Shown: positions 1-64,000 of the stretch, in pieces
Layout: every line of letters begins with the position of its first letter
How positions within the stretch are numbered: position 1 is the stretch's first letter
Assembly: GCF_006965545.2 (NCBI RefSeq)
Contig: NZ_CP041372.2
Span: 1 to 64,000 of the forward strand
Direction: 5' to 3'
Length of the DNA stretch: 64,000 nt
Source of the DNA: Paenalkalicoccus suaedae
GTDB lineage: Bacteria; Bacillota; Bacilli; Bacillales; Salisediminibacteriaceae
Program-made: the position numbers and the translations under genes
Notes under the pieces: generated by a model
Databases searched by the model: none
Told to the model about the DNA's origin: nothing
What the model saw: only the letters and a program-made list of their open reading frames with translations

Positions 1-87
1 TAACTTTAAAGAAGCATTGTCATTACTCTATTTTTTTGGTATCATTATGATGTTTTTTCGCATCAAAAATATGTGGGTTATTTTTAA

Positions 88-205
88 CTATCCACAGCTG
101 TGTACAACTTTGTGGATAGTTATTAACGACACGTTTATACATTTATCCACAATCATGTGCATTTGGTTAATAAGCTAGTTTCTACTATATTACCTATTTT
201 CCACA
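88..205. other. oriC: oriC upstream DnaA-box cluster
   Basis: AT-rich stretch upstream of dnaA with several 9-mers close to the DnaA box TTATNCACA. One exact site lies at 143-151 (TTATCCACA). Single-mismatch sites lie at 88-96 (CTATCCACA), 111-119 (the same on the minus strand) and 197-205 (TTTTCCACA). In Bacillus, box clusters on both sides of dnaA together form a bipartite origin. The cluster probably also serves autoregulation of dnaA. Confidence 0.85.
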
Positions 206-235
206 ATGGCTGCGAATAATTTTTATTCATCCGTA

Positions 236-263
236 TTCATCGCCATTGTACAAACGTTATACA
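236..263 (+). promoter_or_regulatory. possible dnaA sigma-A promoter
   Basis: A -10-like TATACA at 258-263 lies 55 bases before the dnaA start, with a poor -35 (TTCATC, 236-241) at 16-bp spacing. The position suits dnaA transcription, but the match is weak. Confidence 0.35.
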
Positions 264-317
264 AATGAAGGTTTTTCCGCTAGCTGTACCACAACAGAGA
301 AAAAGGGAGGGGAGTAA

Positions 318-1676
318 GTGGAGAATTTAAATGATTTATGGGAGCAAGCCTTACTTAAGATCGAAGAAAAGGTAAGTAAACCGAGCTACGATACGTGGTT
401 TAAGTTTACGAAGGCTGACTCAATTGATCAGAGTTCAAACACGATCACTGTGATTGCGCCTAACGAATTTGCTCGTGACTGGCTTGAGAACAGATATTTC
501 AATATTATTACCGATACGCTTCAGGAGCTCACTGGAGCAGAGCTTGAAGCAAAATTCATTTTACCTCGTGATGAGAATGAAGAAGAACTTGATATCTTAG
601 AAAAAATGAAACAAAATCCTCCGCCAGAAGTGGATACGTACGAAGAAGCACCAAAGCATATGTTAAATCCGAAATACAAGTTTGATACCTTTGTAATCGG
701 TAGCGGGAATCGCTTTGCGCACGCTGCCTCTTTAGCAGTAGCAGAAGCACCTGCAAAGGCATATAATCCGCTGTTTATTTATGGGGGAGTTGGACTCGGT
801 AAAACACACTTAATGCACGCGATTGGTCACTATGTGATTGACCATAATCCAAATGCAAAAGTCGTGTATTTATCATCTGAGAAATTTACGAACGAGTTTA
901 TTAACTCGATTCGTGACAACAAAGCTGTGCATTTTCGCAATAAGTATCGAAATGTAGATGTACTTCTTATTGATGATATTCAGTTTTTAGCAGGAAAAGA
1001 ACAAACGCAGGAGGAATTTTTCCATACGTTTAATTCCTTGCATGAAGAAAGAAAGCAAATTGTTATCTCAAGTGACAGACCTCCAAAAGAGATCCCGACG
1101 CTTGAAGATCGACTGCGCTCCCGCTTTGAATGGGGACTCATTACGGATATCACTCCGCCAGACCTGGAGACACGCATTGCAATTTTGCGTAAGAAAGCAA
1201 AGGCCGAGAACTTAGATATTCCAAACGAAGTCATGCTCTATATAGCAAATCAGATTGATACGAACATTCGTGAGCTTGAGGGAGCGCTTATTCGTGTAGT
1301 TGCGTACTCCTCACTGATTAATCAAGATATGAATGCTGATTTAGCTGCTGTAGCATTAAAGGACATCATTCCGAACTCAAAGCCAAAGGAAATTACTATT
1401 CCTGATATCCAGTCAGCTGTATGTGCGTCGTTTGGTATTAAGATGGAGGAGCTGAAAGCAAAGAAGCGCACTAAGACGGTCGCTTATCCAAGACAAATCG
1501 CTATGTATTTATCTAGAGAGATGACCGATCATTCTTTACCGAAAATTGGAGCGCAGTTTGGTGGACGAGATCATACAACTGTCATTCACGCACATGAAAA
1601 GATCTCTAGGCTCATGGCGACGGATCAGGAGCTACAGCAACAGGTAAAAGAAATCCGTGAGCAGCTCCGTGGATAG
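318..1676 (+). CDS. dnaA: Chromosomal replication initiator DnaA
   Basis: AAA+ ATPase that binds DnaA boxes and opens the origin. The 452-residue length is typical. Domain I (about 1-80) is followed by a short acidic linker. The AAA+ core has Walker A GGVGLGKT at residues 156-163 and Walker B LLIDD near 216-220. The C-terminal helix-turn-helix carries the DnaA signature [15 protein letters not shown] near residues 415-430. The start is GTG after the strong ribosome site GGGAGGGGAG. Box clusters flank the gene on both sides, so it sits inside its own origin. Identification is secure. Confidence 0.99.
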
Positions 1677-1830
1677 TGTGGATAAACGCACAGAAGTTAT
1701 CAACACCTTATCCACATGTGAATAACCTGCCACACAAGGCTATTTCCTTAGTTATCCACAAATCAACAGGTATTACTACTAGTACTTCTAAAAAATCTTT
1801 AATTAATAACTAATAAAAACACACATTTAA
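1677..1830. other. oriC: oriC unwinding region: DnaA boxes, DnaA-trios, AT-rich DUE
   Basis: The dnaA-dnaN gap contains DnaA boxes at 1677-1685 (minus, exact), 1697-1705 (one mismatch), 1708-1716 (exact), 1717-1725 (minus, TTATTCACA) and 1752-1760 (exact). Twelve bases after the last box, 1773-1790 reads TTA CTA CTA GTA CTT CTA. That matches the DnaA-trio pattern (3'-GAT-5' on the complementary strand) known from the B. subtilis unwinding element. An almost pure A/T tract (about 1790-1840) follows. This is the expected site of strand opening. Confidence 0.93.
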
Positions 1831-1858
1831 AACTATTATTTGCAGGAGGAATTCGCTC

Positions 1859-2998
1859 ATGAAATTTACGATCCAACGTGATCAATTTGTACAGAGCATT
1901 AACCATGTTTCGAAAGCAATCTCATCGAGAAGTACAATCCCAGTGCTCGCAGGAATTAAGATCGAAGCATACAAAGACGGAGTAACACTCACAGGAAGTG
2001 ACTCTGACATTTCTATCGAGTCATTTATCCCAAGTGAAGTTGGTGATGAGCAGTTTGTAGAGATCGAGGAAGAAGGAACGACGGTCTTACAAGCACGATT
2101 CTTTGCGGAGATTGTGAAGAAGCTACCGGAAGCAACGGTTGAAATTCGCGTAAACGAACAAAACATTGCTCAGATTAGCTCTGGATCATCGGTATTTAAT
2201 ATTAACGGCATGAACGCAGACGAATATCCACGCTTACCGGAAATTGAAGAAGAGAACGTATTCCAGCTTAAAACGGATTTACTTAAAGCACTGATTAAGC
2301 AGACAGCCTTTGCTGTATCAACATCGGAAACAAGACCAGTTTTAACAGGAATTCACTGGTCTATGGAAGATGGCACACTAACGTGTACAGCGACAGATAG
2401 CCACCGTTTAGCAATGAGTGAAGCAAAAGTAGAATCCGAGGCCGCTGATCTTTCCTTCACAAACGTTGTTATTCCTGGAAAGAGCTTGAGTGAGCTAAGC
2501 AAAATCCTAGACGATAGCGAAGAACACATTGATATCGTTGTAACGAATAACCAGATCTTGTTTAAGGCGAAGAATCTATTATTCTTCTCTCGACTACTTG
2601 ACGGAAATTATCCAGCGACGAAAAATATGATTCCGACTAACCAAAAGACGATGGTTCAGCTCGATGCGAAGAAATTACTTGCTGCGATTGAGCGTGCTCT
2701 TTTACTTTCAGACGCTAAGAACAATGTTGTGAATTTAAAGTCGATCGATGAAGAGCATCTAGAAATTACGTCTGTTACTCCTGAGGTCGGAAAAGTAACA
2801 GAGGATGTTACTAGCCTGAAGTTTGAAGGAGAAGAGCTACGCATTGCCTTTAACGGTAAAAATATTATTGACGCATTACGAGTTATTGAATCTTCCGAAG
2901 TAGCAATCCAATTTACTGGCGCAATGAGCCCGTTTATTATGCGTCCGGCAGATCGTGATTACATGCTTCACCTGTTTTCACCAGTACGCACGTACTAA
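1859..2998 (+). CDS. dnaN: DNA polymerase III beta subunit (sliding clamp)
   Basis: Forms the dimeric ring that tethers replicative polymerase to DNA. The 379 residues span three repeated clamp domains of about 120 residues. The N-terminus MKFTIQRDQFVQSINHVSKAI and the C-terminus ending PVRTY are typical of Bacillus DnaN. The ATG follows the ribosome site AGGAGGA (1844-1850). The gene lies directly after the origin unwinding region, as in B. subtilis, and ends in an intrinsic terminator. Confidence 0.99.
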   Translation: MKFTIQRDQFVQSINHVSKAISSRSTIPVLAGIKIEAYKDGVTLTGSDSDISIESFIPSEVGDEQFVEIEEEGTTVLQARFFAEIVKKLPEATVEIRVNEQNIAQISSGSSVFNINGMNADEYPRLPEIEEENVFQLKTDLLKALIKQTAFAVSTSETRPVLTGIHWSMEDGTLTCTATDSHRLAMSEAKVESEAADLSFTNVVIPGKSLSELSKILDDSEEHIDIVVTNNQILFKAKNLLFFSRLLDGNYPATKNMIPTNQKTMVQLDAKKLLAAIERALLLSDAKNNVVNLKSIDEEHLEITSVTPEVGKVTEDVTSLKFEGEELRIAFNGKNIIDALRVIESSEVAIQFTGAMSPFIMRPADRDYMLHLFSPVRTY

Positions 2999-3015
2999 TA
3001 AATCCTGCACTATCA

Positions 3016-3059
3016 CACCTGTAAGGAATGGAGAAATCCTATCCTTGCAGGTGTTTTTT
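3016..3059 (+). terminator. Intrinsic terminator after dnaN
   Basis: Twelve-pair stem 3016-3027 / 3042-3053 (CACCTGTAAGGA with TCCTTGCAGGTG), followed by six T residues. It separates dnaA-dnaN from the yaaA-recF group. Confidence 0.85.
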
Positions 3060-3168
3060 AAGTTGGGGGAAGCTGTAAAAATGTGTATTGGCTTATTTGC
3101 TCAATTTTTAGTACAATATAGTATGAGTAGTTTTGTGCGTATTACAGAGAAAGCGAGTTGAAAGCAGC

Positions 3169-3393
3169 ATGGAAGAGATCATTACGGTGCGAGGCGATTA
3201 TATAACGTTAGGACAAGCGCTAAAGGAAGCTGCTATTATCCCGTCAGGCGGAGCAGCAAAGGCCTTTTTAGCGGATATACCAGTTTGGGTGAATGAAGAG
3301 GCAGAAAATCGCCGAGGACGAAAGCTCTACCCAGGAGACGTTGTCACGATTGAGGACATGGGTTCTTTATCGATTGTCTCTGAAGATGCGTGA
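3169..3393 (+). CDS. yaaA: S4-domain RNA-binding protein YaaA/RlbA
   Basis: Small S4-like RNA-binding protein (74 residues, MEEIITVRGDYITLGQALK...). The body GGAAKAFLADIPVWVNEEAENRRGRKLYPGD is the S4 fold signature. The family is always found between dnaN and recF in Bacillus and has been linked to ribosome assembly. The ATG at 3169 matches the family N-terminus. An in-frame upstream start at 3133 would add 12 unconserved residues. Its stop lies 9 bases before recF, so the two are co-transcribed. Confidence 0.93.
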   Translation: MEEIITVRGDYITLGQALKEAAIIPSGGAAKAFLADIPVWVNEEAENRRGRKLYPGDVVTIEDMGSLSIVSEDA

Positions 3394-3402
3394 GGAATTT
3401 AC

Positions 3403-4524
3403 GTGCATATTGATCAATTAACGCTAAAGGATTATCGCAACTATGATTCTCTCACGTTAGAATTTCATAATCGCGTCAATGTGATCCTTGGCGAGAACGC
3501 CCAAGGGAAAACAAACCTGATGGAATCTATTTATGTACTTGCATTAGCCAAGTCTCATCGAACTCCTAGAGATAAGGAGTTAATTCGGTGGGATCAGGAT
3601 TTTGCACGTGTAAGCGGATCATTTACCAACAGGCACGGTCCTTTGCAAATGGACGTGATTTTTTCCGGGCGAGGGAAAAAGGTAAAGTTAAATCACGTGG
3701 AAAAGAAGCGGCTTAGCGACTATATCGGAGCTTGTAATATCGTGATGTTTGCACCCGAGGATTTAACCTTAGTCAAAGGTAGTCCGCAGGTGAGGAGACG
3801 CTTTCTAGATCTTGAAATGGGGCAAATACACCCCATTTATCTGTATCATCTCTCGCAATACCACAAAATATTAAAGCAACGGAATCAGTGGTTAAAAGAA
3901 GTACGTGAGCACAAACGCAAAAACGACCCCGCATTTCTCGGAGTCATAACAGACCAGCTCATACAAGCAGCAGCCGAGGTATTACTCCGTCGCTTTGCTT
4001 TTCTTAAAAAGCTTCAGGAATGGGCGGCGCCAATTCATCATGAAATTAGCCGAGGCAGTGAGCAACTAGAAGTAACGTATGTTGCATCATGCGATGTATC
4101 AGCGGATATGAATATACCAACACTAGTAAAGACGCTACGCGAGGCTTTTTCAGAAGTAGAAGAAAAAGAGCTCCGACGCGGGACCACTCAGCTTGGTCCG
4201 CACAGGGACGATCTCGCATTTTTTGTGAACGGACGGGACATTCAGACATTTGGTTCTCAAGGACAGCAGCGGACGACAGCCTTATCGTTAAAGCTTGCCG
4301 AAATCGAGCTCATTCATGAGAAAACATCTGAATACCCTATTTTATTATTAGATGATGTACTATCCGAATTAGACGATCATAGACAAACACATCTTTTAAA
4401 TGCGATCAAGGGCAAGGTGCAAACCTTTGTAACAACAACGAGTGTGGATGGAATCGATCACTCGATGATGCAAGAAGCAGATACCTTTTATGTGACAGAG
4501 GGCTCAATCGAGCGAAGGGAGTGA
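3403..4524 (+). CDS. recF: DNA replication/repair protein RecF
   Basis: SMC-like ATPase that, with RecO and RecR, loads RecA on gapped DNA. The length is 373 residues. Walker A is GENAQGKTN near residues 30-38, the ABC-type signature lies near [18 protein letters not shown], and Walker B is [16 protein letters not shown] start. The gene follows yaaA by 9 bases and is followed 10 bases later by remB, in the conserved origin operon. Confidence 0.98.
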
Positions 4525-4534
4525 AGAATCAGCC

Positions 4535-4795
4535 ATGTTTATTCACTTAGGCGGAGATATTGTCGTAAAAGCTGAAAATATCATTACGATTCTTGATCAT
4601 CATACGTACGATGACTCACCCGAAAACAAATCGTTTATTTTGGCACATCAAAAGAAGGATACAACGGTGCATGTTACGAAGGAGCAGGCTAAGTCAATTG
4701 TCGTAACAGATGAATGCGTTTATTTGTCGCCGATTTCGTCTCATACGCTTAAGAGGCGGGCGCAAGTAAGCACGGTAGTCGTAGAAGAGGAATAA
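4535..4795 (+). CDS. remB: Extracellular matrix regulator RemB (YaaB)
   Basis: 86-residue DUF370-type small protein (MFIHLGGDIVVKAENIITILDH...). The C-terminal block CVYLSPISSHTLKRRAQ is the family hallmark. In B. subtilis RemB acts in parallel with RemA on biofilm-matrix gene expression. Position between recF and gyrB is invariant. Symbol assignment rests on sequence pattern and synteny. Confidence 0.92.
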   Translation: MFIHLGGDIVVKAENIITILDHHTYDDSPENKSFILAHQKKDTTVHVTKEQAKSIVVTDECVYLSPISSHTLKRRAQVSTVVVEEE

Positions 4796-4825
4796 GAGAA
4801 TAGATTCGAGTGGAAGTGCAGGTGA

Positions 4826-6742
<1,917 letters not shown>

Positions 6743-6751
6743 AGCCAGGTC

Positions 6752-6790
6752 CCTTTAAAGCTCGTCGTGATATGCGGCGAGCTTTAGAGG
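6752..6790 (+). other. Strong hairpin between gyrB and gyrA, no T-tract
   Basis: A 16-pair inverted repeat (6752-6767 with 6775-6790, loop 7) lies in the 123-base gap. No U-run follows, so it is not a classical terminator. It could be an mRNA stability or processing element that uncouples gyrB and gyrA levels. Confidence 0.6.
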
Positions 6791-6865
6791 AACAGGCATT
6801 TACATAGCTACGTGAGGAACGAATAGACTTGGATGAAAGCTATTCGGTGAACGGAGGTAGAGGAA

Positions 6866-9412
6866 ATGGCCGAAGAACAAGATCAATCAAGGGTAAAAGA
6901 GATAAATATTAGTCAAGAGATGCGTACATCCTTTATGGATTATGCGATGAGCGTTATTGTAAGTCGAGCATTACCAGACGTACGTGACGGGCTGAAGCCT
7001 GTGCACAGACGTATTTTATTTGCCATGAATGAACTGGGTATTACAGCAGATAAAGCCTATAAAAAATCTGCACGTATCGTTGGGGAAGTAATCGGTAAGT
7101 ATCACCCACACGGTGACTCAGCTGTTTACGAGACGATGGTACGTATGGCGCAGGATTTCAGCTATCGTAATATGCTTGTCGATGGACACGGTAACTTTGG
7201 TTCTGTCGATGGCGATGCGGCAGCGGCAATGCGTTATACAGAAGCAAGAATGTCAAAGATCTCGATGGAACTCGTTCGAGACATCAATAAAGACACGATA
7301 GACTACCAGGATAACTATGATGGATCCGAATCGGAGCCTATTGTGTTACCTGCTCGTTTCCCAAATCTACTTGTGAACGGAACATCCGGTATCGCAGTAG
7401 GAATGGCAACGAATATTCCACCTCACCACTTAGGTGAAGTTATTGAAGGCGTTCTAGCGCTTTCTCGTGATCCAGAGATTACTGTGATGGAATTAATGGA
7501 GCATATCCCTGGACCAGATTTCCCTACTGGAGCGGAGATTATGGGTATCTCGGGAATTCGTCGTGCCTATGAGACTGGAAAAGGATCGATCACGATTCGT
7601 GCTAAAGCAGAGATTGATGAGCATAACAATAAGCCACGAATTATCGTAAATGAGCTACCTTATCAAGTGAACAAAGCACGTCTTATCGAAAAAATCGCAG
7701 AGCTTGTTCGTGATAAAAAAATCGATGGTATTACCGATTTGCGGGATGAGTCAGACCGTAACGGAATGCGCATTGTGATTGAGCTTCGTCGCGATGCGAA
7801 TGCGAACGTTCTTTTGAATAACTTATATAAGCAAACGGCACTTCAGTCGAGCTTTGGTATTAATATGCTCGCATTAGTAGATGGACAGCCGAAGGTTCTC
7901 TCCCTAAAAGAGACGCTGTATCACTATTTAGAGCATCAAAAAGTCGTTATTCGTCGTCGTACAGAGTTTGAGCTTAAGAAAGCAGCGGCACGTGCGCACA
8001 TTCTTGAAGGTCTACGTATTGCGTTAGATCATCTAGATGAAGTTATTTCATTGATTCGAGGATCTCAGACAACGGAGATCGCACGTAATGGATTAATTGA
8101 TCGCTTTGAGCTATCACATGACCAAGCTCAAGCGATTCTTGACATGCGTCTACAGCGTTTAACAGGTTTAGAGCGTGACAAGATCGAAGGCGAATATAAA
8201 GAGCTTATGGCGCGTATTGAAGAGCTTGAAGGTATTCTAGCTGATGGCGAAAAAGTGTTAGAGATCATTCGCGAGGAATTAATTGATATTCGCGATCGTT
8301 ATGCAGACGATCGTCGTACGGTTATTTCTTTAGGAGAAGATATGTTTGAGGATGAAGATTTAATCCCACGACAAAACGTCGTTATCACTCTCTCACACTC
8401 CGGTTATATTAAGCGTCTCCCTGTATCTACGTACCGTAGTCAAAAGCGTGGTGGACGTGGTGTGCAAGGAATGGGAACGCACGATGAGGACTTCGTTCGT
8501 CATCTATTTGTCACGAACTCACACGATCACCTTCTATTCTTCACGAATAAAGGAAAGGTTTATCGCATTAAAGGGTATGAGGTACCAGAGCAAAAGCGTA
8601 CTTCTAAAGGAATCCCGATTATTAACCTGCTACAAATTGAGCAAGGGGAATATATCAGTGCGATCATCCCGATCTCAGAGTTTACAGATTCACATTCGTT
8701 ATTCTTCATGACCAAGCAAGGTCTTGCTAAGCGTACGGAACTATCTGCATTTGCTAAGATTCGACGCGGCGGTCTCTTTGCGATTAACCTTCGCGAGGGC
8801 GATGAACTGCATGGTGTACGTCTAACGAATGGCGAGCAGGAGATCATCACTGGTACGAAGAAGGGTATGTCGATTCGTTTCCACGAGAAGCAGGTTAGGC
8901 AGATGGGCCGAACTGCAACTGGTGTGAAGGGGATTACGCTCCAGGAGGACGATGAAGTAGTCGGTATGGATATTATCGAGAGCGACCAAGCAGTCCTTAT
9001 CGTAACAGAAAACGGGTTTGGAAAGCGTACCCCAATCGATGAGTACCGAGAGCAATCTCGAGGTGGTAAAGGGATTAAGACGTGTAACATTACCGATAAG
9101 AACGGAGACGTTATTTCTCTTAAGATGGTACACCCAGACCACGATCTAATGGTTATTACAACGAATGGTGTTATCATTCGTATGCACGTAGATGAAATCT
9201 CGCAAACAGGTCGTAATACACAAGGTGTTCGTTTGATCCGAGTAGGAGAAGAAGAATACGTATCGACTGTAGCACGAGTAAATATTGATGAAGAAGACCT
9301 TGAAGACGATGAGCTATTAGAAGGAGAAGAAGAATCTGTAGAAGCGACAGATGAAGCTATTCCTACTGAAGATAGTGAGGAAGACGAAACAGACACTGAC
9401 TCAGAAGAATAA
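6866..9412 (+). CDS. gyrA: DNA gyrase subunit A
   Basis: Breakage-reunion subunit of gyrase, 848 residues. The catalytic tyrosine is Tyr124 in [11 protein letters not shown]. The quinolone-determining stretch is PHGDSAVYE, with Ser85 and Glu89, the common sensitive residues. The C-terminal beta-pinwheel includes the GyrA box near [13 protein letters not shown]. The last ~45 residues are an extended Asp/Glu-rich tail. Start follows GGAGGTAGAGGAA. The gene ends in a strong terminator. Confidence 0.99.
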
Positions 9413-9420
9413 TCATAATG

Positions 9421-9466
9421 AAAAAGCCACGTGTGAACATTTATGTTCACACGTGGCTTTTTTCAA
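9421..9466 (+). terminator. Intrinsic terminator after gyrA
   Basis: Near-perfect long stem (about 20 pairs; AAAAAGCCACGTGTGAACAT with its complement from 9444) with a very short loop, running into TTTTTT. The A-run on the left arm makes it potentially bidirectional. Confidence 0.9.
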
Positions 9467-9700
9467 AAAGGTAAAAAGTCACTCGTTTATAGATGGAATA
9501 GTAGGTATTTTATAAGTAATAGTAGAAATATATCGCTTTATTTGATTCATATAGTCTATAATAAGTATATTGACACAGATTTAATTGTGCATTTATTCAT
9601 GCATAACATACAATAAAGGGTAATTATGAGGGATTCGACGGTAGCAAACTAACTGATAGAGAATGGATACGCGATGAGGGAACAGAAGGGAGAGAACAGC

Positions 9701-10816
9701 ATGCATGTAACAATTAGTGAGCTTGTACCAGGCTGCATTTTATCAAAGGATGTTTATGTAAAAGCAAATAAACCATTAATAAAGAGGAAAACCGTATTAA
9801 CACCAGAGCATATTCACGTTCTCTCCATTTTTCTTGTAGAAAGTGTTCATACAGAGCCTAAATTAGTAAATGGCGCATCTTATCGCCCCAAGGCTGTACT
9901 TGAGGAATCAAAAGAGGAGCGCAAATCCCCGTCCTCTCTATCGGACCAGGATTCCTTCCTAAGCAGATATTTACGCGCCGTTCATCTATATAAAAAACAG
10001 TTTGCCCATTGGCAGGGTGGCACCAAGCTAGATCCATATGCAATGCGAGAGATCTTCTTACCTTTATACGAAAAAGAAGTGACGAAAGAGCAACTAATGG
10101 AGTTGCATCACTATAGTGATAAAGATAACTATATTTCGTACCACGCAGTAGCGGTAGGAATATTAAGTAGTCTTGTTGGAAAGAAGATAGGGTTATCGAA
10201 TGCAGAAGTGATTCAATTAGGCTTAGCTGGCCTTTTAGCGGATTGCGGAATGGCTCGTATATCATTTAACGTGTTTAATAAAGCATCGGCACTAACAAAA
10301 AGTGAATATGAAGAAGTGAAGAAGCATCCAGTAGTCAGCTATAGAATGCTTGAAGAGGTTCCGGGGTTTTCTAAGAAAGCGATGCTTGGAGTATTGCAGC
10401 ATCATGAACGAGAAGATGGAAGCGGATATCCTCTGTCTATTAAATCAAATAAGCTACATCAATATGGAAAGATCATTGCAGTTGTAGATGCCTATCATGC
10501 AATGACTGTAGAAAGGCGCTATCGATCCAAGCAAACTCCTTACAAAGTGATTGAATCTTTGTTAGTTGATGAATTCGGCAAACTAGATCATACCATTGTT
10601 AAGGAATTTGTTTCTATGATGCTCCCAATAGCCATCGGCCAGCGCGTTCGATTAACGAACGGATCTAAAGGAGAGATCATCTATTTAAATAAAGAACTCC
10701 CTACAAGACCACTGATTCGTTTAGATAGTGGAGAACAGTTTGACTTAGCAGGCTCTATGAATATCTATATAGAAGAAGTATTTTCAAATGAAGAGCAACA
10801 GCAGGCAAAAGCTTAA
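9701..10816 (+). CDS. HD-GYP-like protein with degenerate HD motif
   Basis: 371-residue protein related to c-di-GMP phosphodiesterases of the HD-GYP class. The N-terminal region (1-50, LVPGCILSKDVYV...) is typical of such proteins. The HD-GYP core (about 140-300) contains HHEREDGSGYP at residues 234-244. The canonical His-Asp pair is replaced: the motif reads LLADCGM, with Ala180 where the metal-binding His belongs. Catalysis is therefore doubtful and a binding role is possible. The C-terminal ~60 residues resemble a small beta-barrel. The ATG at 9701 follows GAAGGGAGAG. The in-frame ATG at 9674 has no good ribosome site. Own terminator; monocistronic. Confidence 0.85.
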   Translation: MHVTISELVPGCILSKDVYVKANKPLIKRKTVLTPEHIHVLSIFLVESVHTEPKLVNGASYRPKAVLEESKEERKSPSSLSDQDSFLSRYLRAVHLYKKQFAHWQGGTKLDPYAMREIFLPLYEKEVTKEQLMELHHYSDKDNYISYHAVAVGILSSLVGKKIGLSNAEVIQLGLAGLLADCGMARISFNVFNKASALTKSEYEEVKKHPVVSYRMLEEVPGFSKKAMLGVLQHHEREDGSGYPLSIKSNKLHQYGKIIAVVDAYHAMTVERRYRSKQTPYKVIESLLVDEFGKLDHTIVKEFVSMMLPIAIGQRVRLTNGSKGEIIYLNKELPTRPLIRLDSGEQFDLAGSMNIYIEEVFSNEEQQQAKA

Positions 10817-10833
10817 TAGATTTAGTATAGGAA

Positions 10834-10873
10834 GGTTCTATTAGATGCATCTTATCTAATAGAGCCTTTTTTT
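10834..10873 (+). terminator. Intrinsic terminator after the HD-GYP gene
   Basis: Thirteen-pair stem 10834-10846 / 10854-10866 (GGTTCTATTAGAT with its complement), followed by TTTTTTTA. Confidence 0.88.
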
Positions 10874-10950
10874 ATTTTTGTGAATAGCTTTTATATAAAG
10901 GAGAAGGTTTATTTTGTTGACTGGCAGTTCAGTTAACTAGCCTTTACAAA

Positions 10951-11135
10951 TTGACACGTGAACGGTGGTAAAGGAGGGAAGATTGACTCAAGCGGAGGTC
11001 TGGGTGAGCAAAGGGAGCTTGATTTGATGCATACAGATCTTTCTTGATGTAAAGGAAGGCGCTTGACGCATATGGTCCTTAACTTTACACAAAGCAAACT
11101 AATAGGGTAGCAAACGAAGGCCGAAGTGATGTGGT
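10951..11135 (-). repeat. Inverted 21-bp-type degenerate repeat array upstream of rrn1
   Basis: On the minus strand this stretch reads ATGCGTCAAG, TTTACATCAAG, GTATGCATCAAAT and so on, matching the repeat downstream of both rRNA operons. The plus-strand cores (GAYGCA-like) begin at 10985, 11006, 11026, 11046 and 11065, spaced 21, 20, 20 and 19. One unit like the second repeat type (CGAAGTGATGTGG) lies near 11119. No gene is supported in 10874-11363 otherwise. The minus-strand reading frame across it is a by-product of a period divisible by three. Confidence 0.7.
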
Positions 11136-11363
11136 GCTCCGAGAATATAGAGAGAACAAACAAAACGCATATAAAGTTTAACCATTATAATGAGACAATT
11201 CCTTATGAGTTAGGGTTCCCACCATAATGAAAACTAAATGGAGAGCGCTATATATAAAGGTTTTCTCTCATTTTACATTAGAAGCTTTGCTTGAAGCTCT
11301 ACACTTTGCTCTTGCTATTGACGCACGGATTGTAAATCTACTATTCTGACTTTAAAAAAGCTA

Positions 11364-11491
11364 TTGCACTATTAGTTTTTTATATGATATATTATTCTTT
11401 GTTGCCGCAAAAAGCGAACAACACTAAAGCGAAAAACAATTCAAAATTATTTTTAAATAGTATTGACTTTGTCGAGTAGCTGCGATACAAT
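11364..11491 (+). promoter_or_regulatory. Tandem sigma-A promoters of rRNA operon 1
   Basis: P1 has TTGCAC at 11364-11369 and TATATT at 11388-11393 (spacer 18). P2 has TTGACT at 11463-11468 and TACAAT at 11486-11491 (spacer 17). Tandem promoters about 100 bases apart are usual for Bacillus rrn operons. Confidence 0.82.
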
Positions 11492-11529
11492 GTAATAAGT
11501 CGCCAAGAACGAACGGCGTCGAAACAACT

Positions 11530-11690
11530 TGCTCTTTGAAAACTAAACAAAAGACGAAGCGAAGGAATTAAAAGAGATGAAAACCATCTCGTCAATTTTT
11601 TTAAATGAAGAACCTAGTTCTTCAAAATGAATCGCTAGATTCGTTGTTCGAGTTTACTCGAACGTTAGTCAGAAGTTCAAACTTCGACGA
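11530..11690 (+). promoter_or_regulatory. rrn1 leader: boxA and serial hairpins
   Basis: TGCTCTTTGAAAAC (11530-11543) is the Bacillus rrn boxA antitermination site. It is followed by GAGATG/CATCTC (11574-11590) with a T7 tract at 11596-11602, a terminator-like element. Four more small stems follow at 11607-11623, 11629-11642, 11646-11663 and 11672-11685. The same leader, with the same boxA, precedes rRNA operon 2. Confidence 0.7.
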
Positions 11691-13260
<1,570 letters not shown>

Positions 13261-13499
13261 AAGGAGCATTAAGCTCAATCGAACTTCGCATTCGATCCTT
13301 TTGTTTAGTTTTGAGAGGGTAAGCCTCTCCGGAAGAACCCCTTGTGGGGTCTATTCCGAGTTGACCTTTGAAAACTGGATAGTAATAAACATGTAGAAAA
13401 GAATCACCGGAAAATTATACGTTTGGAAACAAACGAATGGTTTTTCCGAGTGTCTTAGAAGATAGCCAAGAAGTAAAACGACGTCCTAACAGTAAGTTA
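13261..13499 (+). other. 16S-23S spacer without tRNA genes (operon 1)
   Basis: 239-base spacer containing a second boxA-like site (ACCTTTGAAAACTGG, from about 13364) and several stems that flank the rRNAs for processing. No tRNA cloverleaf or CCA end is visible, so Ile/Ala tRNAs are absent here. Confidence 0.8.
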
Positions 13500-16436
<2,937 letters not shown>

Positions 16437-16560
16437 AGATATATAGTTTTACAGAAGGCGTCAACTAAGACGATTCTTCTTCTACATGTTCACTATCCAG
16501 TTTTGAAAGGTCAACGACCTTTATCTTTCTTGATTCGCATAGCGGAGCAAGAAATCATAG

Positions 16561-16677
<117 letters not shown>

Positions 16678-16684
16678 AAACGAG

Positions 16685-16711
16685 CATCCACCTGATGGTG
16701 GGTGTTTTTTT
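16685..16711 (+). terminator. Terminator of rRNA operon 1
   Basis: Stem CATCCACC / GGTGGGTG with loop TGAT, followed by seven T residues just after 5S. One G-U pair distinguishes it from the perfectly paired terminator of operon 2. Confidence 0.9.
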
Positions 16712-16765
16712 GTGTGTTAAAAAGAGAAACTAGCTACCTTTTTAACGGGAAGGTCGTTGATTTAT

Positions 16766-16970
16766 CGATCGTTTGCGTCAATCGAGAGAGTGTATACGTC
16801 TGTTAGGAGGTGGTTTACATCAAATCGGTGCGAGAGTGCGTCAGTTGGATCTTCGTATGCGTCGCCGCAGATTGATTTGCATCAAATGAAGGAGTGTATG
16901 CATCAGATAGAACGGCGTTTGCACTAAATCAGAAAGTAGGTACGTCGCTAAATTTTCCGTATATGACTAG
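16766..16970 (+). repeat. Type A 21-bp periodic array downstream of rrn1
   Basis: Nine degenerate units. The six-base cores (TGCGTC/TGCATC type) start at 16774, 16795, 16816, 16837, 16858, 16878, 16899, 16920 and 16941: seven steps of 21 and one of 20. The pattern is GTWTGCRTC, often followed by AAAT. The first eight units correspond in order to the units downstream of rRNA operon 2, so the two arrays share ancestry. The stretch decays by about 16965. Confidence 0.8.
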
Positions 16971-17020
16971 TAAATAGTGGGTCCAAATGTATCATAAAAA
17001 AAATGCCGAAACCGATAGAA

Positions 17021-17106
17021 TCAAGTAACAAGCGAAGTAGTCCGCAATTTGCGAGAAGTAGCGCAAAACTTGCCAAAAACCAACGCGGAACAAGCACTGT
17101 AAAGTA
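17021..17106 (+). repeat. Short type B repeat remnant downstream of rrn1
   Basis: Units CGAAGTAGTCCGCAA (17033), AGAAGTAGCGCAAAA (17054) and AAAAACCAACGCGGAAC (17075) are 21 bases apart, with weaker flanking ones. They match the second repeat type of the larger field after rRNA operon 2. The remainder up to the guaB promoter holds only a parS-like site. Confidence 0.6.
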
Positions 17107-17252
17107 TCACAATACAAGCATACTTTAACTATCAAAAAGTAACTCCTATTCAATCGATAAATTCTACAGCACTATGCGATTTACCACATACCATCAACAA
17201 TTCAGATCTGTATTCATAATCTCTTACCACCTAAAATCCAATAAGTTACAAA

Positions 17253-17268
17253 TGTTTCACATGAAACA
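17253..17268. other. parS: parS-like ParB binding site
   Basis: TGTTTCACATGAAACA is a 16-base palindrome differing by one base from the Bacillus parS form TGTTTCACGTGAAACA. Origin-proximal location fits: parS sites load ParB (Spo0J) and SMC near oriC. Confidence 0.8.
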
Positions 17269-17350
17269 AAGGTTAGACCCCTTAGAATGTATAAGCTGGT
17301 AAAAAGGTTCAAGTCTAAATTATTAGAAAAATGGAACTATGCCAGTTTGA

Positions 17351-18877
<1,527 letters not shown>

Positions 18878-18893
18878 AAGCGGATATCATACG

Positions 18894-18923
18894 ATAGATA
18901 GGGGTCTCCCCTATCTATTTTTC
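18894..18923 (+). terminator. Terminator after guaB
   Basis: Eleven-pair stem (18894-18904 with 18908-18918), three-base loop, then TTTTT. Confidence 0.88.
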
Positions 18924-18991
18924 TGTACATAAGTGTGATAAAATGCAATTTGTTGAGTAAAAATTGTTTATACGTTGAAAGGATGACATAG

Positions 18992-20389
18992 ATGGCAAAG
19001 AAGTTACACATGTCGGCACTAGCAGGCATTGTTTTATTAGCAGGAGTAATGGCAACACCAGTCAAGGCATTTGAGCCGACAGTAGATACAGCGATTTTAG
19101 TTGATGCAGAAACTGGTCGCATTTTATATGAGTTAAACGCAGAGCAGGCACTGCCTCCTGCTAGTATGACAAAAATGATGAGTGAGTATTTAATCCTAGA
19201 GGCCGTGAACGAAGGGCAAATCTCCTGGGATGATCAGGTTGAAGTAAATGAATTTTTAGCAGGTCTTTCACAGGACCGCGCGTTATCAAATGTCATGATG
19301 CGCTCTGATCAAACGTACAGCGTAAAGGAGCTATATGAGTCAGTGGCTATTTATTCAGCTAACGCAGCGACTATGGCACTTGCTGATCATATCGCGGGCT
19401 CTGAAGGAGCGTTCGTTGAGCTTATGAACGAGCGAGGAGAAGAGCTTGGTCTCGGTACACCTCTTCGCACTGGCGGCGCTGAAGCAGGCATGGATAACTT
19501 AGATGCTATCGCAGAACAAAACCTCGGAACATTCCAATATGTTAACTCTACTGGTCTTCCAAACAGACTACTTAATGGTAGTCATCCAGAGGGCACGAAT
19601 GAAGAAGACGACAACTATATGTCAGCTAAAGCAACAGCAACACTTGCGTACCACCTCATTAACAATTATCCAGAAGTATTAGATACTGCAAGTATCCCTG
19701 AAAAGATTTTCCGCGAGGGAACAACAGACGCTATTACGATGCAAAACTGGAATTGGATGCTTCCGGGCACTCAGTATGGAGATCTAGACTATGAGTACGT
19801 GGATGGTCTTAAGACAGGGTTTACGAATACGGCAGGCTACACCTTCACTGGTACTGGTGAAAAGGAAGGCGAACGATTAATTACAGTCGTTATGGGCGCT
19901 GATTCAGAAGCACATCGCTTTAATGAAACAGAACGTTTGCTCGAATGGGGCTTTGGGCGTTATTATGAGGAAGAGATCTTCCCTGCTAATATGACGCTTG
20001 ATTCGTATGAGACTCTCGCTGTCGATAAAGGGGAAGAGGATACCGTTACACTCGCAACATCGGACGCATTCAGTGAATTAATCACAGAAGGTGAAGAAGA
20101 GATGTTCTCGTATTCCGTAGAATTGAATCAAGAGCTTCTAAACGAAGAAGGTCAGATCGAAGCACCTGTTGAAGAAGGACAAGTTATCGGGCAAATGATC
20201 GTGGAGTTTACGGGAGAAGAGCAACCTAGCTATCTTCCTGGTCTCGAAAATACGTCTAACAGTGTGGACATTGTTACCACTTCTTCTGTAGAGCGTGCTG
20301 GTTGGTTTAGCCTAACAATGCGTAATATTGGAGACTTTTTCTCTGGTTTATGGGGCAGTGTAACCGATACCGTACGTGGTTGGCTCTAA
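18992..20389 (+). CDS. dacA: D-alanyl-D-alanine carboxypeptidase (PBP5)
   Basis: Low-molecular-weight penicillin-binding protein that trims the pentapeptide of peptidoglycan. An N-terminal signal peptide (about 1-26, cleaved near VKA-FEP) precedes the peptidase S11 domain. The active-site motifs are SMTK at residues 58-61, SAN in YSANAAT, and KTG in DGLKTGFT. A beta-rich C-terminal domain ends in an amphipathic helix (WFSLTMRNIGDFFSGLWGSV), the usual membrane anchor. 465 residues. Start after GAAAGGA. Same position as in B. subtilis (guaB-dacA-pdxS). Confidence 0.97.
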   Translation: MAKKLHMSALAGIVLLAGVMATPVKAFEPTVDTAILVDAETGRILYELNAEQALPPASMTKMMSEYLILEAVNEGQISWDDQVEVNEFLAGLSQDRALSNVMMRSDQTYSVKELYESVAIYSANAATMALADHIAGSEGAFVELMNERGEELGLGTPLRTGGAEAGMDNLDAIAEQNLGTFQYVNSTGLPNRLLNGSHPEGTNEEDDNYMSAKATATLAYHLINNYPEVLDTASIPEKIFREGTTDAITMQNWNWMLPGTQYGDLDYEYVDGLKTGFTNTAGYTFTGTGEKEGERLITVVMGADSEAHRFNETERLLEWGFGRYYEEEIFPANMTLDSYETLAVDKGEEDTVTLATSDAFSELITEGEEEMFSYSVELNQELLNEEGQIEAPVEEGQVIGQMIVEFTGEEQPSYLPGLENTSNSVDIVTTSSVERAGWFSLTMRNIGDFFSGLWGSVTDTVRGWL

Positions 20390-20427
20390 TTATCGGAAAA
20401 TATTCATCTTTTATCGCAATATTTCTA

Positions 20428-20455
20428 TTACTAGACTAGTGTTTTTCGTTATAAT
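20428..20455 (+). promoter_or_regulatory. Likely pdxST promoter
   Basis: TATAAT at 20450-20455 with a poor -35 (TTACTA, 20428-20433, 16-bp spacing). Located 73 bases before pdxS. Confidence 0.5.
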
Positions 20456-20527
20456 GGAAGGTATGAATCACTTGGGATCCACTGTGAGACCAAAATAAAA
20501 GGGAATCATCTTTGAAAGGGGATCATC

Positions 20528-21415
20528 ATGGAAAAACGTGTAGGTACTGATCGAGTTAAGCGTGGTATGGCAGAAATGCAAAAGGGCGGCGTTATCATGG
20601 ACGTTGTCAATGCAGAACAGGCAAAAATTGCGGAGGAAGCTGGAGCAGTTGCAGTAATGGCACTTGAGCGAGTTCCTTCTGATATACGTAAAGCTGGCGG
20701 AGTTGCCCGTATGGCAGATCCAACAATCGTAGAAGAAGTACAAAATGCAGTATCGATCCCAGTAATGGCGAAAGCTCGTATTGGGCATATTGTAGAGGCG
20801 CGCGTTCTTGAAGCAATGGGCGTAGACTACATTGATGAGAGTGAAGTTTTAACTCCTGCTGATGAGGTATTCCACTTAAACAAGCGTGACTTTACCGTTC
20901 CATTTGTATGTGGTGCGCGTAACCTTGGAGAAGCAGCACGTCGTATTGGCGAAGGTGCATCTATGCTTCGTACAAAAGGTGAGCCAGGTACTGGTAACAT
21001 CGTAGAAGCTGTACGTCACCAGCGTCTTGTTCAGTCTCAAGTATTAAAGGTCGTAAACATGTCTGAAGACGAGCTTATGACAGAAGCACGTGATCTTGGT
21101 GCACCTTATGAGATCCTGCTTGAAATTAAGCGTTTAGGACGTCTTCCTGTTGTTAACTTTGCTGCAGGTGGTATTGCAACTCCTGCGGATGCAGCGCTTA
21201 TGATGCACTTAGGATCAGACGGAGTATTCGTTGGTTCTGGTATCTTTAAGTCAGAAAGCCCAGAGAAGTTTGCTAAGGCGATTGTGGAAGCTACTACTCA
21301 CTACCAAGATTATGGACTAATCGTTGAGCTTTCGAAAAACCTAGGAAGCGCAATGCCAGGAATCGATATTGCAACACTCGAGCAACGAGATCGTATGCAA
21401 GAGCGAGGCTGGTAA
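20528..21415 (+). CDS. pdxS: Pyridoxal 5'-phosphate synthase subunit PdxS
   Basis: Synthase subunit of the DXP-independent PLP pathway. It condenses ribose 5-phosphate and glyceraldehyde 3-phosphate with ammonia from PdxT. 295 residues, (beta/alpha)8 barrel. Expected catalytic residues are visible: Asp25 (VIMDVVN), Lys82 ([10 protein letters not shown]) and Lys150 ([10 protein letters not shown]). pdxT follows 31 bases later, so the pair forms one operon. Confidence 0.98.
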
Positions 21416-21446
21416 ACGCTATTAAATAAAAGGAGTTTTGAGCATC

Positions 21447-22031
21447 ATGACAAACATTGGAGTTTTAGCGCTACAAGGGGCCGTGCGTGAGCATGTAGTG
21501 GCACTTGAAGCACCAGACGTGAATATAATCGTGGTCAAAAAAGTAGAGCAACTAGCTGAGATTGATGGACTTGTCTTCCCAGGTGGTGAGAGCACTACAA
21601 TGCGACGATTAATTAACCAGTACGGCTTTTATGAACCATTAAAAGAGTTTGCGGCTAGTGATAAGCCGATTTTCGGTACATGTGCAGGCGCAATTTTAAT
21701 GGCAACAGAAATTGTCGGACAGGATGAGCCGCATTTATCTGTGATGGAGATGACTGTAGAGCGTAATGCGTTTGGTCGTCAGCGTGAGAGCTTTGAAGCG
21801 ATCCTACCTATGAAGGGGATTGGCGATGATGTTCAAGCTATCTTTATCCGAGCTCCAATCATTCGCTCTGTAGGAGATCAAGTAGAAGTGCTTGCTACCT
21901 ATGAGGGGGACATTGTAGCAGCTAGAGAAGGACATTTCCTTGCTTGCTCGTTCCATCCAGAATTAACAGAAGATCACCGTATGCATCAATATTTTGTTGA
22001 AATGGTACGTAATGCTTTCGTGACAGCTTGA
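21447..22031 (+). CDS. pdxT: PLP synthase glutaminase subunit PdxT
   Basis: Glutaminase partner that releases ammonia for PdxS. 194 residues, class I amidotransferase fold. PGGESTT lies at residues 45-51, the nucleophile Cys79 in FGTCAGA, and the His-Glu pair in [10 protein letters not shown]. The ATG at 21447 ([16 protein letters not shown]) matches the family start. A TTG at 21438 is possible but less likely. The stop overlaps the -35 of the serS leader promoter. Confidence 0.97.
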
Positions 22032-22056
22032 TTTTCTTTTAAAAGCTGTGTATGAT
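22028..22056 (+). promoter_or_regulatory. Promoter of the serS T-box leader
   Basis: TTGATT at 22028-22033, 17-bp spacer, TATGAT at 22051-22056. The -35 overlaps the pdxT stop codon. Confidence 0.6.
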
Positions 22057-22064
22057 TACGTGTA

Positions 22065-23614
<1,550 letters not shown>

Positions 23615-23633
23615 GCGATGTAAAGCTTCATTT

Positions 23634-23668
23634 AACGCGACTCCTGAGACAAAGGAGTCGCGTTTCTT
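23634..23668 (+). terminator. Terminator after serS
   Basis: Twelve-pair stem AACGCGACTCCT / AGGAGTCGCGTT with loop GAGACAA, then TTTCTT. Confidence 0.8.
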
Positions 23669-24318
23669 CATATATATATTCATTTATGACTAGCTCTTAA
23701 GAATTAACAATTACTAGAAGGATAAAAGGCATCTAACCTTGATATATCAGTGTTTACAGAAAATATGTAAAGAGGAAATAGAAATCATCTATTCGAATTT
23801 AGTGAATATTCATTCATATTTATTCGTATGACTAACTATTCGTGAGTAGAAACACTGATCCATTTTTGTTACCTGTGTTAGATCTTATTCCATACAAGAT
23901 ATTGCGATTTTATTCTTAAACGTACAACCGCTGTAACGTGATGAAATATAACTAAATTCATATTAAATTTTCTTAAAAATCTGTACTTTCTCTTGATTTA
24001 TTGTATATAATACTCGTGCATTACTAAAAGGAAGTAAGATCTTCTTTTGTAAGGTGTTTCTAGGTCTAACGCTTTATTATCCGTTTAGTGTAAAAAAACG
24101 GTACGTTAGTTGGGTTTTTACATAATTATCAATATGATAGACTTAATCAAACCTTATATTACAATAGCGAAACGTCTCTATACGGGTGTGCATAAACTTT
24201 TGCACACTACTAATTACTTAGAGTTACGAAAAATATTCCTTTACTTTTTGTTGTCTGACTATTAAAATAATTAGTGAATATTACATATTTGTAAGGGAAT
24301 ATTAAAATTTATTACATA
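23669..24318. other. AT-rich gap before the opp operon with a possible small RNA unit
   Basis: No gene is visible in this ~650-base stretch. It holds a TATAAT at 24006-24011 (weak -35 near 23982). About 55 bases downstream lies a nested hairpin: CTAACG 24066-24071 with CGTTAG 24104-24109, and CCGTTT 24081-24086 with AAACGG. A U-rich run follows, which could be a short RNA or attenuated leader. A second inverted repeat GTGTGCA/TGCACAC lies near 24186-24207, possibly an operator. Confidence 0.4.
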
Positions 24319-24347
24319 TTGACAACATTTTCTATGTGTAATAAGAT
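24319..24347 (+). promoter_or_regulatory. opp operon sigma-A promoter
   Basis: TTGACA at 24319-24324, exact 17-bp spacer, TAAGAT at 24342-24347, 57 bases before the first gene. Confidence 0.8.
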
Positions 24348-24403
24348 ATATCTCACGCAAAACATTTGTTATTTTCAGAAAATATTGAAGGGTATGGTAT
24401 CCT

Positions 24404-25414
24404 ATGAGCAATCATGAGGCGCTTCTTGAGATAAAAGATTTACACACGGGATTCGATATCGGCGGGGAAACATTCCACGCGGTGAAGGGTGTATCTTTTA
24501 GCGTAAAGCCTAAGGAAGTTGTTTGTGTAGTTGGAGAGTCTGGGTGCGGTAAAAGTGTTATGTCCCTGTCCATTATGGATCTTCTCCCAAAGCACAACGG
24601 GAAGATCGATAAGGGACAGATTTTATTCAAAGGAAAAGATCTTGTTCCATTGAACGACAAAGAAATGAATAAAATCCGTGGGAAAGATATTAGCATGATC
24701 TTCCAGGAGCCAATGACTGCATTAAATCCAGTATTAACAATTGGCTATCAGATTGAAGAAGTGCTATTTAATCATACATCCACACGTAAAGAAGAGATTC
24801 GAAAGAAAAGTATATCGTTACTTAAGCAAGTAGGTATCTCTCGCGCAGAGCAAATTGTGAATGAGTATCCTCACCAGTTATCTGGTGGTATGCGTCAACG
24901 TGTCATGATTGCGATCGCTATTGCTTGTCAGCCTCAGCTGCTAATTGCAGATGAGCCAACGACGGCACTTGATGTTACTGTTCAAGCTCAAATTTTGGAA
25001 CTAATCAAACAAATCCAAGATGAGGTGGGCATGGCTGTTCTTCTGATTACACACGATTTAGGTGTTGTAGCGGAGCTTGCAGACCAGGTGGTTGTTATGT
25101 ACGCAGGTCAGGTTGTCGAACAAGCTGACGCTGATCGTATTTTTTATAACCCACAGCACCCTTATACAAAGTCTTTACTAGGTTCTATTCCAAAAATGGA
25201 CGAGCGAGTAGAAGTACTTAATACGATTAAAGGGATCGTACCATCCCTTAAAAATATGCCGCAGAAGGGATGTCGCTTCGTCGATCGTTGTCCAGTAGCG
25301 ATGGACGCTTGTCGCGAGATTGACCCTCTGCTTGGCGAAACTGAAAAAGGCCACGCTGTTCGTTGCATCCTATATGATGCGAGTAAGCCTGGTCAGAAAG
25401 CGGAGGTAAGGTGA
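24404..25414 (+). CDS. oppD: Oligopeptide ABC transporter ATPase (OppD/DppD type)
   Basis: ATP-binding subunit of a peptide importer, 336 residues. Walker A GESGCGKS near residue 45, signature LSGGMRQRVMIA, Walker B LLIADEPTTALD. The C-terminal oligopeptide-family extension has a cysteine cluster (CRFVDRCP...C...C) typical of OppD/DppD and possibly binding an Fe-S cluster. First gene of a five-gene operon; its stop overlaps the next start (ATGA type). Substrate (di- versus oligopeptide, or nickel) cannot be set from sequence. Confidence 0.93.
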   Translation: MSNHEALLEIKDLHTGFDIGGETFHAVKGVSFSVKPKEVVCVVGESGCGKSVMSLSIMDLLPKHNGKIDKGQILFKGKDLVPLNDKEMNKIRGKDISMIFQEPMTALNPVLTIGYQIEEVLFNHTSTRKEEIRKKSISLLKQVGISRAEQIVNEYPHQLSGGMRQRVMIAIAIACQPQLLIADEPTTALDVTVQAQILELIKQIQDEVGMAVLLITHDLGVVAELADQVVVMYAGQVVEQADADRIFYNPQHPYTKSLLGSIPKMDERVEVLNTIKGIVPSLKNMPQKGCRFVDRCPVAMDACREIDPLLGETEKGHAVRCILYDASKPGQKAEVR

Positions 25415-26439
25415 TGGCACAAGAGACTAGAGACAAGCACGAGCACCTTGTCCGAGTAGATTCATCCTCTGAAAAAGAGTCACTATTAAAGGTTGATAAT
25501 CTACAAAAATACTATCCAATTAAGGGTGGATTCTTCCGTCGCAAAATTGGAGATGTAAAAGCAGTAGATAATATCTCACTAGACTTAAAACGTGGTGAAA
25601 CGTTTGGTCTTGTAGGTGAGTCTGGTTGCGGAAAGTCTACAGCTGGAAGAACGATCACTCGTCTTTTTAAACCGACCGCAGGCAAGATTTTCTTTGAAGG
25701 AAAAGATATTACGAATTTACGAGGCTCAGAGCTTCGTAATCTACGTCAAGATATTCAAATGGTTTTCCAGGACCCTTACGCATCGCTTAATCCTAAGATG
25801 ATGGTTGGAAGCATTGTAACAGAGCCGATTATTAACTTTAAGGGTGGCTCAGAGAAAAAATATAAGGATGAAGTCATTGCTTTATTAGAGCGAGTTGGCC
25901 TTCCTGAAGATGCTTACTATAAGTATCCGCATGAATTCTCTGGTGGTCAGCGTCAACGTATAGGGATTGCACGAGCATTGGCACTGAAGCCAAAGCTGAT
26001 TGTAGCAGATGAGCCAGTATCGGCACTAGACGTATCCGTTCAGTCGCAGGTACTCAATCTACTAAAAGAATTACAGCAGGAATTTAACTTAACTTTATTA
26101 TTCATTGCCCACGATCTAAGTGTTGTTAAACATATGAGTGATCGAATTGGCGTTATGTATTTAGGTAACCTTGTAGAAGTCGCAGGTGCCGAAGAAATTT
26201 ATCAGGATCCAAAGCATCCATATACGCAGGCATTGATCTCTGCGATTCCGATGCCAGATCCTCGTAATAAAAGTAAGCGAATCATCCTTTCAGGGGATGT
26301 ACCAAGTCCACAAAATCCACCAGTCGGCTGTCCATTCCACCCACGTTGTCACAAGGCAATGCCGGAGTGTAGTGAGAAAAAGCCGCAATTAAAGGAGGTG
26401 AACCCTGGTCACCGGGTGTCTTGCCTACTTTATGAGTAA
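25414..26439 (+). CDS. oppF: Oligopeptide ABC transporter ATPase (OppF/DppF type)
   Basis: Second ATPase of the importer, 341 residues. Walker A GESGCGKSTAGRTI, signature FSGGQRQRIGIARALALKP, Walker B LIVADEPVSALDVS, and the C-terminal CPFHPRC...C family extension. The ATG at 25414 overlaps the oppD stop by one base and follows GGAGGTAAGG. A GTG one codon earlier is less likely. OppD and OppF are expected to form the ATPase heterodimer. Confidence 0.93.
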   Translation: MAQETRDKHEHLVRVDSSSEKESLLKVDNLQKYYPIKGGFFRRKIGDVKAVDNISLDLKRGETFGLVGESGCGKSTAGRTITRLFKPTAGKIFFEGKDITNLRGSELRNLRQDIQMVFQDPYASLNPKMMVGSIVTEPIINFKGGSEKKYKDEVIALLERVGLPEDAYYKYPHEFSGGQRQRIGIARALALKPKLIVADEPVSALDVSVQSQVLNLLKELQQEFNLTLLFIAHDLSVVKHMSDRIGVMYLGNLVEVAGAEEIYQDPKHPYTQALISAIPMPDPRNKSKRIILSGDVPSPQNPPVGCPFHPRCHKAMPECSEKKPQLKEVNPGHRVSCLLYE

Positions 26440-26493
26440 GTTGCAATTCTAATTAAACTGATTAATTTACTAAGAATGAGGGGGAAACGAAAG

Positions 26494-28308
26494 ATGAAAA
26501 AATCAAATTATTTATTAGGGGCATCTCTTATTTCACTATCTATGCTTGCAGTAGCATGTGGTGGTAACGACGACGCTAACACAGAGCCAGCGAACGAGGG
26601 CGGTACGAACAATACAACGGAAAACGTTGATGCGGATGCGGATGCAGACGCTAACGCTAACGCAAATGCTGATGGTAATGAAGGCAACGAAGGAAATAAC
26701 GGCGATGCTACTGGTGACGCTCCACAAGGTGGAATTGTAACATACGGTTACACTTCTCCATTCCAAGGAATTCTTGACTGGGCACACTATGAAGGACAAG
26801 ATGATGCATTAGCATTAGGAATGTTTAATGGTGATGGTCTTTATGCCACAGGTGAAGATTTACTTCCTGAGCCACATTTAGCAACTTGGGAATGGTCTGA
26901 AGATAATCTAACAGTAACATTCTCTCTTGAGCAAGGCGTTATGTGGCACAATGGCGAAGAGCTAACTGCTAATGACTTCCTATTTGCTTGGGAAACAATT
27001 GCACACCCTGACTACCAAGGTCCACGTGTGACAAACGTAAACATTATCGAAGGCTTTGATGAGTTCCATGCTGGTGAAGCAGATACAATCTCAGGTGTTG
27101 AAATTACAGATGAATACACGTTCAGCGTAACATTTAAGCAAGCTTCTCCAAACAGCTTAGACGCTCTATGGGCATATCCAATGCCAGCTGCGCACTTTGA
27201 AGGCGTAGAGGTTGCAGATATGATCGATTCAGATCAAGTACGTCGTAACCCAGTAGGTCTTGGACCATACCAAGTTACAAACATCGTACCTGGCGAAATG
27301 ATTGAATATGATGCGTTTGCTGATTACTGGCAAGGAGCTCCAAACCTAGATGGCGTTGTTTATCGAATTATTGATGGAGCGCAATCCGCTGAGCTTTTAG
27401 CGCAAGGTGAAGTAGACATCATCGACCTAACTGGTGGACAGGCAGTAACACTAGAAGGTAGTGAAGATGTTCGCGTTGAACAATCTGATCGCCTATCTTA
27501 CTCTTACCTAGGATTCAAGCTTGGACACTGGGATGGAGAAAAGAACGTGATGGATAACCCTAAATTCCAAAGCAAAGAGCTTCGTCAAGCAATGGCACAC
27601 GCTATTGACCGCCAAGGTATCATTGATGCATTCTCTGAAGGTTACGGAACAGTAATTAACGCACCTCAAGCAACTGTAAGTTGGGCTTACCCAGACGAGT
27701 CTGCTCTTAACCAATATGAGTATGATACAGAGCGTGCAATGGAGCTTCTTGCAGAAGCTGGATATGAAGATGTAAATGGTGACGGATTTGTGGAAGATCC
27801 AGATGGTAACGAGTTCATCGTAAACGTTGCTGCTATGGACGCGCCTGCTGATATTGCAGAGCCACGTGCTCAGTACATGCTACAAAACTTCGCTGATGCT
27901 GGAATTAACGCACAGCTAATGGATGGTCAACTATTTGACTTCAACCTATTCTATGACTTAGTAGAAGAGGACGATCCAGGAATTGACGTATACCTAGGAG
28001 CTTGGGGACTTGCTGCAGATCCGGATCCAACTGGTCTATGGCTATCAACAGATCTTTGGAACTACCCTCGTTGGGTAAACGAAGAGTCTGATGAGCTGAT
28101 CGCTCGTGGACTAAGCGAAGAAGCATTTGACATCGACTACCGTATTGGAGTTTACCAAGAGTGGAACCAGCTTGTTAACGAAGAGCTTCCAATGATCCCA
28201 CTTAACTCACCGGTTAACCTATTCGGTATCAGCAATGATGTAGGTGGCGTTACACCTTACTTTACAAATGCTCAAAAAGACCTACACGAATGGTATATCG
28301 AGCAATAA
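26494..28308 (+). CDS. oppA: Oligopeptide-binding lipoprotein (SBP family 5)
   Basis: Extracytoplasmic solute-binding protein delivering peptides to the OppBC channel. 604 residues. The lipoprotein signal ends at Cys22 (LAVAC-GG). A low-complexity, highly acidic linker (about 25-75, DADADADANANANADGNEGNEGN) precedes the binding domain. Family 5 motifs are present (LATWEWSEDNLTVTFSLEQGVMWHNGEELTANDFLFAWE). The ATG at 26494 gives a proper signal peptide and has GAGGGGG at good spacing. An in-frame ATG at 26476 is less likely. Net negative charge suits an alkaline or saline exterior (inference). Confidence 0.93.
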   Translation: MKKSNYLLGASLISLSMLAVACGGNDDANTEPANEGGTNNTTENVDADADADANANANADGNEGNEGNNGDATGDAPQGGIVTYGYTSPFQGILDWAHYEGQDDALALGMFNGDGLYATGEDLLPEPHLATWEWSEDNLTVTFSLEQGVMWHNGEELTANDFLFAWETIAHPDYQGPRVTNVNIIEGFDEFHAGEADTISGVEITDEYTFSVTFKQASPNSLDALWAYPMPAAHFEGVEVADMIDSDQVRRNPVGLGPYQVTNIVPGEMIEYDAFADYWQGAPNLDGVVYRIIDGAQSAELLAQGEVDIIDLTGGQAVTLEGSEDVRVEQSDRLSYSYLGFKLGHWDGEKNVMDNPKFQSKELRQAMAHAIDRQGIIDAFSEGYGTVINAPQATVSWAYPDESALNQYEYDTERAMELLAEAGYEDVNGDGFVEDPDGNEFIVNVAAMDAPADIAEPRAQYMLQNFADAGINAQLMDGQLFDFNLFYDLVEEDDPGIDVYLGAWGLAADPDPTGLWLSTDLWNYPRWVNEESDELIARGLSEEAFDIDYRIGVYQEWNQLVNEELPMIPLNSPVNLFGISNDVGGVTPYFTNAQKDLHEWYIEQ

Positions 28309-28363
28309 AAAGATAGTGAAATCGGAAAAGCATCCACTATTTATTTATTAAGGGGTAATGGTC

Positions 28364-29329
28364 ATGTTAATTTACACATTAAGAAGAGTTCTCATCATGA
28401 TTCCAATATTGGCCATGATCTCTATAGTAGTATTCGCCCTGGCATTAGCTATGCCAGGGGATGCTCTTTCCGGCCAAATTGATCCAGCAAACTCCAGTCC
28501 GGAATATATTGAAGAACAGAGAGAGCGACTTGGATTAAATGATCCAATTCACGTTCAGTACGGCAGATGGATTGCCGGCGTTGTTCAATGGGATTTCGGG
28601 CGCTCTTTTGTACATAGAATGGACGTTACAGAGATCATTGGAGAAAGATTGCCTAATACTATTTTGTTATCGGTTATGTCGCTAATAATTACGTATTTCT
28701 TAGCATTCTTTATGGGGAAATTCGCCGGAAGAAATCCTTATACTATTGGAGATTATGGAATCCAAGGCTTTAACTATCTCATGCTCGCTATTCCTAGCTT
28801 CGTTGCTGCATTATTTGCTATCTTCTTCTTCTCCTTCCAGTTAGGCTGGTTCCCAGCAACAGGAAGTGTAGGTCGAGGAATGACGGCAGGTACACTCGAT
28901 TTTTGGATTAGTAAAATGCATCACACGTTCTTGCCTGCGCTTGTACTAGGTGCTCTAACGACAGCTAGTTACACGCAATTTTTACGAAACGATATCATTG
29001 AAAACGCACAAAAAGACTACGTACGTACAGCACGTGCGAAGGGTACAACAGAGAATCAAATCTATAACAAGCACATCTTAAGAAACTCGATTATCCCAAT
29101 CGTCACGCTATTTGGATTTGATATTGCAAGTATTATTGGTGGTGCGATTATCATCGAGACAATCTTCTCATATCGCGGTATTGGTGAGCTATTTATCACT
29201 TCTATTAACCAGCGCGACTCGGCTGTCGTAGTGGCGATAACACTTATGTTGTCAACAGCCTCGTTAATTGGAAACCTGCTTGCAGACTTACTTTACGGAG
29301 TCATAGATCCGCGTATTAGAGTAGAATAG
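28364..29329 (+). CDS. oppB: Oligopeptide ABC transporter permease (OppB type)
   Basis: Inner-membrane channel subunit, 321 residues, about six membrane helices. The first is at residues 8-30 (RRVLIMIPILAMISIVVFALALAM). The BPD permease EAA loop lies around YVRTARAKGTTENQIYNKHILRNSIIPI. The ATG at 28364 fits AAGGGG spacing better than the ATG at 28358, which abuts the ribosome site. oppC follows after 11 bases. Confidence 0.93.
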   Translation: MLIYTLRRVLIMIPILAMISIVVFALALAMPGDALSGQIDPANSSPEYIEEQRERLGLNDPIHVQYGRWIAGVVQWDFGRSFVHRMDVTEIIGERLPNTILLSVMSLIITYFLAFFMGKFAGRNPYTIGDYGIQGFNYLMLAIPSFVAALFAIFFFSFQLGWFPATGSVGRGMTAGTLDFWISKMHHTFLPALVLGALTTASYTQFLRNDIIENAQKDYVRTARAKGTTENQIYNKHILRNSIIPIVTLFGFDIASIIGGAIIIETIFSYRGIGELFITSINQRDSAVVVAITLMLSTASLIGNLLADLLYGVIDPRIRVE

Positions 29330-29340
29330 GGGAGAATAGC

Positions 29341-30234
29341 ATGGAAGCAGCACAAGAGAAACGCTTAGAAAAAACAATGAAAAAGCAGTCCCCTTGGGCC
29401 ATTGCGAGAAGGAAGCTACTTAAAAATAAGCTAGCGATGATTAGCCTTGCATTTTTAGTGCTAGTTACGATCTTAGCTTATGCGGCTCCCTTTATCTCTC
29501 CATTTTCACCTGATCGCGTAGAGATTACGAACCGTAATTTGCCACCAGGAGACGGCTTTCTATTAGGGACAGATAACGCAGGTCGAGATATTTGGACGCT
29601 GTTACTATATGGAGCCCGCACATCACTTACGATTGGCTTCGTTTGTACGTTCATTATTGTAGCTATTGCAACGTTTATTGGATCTGTTGCTGGATACTAC
29701 GGTGGATGGGTCGATGCAGCGTTAATGAGATTCACCGATTTTATTATGAATTTCCCATTCTTAGTTTTTGCGATCGTTCTTGCATCGATCTTTAGAGACG
29801 CAGGTATCTTGGCACTTATCGCAGTACTTAGTCTGTTAGGTTGGACAGGTGCAGCCCGAGTTGTTCGTAGTAAAACACTCGCAGAGAAAGAGAATGAGTT
29901 TGTTATGGCCGCTATTTCTATTGGTGGTACGCCATTCAAGGTTATTCGAAAGCACCTTTTACCGAACGTTATGACAACAATCATTGTACAAGCTACGTTA
30001 CTTTTAGCCGTTATGATTGTTGCGGAGACAGCGCTTAGCTTCTTAGGCTTCGGTGTACCTCAAGGAACGCCAAGTTGGGGTAATATGATGACAGAAGCAC
30101 GTAATCCAAACGTTATACGGACGCAACCGTGGGTATGGATCCCACCAGCACTTGCGATCACCTTTACGATTCTTTCGATCAACTTTATAGGTGAAGGTGT
30201 TAAGGATGCGTTTAACCCTCGTTCTACAAGGTAA
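29341..30234 (+). CDS. oppC: Oligopeptide ABC transporter permease (OppC type)
   Basis: Second channel subunit, 297 residues. A cytoplasmic N-terminus leads into a first helix (KNKLAMISLAFLVLVTILAYAAPF). The OppC N-terminal family segment and LGTDNAGRDIWTLLLYGARTSL follow. The EAA loop is around NEFVMAAISIGGTPFKVIRKHLLPN. It ends the operon D-F-A-B-C, an order unlike B. subtilis opp (A-B-C-D-F). Confidence 0.94.
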   Translation: MEAAQEKRLEKTMKKQSPWAIARRKLLKNKLAMISLAFLVLVTILAYAAPFISPFSPDRVEITNRNLPPGDGFLLGTDNAGRDIWTLLLYGARTSLTIGFVCTFIIVAIATFIGSVAGYYGGWVDAALMRFTDFIMNFPFLVFAIVLASIFRDAGILALIAVLSLLGWTGAARVVRSKTLAEKENEFVMAAISIGGTPFKVIRKHLLPNVMTTIIVQATLLLAVMIVAETALSFLGFGVPQGTPSWGNMMTEARNPNVIRTQPWVWIPPALAITFTILSINFIGEGVKDAFNPRSTR

Positions 30235-30243
30235 GAAATCGCT

Positions 30244-30286
30244 GGCTTTGCGTGTAGGTTTTTCCTACGCGCGAAGCCTTTTCTTA
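30244..30286 (+). terminator. Terminator after oppC
   Basis: Fifteen-pair stem (30244-30258 with 30264-30278, GGCTTTGCGTGTAGG and its near-complement), five-T loop, then TTTTCTT. Confidence 0.88.
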
Positions 30287-30346
30287 TACATCTTGCTATT
30301 CTCTCTGCCTCATACTACAATGATGCTACATAAGAGAGGCGATTAG

Positions 30347-30992
<646 letters not shown>

Positions 30993-30995
30993 GTA

Positions 30996-31024
30996 TTGCA
31001 AATAATAGTTAAAACCGATATACT
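30996..31024 (+). promoter_or_regulatory. SRP RNA promoter
   Basis: TTGCAA at 30996-31001, 17-bp spacer, TATACT at 31019-31024, placing the start near 31032. Confidence 0.8.
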
Positions 31025-31032
31025 AGTATTTG

Positions 31033-31300
31033 CCGTGCTAAGCGGGGAGGTAGCGGTGCCCTGTACTCGCAATCCGCTATAGCGAGGCCGAATTCCTCTC
31101 TGAGGCTATCGATTTTCCTGGTCTGCCCTAAGTAAGTGGTGTTGACATTTGGGTTCCGCGCAACGGAATCCTGTGAACCCTGTCAGGTCCGGAAGGAAGC
31201 AGCAGTAAGCAGGTTCTTCCGTGTGCCGCGGAGTAGCCTGGATCGAGCAAACTGCTTAGGTAACGCTTGAGGGTCTATAGTCGAAGAGAGGTGCACGGTA
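31033..31300 (+). ncRNA. ffs: Signal recognition particle RNA (Bacillus large type, scRNA)
   Basis: About 268 bases whose ends pair (GCCGTGC with GCACGGT). It contains the SRP domain IV core TGTCAGGTCCGGAAGGAAGC at about 31181-31200 and an Alu-type 5' domain, as in B. subtilis scRNA (~270 bases). It scaffolds Ffh for membrane targeting. Lies between tadA and dnaX as in B. subtilis. Confidence 0.95.
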
Positions 31301-31314
31301 TACATAGCACTTAC

Positions 31315-31347
31315 AAAGGATGAGCATCTGATGCTCATCCTTTTTGT
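31315..31347 (+). terminator. Terminator of SRP RNA
   Basis: Stem AAAGGATGAGCAT / ATGCTCATCCTTT with a three-base loop and T5. Confidence 0.88.
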
Positions 31348-31534
31348 TTATGGCAGACAGATTTATTGCGCACACATTTACTACCACAGCACGCCCCTAC
31401 TTCATTACCAGCCCTCCGCCTCCTTCTACCCACATAAATGCTCCCAATGTTTCGTACAGATTGCCTTTGAATTACGTGTTACAAATCGGTATAATAAAGA
31501 AGGAATTAGGAAGGGACGAAAGAGGAGGGAGTCT

Positions 31535-33256
31535 GTGAGCTATCAAGCTTTATACCGTGTTTGGCGTCCGCGCAAGCTTCAGGATGTTGTCGGGCAAGAG
31601 CACATTACCAAAACGTTAAAAAACGCGCTTGGAAAGCAAAAGTTCTCCCATGCTTATTTGTTTACAGGTCCGCGCGGAACGGGTAAAACGAGTGCGGCTA
31701 AAATTTTAGCTAAAGCGATTAACTGTGAACGAGCTCCAATTGAGGAGCCGTGTAACGAGTGTCCGACGTGTAAAGGAATTCAGGATGGAAGCATCGTTGA
31801 TGTGATGGAAATTGATGCTGCTAGTAATAACGGTGTCGATGAAATCCGCGACATTCGAGATAAAGTAAAATTTGCACCGAGTGTTGCATCGTTTAAAGTC
31901 TATATTATTGATGAAGTGCACATGCTTACAACAGGTGCATTCAATGCCTTACTTAAGACACTTGAGGAACCACCACCACACGTTATTTTTATCTTAGCAA
32001 CGACGGAGCCACATAAAATTCCTCTAACGATCATTTCTCGCTGTCAGCGTTTTGATTTTAAACGAATCTCCGCACATGCCATGATTGGCCGTATGCAGGA
32101 AATCATTGAGCATAGCAATATTGATATTGAAGAAGATGCACTATCTCTGGTTGCACGAGTATCAGAAGGTGGGATGCGTGATGCTCTTAGTCTGTTGGAT
32201 CAGGCGATCTCCTATGCGGAGGGAGCCATTACCTCGCAGGATATTTTGCAGATCATTGGCTCCGCCTCACGCGAGCTTTTACACAAGGTTGTTGATGCGA
32301 TTTACGAGGGGAATGTTGGCGAAGGACTGCAGGCTATTGATACCTTAATGCAGGAGGGGAAGGATCCTAATAGATTTATTGAGGATATGATCTTCTTCTT
32401 CCGAGATATCCTGATGGTTAAAGCAGCGCCTCAGCTAGAAGAGTCCCAGGATCGTAGGCGTGGCGATGACGCCTTTAATGCTCTTATCGAAAAGCTCGAG
32501 CAAGCTTGGATATTCCAAGTGATGGAGCGTTTAAATCACTTCCAGCAGGAGATGAAGTGGGCGAGCCATCCGCAAGTGTTTCTCGAGATGTTTATCGTAC
32601 AGGCAGCCCAGCAAACGATTGCTGCTGTGCCGGTGAAGGAGCAGGCACCTGCGTCTTCGACGGTTGAAGGATTAGAGCAAAAGGTAGAGAGTTTGGAGCG
32701 GGCGCTTAAGCGTCTGCAGACGGACGGCGTCCAGGCATCACAGGAGACGCGCTCAGAGCCTACACGGGTCAAGCCTAAGCAACAGTCTAGTGCACAAAGT
32801 CGAGCGAACGCGGCACGTATCAAGGAGATGCTACGAGCAGCTTCTAAGCAAGCACTTCAGGGGATGACTGGTCAGTGGGGTAATATTGTGGAGCAGGTGC
32901 GCCAAAAAAGTGTACCAGCCTCTGCTTGGCTGAACGACTGTAAGCCGGTTGCGGCCTCTGAGGATCATTTTGTTTTAGCCTTTAAAAATGAGATGCATCG
33001 GAATATGGTCGATGAGAAGTTTCGGGAGATGGTTGAGGAGTCGGCGTCTCAAATCATGCGTCAATCGACAACGATGCTCACGGTGCTTGTGACGGATTGG
33101 GAAGAAATTAAAGAAAGCTTTATTAAACAGTCTGGTGAGCAGGCAAGCGAGGACGGAGAGTCTGCTGAAGGAGGAGAACCTAAGGAGCAGGCTAATCCAC
33201 TTATCGATGAAGCCATTAAGTTAGTTGGCCGAGATTTGCTTGATATTAAAGAGTAG
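31535..33256 (+). CDS. dnaX: DNA polymerase III gamma/tau subunit
   Basis: Clamp-loader ATPase of the replisome, 573 residues. Walker A GPRGTGKT at residues 45-52, a zinc cluster (INCERAPIEEPCNECPTC), and Walker B with the DEVH box in VYIIDEVHML. Sensor regions and an oligomerisation domain follow to about 370. A Gln/Ser/Arg-rich linker (about 395-430) and a tau-type C-terminus complete it. The GTG at 31535 (MSYQALYRVWRPRKLQDVVGQ) matches the family start and follows GAGGAGGGA. Start codons further upstream fall in the SRP terminator. Confidence 0.97.
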   Translation: MSYQALYRVWRPRKLQDVVGQEHITKTLKNALGKQKFSHAYLFTGPRGTGKTSAAKILAKAINCERAPIEEPCNECPTCKGIQDGSIVDVMEIDAASNNGVDEIRDIRDKVKFAPSVASFKVYIIDEVHMLTTGAFNALLKTLEEPPPHVIFILATTEPHKIPLTIISRCQRFDFKRISAHAMIGRMQEIIEHSNIDIEEDALSLVARVSEGGMRDALSLLDQAISYAEGAITSQDILQIIGSASRELLHKVVDAIYEGNVGEGLQAIDTLMQEGKDPNRFIEDMIFFFRDILMVKAAPQLEESQDRRRGDDAFNALIEKLEQAWIFQVMERLNHFQQEMKWASHPQVFLEMFIVQAAQQTIAAVPVKEQAPASSTVEGLEQKVESLERALKRLQTDGVQASQETRSEPTRVKPKQQSSAQSRANAARIKEMLRAASKQALQGMTGQWGNIVEQVRQKSVPASAWLNDCKPVAASEDHFVLAFKNEMHRNMVDEKFREMVEESASQIMRQSTTMLTVLVTDWEEIKESFIKQSGEQASEDGESAEGGEPKEQANPLIDEAIKLVGRDLLDIKE

Positions 33257-33299
33257 GATAGCATAGAAGTATAAGTAACTAATAGAGAGGGCGATAAAG

Positions 33300-33611
33300 A
33301 TGAAAAACATGGGTAATATGATGAAGCAAATGCAAAAGATGCAAAAGGACATGGCAAAGGCGCAAGAGGAGTTAAAGGACGAAACAGTTGAAGCAACAGC
33401 CGGTGGTGGTATGGTTAAGGTTATCATTAACGGAGAAAAGCGTATCTTAGACGTACAAATTAATGAAGAAGCGGTTGATCCAGACGACGTGGAAATGCTT
33501 GAGGATCTTGTATTAGCTGCAACGAACGAAGCACTAACTCAAGTAGATGAGCTTGTTCAAACGAAGATGGGTAAATTCACTAAAGGAATGAACATTCCTG
33601 GATTAATGTAA
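33300..33611 (+). CDS. ebfC: Nucleoid-associated protein EbfC/YbaB family (YaaK)
   Basis: 103-residue YbaB/EbfC DNA-binding protein that works as a dimer. Met/Gln/Lys-rich N-terminal helix ([25 protein letters not shown]), central [20 protein letters not shown] beta region, C-terminal helix ending GMNIPGLM. Position between dnaX and recR is conserved across bacteria. Confidence 0.95.
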
Positions 33612-33631
33612 GGAAAGAAACGAATATTCAT

Positions 33632-33674
33632 AAAGGAGGTATCCCGATTAAAAGCGGGTGCCTCCTTTCTTTTA
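33632..33674 (+). terminator. Terminator after ebfC
   Basis: Stem AAAGGAGGTATCCCG / CGGGTGCCTCCTTT with one mismatch, loop ATTAAAAG, then TCTTTT. It precedes an extended -10 (TGGTAAAAT, 33700-33708) that may start recR. Confidence 0.82.
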
Positions 33675-33699
33675 GCTCATAGTGTGCGTGATAGAAGCA

Positions 33700-33708
33700 T
33701 GGTAAAAT
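33700..33708 (+). promoter_or_regulatory. Possible extended -10 promoter of recR
   Basis: TGGTAAAAT, 29 bases before recR and after the ebfC terminator. No convincing -35. Confidence 0.42.
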
Positions 33709-33736
33709 AGAGAGGAAGAGAGAAGGAGGAGTTCGC

Positions 33737-34333
33737 TTGCAATACCCTATGCCGATTACAAAGCTAATCGACGGGTTCATGCGTCTACCGGGGATCGGTC
33801 CTAAGACTGCGGCTCGTTTAGCTTTTTATGTGTTAGATATGAAGGAAGATGACGTGTTAGATTTTGCTAAGGCGCTAGTTAGCGTAAAGCGAGAGCTTAC
33901 GTATTGTAAAGTGTGTCATCACATTACCGATACAGACCCATGCCGTATTTGTGAGGATCAGAGTCGTGATCGCACCGTCATTTGCGTCGTGCAAGATTCG
34001 AAGGATGTAGTAGCGATGGAAAAGATGAAGGAATACACTGGTTTATATCATGTGTTACACGGTGCTATTTCGCCAGTTGAGGGTATTGGACCAGAGGACA
34101 TTTATATTCCGGATTTGTTAAAGCGTCTGCAAAATGATGAGATCCAAGAAATGATTATCGCAACAAACCCTAATATAGAAGGAGAAGCAACGGCGATGTA
34201 TATTTCTCGCCTTGTAAAACCGACTGGTATGAAGGTGACGCGTATTGCACACGGTCTGCCTGTAGGTGGGGATTTAGAATACGCGGACGAGGTTACCTTA
34301 TCGAAGGCGATGGAAGGTCGACGTGAACTGTAA
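33737..34333 (+). CDS. recR: Recombination mediator RecR
   Basis: Ring-forming DNA clamp that works with RecO/RecF to load RecA. 198 residues. N-terminal helix-hairpin-helix ([14 protein letters not shown]), zinc finger C-x2-C...C-x2-C ([16 protein letters not shown]), TOPRIM domain ([13 protein letters not shown]), and C-terminal [19 protein letters not shown]. The start is TTG at 33737, seven bases after AAGGAGGA. The Bacillus family N-terminus MQYPMPI supports this. Confidence 0.97.
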
Positions 34334-34345
34334 GGAGGAATGAGC

Positions 34346-34561
34346 ATGGCTAGAGGCAAAAAGCGTAAGCTCCGTCGCGAAGTTGATGATGAACTAATCC
34401 GTCGACTAGATACGATTAAACGAAAAGCAGATCAGCACGATAGCTATCTGCAGCATTCATTTGATGCTCGCGAGGACGTTATTGGACGCGCGAAGCTGGA
34501 GCGGGCTAAGTATTACTTTTTATTAAAGGAAGCCCGCGTTCGTAATACGACATTTTATTAA
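34346..34561 (+). CDS. yaaL: YaaL family protein (DUF2508)
   Basis: 71-residue basic protein of unknown function (MARGKKRKLRREVDDELIRRLDTIKRKADQHDSYLQ...). Conserved between recR and bofA in Bacillus. The ATG at 34346 has AGGAGG at seven bases; the ATG at 34340 is too close to the ribosome site. Stop of recR is 12 bases upstream, so co-transcription is likely. Confidence 0.9.
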   Translation: MARGKKRKLRREVDDELIRRLDTIKRKADQHDSYLQHSFDAREDVIGRAKLERAKYYFLLKEARVRNTTFY

Positions 34562-34573
34562 GACGCTTTGAAG

Positions 34574-34608
34574 AGCTGCCCCTATATATTTGTGGGTAGC
34601 TTTATTTT
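34574..34608 (+). terminator. Terminator after yaaL
   Basis: Eight-pair stem AGCTGCCC / GGGTAGCT with an A/T loop and TTTATTTTT. Moderate strength. Confidence 0.65.
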
Positions 34609-34742
34609 TGTCGCTCGGCTGTCTTCACGATCGCGCAGAGCAATGCATTCATCTATATAGAAGAAAAACGAATCAAGCTTCTTTTTTTATCGCCACTTCA
34701 TATAGTAGAAGGACAACCTTAATCAAAAGGAGTGAGGGTAAG

Positions 34743-34994
34743 ATGGAGGCGTGGATCTTAATTGGATTAGTGGCAATGATTTTTCTTTTATTAACGGGTG
34801 CAACAATGTTTCGCAAATTGGGTTCTCTATTCATCCGTGTTGCGATTGGTATGTTATTTCTTTTCTTTTTAAATACGATTGGTGGCTTCTTTGATTATCG
34901 ATTACCGTTCAATAGTTTAACAATCGGAACGGCTGCATGGCTTGGTGTACCGTGGATTATCGCCTTAGTGTGCGCGGATATTTTTTTATTTTAA
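34743..34994 (+). CDS. bofA: Inhibitor of pro-sigma-K processing BofA
   Basis: 83-residue integral membrane protein with two or three hydrophobic segments. In B. subtilis BofA holds the SpoIVFB protease inactive in the outer forespore membrane until signalled, timing sigma-K activation. The C-terminal TIGTAAWLGVPWIIALV matches the family pattern (GI-GxPG region). The ATG at 34743 follows AAAGGAGTGAGGG. An open frame upstream of it lacks support. Position before an rRNA operon matches B. subtilis. Confidence 0.9.
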   Translation: MEAWILIGLVAMIFLLLTGATMFRKLGSLFIRVAIGMLFLFFLNTIGGFFDYRLPFNSLTIGTAAWLGVPWIIALVCADIFLF

Positions 34995-35012
34995 ACTTTT
35001 TTCGAAAAAACG

Positions 35013-35127
35013 TTGACGTTAGGGTGCGATAGGTGATATATTATTACTTGTCGCCGACGAGGTGACGGTAACACGAAAAACAAACTTGAAAAAAGTTGTT
35101 GACTCTAACGAGTCACCGTGTTATTCT
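35013..35127 (+). promoter_or_regulatory. Tandem sigma-A promoters of rRNA operon 2
   Basis: P1: TTGACG 35013-35018 and TATATT 35037-35042 (spacer 18). P2: TTGACT 35099-35104 and TATTCT 35122-35127 (spacer 17). Promoter sequences differ from operon 1, while everything from boxA on is nearly identical. Confidence 0.8.
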
Positions 35128-35162
35128 AATAAAGTCGCCAAAACGAGCGGCAAGCAAGAAAT

Positions 35163-35323
35163 TGCTCTTTGAAAACTAAACAAAAGACGAAGCGAAGGAA
35201 TTAAAAGAGATGAAAACCATCTCGTCAATTTTTTTAAATGAAGAACCTAGTTCTTCAAAATGAATCGCTAGATTCGTTGTTCGAGTTTACTCGAACGTTA
35301 GTCAGAAGTTCAAACTTCGACGA
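35163..35323 (+). promoter_or_regulatory. rrn2 leader: boxA and serial hairpins
   Basis: Copy of the operon 1 leader: boxA TGCTCTTTGAAAAC at 35163-35176, the GAGATG/CATCTC stem with T-run, then four small stems before 16S. Confidence 0.7.
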
Positions 35324-36893
<1,570 letters not shown>

Positions 36894-37132
36894 AAGGAGC
36901 ATTAAGCTCAATCGAACTTCGCATTCGATCCTTTTGTTTAGTTTTGAGAGGGTAAGCCTCTCCGGAAGAACCCCTTGTGGGGTCTATTCCGAGTTGACCT
37001 TTGAAAACTGGATAGTAAGAACATGTAGAAAAGAATCACCGGAAAATCAATCCGTTTGGAAACAAACGAAAGGTTTTTCCGAGTGTCTTAGAAGATAGCC
37101 AAGAAGTAAAACGACGTCCTAACAGTAAGTTA
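36894..37132 (+). other. 16S-23S spacer without tRNA genes (operon 2)
   Basis: Matches the operon 1 spacer except for a few changes around 37015-37075 (for example AGTAAGAACATG against AGTAATAAACATG). No tRNA gene visible. Confidence 0.78.
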
Positions 37133-40067
<2,935 letters not shown>

Positions 40068-40191
40068 AGATATATAGTTTTACAGAAGGCGTCAACTAAG
40101 ACGATTCTTCTTCTACATGTTCACTATCCAGTTTTGAAAGGTCAACGACCTTTATCTTTCTTGATTCGCATAGCGGAGCAAGAAATCATAG

Positions 40192-40308
<117 letters not shown>

Positions 40309-40315
40309 AAACGAG

Positions 40316-40343
40316 CATCCACCTGATGGTGGATGTTTTTTTG
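40316..40343 (+). terminator. Terminator of rRNA operon 2
   Basis: Perfect eight-pair stem CATCCACC / GGTGGATG, loop TGAT, T7. Confidence 0.92.
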
Positions 40344-40411
40344 TGTGTTAAAAAAGGAAACTAACCGCCTTTTTAGTGGAAAGTCGTTCATTTTATCGTT
40401 CAATTCTGGGT

Positions 40412-40740
40412 GGCATCGTTCGTTTGCGCCACATGGAGGCGCGTATACGTCAGGTTGGAGGTCGCTTGCATCAAATCAGCGAGTGAGTGCGTCACCTGAT
40501 CTGCCGTATGCGTCGAGGCAATTTGGTTTGCATCAAATGAAGGGGTGTATGCATCAGATAGAAAGGCGTTTGCATCACATTTAGCTACCACTGTGTCAGG
40601 GGGATCTTCGTATGCGTCTGTTCAACTACCTTTGCATCAAGAGGGAAACTGTTTGCTTCAAACGCCTGGGCGTATGCATTAAACAAGGGGTTTGTTGCGT
40701 CACTTGGTACTTGGTATGCGTCAAAGTGTATGGTGCAACA
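40412..40740 (+). repeat. Type A 21-bp periodic array downstream of rrn2
   Basis: Fifteen degenerate units. Cores (TGCGTC, TGCATC, TACGTC and similar) start at 40425, 40446, 40467, 40488, 40509, 40529, 40550, 40571, 40592, 40613, 40633, 40654, 40675, 40696 and 40717. Twelve steps are 21 and two are 20. The commonest pattern is GTWTGCRTCAAAT plus about eight free bases. Units GTATGCGTC and GTTTGCATCAAAT tend to alternate. No gene is supported here. Confidence 0.85.
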
Positions 40741-40756
40741 TCGCACACACCGAAAT

Positions 40757-41124
40757 AAGGGAGAAGTCTGTCACAAAAGAAGTAGTATGCAACACAGGAG
40801 AAGTAAGCCGGAAACGAAGTGGTGCGCAACCTACAAGAAATAAAATGCAAATTGCCAAAAGTATCGCGGAACAAGCGAGAAACAGTGTGGAACTTCGACA
40901 AAGTAAGATGCAAAAAAGAAGTAACGCATAAATAGTAAGAAGTAAAACGGAAATTGCTAGAAATATCGTGGAACAAGCGAGAAACAGTGCAGAAATTCGG
41001 CAAAGTAAGATGCAAAAAAAGAAATAGCACGGAAAAATGGAGAAGCAGAACATAAAGTGGGAGAAGTAAAACGCAACTCAGCAGAAGTAGTACGCAACTC
41101 GTAAGAAGGAATATAGTAGAGATC
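40757..41124 (+). repeat. Type B 21-bp periodic array, opposed to type A
   Basis: About 18 units with the pattern AGAAGTANNATGCAA. Unit starts: 40762, 40778, 40799, 40815, 40836, 40857, 40878, 40899, 40917, 40938, 40959, 40980, 41001, 41020, 41041, 41062, 41083, 41104. Thirteen of the 17 steps are exactly 21. A higher-order duplication is visible: the units at 40836-40899 recur almost unchanged at 40938-41001. The shared word GATGCAAA is the reverse complement of TTTGCATC in type A. Hydrophobic minus-strand frames across it are period artefacts. Confidence 0.82.
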
Positions 41125-41129
41125 TACAA

Positions 41130-41176
41130 GAAAAAATCCTTACCTACAACCTCTTTCGAGGAAGTAAATAAGGATC
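41130..41176 (-). terminator. Terminator of the minus-strand membrane protein gene
   Basis: On the minus strand the arms ATCCTTATTTACTTCCTC and GAGGTTGTAGGTAAGGAT, separated by GAAA, pair with a few mismatches and run into TTTTTT. It lies just past the stop at 41183. Confidence 0.85.
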
Positions 41177-41182
41177 TCTTTG

Positions 41183-41785
41183 TTATGCCACGAATCTCTT
41201 ACGCATCAACAATAATACTAATGGACCGAAGGCAGGTATAAATGCGAGCCAGCTGTAGCGAAGGCCCCACTCTTTTTTCAGTACATCATAAGAAAGCCAG
41301 ATAAGTACGAGAAAATCAACCGTCATGACGCTTACTAAATGAGAGCTCATGAACGCGTCTTGAAAGGCGCTTATAGAACCTTGTAGAGCGGTCACATAAA
41401 GGAGTAGTGCAATGATTGCGGCTAACACGATCAGTAACGGATGTAAGAGAGCTTTTTGCAAAAATCCGGGACCTCTTGGCGATTGACGTGTTACTTTACC
41501 ACGGATGATGAGATAAGGTAGCAAAGGGAACGCGCCGAGTCCAAAAGCTAAGATTGAAAAGGGCCATGCTGGAATACGATAGACATCCTTTGGTAGAAGG
41601 AGCATGGCAAAGATAAGTGGATATAAGCCTAGCATAGAAAACACAGCGACTACGAGCGGATCGACTTCGTCAAAGCTACCAGTAATTAGCGAGGTAAAGA
41701 TGGTATCGTCCGCATTATTTGCACCAGGTGCTAAAAAGAGCGCGTAGCCTAGCAGTGCAAGAAAAACAACTATTTTTACTTTCAT
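41183..41785 (-). CDS. Putative integral membrane protein, unknown function
   Basis: 200-residue protein with about six hydrophobic segments (roughly residues 3-20, 44-62, 70-95, 112-132, 150-168, 178-195). A short acidic loop (NNADDTIFTSLITGSFDEVDP) follows the first. The C-terminal half has D-x-LVLIWLSYDVLKKEWGLRYSW, faintly like DUF2834-type proteins, but I do not recognise the family with confidence. The ribosome site AAAGGGG precedes the ATG on the minus strand. It is one of only two minus-strand genes in the window and sits where csfB/xpaC/yaaN lie in B. subtilis. Confidence 0.8.
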   Translation of the reverse strand: MKVKIVVFLALLGYALFLAPGANNADDTIFTSLITGSFDEVDPLVVAVFSMLGLYPLIFAMLLLPKDVYRIPAWPFSILAFGLGAFPLLPYLIIRGKVTRQSPRGPGFLQKALLHPLLIVLAAIIALLLYVTALQGSISAFQDAFMSSHLVSVMTVDFLVLIWLSYDVLKKEWGLRYSWLAFIPAFGPLVLLLMRKRFVA

Positions 41786-41893
41786 AACGTGCCCCTTTCT
41801 ACTTTTCTTCAGTTAATCACCCCGAGCGTTGGATTGCAAGGCTTTCGGTATGTATATCCGATATGTATAATGGAAGGAGAATGAATCGAGAGG

Positions 41894-43285
41894 ATGACAG
41901 CATTGAAGCAGCAAACCCCATTGTTTGACCGACTACTTGCACATCGCAGCATAGAAAAAGGATCGTTTCACGTCCCTGGTCATAAAAATGGGAGTGTGTT
42001 TCATGAAGTTGCTACAAGTGTCTATAAAGAGATTTTATCCATTGATCAGACGGAAGTAGAGGGACTTGATGACTTGCACGATCCCTCTGAAGTTATTCAA
42101 GAAGCGCAACAGCTGGCAGCTACACTCTACGGTGTTGAAGATACATACTTTTTAGTTGGAGGATCGACGGTAGGTAACCTCGCAATGATGCTAACAGCTA
42201 CTAAAAGAGGCGATACGATCCTACTTCAACGTAATAGCCATCAGTCTCTGTTTCACGCTGCAGAGCTTGCTGGCGTGCGCACGATTTTACTTGCACCAGA
42301 GTACGAGGAGACGAACCGATTGACGCTAGGGGTGTCTGTAAACACACTTCAAGAAGCGATTACCGCCTATCCAGAGGCTGTCGCTATTTTCCTCACCAAT
42401 CCGTCGTATGAGGGCTATGGGCAGGACTTGAGCGAGCACGTCGCGATCGCCAAACAGGCAAACATGCTCACATGTATCGATGAAGCGCATGGGGCACATC
42501 TATTAAAGAGCAATGAGAAGCATTTCCCGACGAGTGCGATCCAGGCTGGGGCAGACATGGTCGTGCAGTCGGCACATAAAACGTTACCTGCCATGACGAT
42601 GACCGCATTCCTGCACCTGCAATCGTCACGCATCGACCGAAGAGAGGTGCAGCGCGCGTTACGGATGGTGCAATCTAGTAGCCCCTCCTATCCACTACTC
42701 GCGTCGCTTGACCTCGCACGAGCGTACATAGCTGAATGGACAGAGCAGGATTGGGGCACGCTAGCAACAGAACTACGCGCGCAGAGAGAGCACCTACCCG
42801 CAACACCAGCGCATATTGGTGGCTACGTCCAAGATCCACTCAAACTCGCGATCCGAGGACCAGGCTACCAGCTCAAAAAGCAGCTCGAGCATGCAGGCTG
42901 GCACCCAGAGCTCGCAACGCCGGACTATTTACTCCTCACGTTACCGCTACGTCTACCGGTCGATAAGGCGTGGCAGGAGCCATTACACAAGCTTCGGGGA
43001 GAAACCACAATAACGGCGCGACTCATCCAGCAACAGCCTACCCTAAGTGAACTGTATCTGGTAGACGGTCCGAGCGAGACGGTCTCCTATCAGAATACAG
43101 TCGGACGGATTGCAAAGGAGACCGTAACACCTTATCCACCAGGCATTCCTCTTATAAGAGAAGGAGAACGCATCACAGAGGCGCAGCTACATGAGTGGCA
43201 ACGATTAATAAAGGAGGGTGCGTCCTTTCAAACAGGCACACATTGGATAACAGAAGGCTTCCTCGTGAAGCAAGAAGGAGAGTAA
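41894..43285 (+). CDS. yaaO: Orn/Lys/Arg decarboxylase family protein (YaaO-like)
   Basis: PLP-dependent fold-type I enzyme of the basic amino acid decarboxylase family, 463 residues. N-terminal FHVPGHKNG motif, [10 protein letters not shown], the aspartate motif [10 protein letters not shown], and the PLP lysine in [10 protein letters not shown]. Substrate (arginine, lysine or ornithine) cannot be told. The second half (about 42,600-42,960) is visibly richer in G and C than its surroundings. Five bases before tmk, as in B. subtilis yaaO-tmk. Confidence 0.92.
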
Positions 43286-43289
43286 CAGC

Positions 43290-43931
43290 ATGACAGGTTT
43301 ATTTATTTCGTTTGAAGGCGGCGAAGGAGCCGGTAAATCAACGGTTTTACATAAAATAGAGACGAAGCTAAAGGCACATCACGTCAATGTATTAGCGACA
43401 AGAGAGCCCGGTGGGAATATTATTGGGGAAAAAATACGAGAAATCATTTTAGATCCTATTCATACGGAGATGGATATGCGTACAGAAGCACTTCTCTATG
43501 CGGCATCAAGAAGGCAGCACTTAGTCGAGAAGGTACTACCAGCTTTAAAAACAGGTACCGTTGTCCTTTGCGATCGTTTTGTAGACAGCAGTCTTGTGTA
43601 TCAAGGTGGCGCACGTGGCATTGGGATTGAAGAGGTACGTGAGTTGAATCATTTTGCGACAGACGGTTTACTGCCTGACTTAACGCTATACTTTGATATC
43701 GATCCAAAAGAAGGACTTGCAAGAATCGCAACAAATAATGGACGCGAGTTTAACAGATTGGATCAAGAATCTCTCTCCTTCCACCAAGAAGTGCGCGAAA
43801 CCTACGTGCACCTGCAACAGCAGGAACCAGAGAGAATTCATACAATTGATGCATCAGGCACAGTGGAAGAGGTTGTGGAAGCGACTTGGAAGGAAATACA
43901 CCCTTTTTTAGTGAAAAACTCCCTTCTATAG
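43290..43931 (+). CDS. tmk: Thymidylate kinase
   Basis: Phosphorylates dTMP to dTDP. 213 residues. P-loop GGEGAGKST at residues 10-18, the DR[FY] motif in [18 protein letters not shown], and TREPGG for nucleotide binding. Directly follows the decarboxylase gene. Confidence 0.98.
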
Positions 43932-43941
43932 ACGGAATTCT

Positions 43942-43950
43942 TGTTATAAT
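43942..43950 (+). promoter_or_regulatory. Extended -10 promoter before darA
   Basis: TGTTATAAT (TGnTATAAT form) 11 bases after the tmk stop, with no clear -35. A CTCTCTTTTTAAAAGAGAG hairpin (about 43961-43979) follows in the leader. Confidence 0.5.
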
Positions 43951-44032
43951 ACAAACAAGCTCTCTTTTTAAAAGAGAGTATAGTCGAGGTAGATGCGGCA
44001 CAGGCAACCTGTTTTCTGCATAAAATAGATAA

Positions 44033-44383
<351 letters not shown>

Positions 44384-44401
44384 CGATAGAGGGGACAACG
44401 T

Positions 44402-45388
44402 ATGAAGCACTGGCAAGAGCTTAGAGAGACACAGCCAATTATCGCTAAAATACTGCAGCATAGTATGAATCGCGAACGTCTCGCACACGCGTATATTTTT
44501 GAGGGTGGCAAGGGCACAGGCAAACGGGCAACAGCTAAGCTGTTAGCAAAGTCCTTCTTATGTACGTCGCGCACAGAGGATGGACCGTGTATGACATGCT
44601 CGGAGTGTCGGCGCGTGGACTCGTCTAACCACCCTGATTTACACGTGATTGAGCCAGATGGACAAACAATTAAGGTCGATCAAATTCGCGAGCTAAAGAG
44701 GGAGTTTAGCATGCGAGGAATGGAGTCCTCTAAAAAGGTATACGTCATTGTCGATGCGGAAAAAATGTCGACGAGTGCGGCAAATAGTATCCTGAAATTT
44801 TTAGAAGAGCCAGATGGTGATTCGCTCGCTGTTTTGCTAACTGCTAATGCCTATAAATTGTTGCCAACGATTTTGTCGAGAGGACAAGTGTTATCGTTTT
44901 CTCCACTATCACCAGATGCGATGATCGATGCATTAAAAGAAGACGCCTCAGAGAAGGATGCGCTACTTTTGTCCAAGCTAACCTCGGATCTAGAGGAGGC
45001 ACAGTCTCTTTTAGAGGATGAATGGGTTTCACAAGCCAGACAGAAAGTGATACAATTAATTGATGATCTCGTACAGCGTCCAACGCAAGCATTAATCACA
45101 CTCCAAGAAGAGTTTGTACCGTTTTTTACGGAACGTGAACAAGTTCAGATTGGTCTTGATTTAATGATGCTTTGGTATCGGGACATTTTACGTATGCAAG
45201 TAGGTCACACAAATCATCTCGTTTATATAGATCAAGAGGACAAGCTTCAGCAGCAAGCACTTTCGCTATCACAGGCGAAGCTCGGTAATCATCTTCAAGC
45301 AGTCATGGATGCGAAGCGCCGCGTGGGCGCCAATGTCACTCCACAGTTATTAATGGAGCAACTGCTTCTGCGGATACAGGAGGGATAA
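44402..45388 (+). CDS. holB: DNA polymerase III delta' subunit
   Basis: Clamp-loader subunit, 328 residues. AAA+ fold with a modified P-loop (GGKGTGKRAT), a zinc cluster (CTSRTEDGPCMTCSECRR), and the VIVDAEKMSTSAANSILKFLEEP region corresponding to Walker B and the SRC motif LSRGQ. Pairs functionally with DnaX. Followed by ricT after one base. Confidence 0.95.
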   Translation: MKHWQELRETQPIIAKILQHSMNRERLAHAYIFEGGKGTGKRATAKLLAKSFLCTSRTEDGPCMTCSECRRVDSSNHPDLHVIEPDGQTIKVDQIRELKREFSMRGMESSKKVYVIVDAEKMSTSAANSILKFLEEPDGDSLAVLLTANAYKLLPTILSRGQVLSFSPLSPDAMIDALKEDASEKDALLLSKLTSDLEEAQSLLEDEWVSQARQKVIQLIDDLVQRPTQALITLQEEFVPFFTEREQVQIGLDLMMLWYRDILRMQVGHTNHLVYIDQEDKLQQQALSLSQAKLGNHLQAVMDAKRRVGANVTPQLLMEQLLLRIQEG

Positions 45389-45389
45389 C

Positions 45390-46217
45390 GTGCATCGAGT
45401 AATAGGAGTCCGTTTTAAAAAGGCAGGAAAGATATACTACTTTTCACCCGGTAAATTTGACATAAATAAAGATGACTACGTCATCGTCGAAACAGCACGT
45501 GGTGTAGAGTTTGGAAAGGCCGTTATCGGCATAAAGGAAGTCGAAGAGCAGGATGTTGTTTTACCTCTTAAGCAGGTATTACGACTTGCAACAGAAAAAG
45601 ATAAGCTTACAGTGGAAGAAAACAAAAAAGAAGCAGGACAGGCATTTGATGTCTGCTTAACGAAGATTGCTGAGCATAAGCTTGATATGAAGCTAGTAGA
45701 GGTAGAATACACCTTTGATCGAAATAAAGTTCTCTTTTATTTTACGGCAGATGGCCGAATCGATTTTCGCGAGTTAGTAAAAGACCTTGCATCGGTATTT
45801 CGCACTCGCATTGAGCTTAGACAGATTGGCGTGCGCGATGAAGCGAAGATGCTTGGAGGCATTGGGCCTTGTGGACGGATGCTGTGCTGCTCCACATTTT
45901 TAGGTGATTTTGAGCCTGTGTCCATTAAGATGGCAAAGGACCAAAACCTATCGCTCAACCCAACGAAGATTTCCGGTCTTTGCGGTCGATTAATGTGCTG
46001 TCTCAAGTACGAAAATGATATGTATGAGTCCGCTAAAAAAGAGCTTCCAGACCTGCATCAAAAGCTTAAAACAAGCTATGGTCATAGTAAGGTCATTGGA
46101 CTTAATATGTTGGAGCGCCTTGTGCAAGTAGAGGTGCTAGAATCCGGACAGATTGTTGAATTTACAATGGATGAACTCCTGCAAGAGGGAGCGATCGCCA
46201 CGGAAACCACAAAATAA
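45390..46217 (+). CDS. ricT: PSP1-domain protein RicT (YaaT)
   Basis: 275 residues, PSP1 C-terminal domain. In B. subtilis RicT forms the RicAFT (Y) complex that binds Fe-S clusters, speeds Spo0A phosphorylation and aids RNase Y processing. The cysteine clusters GPCGRMLCCSTF and GLCGRLMCCLKYE are visible. The GTG start follows CAGGAGGGA and lies one base after the holB stop, indicating translational coupling. Confidence 0.95.
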   Translation: MHRVIGVRFKKAGKIYYFSPGKFDINKDDYVIVETARGVEFGKAVIGIKEVEEQDVVLPLKQVLRLATEKDKLTVEENKKEAGQAFDVCLTKIAEHKLDMKLVEVEYTFDRNKVLFYFTADGRIDFRELVKDLASVFRTRIELRQIGVRDEAKMLGGIGPCGRMLCCSTFLGDFEPVSIKMAKDQNLSLNPTKISGLCGRLMCCLKYENDMYESAKKELPDLHQKLKTSYGHSKVIGLNMLERLVQVEVLESGQIVEFTMDELLQEGAIATETTK

Positions 46218-46232
46218 TGAGGTGTGGGCATC

Positions 46233-46586
46233 GTGAATAAAAAAGAGATTTTTTCGCGTGTGAGTCAAATGGAAGAGCAAATTGGTGGGTTGCACCACGA
46301 ATTAGGTGAGCTGAAGGATCAGCTCGCCTTGCTCTTAGAAGAAAACACGCATTTACAAATGGAAAATGAACATTTGCGTGAGCGAATGACGCGAGAGGCA
46401 GAGCAACGCGAGAAATCGTTATCCGAAAATGATGGAGACGAAGGCGTGCAAGCTGCTTTCGGAGAAGGATATGATAATTTGGCAAGGCTGTATCAGGAGG
46501 GCTTCCATATTTGCAACATGCACTACGGAAGTATTCGGAAAGAAGGAGATTGCCTTTTTTGCTTATCCTTTTTAAATCGCTCATAA
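46233..46586 (+). CDS. yabA: Replication initiation control protein YabA
   Basis: 117 residues. It binds DnaA and DnaN to restrain re-initiation. An N-terminal coiled coil (residues 5-60, leucine/glutamate heptads) precedes the C-terminal zinc motif [19 protein letters not shown]. The start is GTG at 46233 ([10 protein letters not shown]), which fits the family and the GAGGTG ribosome site. An earlier GTG would add three residues. Confidence 0.95.
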
Positions 46587-46630
46587 AAGGTCGTATGGGA
46601 GGAGTTTCTCTTTTCAGCACGACCTTTTTT
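46586..46630 (+). terminator. Terminator after yabA
   Basis: AAAGGTCGT (46586-46594) pairs with ACGACCTTT (46619-46627) around a 24-base loop, then T-run. The left arm overlaps the yabA stop. Confidence 0.65.
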
Positions 46631-46655
46631 GTGTATCTAAAGAAGGAGTAACAGG

Positions 46656-47378
46656 ATGACACGATTAGATTATTTACCAGGAAGACAACGCGTTATTTAT
46701 CAGAGAGACGATATTTTCGCGTTTTCGATAGATGCTGTTTTATTAGCACGATTTGTCACGTTGCCTGCATCAGGTAAAGTAGTTGATTTATGTACGGGAA
46801 CGGGGGCTATTCCTTTACTTATGAGCTTAAGAACAAAGGCTTCAATTTTAGGAGTCGAGTTGCAGGAGACATTGGCCGAACTAACGAAGCTGTCGGTCGC
46901 AGAGAATAAATTAGAGGAACAAATCACTGTTTCTCAACAAGACTTGAACAAATTGACGGATGTCGCGTGGGGAAAATATGACGTTGTAACATGCAACCCT
47001 CCTTACTTTGCAGTGACAGCAGACAAAGGAACGAACGAAAACACGTTTAAATCCTTGGCGAGGCACGAAATTGCCTGTACGCTTGAGGATGTGATCCGAG
47101 TTTCGTCCCGATTAGTGAAATCAAAGGGGCGTGTAGCACTTGTGCATCGACCGGAGCGACTAGATGAAATTATTGCGTATATGCATACGTATAAGCTTGC
47201 GCCTAAGCGGATCCAGTGTGTACACCCGCATAAAGGGAAGGATGCGAACATGCTGTTAATAGAAGCGGTTCGAGACGGAGGCTTTGGGGCGAAGATTTTG
47301 CCACCGTGGGTGCTGTATCAAGAAGATGGGTCTTTTACAAAGGAATTTGCAGAGCATTGGGATAAGCAAGACGCTTGA
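46656..47378 (+). CDS. yabB: tRNA1(Val) A37 N6-methyltransferase family (YabB)
   Basis: 240-residue SAM-dependent methyltransferase. SAM-binding VVDLCTGTGAIPLLM and the adenine-N6 catalytic motif NPPY in VVTCNPPYFAV. Similar to TrmN6; the exact tRNA target in this host is not provable from sequence. Eleven bases before rsmI. The B. subtilis yazA (GIY-YIG) gene normally found here is missing. Confidence 0.93.
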   Translation: MTRLDYLPGRQRVIYQRDDIFAFSIDAVLLARFVTLPASGKVVDLCTGTGAIPLLMSLRTKASILGVELQETLAELTKLSVAENKLEEQITVSQQDLNKLTDVAWGKYDVVTCNPPYFAVTADKGTNENTFKSLARHEIACTLEDVIRVSSRLVKSKGRVALVHRPERLDEIIAYMHTYKLAPKRIQCVHPHKGKDANMLLIEAVRDGGFGAKILPPWVLYQEDGSFTKEFAEHWDKQDA

Positions 47379-47388
47379 GGAGGTAAAC

Positions 47389-48273
47389 ATGAGAGAGCAA
47401 CGAAGCTTTAAAGAGGATGGTGGCGCCTTATATTTAGTGCCAACGCCAATAGGAAATTTAGAGGATATGACTTATCGTGCTATTGCGACGCTTAAAGAGG
47501 CAGATTTAATAGCAGCGGAGGATACACGACATACGAAAAAACTGTGTCACGCTTTTGAGATTACAACATCGCTTATCAGCTATCATGAGCATAATAAAGA
47601 AGAGCGTGAGGAGCAGCTGCTAGCTAAGATTCGAGAAGGTCAGATGATTGCATTAGTGAGTGATGCCGGCATGCCTGCGATTTCTGATCCTGGTGCCGAT
47701 CTTGTGGCAGCAGCAAAGAAAGAAGGATTAAAAGTCATTGCGCTACCGGGAGCAAACGCAGCGTTAACGGGGTTAATTGCATCAGGTTTATCAACGGATT
47801 CGTTTACGTTTGTAGGGTTTGTTGACCGTAAAAAGAAAAAACGGAAAGAAATTTTTCAGCAGTGGCAGCCTATTGCTTCGACGTTACTATTTTATGAGGC
47901 ACCTCATCGGCTAAAAGACATGTTGGCAGATGCCTATGATGTGTTTGGGGATCGAGAGGCGAGCGTTTGTCGAGAAATTACGAAGCAGTACGAAACGATT
48001 ATTACGGGTACGTTAAAAGAACTTGTCGAATGGTCACAGCAAGGAGAAATACGTGGGGAATGTGTGGTACTCATTAGCGGTGCTTCTTACGAGGAACAAA
48101 AAGAAGCGGAAGGCGAAGCGTGGTGGGCACATTTGTCGATTTTAGATCATGTCCAGTCTATTATTGATCAGGGCGAGTCATCGAAAGATGCAATAAAAAC
48201 AGTCGCCAAAGAGCGCTCGCTACCAAAACGTGAGGTATATCAAGCGTATCATGTCGAAAGTGAAAGTGAATAA
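47389..48273 (+). CDS. rsmI: 16S rRNA 2'-O-methyltransferase RsmI (YabC)
   Basis: Methylates C1402 of 16S rRNA. 294 residues, tetrapyrrole-methylase-like fold. Motifs LYLVPTPIGNLEDMTYRA at the N-terminus, AEDTRHTKKLC, and VSDAGMPAISDPG. The ATG at 47389 follows GAGGAGGT and matches the family. Upstream in-frame starts lie within yabB. Confidence 0.96.
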   Translation: MREQRSFKEDGGALYLVPTPIGNLEDMTYRAIATLKEADLIAAEDTRHTKKLCHAFEITTSLISYHEHNKEEREEQLLAKIREGQMIALVSDAGMPAISDPGADLVAAAKKEGLKVIALPGANAALTGLIASGLSTDSFTFVGFVDRKKKKRKEIFQQWQPIASTLLFYEAPHRLKDMLADAYDVFGDREASVCREITKQYETIITGTLKELVEWSQQGEIRGECVVLISGASYEEQKEAEGEAWWAHLSILDHVQSIIDQGESSKDAIKTVAKERSLPKREVYQAYHVESESE

Positions 48274-48281
48274 AACAGAAG

Positions 48282-48323
48282 AAAGCCGCGTAACGGAGTT
48301 AATCTCTCGTCACGCGGCTTTTG
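48282..48323. terminator. Bidirectional terminator between rsmI and abrB
   Basis: AAAGCCGCGT (48282-48291) pairs with ACGCGGCTTT (48312-48321), with a further inner stem. A residues on the left and T residues on the right serve both convergent genes. Confidence 0.85.
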
Positions 48324-48337
48324 TATAAGAAGAGATA

Positions 48338-48625
48338 TTAGCTCTCTTGCTTAGATAGGTATTCTTCAAGCTCTTTTACAACTTCTTTTGCACCAAGTGG
48401 GCTTAAGATGATTTTACCGTTAGCTAGTGATAGGTTGTCATCAGAAACTTCTCCAGTTACTTGACAAGTCATGTTTGGCTTGTACTTCTTAAGAACGATA
48501 CGCTCGTCGTCCACATAGATTTCAAGTGCGTCCTTCTCTGCAATGTCAAGTGTACGGCGAAGCTCGATAGGAATAACCACGCGTCCTAGTTCATCAACTT
48601 TTCTTACAATTCCTGTAGATTTCAT
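48338..48625 (-). CDS. abrB: Transition-state regulator AbrB
   Basis: 95-residue DNA-binding repressor of stationary-phase and sporulation genes. The N-terminal swapped-hairpin domain (MKSTGIVRKVDELGRVVIPIELRRTLDIAEKDALEIYVDDERIVLKKY) is nearly the textbook AbrB sequence. The central CQVTGEVSDDN carries the conserved cysteine. A C-terminal helix drives multimerisation. Transcribed against its neighbours, with Spo0A boxes between promoter and start, as expected for relief of repression at sporulation onset. Confidence 0.97.
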   Translation of the reverse strand: MKSTGIVRKVDELGRVVIPIELRRTLDIAEKDALEIYVDDERIVLKKYKPNMTCQVTGEVSDDNLSLANGKIILSPLGAKEVVKELEEYLSKQES

Positions 48626-48660
48626 AATAAAAATCCCCTCTCAAATTTTAAATTCACATC

Positions 48661-48696
48661 TTTGTCGAGGCTGCGTACGTGTCAGGATTCGACAAA
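48661..48696. promoter_or_regulatory. Spo0A boxes downstream of the abrB promoter
   Basis: TTTGTCGAG (48661-48669) and TTCGACAAA (48688-48696, minus-strand TTTGTCGAA) match the 0A box TGTCGAA. They lie in the transcribed leader of abrB, where Spo0A-P would block elongation or initiation, as in B. subtilis. Confidence 0.82.
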
Positions 48697-48710
48697 ATTC
48701 TGTTAAGGTT

Positions 48711-48739
48711 ATAATACCAATGCTTCCAAAAGAAGTCAA
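48711..48739 (-). promoter_or_regulatory. abrB sigma-A promoter
   Basis: On the minus strand, TTGACT (48739-48734), a 17-bp spacer and TATTAT (48716-48711). Confidence 0.8.
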
Positions 48740-48862
48740 ATAAAAAGTGCAAAAAGTTTAAAGGAATATTTGTAAAGTGTCTGAAACCCTTGTGGCTCTA
48801 AGTAATAAACTTAGTCAAGAGTATCCAAAAAATTAGATATAACTATAGTTATACGATCATAG

Positions 48863-48909
48863 TTCGACAAAATAACGTATATTTCGACAAATTATACATC
48901 TTTGTCGAC
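48863..48909. promoter_or_regulatory. Second Spo0A-box cluster
   Basis: Three more 0A-type sites: TTCGACAAA at 48863-48871 and 48883-48891 (20 bases apart), and TTTGTCGAC at 48901-48909. A partial TTTCGACTT follows near 48915. They lie 120-200 bases upstream of the abrB promoter and before the metS leader promoter. No gene is visible at 48740-49020. Confidence 0.7.
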
Positions 48910-49020
48910 TTTTATTTCGACTTCTTCAATATCATTCCCATATATAGATAGTATAAACCATTATTTTGTAATTATGAAATAAATAGTCGTTGGACATCCT
49001 AGAAGTATCTGCATCTTACA

Positions 49021-49049
49021 TTGACACTTGTTAGTAGTTTCAGTATATT
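49021..49049 (+). promoter_or_regulatory. metS leader promoter
   Basis: TTGACA 49021-49026, 17-bp spacer, TATATT 49044-49049. Confidence 0.85.
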
Positions 49050-49054
49050 TTTAG

Positions 49055-51372
<2,318 letters not shown>

Positions 51373-51378
51373 ACAAAT

Positions 51379-51414
51379 GGGGCGTGTCGGCATTGGCCAG
51401 CACGCCCCTCTTTA
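51379..51414 (+). terminator. Hairpin/terminator between metS and tatD
   Basis: GGGGCGTG (51379-51386) pairs with CACGCCCC (51401-51408), followed by a short TCTTT. Possibly partial termination. Confidence 0.6.
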
Positions 51415-51429
51415 TAGGAGGAACACACG

Positions 51430-52194
51430 ATGATTGATACACATGTCCATTTAAATGCTGATCAGTATGAAGAGGATGTAGAAGAGGTCATTGCCAGAGC
51501 GCGGGAAGCAGGCGTTCAAGAAATGGTCGTAGTTGGGTTTGATACAAAAACGATCCATAAGGCGATGCAACTCGCCAATGACTATGACTTTATTTATGCG
51601 TCTGTTGGATGGCACCCTGTCGATGCAAAGGATTTTGATGACGAAAAGCTTGCTTGGCTTGAGGAGCTTGCTGCGCATCCTAAAGTAGTGGCAATAGGAG
51701 AAACGGGTCTTGATTACTATTGGGATACGTCGACAAAGGAGCAACAGCACGAGGCATTTAAAAAGCAGATTGCTTTAGCTAAAAAGGTGAAGCTACCACT
51801 CATTATTCATGATCGTGATGCTCATGACGATGTGTTACGTATTCTTCAAGAGGAGAATGCGGCTGAAGCAGGAGGAATTATGCACTGCTTCCAGGGAGAC
51901 GTGGAAATGGCAAAGGCATGCTTAGATATAAACTTTTATATCTCCTTTGGTGGTCCTGTCACATTTAAAAATGCGAAGCTCCCAAAAGAGGTCGCAAAAA
52001 CGATTCCGAACGATCGGTTGCTCATAGAGACAGATGCTCCATATTTAGCACCGCATCCTTACAGAGGGAAGCGTAATGAGCCAGCATATGTGAAGCTTGT
52101 TTTAGAGCAACTTGCCGAGCTTCGTGAGGTGTCTTATGAGGAGCTTCGGACGCAAACAACGCAAAATGCAAAAAAACTTTTTTCTCTTTCCTGA
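51430..52194 (+). CDS. yabD: TatD-family metal-dependent hydrolase (YabD)
   Basis: 254-residue TIM-barrel metallohydrolase; family members are DNases/3'-exonucleases. Metal ligands: HVH in MIDTHVHLN, Glu in AIGETGLDYYWD, His in LIIHDRDAHDD and MHCFQGD, Asp in LIETDAPYLAPHPYRGKRNEP. Same place as in B. subtilis after metS. Confidence 0.95.
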   Translation: MIDTHVHLNADQYEEDVEEVIARAREAGVQEMVVVGFDTKTIHKAMQLANDYDFIYASVGWHPVDAKDFDDEKLAWLEELAAHPKVVAIGETGLDYYWDTSTKEQQHEAFKKQIALAKKVKLPLIIHDRDAHDDVLRILQEENAAEAGGIMHCFQGDVEMAKACLDINFYISFGGPVTFKNAKLPKEVAKTIPNDRLLIETDAPYLAPHPYRGKRNEPAYVKLVLEQLAELREVSYEELRTQTTQNAKKLFSLS

Positions 52195-52355
52195 CATCTA
52201 TAGGTAAATCTCGATAGGGAATTTTCTTCCTCCTTCGATGAAACCGTTGAAAATCGTAGAAATTTGTCTTTCTCCTCAAACTTTGTCAATGGGAAATTCT
52301 TTTCATTAAGCGTCAATTAATGGATAATCCATTAGGAAGTACTTCTCATCTTTTG

Positions 52356-52384
52356 TTGACAAGGGGGGAGCACGCGAGTATAAT
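52356..52384 (+). promoter_or_regulatory. yabE consensus sigma-A promoter
   Basis: TTGACA (52356-52361), exact 17-bp spacer, TATAAT (52379-52384). Start is expected near 52391, giving a leader of only about 20 bases that begins almost at the ribosome site. Confidence 0.9.
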
Positions 52385-52410
52385 TCGGTTTCTGAAGGAG
52401 GGGTTTACCC

Positions 52411-53691
52411 ATGATATCTGGAATTAGGCGTTTTTCTGCCCTTTTAAAGCAGAATAAAGCCGCTGCATCCAGTGTTGGTCTTCTGCTATTATTTAGTACA
52501 ATCGGCATCCTGTTATTTGAATTTACCAAAGCAGATGTCACTGTTTCCGCTGAAGGAGAAGAGGTAACATTTTCTACCCATGCTAAAACAGTAGAAGAAG
52601 CACTAACTGAGCAAGAGATAACTGTCAGGGAACACGATTTTGTTGATCCGTCACTCGATACACCAATTACAGACTCTATCATTATAGATTTTAAAGAAGC
52701 ACAAGAAGTTACCGTGTTAACTGAAGGAGAAGAACAAACCGTTTGGACAGTCGTAGATACTGTCGCTGAGCTTATGGAAGAGCTATCGATCACTGTATCG
52801 GAGCACGACCACCTTGAGCCTAGTCCGCAAACGGCTATTTCTGGCGGATTAAATATCGCCTACGAAGAAGCATTTCCTGTTACATTACATAGTGATGGAG
52901 AGGAAGTAGATGTTTGGACGACTTCGACGACGGTCGCTGACCTTTTAGCATCCAGTGAAATAACACTTAATGAATTGGACCGCGTTGATCCTGCAAGTGA
53001 GGAGGTTCTCTCATCTGAAGCAGATGTGCGTGTTGTCCGAGTAGAAAAGGTCACCGATGTTGTGGAAGAAAACGTAGATTTTGCTACAGTAAGACAAAAT
53101 GATGAAAGTCTTGAAAAAGGTTCTGAAGAAGTAAAGCAATCAGGCGAAAACGGTAAGATTGCTAAATACTACGAAGTCATCTTAGAAGATGGCGAAGAGG
53201 TTTCGAGAGAATTTTTGCGAGAAGAAACGGTCGCAGAAAGTAAAGATCGTGTTGTAGCAGTAGGGACGAAGGAAATTCAGCCTACTGTATCTCGTAGTGC
53301 CTCATCGTCCGGGTCAAGTGAGTCATCATCCAATCGTTCATCATCAAGCTCGTCTAGTAGTTCGAGTAGCTCAAGCGAATCGGACAGCTCCTCAGGTGGA
53401 GGTAGCTGGCAAACATTCACAGCAACAGCGTATACAGCTAACTGTACTGGTTGCTCTGGAATTACACGTACAGGAATTAACCTAAAATCTAATCCTGATG
53501 CGAAAGTAATCGCTGTTGACCCAGCAGTTATCCCACTAGGCTCTCGCGTAGAGGTAAAGGGATACGGGACATTTTTAGCGGCGGATACTGGCGGCGCAAT
53601 CAATGGTCGTAAAATTGATATCTTTATGCCAAATCACGGGAATGCAACAAACTTTGGTCGCCGTTCCGTTGAAGTACGCGTATTAAATTAA
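52411..53691 (+). CDS. yabE: Resuscitation-factor-like cell-wall protein YabE (DUF348/G5/3D)
   Basis: 426-residue exported protein. An N-terminal membrane anchor (residues 20-40, AASSVGLLLLFSTIGILLFEF) is followed by three ubiquitin-like DUF348 repeats (about 42-215), a G5-type segment (about 216-290), a poly-Ser/Glu linker (about 296-332), and a C-terminal 3D domain. The 3D domain carries the Asp triad in AADTGGAINGRKIDIFMPNH. The fold resembles lytic transglycosylases; it probably cuts peptidoglycan. Strong promoter just upstream. Confidence 0.93.
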   Translation: MISGIRRFSALLKQNKAAASSVGLLLLFSTIGILLFEFTKADVTVSAEGEEVTFSTHAKTVEEALTEQEITVREHDFVDPSLDTPITDSIIIDFKEAQEVTVLTEGEEQTVWTVVDTVAELMEELSITVSEHDHLEPSPQTAISGGLNIAYEEAFPVTLHSDGEEVDVWTTSTTVADLLASSEITLNELDRVDPASEEVLSSEADVRVVRVEKVTDVVEENVDFATVRQNDESLEKGSEEVKQSGENGKIAKYYEVILEDGEEVSREFLREETVAESKDRVVAVGTKEIQPTVSRSASSSGSSESSSNRSSSSSSSSSSSSSESDSSSGGGSWQTFTATAYTANCTGCSGITRTGINLKSNPDAKVIAVDPAVIPLGSRVEVKGYGTFLAADTGGAINGRKIDIFMPNHGNATNFGRRSVEVRVLN

Positions 53692-53697
53692 ACTAGT

Positions 53698-53730
53698 AAG
53701 GATGGCTTCGTTTTTAAAGCCATCCTTTTG
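53698..53730 (+). terminator. Terminator after yabE
   Basis: Eleven-pair stem AAGGATGGCTT / AAGCCATCCTT, then TTTG. Confidence 0.85.
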
Positions 53731-53762
53731 TGTGCAAGTATCCACTAAAAGGAGTTCGTACG

Positions 53763-55180
<1,418 letters not shown>

Positions 55181-55184
55181 ATGC

Positions 55185-55212
55185 ACAATCCACCCCCCTT
55201 CTTCATAGTCTA
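55185..55212 (+). promoter_or_regulatory. sigma-K-type promoter of yabG
   Basis: -10 CATAGTCTA (55204-55212) matches CATANNNTA. AC at 55185-55186 is 17 bases upstream, as sigma-K -35 elements require. Fits late mother-cell expression. Confidence 0.72.
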
Positions 55213-55233
55213 CACATGGAGGGGGTCTTTTTT

Positions 55234-56106
55234 ATGCCAGAAATTCGAGTAGGTCAAACAGTAGCACGTCGCTCATACGGGTGTGACGTGATCTTTCGTG
55301 TGTGTCATATCGAAAATGATGTGGCAGAGCTACGAGGAGAAGATGTACGTCTCGTTGCCGATGCACCGATTGATGATTTAGAGGTTCTTCAAGAGGAAGA
55401 AAAACGAGAGCGTCGTAATAAAGAAAAAGCCCAACAGGAAAGTCATTATCAGCTTTTTAGACAGCATAAAAGGCTTACTCGTGAAAAAAGCGAGCACGAG
55501 GTCTCAAAGGGCTATACGAAAGAGCAGACATACTTTGAATCGCCCGGGAAAGTCCTCCATTTAGACGGTGATGCTGGGTATTTAAAAAAATGCACCGAGT
55601 TATACGATCGACTTGGTGTACCTGTTTACGGTGTACACGTCCCTGAAAAAGAGATGCCAGGTCAAGTCGGCTCTTTGATTGAAATGGTGCGACCCCAGTT
55701 GCTTGTGATTACTGGCCATGATGCATACAGCGAGGCCAAGGGGAAGTGGAATGAGATGAAAGCTTATCGGCACTCCAAGTATTTTACGGAGGCTGTAAGA
55801 GAGGCGAGAAAAATTATCCCCTACATGGATAACTTAGTTATTTTTGCTGGAGCGTGCCAGTCTCACTATCCTTCGATCCTTCAAGCAGGTGCCAACTTTG
55901 CAAGCTCTCCAAAGCGCGTCAACATCCATGCCCTCGATCCGGTTTACCTCGTCTCTAAGATAAGCCTCACTCCATTTATGGAGCGAGTCGGCCTCTGGGA
56001 CATCTTTAAAACAACATTTTCGGGAGAAGAAGGGTTGGGCGGCCTAGAGACAATTGGATGCATGCGTCGCGGTGTGCCTAGGTATGGGGCAGATGTGGCA
56101 AAATAG
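55234..56106 (+). CDS. yabG: Sporulation-specific protease YabG
   Basis: 290 residues, the same length as the B. subtilis protein. YabG cleaves spore-coat proteins during coat cross-linking. The core GHDAYSEAKGKWNEMKAYRHSKYFTEAVREARK and FAGACQSHYPSILQAGANFASSPKRVNIHALDP are family hallmarks; the cysteine in GACQSHY is a likely catalytic residue. The ATG at 55234 follows GGAGGGGG. A sigma-K-type promoter precedes it. Confidence 0.95.
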   Translation: MPEIRVGQTVARRSYGCDVIFRVCHIENDVAELRGEDVRLVADAPIDDLEVLQEEEKRERRNKEKAQQESHYQLFRQHKRLTREKSEHEVSKGYTKEQTYFESPGKVLHLDGDAGYLKKCTELYDRLGVPVYGVHVPEKEMPGQVGSLIEMVRPQLLVITGHDAYSEAKGKWNEMKAYRHSKYFTEAVREARKIIPYMDNLVIFAGACQSHYPSILQAGANFASSPKRVNIHALDPVYLVSKISLTPFMERVGLWDIFKTTFSGEEGLGGLETIGCMRRGVPRYGADVAK

Positions 56107-56130
56107 CTACAAAAATTAGAGATAAATATA

Positions 56131-56200
56131 TTGACATGATTGTGTGGCATTGATATAATTTAAATTTTGCTTGACGGTCCTTACGGTATTGTGCTATACT
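56131..56200 (+). promoter_or_regulatory. Tandem strong promoters of veg
   Basis: P1: TTGACA 56131-56136, 17-bp spacer, TATAAT 56154-56159 (full consensus). P2: TTGACG 56171-56176, TATACT 56195-56200 with an upstream TG (extended -10). Confidence 0.88.
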
Positions 56201-56222
56201 ATTCACAAGTGAGGTGTCGTGG

Positions 56223-56477
56223 ATGGCTAAAACGCTAGCGGAAATTAAAAAAGCGCTCGAAGCAAACGTAGGGAAAAAAGTTACAATCCAAGCAAACGGC
56301 GGTCGTAAGAAGATGATTGAACGTTCTGGACTGCTTGAGAACCTTTATCCATCTGTATTTACTGTAAAGCTAGATAAAGACGAGCACTCTGTAGAGAGAC
56401 TCTCTTATAGTTATACTGATGTACTTACAGAAACTGTTGTACTTTCCATGCCAGAAGATGTCGCAGAAGAAGCATAG
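56223..56477 (+). CDS. veg: Veg protein
   Basis: 84-residue small protein ([46 protein letters not shown]). In B. subtilis Veg stimulates biofilm formation through the SinR pathway. The ATG at 56223 matches the family. Two consensus promoters in tandem predict very high expression, as known for the B. subtilis veg locus. Confidence 0.95.
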
Positions 56478-56512
56478 CACTAACATTCACAGCTTATAAT
56501 TAGATCCGAAGG

Positions 56513-56556
56513 AAAAGCTTGCTCAGATGATTGAATCTGAGCAAGCTTTTCTTTTT
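56513..56556 (+). terminator. Terminator after veg
   Basis: Sixteen-pair perfect stem (AAAAGCTTGCTCAGAT with its complement), loop GATTGA, then CTTTTTG. Confidence 0.92.
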
Positions 56557-56835
56557 GTTTTGCAGAAATAATGAAATTGTTGTTTGGTTGAAGGGCGTGT
56601 GTGCAACATGAGGAGAGCCTATTTAGCATGCTGGTTTGAAAGCGCCGTTCTATGGTAATGGAAGCAGTAGATTCGTTGTATTCCTTCGGAGGGTAGAACG
56701 ATGTTATTTAAAAAAAGCATGCTCGCAGAAGTTACTGGATAAACGAAGGTTTTGGTAATATAAAGGTTTTCCTAGAATGGATTCGTGAGTAATGATAAAA
56801 TAGCGACAGTGTAAAAAGAACGGAAGGTGTAGGTA
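56557..56835. other. veg-ispE gap; sspF absent
   Basis: B. subtilis has the spore protein gene sspF here; no such ORF exists in this stretch. The only small candidate is a 13-codon frame at 56701 (MLFKKSMLAEVTG, preceded by CGGAGGG), too short to call. No clear promoter for ispE was found. Confidence 0.6.
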
Positions 56836-57693
56836 ATGGCAGATAAAATCGTAAAGGCGCCAGCGAAGATTAACCTGACGTTGGACGTCTTACATAAACG
56901 TGATGATGGCTATCACGAAGTAGAGATGATTATGACGACAGTGGACTTGGCTGATCGTATTCACTTAACCGTGCGTCCGAATAAGGCGATTACGGTAGAA
57001 TCAAATAATGGCTTTATTCCGACTGACAAGAACAACTTGGCTTTCCAAGCTGCGTTTATTCTTCAAGAGCGCTATCACGTACAAAGCGGTGTGCGTATCT
57101 TTATTGATAAGCTGATTCCTATGTCAGCGGGGCTTGCCGGTGGTTCAACGGATGCTGCCGCGGTGCTACGCGGTCTTAATGACTTATGGGAGCTTGGTTT
57201 ATCCATTGAAGAGCTTGCGGATATTGGAGCAGAGATTGGCTCGGATGTCCCATTTTGTGTGCACGGAAAGACAGCGCTTGCGACAGGTCGAGGCGAAAAA
57301 CTGACGTTTATTGATCCGCCACCACCATGCTGGGTTGTGTTAGCCAAGCCACCAATGGGAGTATCGACGAAGGAAATTTACGGAAAGCTGAATCTTAAAA
57401 CGATGGAGCATCCGAAAACAGAACAAATGATCAAGGCACTAGAGGAGCAAAATTTCAGTGAGATTTGTGCCCTGTTACAAAATGTGATGGAGCCGGCGAC
57501 ATTTGAGCTAGCTCCGGATGTAAAGCTGATCAAGGATCGCTTAGTTTCCTTTGGTGCAGAGGGGACAGTGATGAGTGGTAGTGGACCGACAGTTTTTGCG
57601 CTTGCTAGATCAGAATCAAAGGCGATCCGGTTATCGAACGGGTTAAAAGGATTTATGGATCATGTCTTTGTTGTTCGTATTTTAGGTGAGTAA
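56836..57693 (+). CDS. ispE: 4-diphosphocytidyl-2-C-methyl-D-erythritol kinase
   Basis: GHMP kinase of the MEP isoprenoid pathway, 285 residues. [12 protein letters not shown] at the N-terminus, glycine-rich ATP loop [18 protein letters not shown], and the C-terminal [11 protein letters not shown]. Located between veg and purR as in Bacillus. Confidence 0.97.
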
Positions 57694-57717
57694 AAACAAA
57701 AGTATTCCGACATTCTA

Positions 57718-57768
57718 TTGCTAAAATCCGTATATAAATGGTATATTACTATTAAAATATTCGGATTT
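57718..57768 (+). promoter_or_regulatory. purR promoter with paired PurBox-like arms
   Basis: TTGCTA 57718-57723, 18-bp spacer, TATATT 57742-57747. AAATCCGTATAT (57724-57735) and ATATTCGGATTT (57757-57768) form an 11/12 inverted pair. Their CCGAA-type cores resemble PurBoxes, suggesting autoregulation by PurR. Confidence 0.6.
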
Positions 57769-57783
57769 AACAGGAGTGATAGG

Positions 57784-58605
57784 ATGAAGTACCGGCGCAG
57801 TGGTCGATTAGTGGATATGACAGAGTATTTTTTAGCCCATCCCCATCAATCGATCCCACTCACCTATTTTTCAGAGAAATATGGGGCAGCAAAGTCCTCC
57901 ATTAGCGAAGATATAGGGATCATGAAAGAAGTATTTGAAGAAAAGCAGCTAGGAATTGTGGAGACATCAGCTGGTGCTACAGGTGGCGTGATGTTTATCC
58001 CAATGATCAATGAAGCGTATGCTGCTGATTTAATTAACGAGCTATGTACGAAGCTAGAGGACCCTGCGCGAATTCTACCAGGGGGCTACTTATACATGAT
58101 GGACGTTATCGGCGATCCGATGCTCATGCAAAAGCTTGGTCGAGTATTTGCTTCACATTATAGAGGCGCGAAAGTCGATGCAGTGATGACAATGGCTACG
58201 AAAGGGATTCCTTTAGCATATGCCGTAGCAGCGCAACTTCATGTGCCTGTTAGTATTGTCCGACATGAGCAACGTATTACAGAGGGATCAATTGTGAGCA
58301 TTAACTACGTGTCTGGATCGACAAAGCGTATTCAGACAATGTCACTTGCGAGACGTAGTTTGAAGCCGAACTCCAATGTGCTCATCATCGATGACTTTAT
58401 GAAGGCTGGTGGAACGATCCGTGGCATGATGGATCTTGTGATGGAATTCCAATCAACAGTTGCCGGAGTTGGTGTCTTAACCGAAGCGATTCATGAGGAC
58501 GAAAAATTAGTAGATGATTATTTATCATTAACGAAGCTATCTAAAGTAGATGCTAAGACACGCACCATTCAAGTAGAGAAAGGTAATTTCTTTCAGCAGT
58601 CGTAA
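57784..58605 (+). CDS. purR: Purine operon repressor PurR
   Basis: Represses purine genes; PRPP binding releases it. 273 residues. The N-terminal winged helix (1-75, MKYRRSGRLVDMTEYFLAHPHQSIPLTYFSEKYGAAKSSISEDI) is followed by a type I phosphoribosyltransferase domain with the PRPP loop VLIIDDFMKAGGT. The ATG at 57784 follows CAGGAGTGATAGG and matches the family. yabJ, which follows purR in B. subtilis, is absent here. Confidence 0.96.
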   Translation: MKYRRSGRLVDMTEYFLAHPHQSIPLTYFSEKYGAAKSSISEDIGIMKEVFEEKQLGIVETSAGATGGVMFIPMINEAYAADLINELCTKLEDPARILPGGYLYMMDVIGDPMLMQKLGRVFASHYRGAKVDAVMTMATKGIPLAYAVAAQLHVPVSIVRHEQRITEGSIVSINYVSGSTKRIQTMSLARRSLKPNSNVLIIDDFMKAGGTIRGMMDLVMEFQSTVAGVGVLTEAIHEDEKLVDDYLSLTKLSKVDAKTRTIQVEKGNFFQQS

Positions 58606-58719
58606 TAGTTTTCACCTTTAAAATACCTAGTTATCGAATGGATTAGGGACTTTTTCATGGGGAATCTCTCGACAGTAAACCAGTAAAAGAATGTTTTTAC
58701 ATTTTTTTCTCCGGAGAAA

Positions 58720-58747
58720 GAAGGAGAAATGGTCTGCCATATCGAAG
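58720..58747 (+). promoter_or_regulatory. sigma-H-type promoter of spoVG
   Basis: GAAGGAGAA (58720-58728) resembles RNAGGAWWW. ATCGAAG (58741-58747), 12 bases downstream, resembles RNNGAAT with one mismatch. spoVG is a known sigma-H gene. Confidence 0.58.
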
Positions 58748-58791
58748 TATAGAGAACGGGAGCTATTCTATGCAAAAAGGTGGTGGCAGAC

Positions 58792-59082
58792 ATGGAAGTA
58801 ACAGACGTTAGACTTCGCCGTGTAAGTACGGAGGGTCGCATGTTGGCAATTGCGTCTATAACAATCGATGAGGAGTTCGTCGTCCACGATATTCGTGTGA
58901 TTGATGGCAACAACGGTATGTTTGTAGCAATGCCTAGTAAGCGTACTCCGGATGGCGAGTTTAGGGACATCGCGCATCCAATTTCATCAAACACGCGTGA
59001 AAAGATCCAAAAAGCAGTACTCGATGCATATGTAGAAGCTGGAGAGAAATCAGAAGAATATGAAGAAGCGGGAGCATCATAA
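58792..59082 (+). CDS. spoVG: SpoVG, RNA/DNA-binding septation regulator
   Basis: 96 residues, nearly the textbook sequence ([64 protein letters not shown]). It affects asymmetric division and cortex formation and binds nucleic acids. The ATG at 58792 follows AAGGTGGTGG. Position before glmU is conserved. Confidence 0.97.
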
Positions 59083-59099
59083 GCCTGCTCTGTTTTGTA

Positions 59100-59128
59100 A
59101 GCCTGGTCAATGTGTGACTAGGCTTTTT
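59100..59128 (+). terminator. Terminator after spoVG
   Basis: Ten-pair stem AGCCTGGTCA / TGACTAGGCT, then TTTTTG. Confidence 0.82.
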
Positions 59129-59236
59129 GTTATGGACGGATGTGTCTAATTTGTTACATTTAAGAAGAGATAGAGAGGAAGGCGTGACATAGCTCAAGTA
59201 TTCTTAGTAAATCCGATTGGGTTGTCCTATATTCCC

Positions 59237-59265
59237 TTGAAATAAAGGCGATTATAAGATATATT
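59237..59265 (+). promoter_or_regulatory. glmU-prs promoter
   Basis: TTGAAA 59237-59242, 17-bp spacer, TATATT 59260-59265, 34 bases before glmU. Confidence 0.7.
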
Positions 59266-59298
59266 CATAAGGGAAATTCAGGCCGTGGAGGTTAAAAC

Positions 59299-60663
59299 AT
59301 GACAAAGCGATTCGCAGTAGTCTTAGCTGCAGGTAAGGGAACTCGAATGAAGTCAGATCTATATAAAGTGTTACATCCTGTGGCTGGTAAGCCGATGGTA
59401 CAGCATATCGTCGATCAGTTGCAAACGTGTAGCGTGGAAGAGATTGTCACAATTGTTGGGCATGGAGCGGAAAAGGTACAGGAACAGCTTGGCGATGGCG
59501 TTCATTACGCGCTTCAGGCAGAGCAACTAGGTACTGGACATGCTGTTATGCAGGCGCAGGAGCAACTTGCTGATAAGCAAGGCACAACGATTGTTGTATG
59601 TGGAGATACCCCTCTTTTAACAGGCGAAACGATGGAGCAACTTTTTGCCCACCATCAGGATCAGAATGCGAAGGCGACGATTTTGACCGCTCACGCGGAG
59701 AATCCGACTGGCTATGGTCGTGTGCTTCGAGATGAGTCTGGTAAGGTAGTTAAAATTGTGGAGCAAAAGGATGCTACTCCTGAAGAGCTACGTGTGCAGG
59801 AAATTAATACGGGTACATATTGCTTTGATAATGAGGCACTATTTGCTGCGTTAAAGCACGTGGGCAATGATAATTCACAGGGTGAGTATTACTTACCTGA
59901 TGTGATTGAAATTCTTCAGCAACAGGGAGAGCCTGTTTTTGCTTATCAATCAGAAAACTTTCATGAGACAATGGGAGTAAATGATCGTGTTGCACTGAGT
60001 GAAGCAGAGAAATGGATGAAGCGTCGCATTAATGAGCATTGGATGCGTGAAGGTGTAACCATTGTTGATCCTGAAGCTACGTATATTTCTTCTGATGCGG
60101 TGATCGGTCGTGATACCGTGATTCATCCAGGAACGACGATTGTTGGCCAAACAACGATCGGCGAGCGTTGCACAATTGGACCTAATACAGAGATTGAAAA
60201 CAGCCGCATCGCAAACGAAACAACGATTAAACAATCCGTTGTTCATCGAAGCGACGTTGGTAACCGCGTGTCCATTGGACCGTTCTCTCACCTTCGTCCC
60301 GAGACGAACCTAGGAAATGATGTCCGAGTAGGAAACTTTGTAGAGCTTAAAAAGATGACAATGGGTGACGGTAGTAAAGCCTCTCACTTAAGCTATTTAG
60401 GCGATGCGGAGATTGGTTCAGGAGTAAATGTGGGCTGTGGATCGATTACGGTTAACTACGATGGTAAAAATAAGTTTTTAACAAAAATTGAGGACGGTGC
60501 TTTTATCGGCTGTAACTCAAACTTAATTGCTCCTGTTACGATCGGACAAGGCTCTTATGTAGCAGCGGGATCAACCATTACAGAAGATGTACCAAGCGAA
60601 TCACTTGCGATAGCTCGTGAGCGTCAAACAACGAAGTCAGGCTATTTATCAGATAAAAACTAA
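59299..60663 (+). CDS. glmU: Bifunctional UDP-GlcNAc pyrophosphorylase / GlcN-1-P acetyltransferase
   Basis: Makes UDP-GlcNAc for peptidoglycan and teichoic acids. 454 residues. The N-terminal uridylyltransferase domain (1-230) has [11 protein letters not shown] and [10 protein letters not shown]. The C-terminal left-handed beta-helix (about 250-454) of hexapeptide repeats contains the acetyltransferase segment [30 protein letters not shown]. Twenty-six bases before prs. Confidence 0.98.
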
Positions 60664-60689
60664 AGGCAACTATTGGAGGGCATAACGAG

Positions 60690-61640
60690 ATGGCTGAGTA
60701 TAAAGATGAGAATTTAAAGGTGTTTTCCCTAAACTCTAATTCGGATCTTGCGCATCAAATCACAGAAGAGATTGGCGTACCGATGGGGAAGAGCTCTGTA
60801 CAACGATTTAGCGATGGAGAAATTCAAATAAACATTGAAGAAAGTATTCGTGGGTGTGACATTTTTGTCATTCAATCGACTTCTTCTCCTGCTAATGAGC
60901 ACATCATGGAGTTACTTATCATGATTGATGCGTTAAAACGTGCTTCTGCGAAGACGATTAACGTTGTTTTACCTTATTACGGATATGCAAGGCAAGATCG
61001 TAAAGCGCGATCTAGAGAGCCTATTACAGCGAAGCTTGTTGCAAACTTACTTGAAACAGCTGGTGCTACCCGTATTATTACGCTAGACTTACATGCCACT
61101 CAAATTCAAGGATTCTTCGATATTCCAGTTGACCAGCTTGTTGGTGTTCCAATTCTTGCTAACTACTTTGAAGAGAAAAACTTTGACGATATCGTTATCG
61201 TTTCTCCTGACCACGGGGGAGTTGTCCGCGCACGTAAAATGGCGGATCGCTTAAAGGCGCCAATCGCGATTATAGATAAGCGTCGTCCAAAGCCGAATAC
61301 AGCAGAAGTCATGAATATCGTTGGTAACGTTGAAGGGAAAACAGCGATTATTATCGATGATATCATTGATACAGCTGGTACAATGACGCTTGCTGCAAAC
61401 GCAATGATCGAGAGCGGAGCGAAGGAAGTATACGCGTGCAGTACGCACCCTGTTTTGTCAGGTCCAGCAATCGAGCGCATTCAAAATTCTCAAATTAAAG
61501 AGCTTGTTGTGACAAACTCAATCGTTTTACCTGAAGAAAAGAAGGCGTCAAACATTACACAACTATCCGTTGCACCGCTGTTAGCAAAAGCCATTATTCA
61601 CGTTCATGAGCAGCGCTCTGTTAGTCGATTATTTGATTAA
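60690..61640 (+). CDS. prs: Ribose-phosphate pyrophosphokinase (PRPP synthetase)
   Basis: Makes PRPP for nucleotides, histidine and tryptophan. 316 residues. [16 protein letters not shown], flexible-loop [34 protein letters not shown], and the PRPP loop [14 protein letters not shown]. Class I enzyme. Co-transcribed with glmU. Confidence 0.98.
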
Positions 61641-61741
61641 TCGTTAATAGGATGTCCTAATTTAAAGACCGTTACTATGCTTGAAACGAAACAAAAATAG
61701 CTCGTTATACGACTCTGTCTACCAACACTTTTAAAAAACAT

Positions 61742-61767
61742 GTTTATACATGCGTTTATTGGGGAAT
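61742..61767 (+). promoter_or_regulatory. sigma-B-type promoter of ctc
   Basis: GTTTAT (61742-61747), exact 14-bp spacer, GGGAAT (61762-61767), close to the sigma-B consensus GTTTAA-N14-GGGTAT. ctc is the classical sigma-B gene. Confidence 0.78.
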
Positions 61768-61807
61768 ACGTAATTGTGGAACCGAAAAAATGATGAGGTG
61801 ATTGACT

Positions 61808-62452
61808 ATGGCTACAGTTCTAAAAGCAGCTGTAAGAGAAGATTTAAGAGGTTCACGACTATCAAAAGTTCGTCAAGAGGGAAATATCCCTGCAGTAGTA
61901 TATGGTAAAAAATTCGGAAGCAAAGCAATTGCTATCTCTGAATCAGATTTCATTCAAGTATTACGCGCTGAAGGTAAGACAGGCGTATTCAAATTAGAAG
62001 TTGATGGTGGCAAAACAGATGTGATGGTTTACGACACGCAGTTTGACACTATCAAAAATCAGTATATCCACATTGACTTCTATGCTGTTGATATGAAGGT
62101 TGAAATGGATGCAGATGTACCTGTATCTATCGTTGGAGAATCGAAGGGTGTTAAAGATGGTGGCGTATTACAGCAAATTCTATTTGAACTATCTGTACAC
62201 GCACTACCAGCAAACATTCCTGACTCTATCGAAGTAGATGTATCTGATTTAGACATCAATGATTCTCTTCAAGTTGGAGATATCAAATCCGGTAAGGATT
62301 ACGAAATCAACAACGAAGCAGAAGAAACAATTGTTGCAATTGGTGTACCAGATGAAGAGCCTGAAGAGGACGAAGTACCTGAAGAAGAAGGCGAGCCTGA
62401 GCTTGTTGACGCTGAAGGCGGTTCTGACTCAGAAGGCGAAGAGCAAGAATAA
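61808..62452 (+). CDS. ctc: 50S ribosomal protein L25 / general stress protein Ctc
   Basis: 214 residues, TL5/CTC type. The N-terminal 5S-rRNA-binding L25 domain (1-90, REDLRGSRLSKVRQEGNIPAVVYGKK) is followed by the long C-terminal beta domain. It ends in a strongly acidic tail (about 30 Asp/Glu-rich residues). The ATG at 61808 follows GATGAGGTG; the TTG two codons earlier is unlikely. Preceded by a sigma-B-type promoter. Confidence 0.96.
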   Translation: MATVLKAAVREDLRGSRLSKVRQEGNIPAVVYGKKFGSKAIAISESDFIQVLRAEGKTGVFKLEVDGGKTDVMVYDTQFDTIKNQYIHIDFYAVDMKVEMDADVPVSIVGESKGVKDGGVLQQILFELSVHALPANIPDSIEVDVSDLDINDSLQVGDIKSGKDYEINNEAEETIVAIGVPDEEPEEDEVPEEEGEPELVDAEGGSDSEGEEQE

Positions 62453-62468
62453 TCATGCTATCAAAAGA

Positions 62469-62515
62469 GTGTTTCATGGGACAGCGCAAGCTGTTCCCGT
62501 GAAACACCTTTTTTT
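62469..62515 (+). terminator. Terminator after ctc
   Basis: Long stem (about 16 pairs, GTGTTTCATGGGACAGC with its near-complement), loop GCAA, then C and TTTTTTT. The TGAAACAC arm superficially resembles half a parS site. Confidence 0.88.
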
Positions 62516-62611
62516 GTTTGAAATGGAACCCGCCTCATTTTAATGCGTACGTAGAGATGACCGTCCACTTAAAGCGCACTAACTGATTCCCTAAAAACGT
62601 AGCATAATCCA

Positions 62612-62639
62612 TTAACAAAAGAAGCTTCTGTGGTATAAT
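62612..62639 (+). promoter_or_regulatory. pth promoter with extended -10
   Basis: TTAACA 62612-62617, 16-bp spacer, TGGTATAAT ending at 62639. The ~175-base leader contains a hairpin near 62671-62697 (CACTCTCC...GGAAGAGTG) of unknown role. No other feature was found in 62516-62819. Confidence 0.65.
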
Positions 62640-62819
62640 AAGACACGTTTCATAGACAAATTCGATTTCACACACTCTCCAAAGTTTGGAAGAGTGTTTC
62701 GTTGCATTTACTAAAAAACTACGTGAATAAATGAGCAAACTAATTTATATATCCGACATTATCCACTGAAAATGGTAAGGAACTTAAATGATATGAATAA
62801 ATAAAGGAGGAGCGGCCGT

Positions 62820-63437
62820 ATGCTATTTAAAAAGCTGTTCCAACGAAACAAGAAGCACCATGAAGGAGCGGAAGGTACGATGAAATTAATAGTTGGACTA
62901 GGAAATCCTGGTCGTCAGTACGAAAGGACGCGTCATAATATAGGCTTTGATGTATTAGAGATGGCGCAGGACAGATTTGGGGTATCCTTAAACGAACAAA
63001 AGTTTAAAGGCGTTTTTGGCGTGGAAAGAGTAGGAATGACTAAGATTTTTTATTTGAAGCCGTTAACGTACATGAATTTATCAGGAGAATCTGTCGTACC
63101 GTTGATGAATTACTATGATATTACTCCAGATAACTTAGTGGTTGTGTACGATGATTTAGATTTACCGCCTGGTAAGATTCGTTTACGCCAAAAAGGTAGC
63201 CACGGTGGTCACAATGGTATCAGGTCATTAATTAAGCACCTAGGCACAGAAGAGTTTAATCGAATTCGAATCGGGATCGGTCGACCAGATCCTGGGATCG
63301 CAGTCCCTGACTACGTGTTAGGAAAGTTTAAGCCAGATGAATCAGCTGCTATCGAAGATGCCTCAAAGAAAGCTGTAGATGCACTGGAAGCTTGGAAGCA
63401 TGAAGAATTTTTAAAAGTCATGAACTCATTTAATTAA
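62820..63437 (+). CDS. pth: Peptidyl-tRNA hydrolase
   Basis: Recycles peptidyl-tRNA dropped by ribosomes. The core MKLIVGLGNPGRQYERTRHNIGFDVLE starts at 62880; the catalytic His is in TRHNIGF. Other motifs are KPLTYMNLSGESV and DDLDLPPGKIRLRQKGSHGGHNG. From 62880 the length is 185 residues, normal for the family. From 62820, which has the stronger ribosome site AAAGGAGG, a basic 20-residue extension (MLFKKLFQRNKKHHEGAEGT) is added in frame. I give the longer form because of its ribosome site; the shorter is equally possible. Confidence 0.94.
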   Translation: MLFKKLFQRNKKHHEGAEGTMKLIVGLGNPGRQYERTRHNIGFDVLEMAQDRFGVSLNEQKFKGVFGVERVGMTKIFYLKPLTYMNLSGESVVPLMNYYDITPDNLVVVYDDLDLPPGKIRLRQKGSHGGHNGIRSLIKHLGTEEFNRIRIGIGRPDPGIAVPDYVLGKFKPDESAAIEDASKKAVDALEAWKHEEFLKVMNSFN

Positions 63438-63474
63438 CATAACTGCTCTCGTTGTTTCATAAACTATCATGCAT

Positions 63475-63504
63475 GCATAACCTCTTATCACTGCGCGCAT
63501 ACTT
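63475..63504 (+). promoter_or_regulatory. Possible forespore (sigma-F/G) promoter of fin
   Basis: GCATA at 63475-63479, 18-bp spacer, CATACTT at 63498-63504 (one mismatch to CATNNTA). Weak, but fits known forespore expression of fin. Confidence 0.4.
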
Positions 63505-63535
63505 ATAGACAAGATGCGTCAGGAGGAGTGCAACT

Positions 63536-63766
63536 ATGGTTCATTATTATTGTAGACACTGTAAGCAAAAGCTTGGGAAAGTAGATCATCACCATGAGCA
63601 TGAATCATCGCGCCTAGGATTTCATTTGCTGTCCGAACAGGATAAACAGACGATGCTACACTACGATTCGCGTGGTGATGTGCACGTGCAGTCCATTTGT
63701 GAGCATTGTGAAGATGTACTTTTCGAGCATCCAAATTATCATGAGTATGAATCCTTCCTCCATTAA
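63536..63766 (+). CDS. fin: Anti-sigma-F factor Fin (YabK)
   Basis: 76-residue zinc-ribbon-like protein. Two Cys pairs (YCRHCKQ near the N-terminus, ICEHCED near residue 55) probably bind zinc. In B. subtilis Fin inhibits sigma-F to help the switch to sigma-G in the forespore. The ATG at 63536 follows AGGAGGAG. Conserved between pth and mfd. Confidence 0.94.
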   Translation: MVHYYCRHCKQKLGKVDHHHEHESSRLGFHLLSEQDKQTMLHYDSRGDVHVQSICEHCEDVLFEHPNYHEYESFLH

Positions 63767-63784
63767 GGGGGAGGGATAAAAAAG

Positions 63785-64000
63785 GTGGGGAATAGGTTGG
63801 AAGGCTTTATTAAAACGATTTACCAAGGCGAAGAGGTCCAGAGTATTGCGAGTGGATTAGAAGCGTCATTATCGGAGCAAATGATTGCCGGCGCAACGGG
63901 TTCAGTACGTCCATTACTACTCGCGTCCATTTATAAAGCAACGCAAACATCGCAGCTTGTTGTCACACATAACTTGTTTCAGGCTCAAAAGCTGTACGAT
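63785..64000 (+). CDS. mfd: Transcription-repair coupling factor Mfd (5' part)
   Basis: The frame GTG GGG AAT AGG TTG GAA GGC... stays open to the window end (72 codons). LEGFIKTIYQGEEVQSIASGLEASLSEQMIAGATGSVRPLLLASIY...VVTHNLFQAQKLYD matches the N-terminal UvrB-like domain of Mfd. The start may be GTG 63785 (AGGGGGAGGG upstream) or TTG 63797 (AAAGGTGGGG upstream). Synteny with B. subtilis fin-mfd agrees. Truncated by the window. Confidence 0.92.
   Translation, partial: MGNRLEGFIKTIYQGEEVQSIASGLEASLSEQMIAGATGSVRPLLLASIYKATQTSQLVVTHNLFQAQKLYD

Follow-up and report, generated by a model that had tools for sequence, protein, structure and literature searches.

The REP/BIME elements of enterobacteria are dispersed intergenic repeats, found mostly at the 3' ends of genes and between convergent genes, and their sequence is specific to the species. 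Downstream of eukaryotic rDNA, the Sal-box/TTF-I arrays provide tandem protein sites past the rRNA terminator, which block polymerases. Sites that are two turns apart lie on one face of the DNA helix, an arrangement that favours cooperative binding through lateral contact. Here we describe a family of arrays in Paenalkalicoccus suaedae, in which the unit TTTGCRTCAAATNRANNNYCG is repeated at about 38 places between the genes of the chromosome. Three arrays of this kind (type A) are present in the window, i.e. the whole 64-kb stretch of DNA that was analysed, and one of them is located upstream of the ribosomal RNA operon rrn1.

A degenerate array upstream of rrn1

The features around rrn1 and the other arrays of the window are collected in Table 1. 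The original prediction had placed minus-strand words at 19-21-base steps at 10951-11135, and had named in advance a comparison with shuffled sequence as the test that could refute it. The scoring used a 19-column unit profile, trained solely on arrays outside the 64-kb window, and allowed steps of 19-22 bp within a chain. The words are present at the predicted place and form a chain of six units on the minus strand, which reaches 37.2 bits, compared to maxima of 13.0 bits in 2000 shuffles of the local 340-bp region and 11.9 bits when the whole 64 kb was shuffled 20 times. The second-best minus-strand chain in the window scores 7.3 bits. When real DNA of related genomes (about 160 kb) is scored, all loci stay at or below 8.8 bits, except for one that has a 20-bp tandem array of its own (28.9 bits).

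Table 1. Features near rrn1 and further arrays in the window
Feature	Position	Strand	Evidence or remarks
HD-domain protein gene, 380 aa, 3' end faced by the array	9674..10816	+	ORF; Pfam HD_5, E=4.7e-22
Intrinsic terminator of the HD-domain gene	10829..10871	+	19-pair stem and T tract
Degenerate 6-unit type A array upstream of rrn1	10972..11093	minus	37.2-bit chain and exact units
Candidate rrn1 promoter, TTGACT-17-TACAAT	11463..11491	+	consensus scan only; ~370 bp beyond the array
rrn1 (16S, 23S, 5S)	11692..16677	+	Rfam
8-unit type A array downstream of rrn1	16772..16938	+	97.5 bits; steps 21,21,21,21,20,21,21
15-unit type A array after rrn2, with three higher-order repeats of ~104 bp	40423..40735	+	178.9 bits
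Type B repeat (AGAAGTAGTACGCAACTC) following the type A array; ~102-bp repeat with internal 21-bp steps	40778..41111	+	repeat finding

Read leftwards on the minus strand, the units start at 11093 (TTTGTGTAAAG), 11072 (TATGCGTCAAG), 11053 (TTTACATCAAG), 11033 (TATGCATCAAAT), 11012 (TTTGCTCACCC) and 10992 (CTTGAGTCAAT), in steps of 21, 19, 20, 21 and 20 bp. The array is degenerate, with three good units (those at 11072, 11053 and 11033, with steps of 19 and 20) and three poorer ones, and both other type A arrays in the window score higher. Its degeneracy hides it from lag autocorrelation and from a plain search for repeats, and a separate profile search, with a model that includes units from the window, gives a weak match at 11008-11041 on the minus strand (E=0.0055 in 301 kb). 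The array upstream of rrn1 is thus a real, decayed member of the genome-wide set, which may no longer be functional.

The profile built outside the window detects both arrays that flank rrn1, and the upstream one belongs, as had been suggested, to the same family as the downstream one in inverted orientation. The two had been described as inwardly mirrored, but both read outward, away from the operon. The upstream array starts about 100 bp past the terminator of the HD-domain gene and is antisense to this gene. After the type A array downstream of rrn1, there is a remnant of the type B repeat (around 17015-17110). A strict pattern search for type B repeats gave no matches, as the pattern was too strict. 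The Rfam search of the window identified rRNA, SRP RNA and T-boxes, and nothing else.

Phasing and conserved core

Distances between strong cores on the same strand peak at 21, 42, 62-63, 83, 104, 125, 146, 167, 187 and 208 bp, with few values in between. The mean step between cores is 20.79 bp, and a register of 20.8 bp, or two turns of 10.4 bp, is held over at least 208 bp, or ten units. The step pattern of 21, 21, 21, 21 and 20 (or 19) bp generates a higher-order repeat of 104 bp, whose phases can be recognised, so that part of the regular spacing is inherited by duplication of this repeat and does not reflect independent events. Within the unit, information is concentrated in the 9-bp core word T-W-T-G-C-R-T-C-A, with about 1.3-2 bits at the invariant positions of the core, compared to less than 0.7 bits at most positions of the linker. 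The purine bias of the motif strand is weak (46% purine). A CRISPR array can be ruled out, since a 9-bp core in a 21-bp step differs from repeats of at least 23 bp with unique spacers of about 30 bp.

The strand polarity of the arrays relative to flanking genes, described below, would fit an element that works at the RNA level, such as a signal for decay or termination in antisense or read-through transcripts. However, conserved pairing or covariation is absent from 25 aligned copies of the 104-bp repeat, helical phasing at about 20.8 bp is meaningful for double-stranded DNA and not for RNA, and the sign of the polarity differs between species. We therefore consider a role at the RNA level very unlikely.

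Distribution in the genome

The chromosome is a contig of 3.97 Mb, from which array and rRNA loci were examined as extracted stretches. Exact paired cores at the spacing of the arrays occur 30 times, compared to none for the reversed control, and the profile search of the chromosome yields 98 matches at E<=0.01, which group into the roughly 38 places mentioned above. The arrays are intergenic and typically found just past gene ends; the reading frames that overlap them are all at most 124 aa long and look spurious. The genes beside the arrays are unrelated, and about twenty of them were identified by Pfam. Between codirectional protein genes, 15 arrays are antisense and 2 sense (p=0.002), and arrays downstream of rrn operons in the P. 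suaedae genome run sense. A strong 14-unit array at 2103817-2104106 of the chromosome, sense between codirectional ABC transporter and methyltransferase genes, breaks the orientation rule.

In view of the two arrays around rrn1, a boundary element or a mobile repeat specific to rrn operons had been suggested. Arrays do lie just downstream of four of the eight rrn operons (at 16772, 40423, 104553 and 712279), and rrn1 is flanked on both sides. However, rrn1 is the sole operon with an array just upstream as well (there is none upstream of rrn2), and the remaining arrays, about 34 of the 38, adjoin protein genes. A three-unit array at 300000 precedes another rrn operon by about 1.7 kb, although its neighbours are other reading frames. 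The four rrn-downstream arrays resemble each other, with all six of their pairings within the top eight linker-similar pairs of the genome, and in view of this common linker sequence they probably descend from one array that was copied with the operon. The upstream array is not among these copies: its linkers resemble theirs no more closely than those of other arrays (identity 0.27-0.40), and it fits the general rule of a location beyond the 3' end of a gene and antisense to it, the gene here being the HD-domain gene. In four relatives, an insensitive test detected no periodic array in the equivalent gap before rrn1.

This distribution contradicts an rrn-specific reading, including an origin by rrn-targeted mobility or recombination and a boundary element found on both sides of rrn operons and nowhere else. 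Such readings appear barely tenable, and the idea of an rrn bracket should be dropped. The suggested boundary or insulator role survives as a general hypothesis on the 3' ends of transcription units, but not in its rrn-specific form.

Divergence at orthologous loci

In another Bacillales genus, where the arrays have the core TTGCGTCA, two loci could be traced via orthologous genes. The gap after an M29 peptidase gene contains TTGCGTCA-like arrays in 20 species, and none in the other ten that were examined. Among species with identical geometry at this first locus, differences amount to 20/288 (0.069) in the core and 120/372 (0.323) in the linker; at the second locus, the counts are 17/240 and 80/300, so that cores differ by about 7% and linkers by about 30%. 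In each of the five sets compared, the core has diverged less than the linker, with a smaller gap in two pairs that have diverged little overall. The counts are pairwise and thus non-independent, and the arrays were located by their core pattern, so that the core figure is biased down somewhat. Steps in the orthologous TTGCGTCA arrays are mostly 20 or 21 bp, and gain or loss mostly concerns whole units. Three of the species without TTGCGTCA arrays have an array of another word in the same gap. In one of them (L355), it is built from 21-bp TTCTTTGAGTTTTG units with the core TTCTTTGAG, and in the other two (L359 and L360) from 52-bp units. The lower divergence of the core, the conserved geometry and the arrays of other motifs at the same locus argue that both the core and the geometry are under selection, and that the core is replaced from one species to another.

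The same loci bear on the possibility that the arrays are neutral or selfish minisatellites, which would arise by slippage where intergenic DNA is non-essential, spread by recombination and have no function. Their species-specific sequence, the perfect and young arrays in relatives, and a location where insertions are least harmful are as expected for such elements, as is the expansion of an orthologous array of 5-6 units to about 30 units, in alternating steps of 21 and 20 bp, in one species (L377:2412-3055). However, old arrays retain core and spacing although their linkers have diverged by about 30%, or to near randomness in P. suaedae, and neutral decay would strike core and linker alike. 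That the arrays are such minisatellites thus seems rather improbable.

Arrays in related species

Evansella halocellulosilytica, which belongs to the same family as P. suaedae, has 21-bp arrays of TTGCGTCAAAGNANAGAGAAG with a 10 to 1 bias towards sense, opposite in sign to P. suaedae, and a second kind of array, TTACCGGATAAACTGAAATTT, after rrn. Other relatives have 20-bp (AAATTAAGAAAGTGATGAAC), 52-bp, 51-bp and further ~21-bp arrays near rrn operons, and across related species the periods are 20, 21, 41, 51 or 52 bp, with the same or different cores. The TTGCRTCA core is patchily distributed across 299 genomes of the order. It is densest in one genus of another family, the genus of the orthologous loci described above, where five sampled species have 9-44 matches and controls are near 0. 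A scan of named genomes with three exact cores was left out of all counts; among the matches listed, many are outside Bacillales (in Nostoc and others), and several of these are regularly spaced by 63 bp and look like perfect 21-bp repeats.

Some relatives have more than one kind of repeat after rrn. In one of them, two different 52-bp tandem repeats follow each other after rrn1 (L261:9366-10600), the first with inverted TGTGTCAT/ATGACACG words and the second nearly perfect. Another has perfect arrays with a 20-bp period after different rrn operons, built from two sequences that are unrelated (L257:10919-11400 and L260:515-900), and the reverse complement of the former contains TTCATCA, which is near the TGCATCA core. 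In the same relative, a fragment of a 5S gene end is repeated together with its terminator downstream of the rrn operon (L257:10650-10730 and L260:350-440).

The presence of different motifs in relatives could mean that the phasing, rather than a specific sequence, is what matters. The arrays might be topological sinks, similar to BIMEs, and serve at 3' ends as favoured sites of DNA gyrase or of a nucleoid protein that wraps DNA: periodicity at about 10.4 bp would let the DNA wrap and relieve the supercoils of transcription, most of all after rrn. The location of the arrays, which follow genes and half of the rrn operons or lie between convergent genes, is consistent with this, as are periods (20, 20.8, 21, 41, 51 and 52 bp) that are near-multiples of the helical turn in unrelated sequences across species. 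On the other hand, the strong conservation of an 8-9-bp core amid diverging linkers exceeds the needs of wrapping, and the link to gyrase is drawn by analogy with BIMEs. A role as topological sinks is possible, but in our view unlikely.

Discussion

To account for the computed features (the family, its phasing, 3'-end location and polarity, the lower divergence of core than linker and the difference in motif at one locus), we propose that the arrays are phased operators, bound by a DNA-binding protein that is sequence-specific and evolves fast. This protein would mark transcription units at their 3' ends, perhaps by forming a barrier to transcription or supercoils. We give this proposal about an even chance of being right. 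Each unit would be one site, recognised through its core. The spacing of about 20.8 bp would place bound molecules on one face of the helix and allow cooperative binding. The arrays occupy the gap past a gene's terminator, mostly antisense to the gene or between convergent genes, and there they probably bar polymerases that read through and/or supercoils driven by transcription. The word that is recognised would change fast between lineages, while architecture and type of location are kept. It is the cooperativity expected on one helix face, together with the 3'-end location, from which we infer a protein that coats the gaps and holds back polymerases or supercoils. Not every case fits a simple polar roadblock, since the polarity in Evansella is opposite and the arrays after rrn are sense.

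On a broader scale, the data hint, somewhat more tentatively, at an undescribed class of 3'-end markers in Bacillales: operators held at a spacing of two (or five) helical turns, with a fast-evolving reader and a word that is swapped between species at the same loci, in parallel to satellite DNA and the proteins that bind it. If the proposed binding takes place, chromosomes in Bacillales would have a widespread level of organisation at the 3' ends of transcription units that has gone unnoticed, and the arrays would be an example of satellite-like sequence turnover under strict geometric constraint. The sets of orthologous arrays make the question directly testable in environmental bacilli that are kept as laboratory strains. 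In a search of open-access papers, we found no published description of such arrays.

Among known systems, the BIME-gyrase interaction is the nearest analogy for the proposed mechanism. Like REP/BIME elements, the roughly 38 arrays are dispersed at the 3' ends of genes. In contrast to REPs, which are imperfect palindromes that fold as hairpins, the units lack structure, repeat in tandem and are phased at two turns, and neither a palindromic hairpin unit nor consensus pairs were found in the aligned 104-bp repeats. With plasmid iterons and phased operator arrays, they share a conserved core and, as judged from the distance histogram, direct repeats about two helical turns apart. However, the arrays are chromosomal and present in dozens of dispersed copies that are not at a replication origin, and no initiator gene was seen among the unrelated neighbours. 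Bacterial minisatellites (VNTRs) also gain and lose tandem units and are species-specific, but the arrays described here keep core and spacing when old and highly diverged, and the equal rates of core and linker expected of a neutral minisatellite were not found in the four orthologs of the first locus or, similarly, at the second. The Sal-box/TTF-I arrays offer a working analogy, with tandem sites beyond the rRNA terminator, although they belong to another domain of life and most of the arrays in P. suaedae follow protein genes.

Follow-up and report, generated by a model that had tools for sequence, protein, structure and literature searches.

Helically phased repeat arrays behind rRNA operons and other genes of Paenalkalicoccus suaedae

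Repeat arrays in the rrn tails

In the window, i.e. the stretch of 64,000 nucleotides analysed here, which is the first part of the 3.97-Mb chromosome of P. suaedae (G000:C3), the DNA behind rRNA operon 1 carries a row of short units repeated about every 21 bp, and a similar row lies behind operon 2. This raises the question of whether such an array belongs to the rrn copy or to a wider class, and of what it may be for. The features concerned are given below in window coordinates.

11692-13258: 16S rRNA, rrn operon 1
13500-16437: 23S rRNA, rrn operon 1
16561-16677, plus strand: 5S rRNA, rrn operon 1 (Rfam RF00001, 100.3 bits)
16685-16711, plus strand: intrinsic terminator of rrn operon 1 (stem CATCCACC/GGTGGGTG and T run), with an equivalent block in all four aligned tails
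16771-16937, plus strand: type-1 array of operon 1, eight units of 21 or 20 bp with core GTWTGCRTCA, aligned to three other rrn tails
16938-16990, plus strand: decayed type-1 continuation, in register, seen in the sequence and the tail alignment and lying under the scan threshold
17033-17096, plus strand: three type-2 units (AGAAGTARNRCGNAA...), position-weight scores 16.4, 19.5 and 16.8
17253-17268, unstranded: 16-mer palindrome TGTTTCACATGAAACA, past the operon-1 tail and before the IMP dehydrogenase gene, outside the array; we take it to be parS-like, with one mismatch to the parS consensus
17351-18877: IMP dehydrogenase gene, the next gene after the operon-1 tail
40192-40308, plus strand: 5S rRNA, rrn operon 2 (Rfam RF00001)
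40422-40737, plus strand: type-1 array of operon 2, 14 detected units and one sub-threshold unit, in a five-unit register of 104 bp
40778-41103, plus strand: type-2 array of operon 2, whose higher-order repeat spans five subunits and 102 bp, from TRF and scan

The operon-1 array was found to start about 60 bases past the terminator. A position-weight scan placed the core T of its eight units at 16774, 16795, 16816, 16837, 16858, 16878, 16899 and 16920, corresponding to intervals of 21, 21, 21, 21, 20, 21 and 21 bp, while TRF reported just 2.3 copies (16876-16923). The few second-type units that the first-pass annotation had placed after the first-type ones were recovered by the same scan as three units with starts at 17033, 17054 and 17076. 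Behind operon 2, the scan revealed 14 type-1 cores spanning 40425-40717 and about 16 type-2 units (starts 40778-41083), with a TRF period of 102 at 40835-41019; about 20 additional bases precede the array in operon 2 compared with operon 1. Two further type-1-like units lie on the minus strand at 11031-11051, upstream of rrn operon 1.

Unit-for-unit alignment confirmed the earlier claim that the first eight type-1 units of operon 1 match those of operon 2 in order and register; its example, TTTGCATCAAATGAAGG followed by GTATGCATCAGATAGAA, was found at 16876-16912 and 40527-40563. Aligning four rrn tails showed the similarity to continue past the terminator at 16685-16711 and through the array. 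In the comparison of operons 1 and 2, 132 of 191 positions agreed without gaps over 16770-16960 (69%) and 75 of 92 in the terminator block, as against 1567/1567 for 16S and 2934/2935 for 23S rRNA, so that the tails have indeed diverged far beyond the rRNAs while keeping their phase. The claim that the 21-bp phase is kept is mostly borne out, with a fifth interval of 20 bp in each of the two tails. An array tail was present in all four operons that end in a terminator (5S at 16561, 40192, 104342 and 712068), as expected of homologous tails travelling with the rrn copy; the other four of the eight (5S at 98178, 306600, 1177045 and 2757013) have no array and run directly into tRNA genes.

Gaps among the four aligned tails measured 20, 41, 113, 128, 10 and 2-3 columns. 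Those of 20 and 41 columns equal one and two units, and the long gaps fall where the arrays end raggedly; unit number varies among the paralogous tails. Variable columns made up 14 of 90 in the cores versus 57 of 108 in the spacers (Fisher p 5e-8), a test that is mildly circular, with core columns defined from operon-2 matches only, though the contrast is large. Pairwise identity was 0.86-0.94 in cores and 0.50-0.77 in spacers, the exception being the most similar pair, rrnD-rrnF, with 0.94 and 0.96, respectively.

Arrays across the chromosome and in relatives

As an account of rrn tails, the earlier reading stands for the homology among rrn copies; it does not cover the arrays as a whole, which are not rrn-specific in this genome. 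Type-1 arrays with the five-unit higher-order register occur in more than 20 rRNA-free places; in total, type-1 arrays were counted at no fewer than 26 loci and type-2 arrays at about 27. The pattern TGCRTCA-N14-TGCRTCA gave 65 genome matches versus 3 for the reversed control, and with the spacing left free between 7 and 37 bp, 65 of 87 TGCRTCA pairs were again at 21 bp. A matrix re-estimated around the pattern matches yielded 231 type-1 units in 27 clusters, one of which is the two-unit cluster at 11031-11051. Tabulated intervals were 21 bp in 155 of 204 cases and 20 bp in 25; over the 231 units, six of the seven columns of TGCRTCA carried approximately 1.3-1.9 bits of information, and three spacer columns less than 0.1 bit. 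A fixed-position sample of 300 kb of the chromosome contained three type-1 arrays, one of them new (951823), versus none in a Markov-2 resample. For type 2, BLAST revealed 31 places with a 21-bp phase of their own (198 pairs at 21 and 137 at 42 bp), of which the count used here keeps 27, four overlapping or weak ones (L341, L343, L347 and one without a locus) being dropped.

In the larger type-1 arrays, an interval of 19-20 bp returns with each fifth unit: of 14 successive differences, 12 equalled 5, compared with a mean of 1.4 and a maximum of 7 in 5000 permutations. The resulting higher-order repeat of 4 × 21 + 20 = 104 bp, or 20.8 bp per unit, is found in many type-1 arrays. In a third family, with TGCATT as core (L355:714-1464), five cores make up a repeat of 103 bp. 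Two 52-bp units of this genome (L368) show, by eye in the consensus, two copies of a core 21 and 31 bases apart. Separately, a predicted but perhaps spurious ORF encloses an array at L369:7113-7524, where an 11-bp core, TTGTCATAACC, recurs almost unchanged in 19 units of 21 bp while the 10-bp spacers vary.

Gene context was scored for 49 arrays of both types against those intergenic regions of the sample that measure 100 bp or more (106 in number), using longest-ORF calls in place of annotation. The arrays lay between convergent genes in 23/49 cases versus 19/106 (p 4e-4) and between divergent genes in 3/49 versus 25/106 (p 0.007). In these counts, type 1 was scored without the tails of the four terminator-ended rrn operons and without the cluster of two units at 11031, type 2 with the operon-2 tail, and three uncertain type-1 contexts (1008925, 1010364 and 1111482) were scored as tandem. 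Flanking genes at the examined loci encode IMP dehydrogenase, Orn/Lys/Arg decarboxylase, transporters, S-layer proteins and a sigma factor.

Type-1 arrays face both directions relative to neighbouring genes. With respect to the replication fork, 22 of 27 type-2 places are co-directional, versus 6 of 22 type-1 arrays outside rrn. GC skew put the terminus between 1.855 and 1.94 Mb, and no type-2 place was found in an arc of 1.74 Mb (0.84-2.58 Mb) spanning it at about 1.9 Mb. An empty arc of this size occurred in none of 20000 random draws for 27 places; for the 13 clusters obtained by merging within 60 kb, p was 0.013. Type-1 arrays are present in this arc, and their own largest empty arc gave p 0.12. 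Type-2 places cluster locally, several lying within 17 kb at 3.46-3.48 Mb; terminus avoidance and fork bias of type 2 are leads only. The ten proteins surrounding the densest type-2 cluster (an amidase with SLH, a MacB-type ABC transporter, two MFS transporters, an ECF-type sigma factor, a phosphoesterase with SLH and four without matches) revealed no shared theme pointing to a candidate binding gene.

In the family, a three-unit type-1 pattern was detected in 4 of 35 genomes, namely the present one, G002, G013 and G008. The rrn tails of five relatives (G001, G002, G004, G008 and probably G023) contain repeats of 20, 21 or 52 bp with other cores: CGGATAAA at 21 bp in G008; TTTCGCTGATAGAAC in G002, spaced by 21 bp and by multiples of 41 and 62 bp; 52 bp with multiples of 104 and 156 in G004; 20 bp in 24.8 copies at 99% in G001; and, in G023, GGCGCRATAA units spaced by 21 bp and recognised by eye, where TRF made no 21-bp call. 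No array was found in the four terminator-ended rrn tails of G006, whose rrn layout is closest to that of this genome, or in two tails of G021. Because arrays stand at many rRNA-free places and the tails of relatives vary, the rrn tail, homogenised among the rrn copies, represents one preferred site within an array class that spans the genome.

Three observations from relatives are recorded separately. The 3' part of 5S rRNA is duplicated together with the terminator behind rrn in G001, G008 (L303) and G023 (L294:445-510; L307, reverse strand). Other Bacillales carry tandem repeats of 114-123 bp outside the two-turn class (L274:1172-1401, L276:2172-2485, L420:16860-17211 and L425:1528-1896). 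Among the TGCRTCA pairs listed for G008:C1, those at 1.28-2.59 Mb are forward and those at 3.73-5.15 Mb reverse, possibly a replication polarity, with the origin guessed from the rrn layout.

In the order, the GCGGATAAA-core pattern matched in 18 of 150 genomes, the listed pairs being mostly at 20, 21 or 40 bp. A scan of a wider collection of genome contigs for the core pattern gave, among the matches listed, mostly scattered ones in unrelated phyla, which are probably due to chance or coding repeats.

Periods were surveyed at fixed positions, 20 × 15 kb in this chromosome and 4 × 20 kb in each of ten relatives. The 44 intergenic TRF repeats of these 11 genomes had periods of 20 (8), 21 (13), 22 (1), 51 (1), 52 (5) and 103 (1), and the remaining 15 had periods of 14, 15, 16, 17, 26, 28, 32, 54, 56, 70 and 78; 14 of the 21 repeats with period 20-21 come from the 300 kb of this genome. 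A further 52 TRF rows inside predicted ORFs, some of which are probably spurious, were excluded from the 44 (15 of the 52 with period 20-21). Unit sequences of the sampled intergenic repeats were mostly unrelated. For periods of at least 18, phase concentration at 10.4 bp was R 0.71 (n 37), and R 0.54 (n = 22, permutation p 0.001) when each genome-period pair was counted once. Six-mer lags over all intergenic sequence peaked at 20, 21, 40, 42, 52, 63, 82, 84, 103 and 104 (control maximum 107), with lags 52, 103 and 104 probably dominated by a few large arrays; peaks off the whole-turn rule were at 32, 56, 57 and 112. G006 and G009 had none of the six-mer lag peaks. Beyond the family, TRF arrays were found in G027 (three of 21), G053 (20, 20 and 21) and G033 (one of 21), and no 20-21 TRF row in G130 and G097. 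In 200 kb of E. coli as a control, no intergenic TRF row was present, and lag counts at 102 and 104 were 46 and 38 (median 7).

A possible role at transcription-unit ends and its alternatives

The class may be described by a core about one helical turn wide, placed every two turns (20-21 bp; in higher-order form 52 or 102-104 bp) and separated by a variable, turn-wide spacer. With a probability of about 0.4, we read the arrays as rows of protein-binding sites that share one helix face, stand where transcription units end and probably affect DNA topology or read-through. Each core would be the site of a putative sequence-specific protein that binds double-stranded DNA. Because the cores sit on one helix face, molecules could bind side by side, perhaps cooperatively, as a continuous filament or wrap, and such a patch behind terminators or between converging genes might be a topological buffer, an insulator or a roadblock to read-through. 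In PMC8360656, positive supercoils are described as gathering between convergent genes and at the 3' ends of genes; transcription would drive them to the array positions behind terminators and between converging genes. Since such supercoils gather where the arrays sit, we consider an effect on topology or on read-through the most economical guess. The turn-wide core, the free turn-wide spacer, the conservation of the core and the placement behind genes fit a one-sided row of protein sites. The occurrence of such rows, with other sequences, behind many further genes of this genome and of related genera suggests an undescribed DNA-binding or DNA-topology system; a literature search among open-licence PMC papers found none matching these arrays.

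A real difficulty for a single-protein model is the variety of cores within a genome, not all of which could be read by one sequence-specific protein. Against the whole-turn rule stand the repeats at periods that are not whole turns and the missing lag peaks of G006 and G009; the unlike strand bias of types 1 and 2 also counts against the protein-site reading. A broader proposal, which we regard as doubtful, is that the arrays of Bacillales chromosomes are a regulatory or architectural class of DNA that conserves helical phase (2, 3, 5 or 10 turns) and site (behind rrn and between convergent genes), not sequence, with cores turning over between genera and with a co-evolving family of DNA-binding proteins or a phase-sensing topology machine as the driver.

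The chief rival, tentative as well and somewhat less probable than the protein-site reading, regards the arrays as selfish or neutral minisatellites that arise by tandem duplication, survive only behind genes, where neither genes nor promoters are broken, and have their period inherited from ancestral arrays or set by the duplication mechanism. As tandem-repeat expansion inherits the period, a shared period can be history, not selection. This repeat-birth account explains homogeneous arrays well, such as the near-identical recent expansions at equal period in the rrn tail of G001 and the exact 21-bp arrays of G008; the dispersed five-unit register shows copying of whole arrays, and tolerance also predicts a location behind genes. 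It explains the contrast of core and spacer poorly: spacers are near random while the cores of the same units are kept, and neutral decay would affect both. The concentration of whole-turn periods across unrelated sequences likewise speaks against it.

By analogy with the gyrase-binding REP/BIME elements of enterobacteria, the arrays could instead be wrapping sites that recruit DNA gyrase for the relaxation of positive supercoils behind strongly transcribed units, which we consider unlikely. Arrays behind rrn and between convergent genes do lie where positive supercoils gather according to parts of PMC8360656, and phases of two and ten turns suit wrapped DNA. Arrays follow ordinary genes too, however, and a base-specific 10-bp core exceeds what gyrase is known to need. 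Even less probable is a role as chromosome-organisation sites for anchoring, segregation or nucleoid occlusion, by analogy with chromosome sites that avoid the terminus: the empty type-2 arc would be in line with it, yet type-1 arrays occur inside that arc, and local copying, given the clustering of type 2, can mimic terminus avoidance. Sites of RacA (ram) and Noc were considered, the core resembling half of a ram site, and set aside because the known ram and Noc sites are palindromes.

An RNA element or coding sequence (3' UTR structure, antitermination or a heptad-repeat protein) is very improbable: 21 is a multiple of three and arrays come after genes, but steps of 20 and 104 bp break the frame and the orientation to transcription is mixed. 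A coding array was rejected on these steps and on stops in nearly all frames, and RNA structure on mean fold z values of +0.36 and +0.11 (16 arrays, both strands); no Rfam match at gathering score was found in the operon-1 or operon-2 tail. The mixed type-1 orientation, the missing RNA-fold signal and a repeat of 104 bp, not a multiple of three, make a role as duplex DNA the likelier one. Blastn of one array region against a plasmid collection and of the window tail against a phage collection gave no match.

Should selection act on phase and core, the arrays would make up a large set of DNA sites at transcription-unit ends in these genomes, and would give a concrete test case of the way in which positive supercoils and read-through are dealt with in bacteria downstream of rRNA operons. 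Without such selection, the arrays represent an unusually clear process of repeat birth tied to the helical repeat of DNA.

Comparison with known systems

REP/BIME elements, as described in parts of PMC3733652, are high-copy and extragenic, lie mostly downstream of genes or between convergent genes, and comprise several families per genome. The present arrays are likewise high-copy, extragenic, divided into several families within a genome, and placed behind genes and between convergent genes (23/49 versus 19/106). REPs, however, are palindromes that fold into hairpins, whereas these arrays are direct, helix-phased repeats whose fold z values (+0.36 and +0.11, 16 arrays) gave no such signal.

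With bacterial minisatellites or VNTRs they share head-to-tail units of tens of bases (TRF periods of 21 and 102 in the window) and the expansion and contraction of units. They differ in that, among the 231 units, only the core is common and spacers are near random, so that the copies are not near-identical, and in that unrelated sequences mostly have periods of 20-21, about 52 or 102-104 bp.

Plasmid iterons are direct repeats of approximately 20-22 bp whose conserved cores lie on one face of the helix, and the arrays resemble them in unit size and in the placement of conserved cores. Unlike iterons, they occur at tens of chromosomal loci, and no replication (rep) gene was found beside them at the loci examined. 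The Sal-box terminators of mammalian rDNA are an array of protein sites behind the rRNA unit; the present arrays are not rRNA-specific, and their protein sites are putative. CRISPR arrays have a long repeat and spacers of about 30 bp, whereas here the entire unit is 20-21 bp.

The TAACTGA repeats of Beggiatoaceae resemble the arrays as abundant intergenic direct repeats with a seven-base motif, but in the passages of PMC4679880 concerned the motif itself is tandem and no two-turn phase is described. A sequence signal at the helical period is also known from the A-tracts of prokaryotic genomes, reported in parts of PMC3431218 as a genome-wide signal at about 10-11 bp; the present arrays, by contrast, are discrete and place specific cores two turns apart.

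Follow-up and report, generated by a model that had tools for sequence, protein, structure and literature searches.

Dispersed intergenic arrays of short direct repeats phased in whole helical turns, putative protein platforms on bacterial chromosomes

The array of short direct repeats that lies downstream of an rRNA (rrn) operon in the window, i.e., the 64,000-nucleotide stretch of the Paenalkalicoccus suaedae chromosome analyzed here, represents a family of dispersed, intergenic, multicopy elements (A family) in which conserved cores follow one another at two turns of the DNA helix. Arrays with the same kind of spacing are built on other cores in the genus Rossellomorea. The polymeric binding platform that was put forward when the array was first noticed is still the best reading, and we put at about even the chance that these arrays are chromosomal platforms of double-stranded DNA, with a putative sequence-specific protein sitting on one face of the helix.

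Results and Discussion

The window contains a phased array with a 104-bp higher-order unit

The main array, A2 (Table 1), has exactly the makeup claimed in the original prediction, 15 units with 12 steps of 21 bp and two of 20. Its identity at lag 21, the autocorrelation check proposed at the time, is 0.429 versus 0.251 ± 0.025 in dinucleotide shuffles, none of 300 being as high, and its identity at lag 104 (0.542) exceeds the lag-21 value. Since the 20-bp steps come at every fifth step (21+21+21+21+20 = 104 bp), A2 corresponds to a higher-order unit of 104 bp present in roughly three copies. The part of each 21-bp unit that had been called a free half is therefore a diverged filler as claimed, but it is not fully free because it is partly inherited via the 104-bp unit. 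Copies of this unit from several loci, aligned without gaps, are in register and display pairwise identities mostly of 0.5–0.75, from which we conclude that the unit is old. As for its position, A2 does lie downstream of the rRNA operon, but not immediately so, because it starts 113 bp past the 5S gene, beyond an apparent terminator (a terminator-like sequence seen by eye between the two).

Other phased arrays are present in the window. Under a looser score, A1, which follows the first rrn operon, extends to 10 units, to ~16980. Array B is built on a unit that differs from that of A2 and recurs elsewhere in the same genome, and its lag-21 identity is 0.471 versus 0.315 ± 0.022 in shuffles (0 of 300 as high). 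Around the fragment that resembles the B unit, lag-21 identity of 16960–17100 is not above that of shuffles (85 of 300 as high).

Table 1. Arrays in the window and their context
Feature	Coordinates	Strand	Description
Array A2	40422..40734	+	15 units GTWTGCRTCANNT + filler; steps 21x4,20,21x4,20,21x4; about three 104-bp higher-order copies
Array A1, downstream of first rrn operon	16771..16937	+	8 units
Array B, second phased array	~40759..41124	+	unit AGAAGTARNRYGCAAC + filler; mostly 21-bp steps, 18-19 each fifth step
Weak A-family array, upstream of first rrn operon	10973..11115	-	7 units; score 32.0 vs. best control 28.5
Fragment like B unit (by eye)	17018..17080	+	sequence resemblance
5S rRNA of operon upstream of A2	40192..40308	+	context, outside the element
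200-aa open frame, 3' end toward arrays	41183..41785	-	context; without Pfam match

A-family arrays are scattered over the chromosome

A model of the 104-bp unit, built from sequence only, gave 80 matches with E ≤ 0.01 in the same genome, all of them on the chromosome contig. The stretches fetched around these matches (43 were scanned, four of them without a chain) contain 43 A-family chains, each of at least three units with an allowed spacing of 18–23 bp, and 36 of these chains score above the best reversed-sequence control, which yielded two chains at the listing threshold, the better one scoring 28.5. A special link to rrn operons had been suggested, to be refuted by a genome scan with scattered hits, and this is what the scan reveals: the arrays are not restricted to rRNA operons, only five of the 43 chains adjoining one and the remaining 38 lying between protein genes. 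Four of the five are 3' of a 5S gene (two in the window, the others at 104 kb and 712 kb), and the fifth, which is weak, lies upstream of the first operon. An element near oriC, also suggested, is not supported since matches in four complete Rossellomorea genomes spread, by eye, all round the chromosome. An rrn- or oriC-specific element was rejected on the genome census together with this spread.

Array spacing follows the helical repeat

Steps within the 43 A-family chains, for which 18–23 bp were allowed, measure 21 bp in 259 cases, 20 bp in 34, 19 bp in 19 and other lengths in six. When nearest-neighbor cores with at most one mismatch are counted without imposing a spacing within arrays, the arrays themselves coming from the 18–23-bp chains, 179 of 247 are at 21 bp, 23 at 20 bp and nine at 19 bp, with another 24 at 40–42 bp. 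The 1231 distances of up to 215 bp between pairs of A-family cores, drawn from arrays chained under the 18–23-bp limit, are best fitted by a period of 20.81 bp, that is, 2 x 10.40, and the best fit to the same distances in the helical range is 10.40 bp per turn. Single-step Rayleigh fits ran up against the limits of the range tested and are uninformative on the exact period. Five consecutive steps are observed to sum to 104 bp in 108 of 162 cases, versus a mean of 54.8 and a maximum of 81 in 2000 shuffles of the steps within arrays, an excess that can stem both from selection and from the 104-bp unit being inherited.

Spacing was left free in the searches for TGCGTCA triples, for the Rossellomorea cores and for the second-unit (AGAAGTARNRYGCAAC) pattern, as opposed to the A-family chains. 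Of 150 genomes of the order, four (that of the window and three others) have three TGCGTCA cores in a row, 13–41 bp apart, at nine places altogether, each gap being of 20, 21, 40, 41 bp or the like, i.e., one or two units, and the backward control gave one. The second-unit pattern has 10 matches in the window's own genome, none in 29 relatives and none in the control. Its loci are of two kinds. Some are arrays like the one at 40759, in which 21-bp steps predominate; the others carry a compact element, AGAAGTGACRYGCAAT, which has steps (15–45 bp allowed) of 21, 31, 21, 31 wherever it is full, at four of four loci, and of 21, 31 at one further locus, adjoining upp. At 10.4 bp per turn, steps of 21 and 31 bp correspond to two and three turns, and those of AGAAGTGACRYGCAAT again add up to 104 bp. 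Since these loci may share one ancestor, they amount to one observation, not five.

Dissimilar cores share this spacing in Rossellomorea

In Rossellomorea, pairs of the core TTGCGTCA are found in 17 of 31 genomes (genus inferred), the control giving one in total, and the gaps among the matches listed are mostly of 20–22 bp or two units, with few exceptions. At 40 loci, this core forms one intergenic array each, of 3–7 units, in which 160 of 163 steps are of 20–21 bp (87 of 20, 73 of 21, 3 others). A second core, ATCCRGCCG, is present in 14 of the 31 genomes, one of which (G193) has a single off-register match, and its 21 arrays show 85 of 87 steps of 20–21 bp, 84 of them of 21. The third, TTTCGATAATAAA, is present in four of the 31, with 60 of 69 steps of 20–21 bp in 16 arrays (46 of 21 and 14 of 20). 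Neither of the last two cores was found in the control, and the step counts, made with 13–30 bp allowed, yielded no chains for any core in reversed sequence. By eye, the three cores are mutually dissimilar, and two core families coexist in some genomes (e.g., G174, G182, G184 and G191). Arrays of TTGCGTCA and ATCCRGCCG are terminated by a common 3' cap, TTTNACAWWWWWWNCCA (by eye). A GAGCGCTC-centered palindrome (as in GACTGAGCGCTCAGTC) is seen just past the array cap at several Rossellomorea loci (L269, L274, L288 and L289).

Of 39 relatives searched with the model of the window's unit, seven gave a match (8 of 40 when its own genome is counted), and six of the 39 have intergenic 21-bp arrays by eye, some of near-identical units. 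One match (L043, in G006) looks by eye like a 21-bp repeat within a coding, coiled-coil-like gene and is likely a false positive. At another (L044, in G027), near-identical 21-bp units, GTTTGGTGCGATGCACACCCT, make up a long array, apparently a recent expansion of another unit.

The mean period varies among families, from ~20.4 to 21.0 bp, and in some arrays of other genera, which are near-identical 21-bp repeats, phase is uncorrected over many units. In TTGCGTCA arrays, 20-bp steps go with an AT-rich filler (GC 0.118 vs. 0.379, p=1e-17). This link is weak in the A family (GC 0.374 vs. 0.463, p=3e-4), where the 19-bp steps (GC 0.439) do not fit it, and it is contradicted by the TTTCGATAATAAA family, which is AT-rich yet has mostly 21-bp steps. 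Of three twist tables, only one gave p<0.05 for predicted twist per base in the A family, and only in Rossellomorea did twist differ in the expected direction with all three; on this ground, and because TTTCGATAATAAA contradicts it, we rejected twist as the cause of 20- versus 21-bp steps. Cumulative phase correction in Rossellomorea was likewise rejected: adjacent 21–21 steps are rare, with 4 observed versus a shuffle mean of 19.0 and none of 5000 shuffles as low, but testing phase variance directly gave a weak result, 170 of 5000 shuffles being as low. Selection on helical phase as such, the central idea of the original prediction, finds support in the 20.81-bp fit, in the 21/31 steps, in the dissimilar Rossellomorea cores, and in orthologous arrays that keep their core and lose their filler (see below).

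A-family arrays are polarized relative to neighboring genes

Orientation was assessed for the 32 non-rrn A arrays with both neighbors called, gene calls being plain open frames. The gene on the 3' side of the array is observed to point at it in 29 cases (p=2.6e-6); on the opposite side, genes show no preference (17 of 32). Half of the arrays (16/32) are in convergent gaps and 13 are antisense in tandem gaps. Assuming an origin at base 1 and a terminus opposite, 24 of the 32 are head-on to replication (p=0.007). Elsewhere, the same polarity is displayed by ATCCRGCCG arrays (16 of 21), weakly by TTGCGTCA (23 of 38), and not by TTTCGATAATAAA (6 of 16 in the strand chosen). Such a fixed polarity relative to the 3' end of the neighboring gene makes a boundary role likely for the A family, and a boundary is also suggested by two families in which arrays lie at gene 3' ends.

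A protein on one face of the helix is the simplest account

The simplest way to account for cores that are kept, fillers that are free, steps of whole turns and the lack of an RNA fold is a protein that occupies one face of the DNA. The core, of ~7–12 bp, would be the contact site of this putative DNA-binding protein, and the filler would be free in sequence and held in length, so that successive sites are separated by two turns (20–21 bp) or by three (31 bp); in the window's own genome, whole elements would repeat at 104 bp, or ten turns. We infer that binding is cooperative, with protein copies side by side possibly forming a filament or wrapping the DNA. At gene boundaries, the complex might act either as a transcription roadblock for read-through or as a topological barrier between transcription units. 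More tentatively, the class of element may be set by geometry and not by sequence, lineages swapping the site, presumably along with its cognate protein, at conserved positions. Sites would then be quantized in whole turns, two or three, summing to ten, and the arrays would represent a one-face code for the nucleoid or for gene boundaries.

If the platform reading is true, there are dozens of loci in several genera at which the helix angle is selected and the sequence between sites is free, which would make these loci a natural record of the helical repeat of DNA in vivo. It predicts a cooperative DNA-binding protein with a site specificity that changes between species, and it would offer a direct test of how bacteria insulate adjacent transcription units.

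Orthologous arrays and the case for parasitic repeats

The main rival, which we regard as rather unlikely, is that these arrays are parasitic or self-propagating repeats with little or no host function, made by a machinery that copies or adds units, has a fixed two-turn ruler and appends a common end, with selection acting on how the element itself replicates. This would fit their patchiness within one genus, where the three cores are found in 17, 14 and 4 of 31 genomes, and the presence of different cores at one locus. Among 30 genomes viewed by eye at glyA-upp (330 bases before and 200 after upp), there is an array of TTGCGTCA in 10, of ATCCRGCCG in two, of TTTCGATAATAAA in one and of GAAGTGACRCGCAAT in the window's own genome, G008 has an array downstream of upp, and none was seen in the remaining 15. 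The number of units also varies between orthologous arrays, and the occurrence of one end on different cores suggests a shared machinery or a shared partner. There is a precedent in the pneumococcal BOX, RUP and SPRITE repeats, which are judged parasitic by their authors (PMC3049150).

Against parasitism, orthologous arrays retain their core as the filler decays. We identified, by their flanks, 136 orthologous and non-identical array pairs. In the 88 distinct pairs, with a median flank identity of 86%, positions 2–8 of the TTGCGTCA core differ in 3.6% of 1771 comparisons, and the free positions of the filler in 45% of 1122, versus 64–72% between random units, which indicates that the fillers are homologous but decaying. 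This contrast between core and filler is inflated, conservation being partly ascertained, because units were located by their core; moreover, since the cores of random units (3.5–4.4% difference) are as alike as those of orthologs, homogenization between units could add to selection. Of 337 orthologous units, 253 are of equal length and 74 show a one-base difference. It also speaks against parasitism that no transposase or other family recurs next to the arrays: among 364 flanking open frames, no gene family recurs across genera, the largest cross-genus cluster having four members. No gene traveling with the arrays was found on the same count. Viral spread was rejected as well, viral contigs yielding 13 stretches, 11 of which have an open frame through the match.

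Other alternative explanations

Gyrase wrapping, or a supercoil relief similar to that of REP/BIME, at gene 3' ends appears improbable to us. It would rely on phased bendability over ~104 bp, which is within the size range of a wrapped complex, the need for it arising from convergent transcription. The gaps in which A arrays lie, convergent or antisense in tandem at gene 3' ends, and their presence after rrn operons too, are in keeping with this. However, the core sequence is invariant, more than bendability needs, it differs from family to family with position classes remaining mixed, and the arrays are non-palindromic and without folding.

We give still less credit to ordinary minisatellites, in which neutral tandem duplication would make the period an accident of descent. 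The 104-bp higher-order copies within arrays and the near-identical 21-bp repeats in other genera point that way, as do the many pattern matches in other phyla, often with open frames, in a scan of all bacteria (at least 119 stretches, 80 of which were examined, the other 39 being used only in the ortholog pool). Already disfavored by the retention of the core relative to the filler at orthologous loci, this explanation also has to contend with dissimilar cores that have the same 20–21-bp spacing and with the 31-bp steps.

The same scan provided several arrays of TGCGTCAG, mostly with 20-bp steps, in two Acidobacteria assemblies (L113, L123, L140, L142, L147, L150, L172, L183 and L191); open frames are present in some of these and some of the contigs are short. 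In Rhodobacteraceae, TTGCGTCAT repeats are seen at 20–22 bp with a varied filler (L132 in Oceaniglobus and L158 in Thioclava). A Legionellaceae metagenome-assembled genome (L153) has a 43-unit chain with mostly 21-bp steps and no frame open through the chain.

An element acting at the RNA level or by coding, i.e., a structured 3' RNA, a small RNA, a Rho site or a heptad-repeat peptide, is very improbable. In the strand that the adjoining gene reads, C exceeds G by eye, which gave the idea of a Rho site, and for cores spaced strictly at 21 bp, an open frame runs through the array ±30 in 10 of 21 ATCCRGCCG and 9 of 16 TTTCGATAATAAA arrays. Nevertheless, frames are broken wherever steps are of 20 or 31 bp, which excludes coding in such arrays. 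Folding energies are no better than those of shuffles, either in the window array (z of -0.08 and 0.54) or in 40 Rossellomorea arrays (mean z of 0.18 and 1.43 on the two strands, with 3/40 and 0/40 below -2), and no Rfam family was matched by the arrays of the window. RNA structure as the basis of the arrays is ruled out by this shuffle-level folding.

RacA, which anchors the chromosome in sporulation, can be all but dismissed as the binding protein. TGCGTCA read backward includes its half-site, TGACGC, and its ram site is an inverted-repeat 14-bp motif. RacA-like open frames of 170–191 aa exist in eight genomes of the window's family, but those in G001, G007, G010 and G014 go without any array match, 26 Rossellomorea genomes (13 of them array bearing) have only frames of 301–361 aa among the matches listed, and the units are direct repeats in one orientation, not inverted ones.

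Relation to known repeat systems

Plasmid iterons and ParR/parC-type centromeres consist of direct, non-palindromic repeats about two turns apart, with protein on one face, and are single plasmid loci with an adjacent rep or par gene. The arrays share the direct repeats at two helical turns, but they are found at many chromosomal loci with several cores per genus, and no replication or partition gene accompanies them, there being no recurrent neighbor among the 364 flanking frames, the families of which are unnamed. CRISPR and TIGR arrays have a constant repeat, a variable spacer of near-constant length and a special terminal unit. This is similar to the constant core, the variable filler of near-constant length and the special terminal unit seen here; the differences are fillers of 7–9 bp, dozens of short arrays per genome, and no recurrent gene family beside the arrays as judged from the flanking frames. 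In eukaryotic rDNA, roadblock terminator arrays such as those of TTF-I are repeated protein sites past gene ends. The arrays likewise lie past gene ends, including those of rRNA genes, but 38 of the 43 chains are not at rRNA genes. BOX elements are built from modules, the inner copies varying and the ends being fixed, and the arrays are made along similar lines.

As small interspersed repeats, the arrays also resemble BOX, which folds into extensive secondary structure (PMC3049150); they differ in having no such structure and a spacing quantized in helical turns. REPs are 20–40-bp palindromes and include CGTC-tagged REP repeats (PMC3733652). Like REP/BIME, the arrays are dispersed, intergenic, clustered and in many copies, and there is a CGTC tag within one core. 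In contrast to them, they are phased direct repeats with no palindromic stem-loop and no folding excess. The nearest kinds are thus iterons and parC repeats in geometry, REP/BIME and BOX in dispersal, and CRISPR-like arrays in joining a constant to a variable part, and the arrays differ from each of them in at least one feature. On the strength of these comparisons and of the open-access literature searched, in which no description of such arrays was found, we rate them as a new class of element.

Other features of the window

In addition to the arrays and its two rrn operons, the window contains two T-box leaders (22067–22273 and 49080–49314) and a large SRP RNA (31033–31298).
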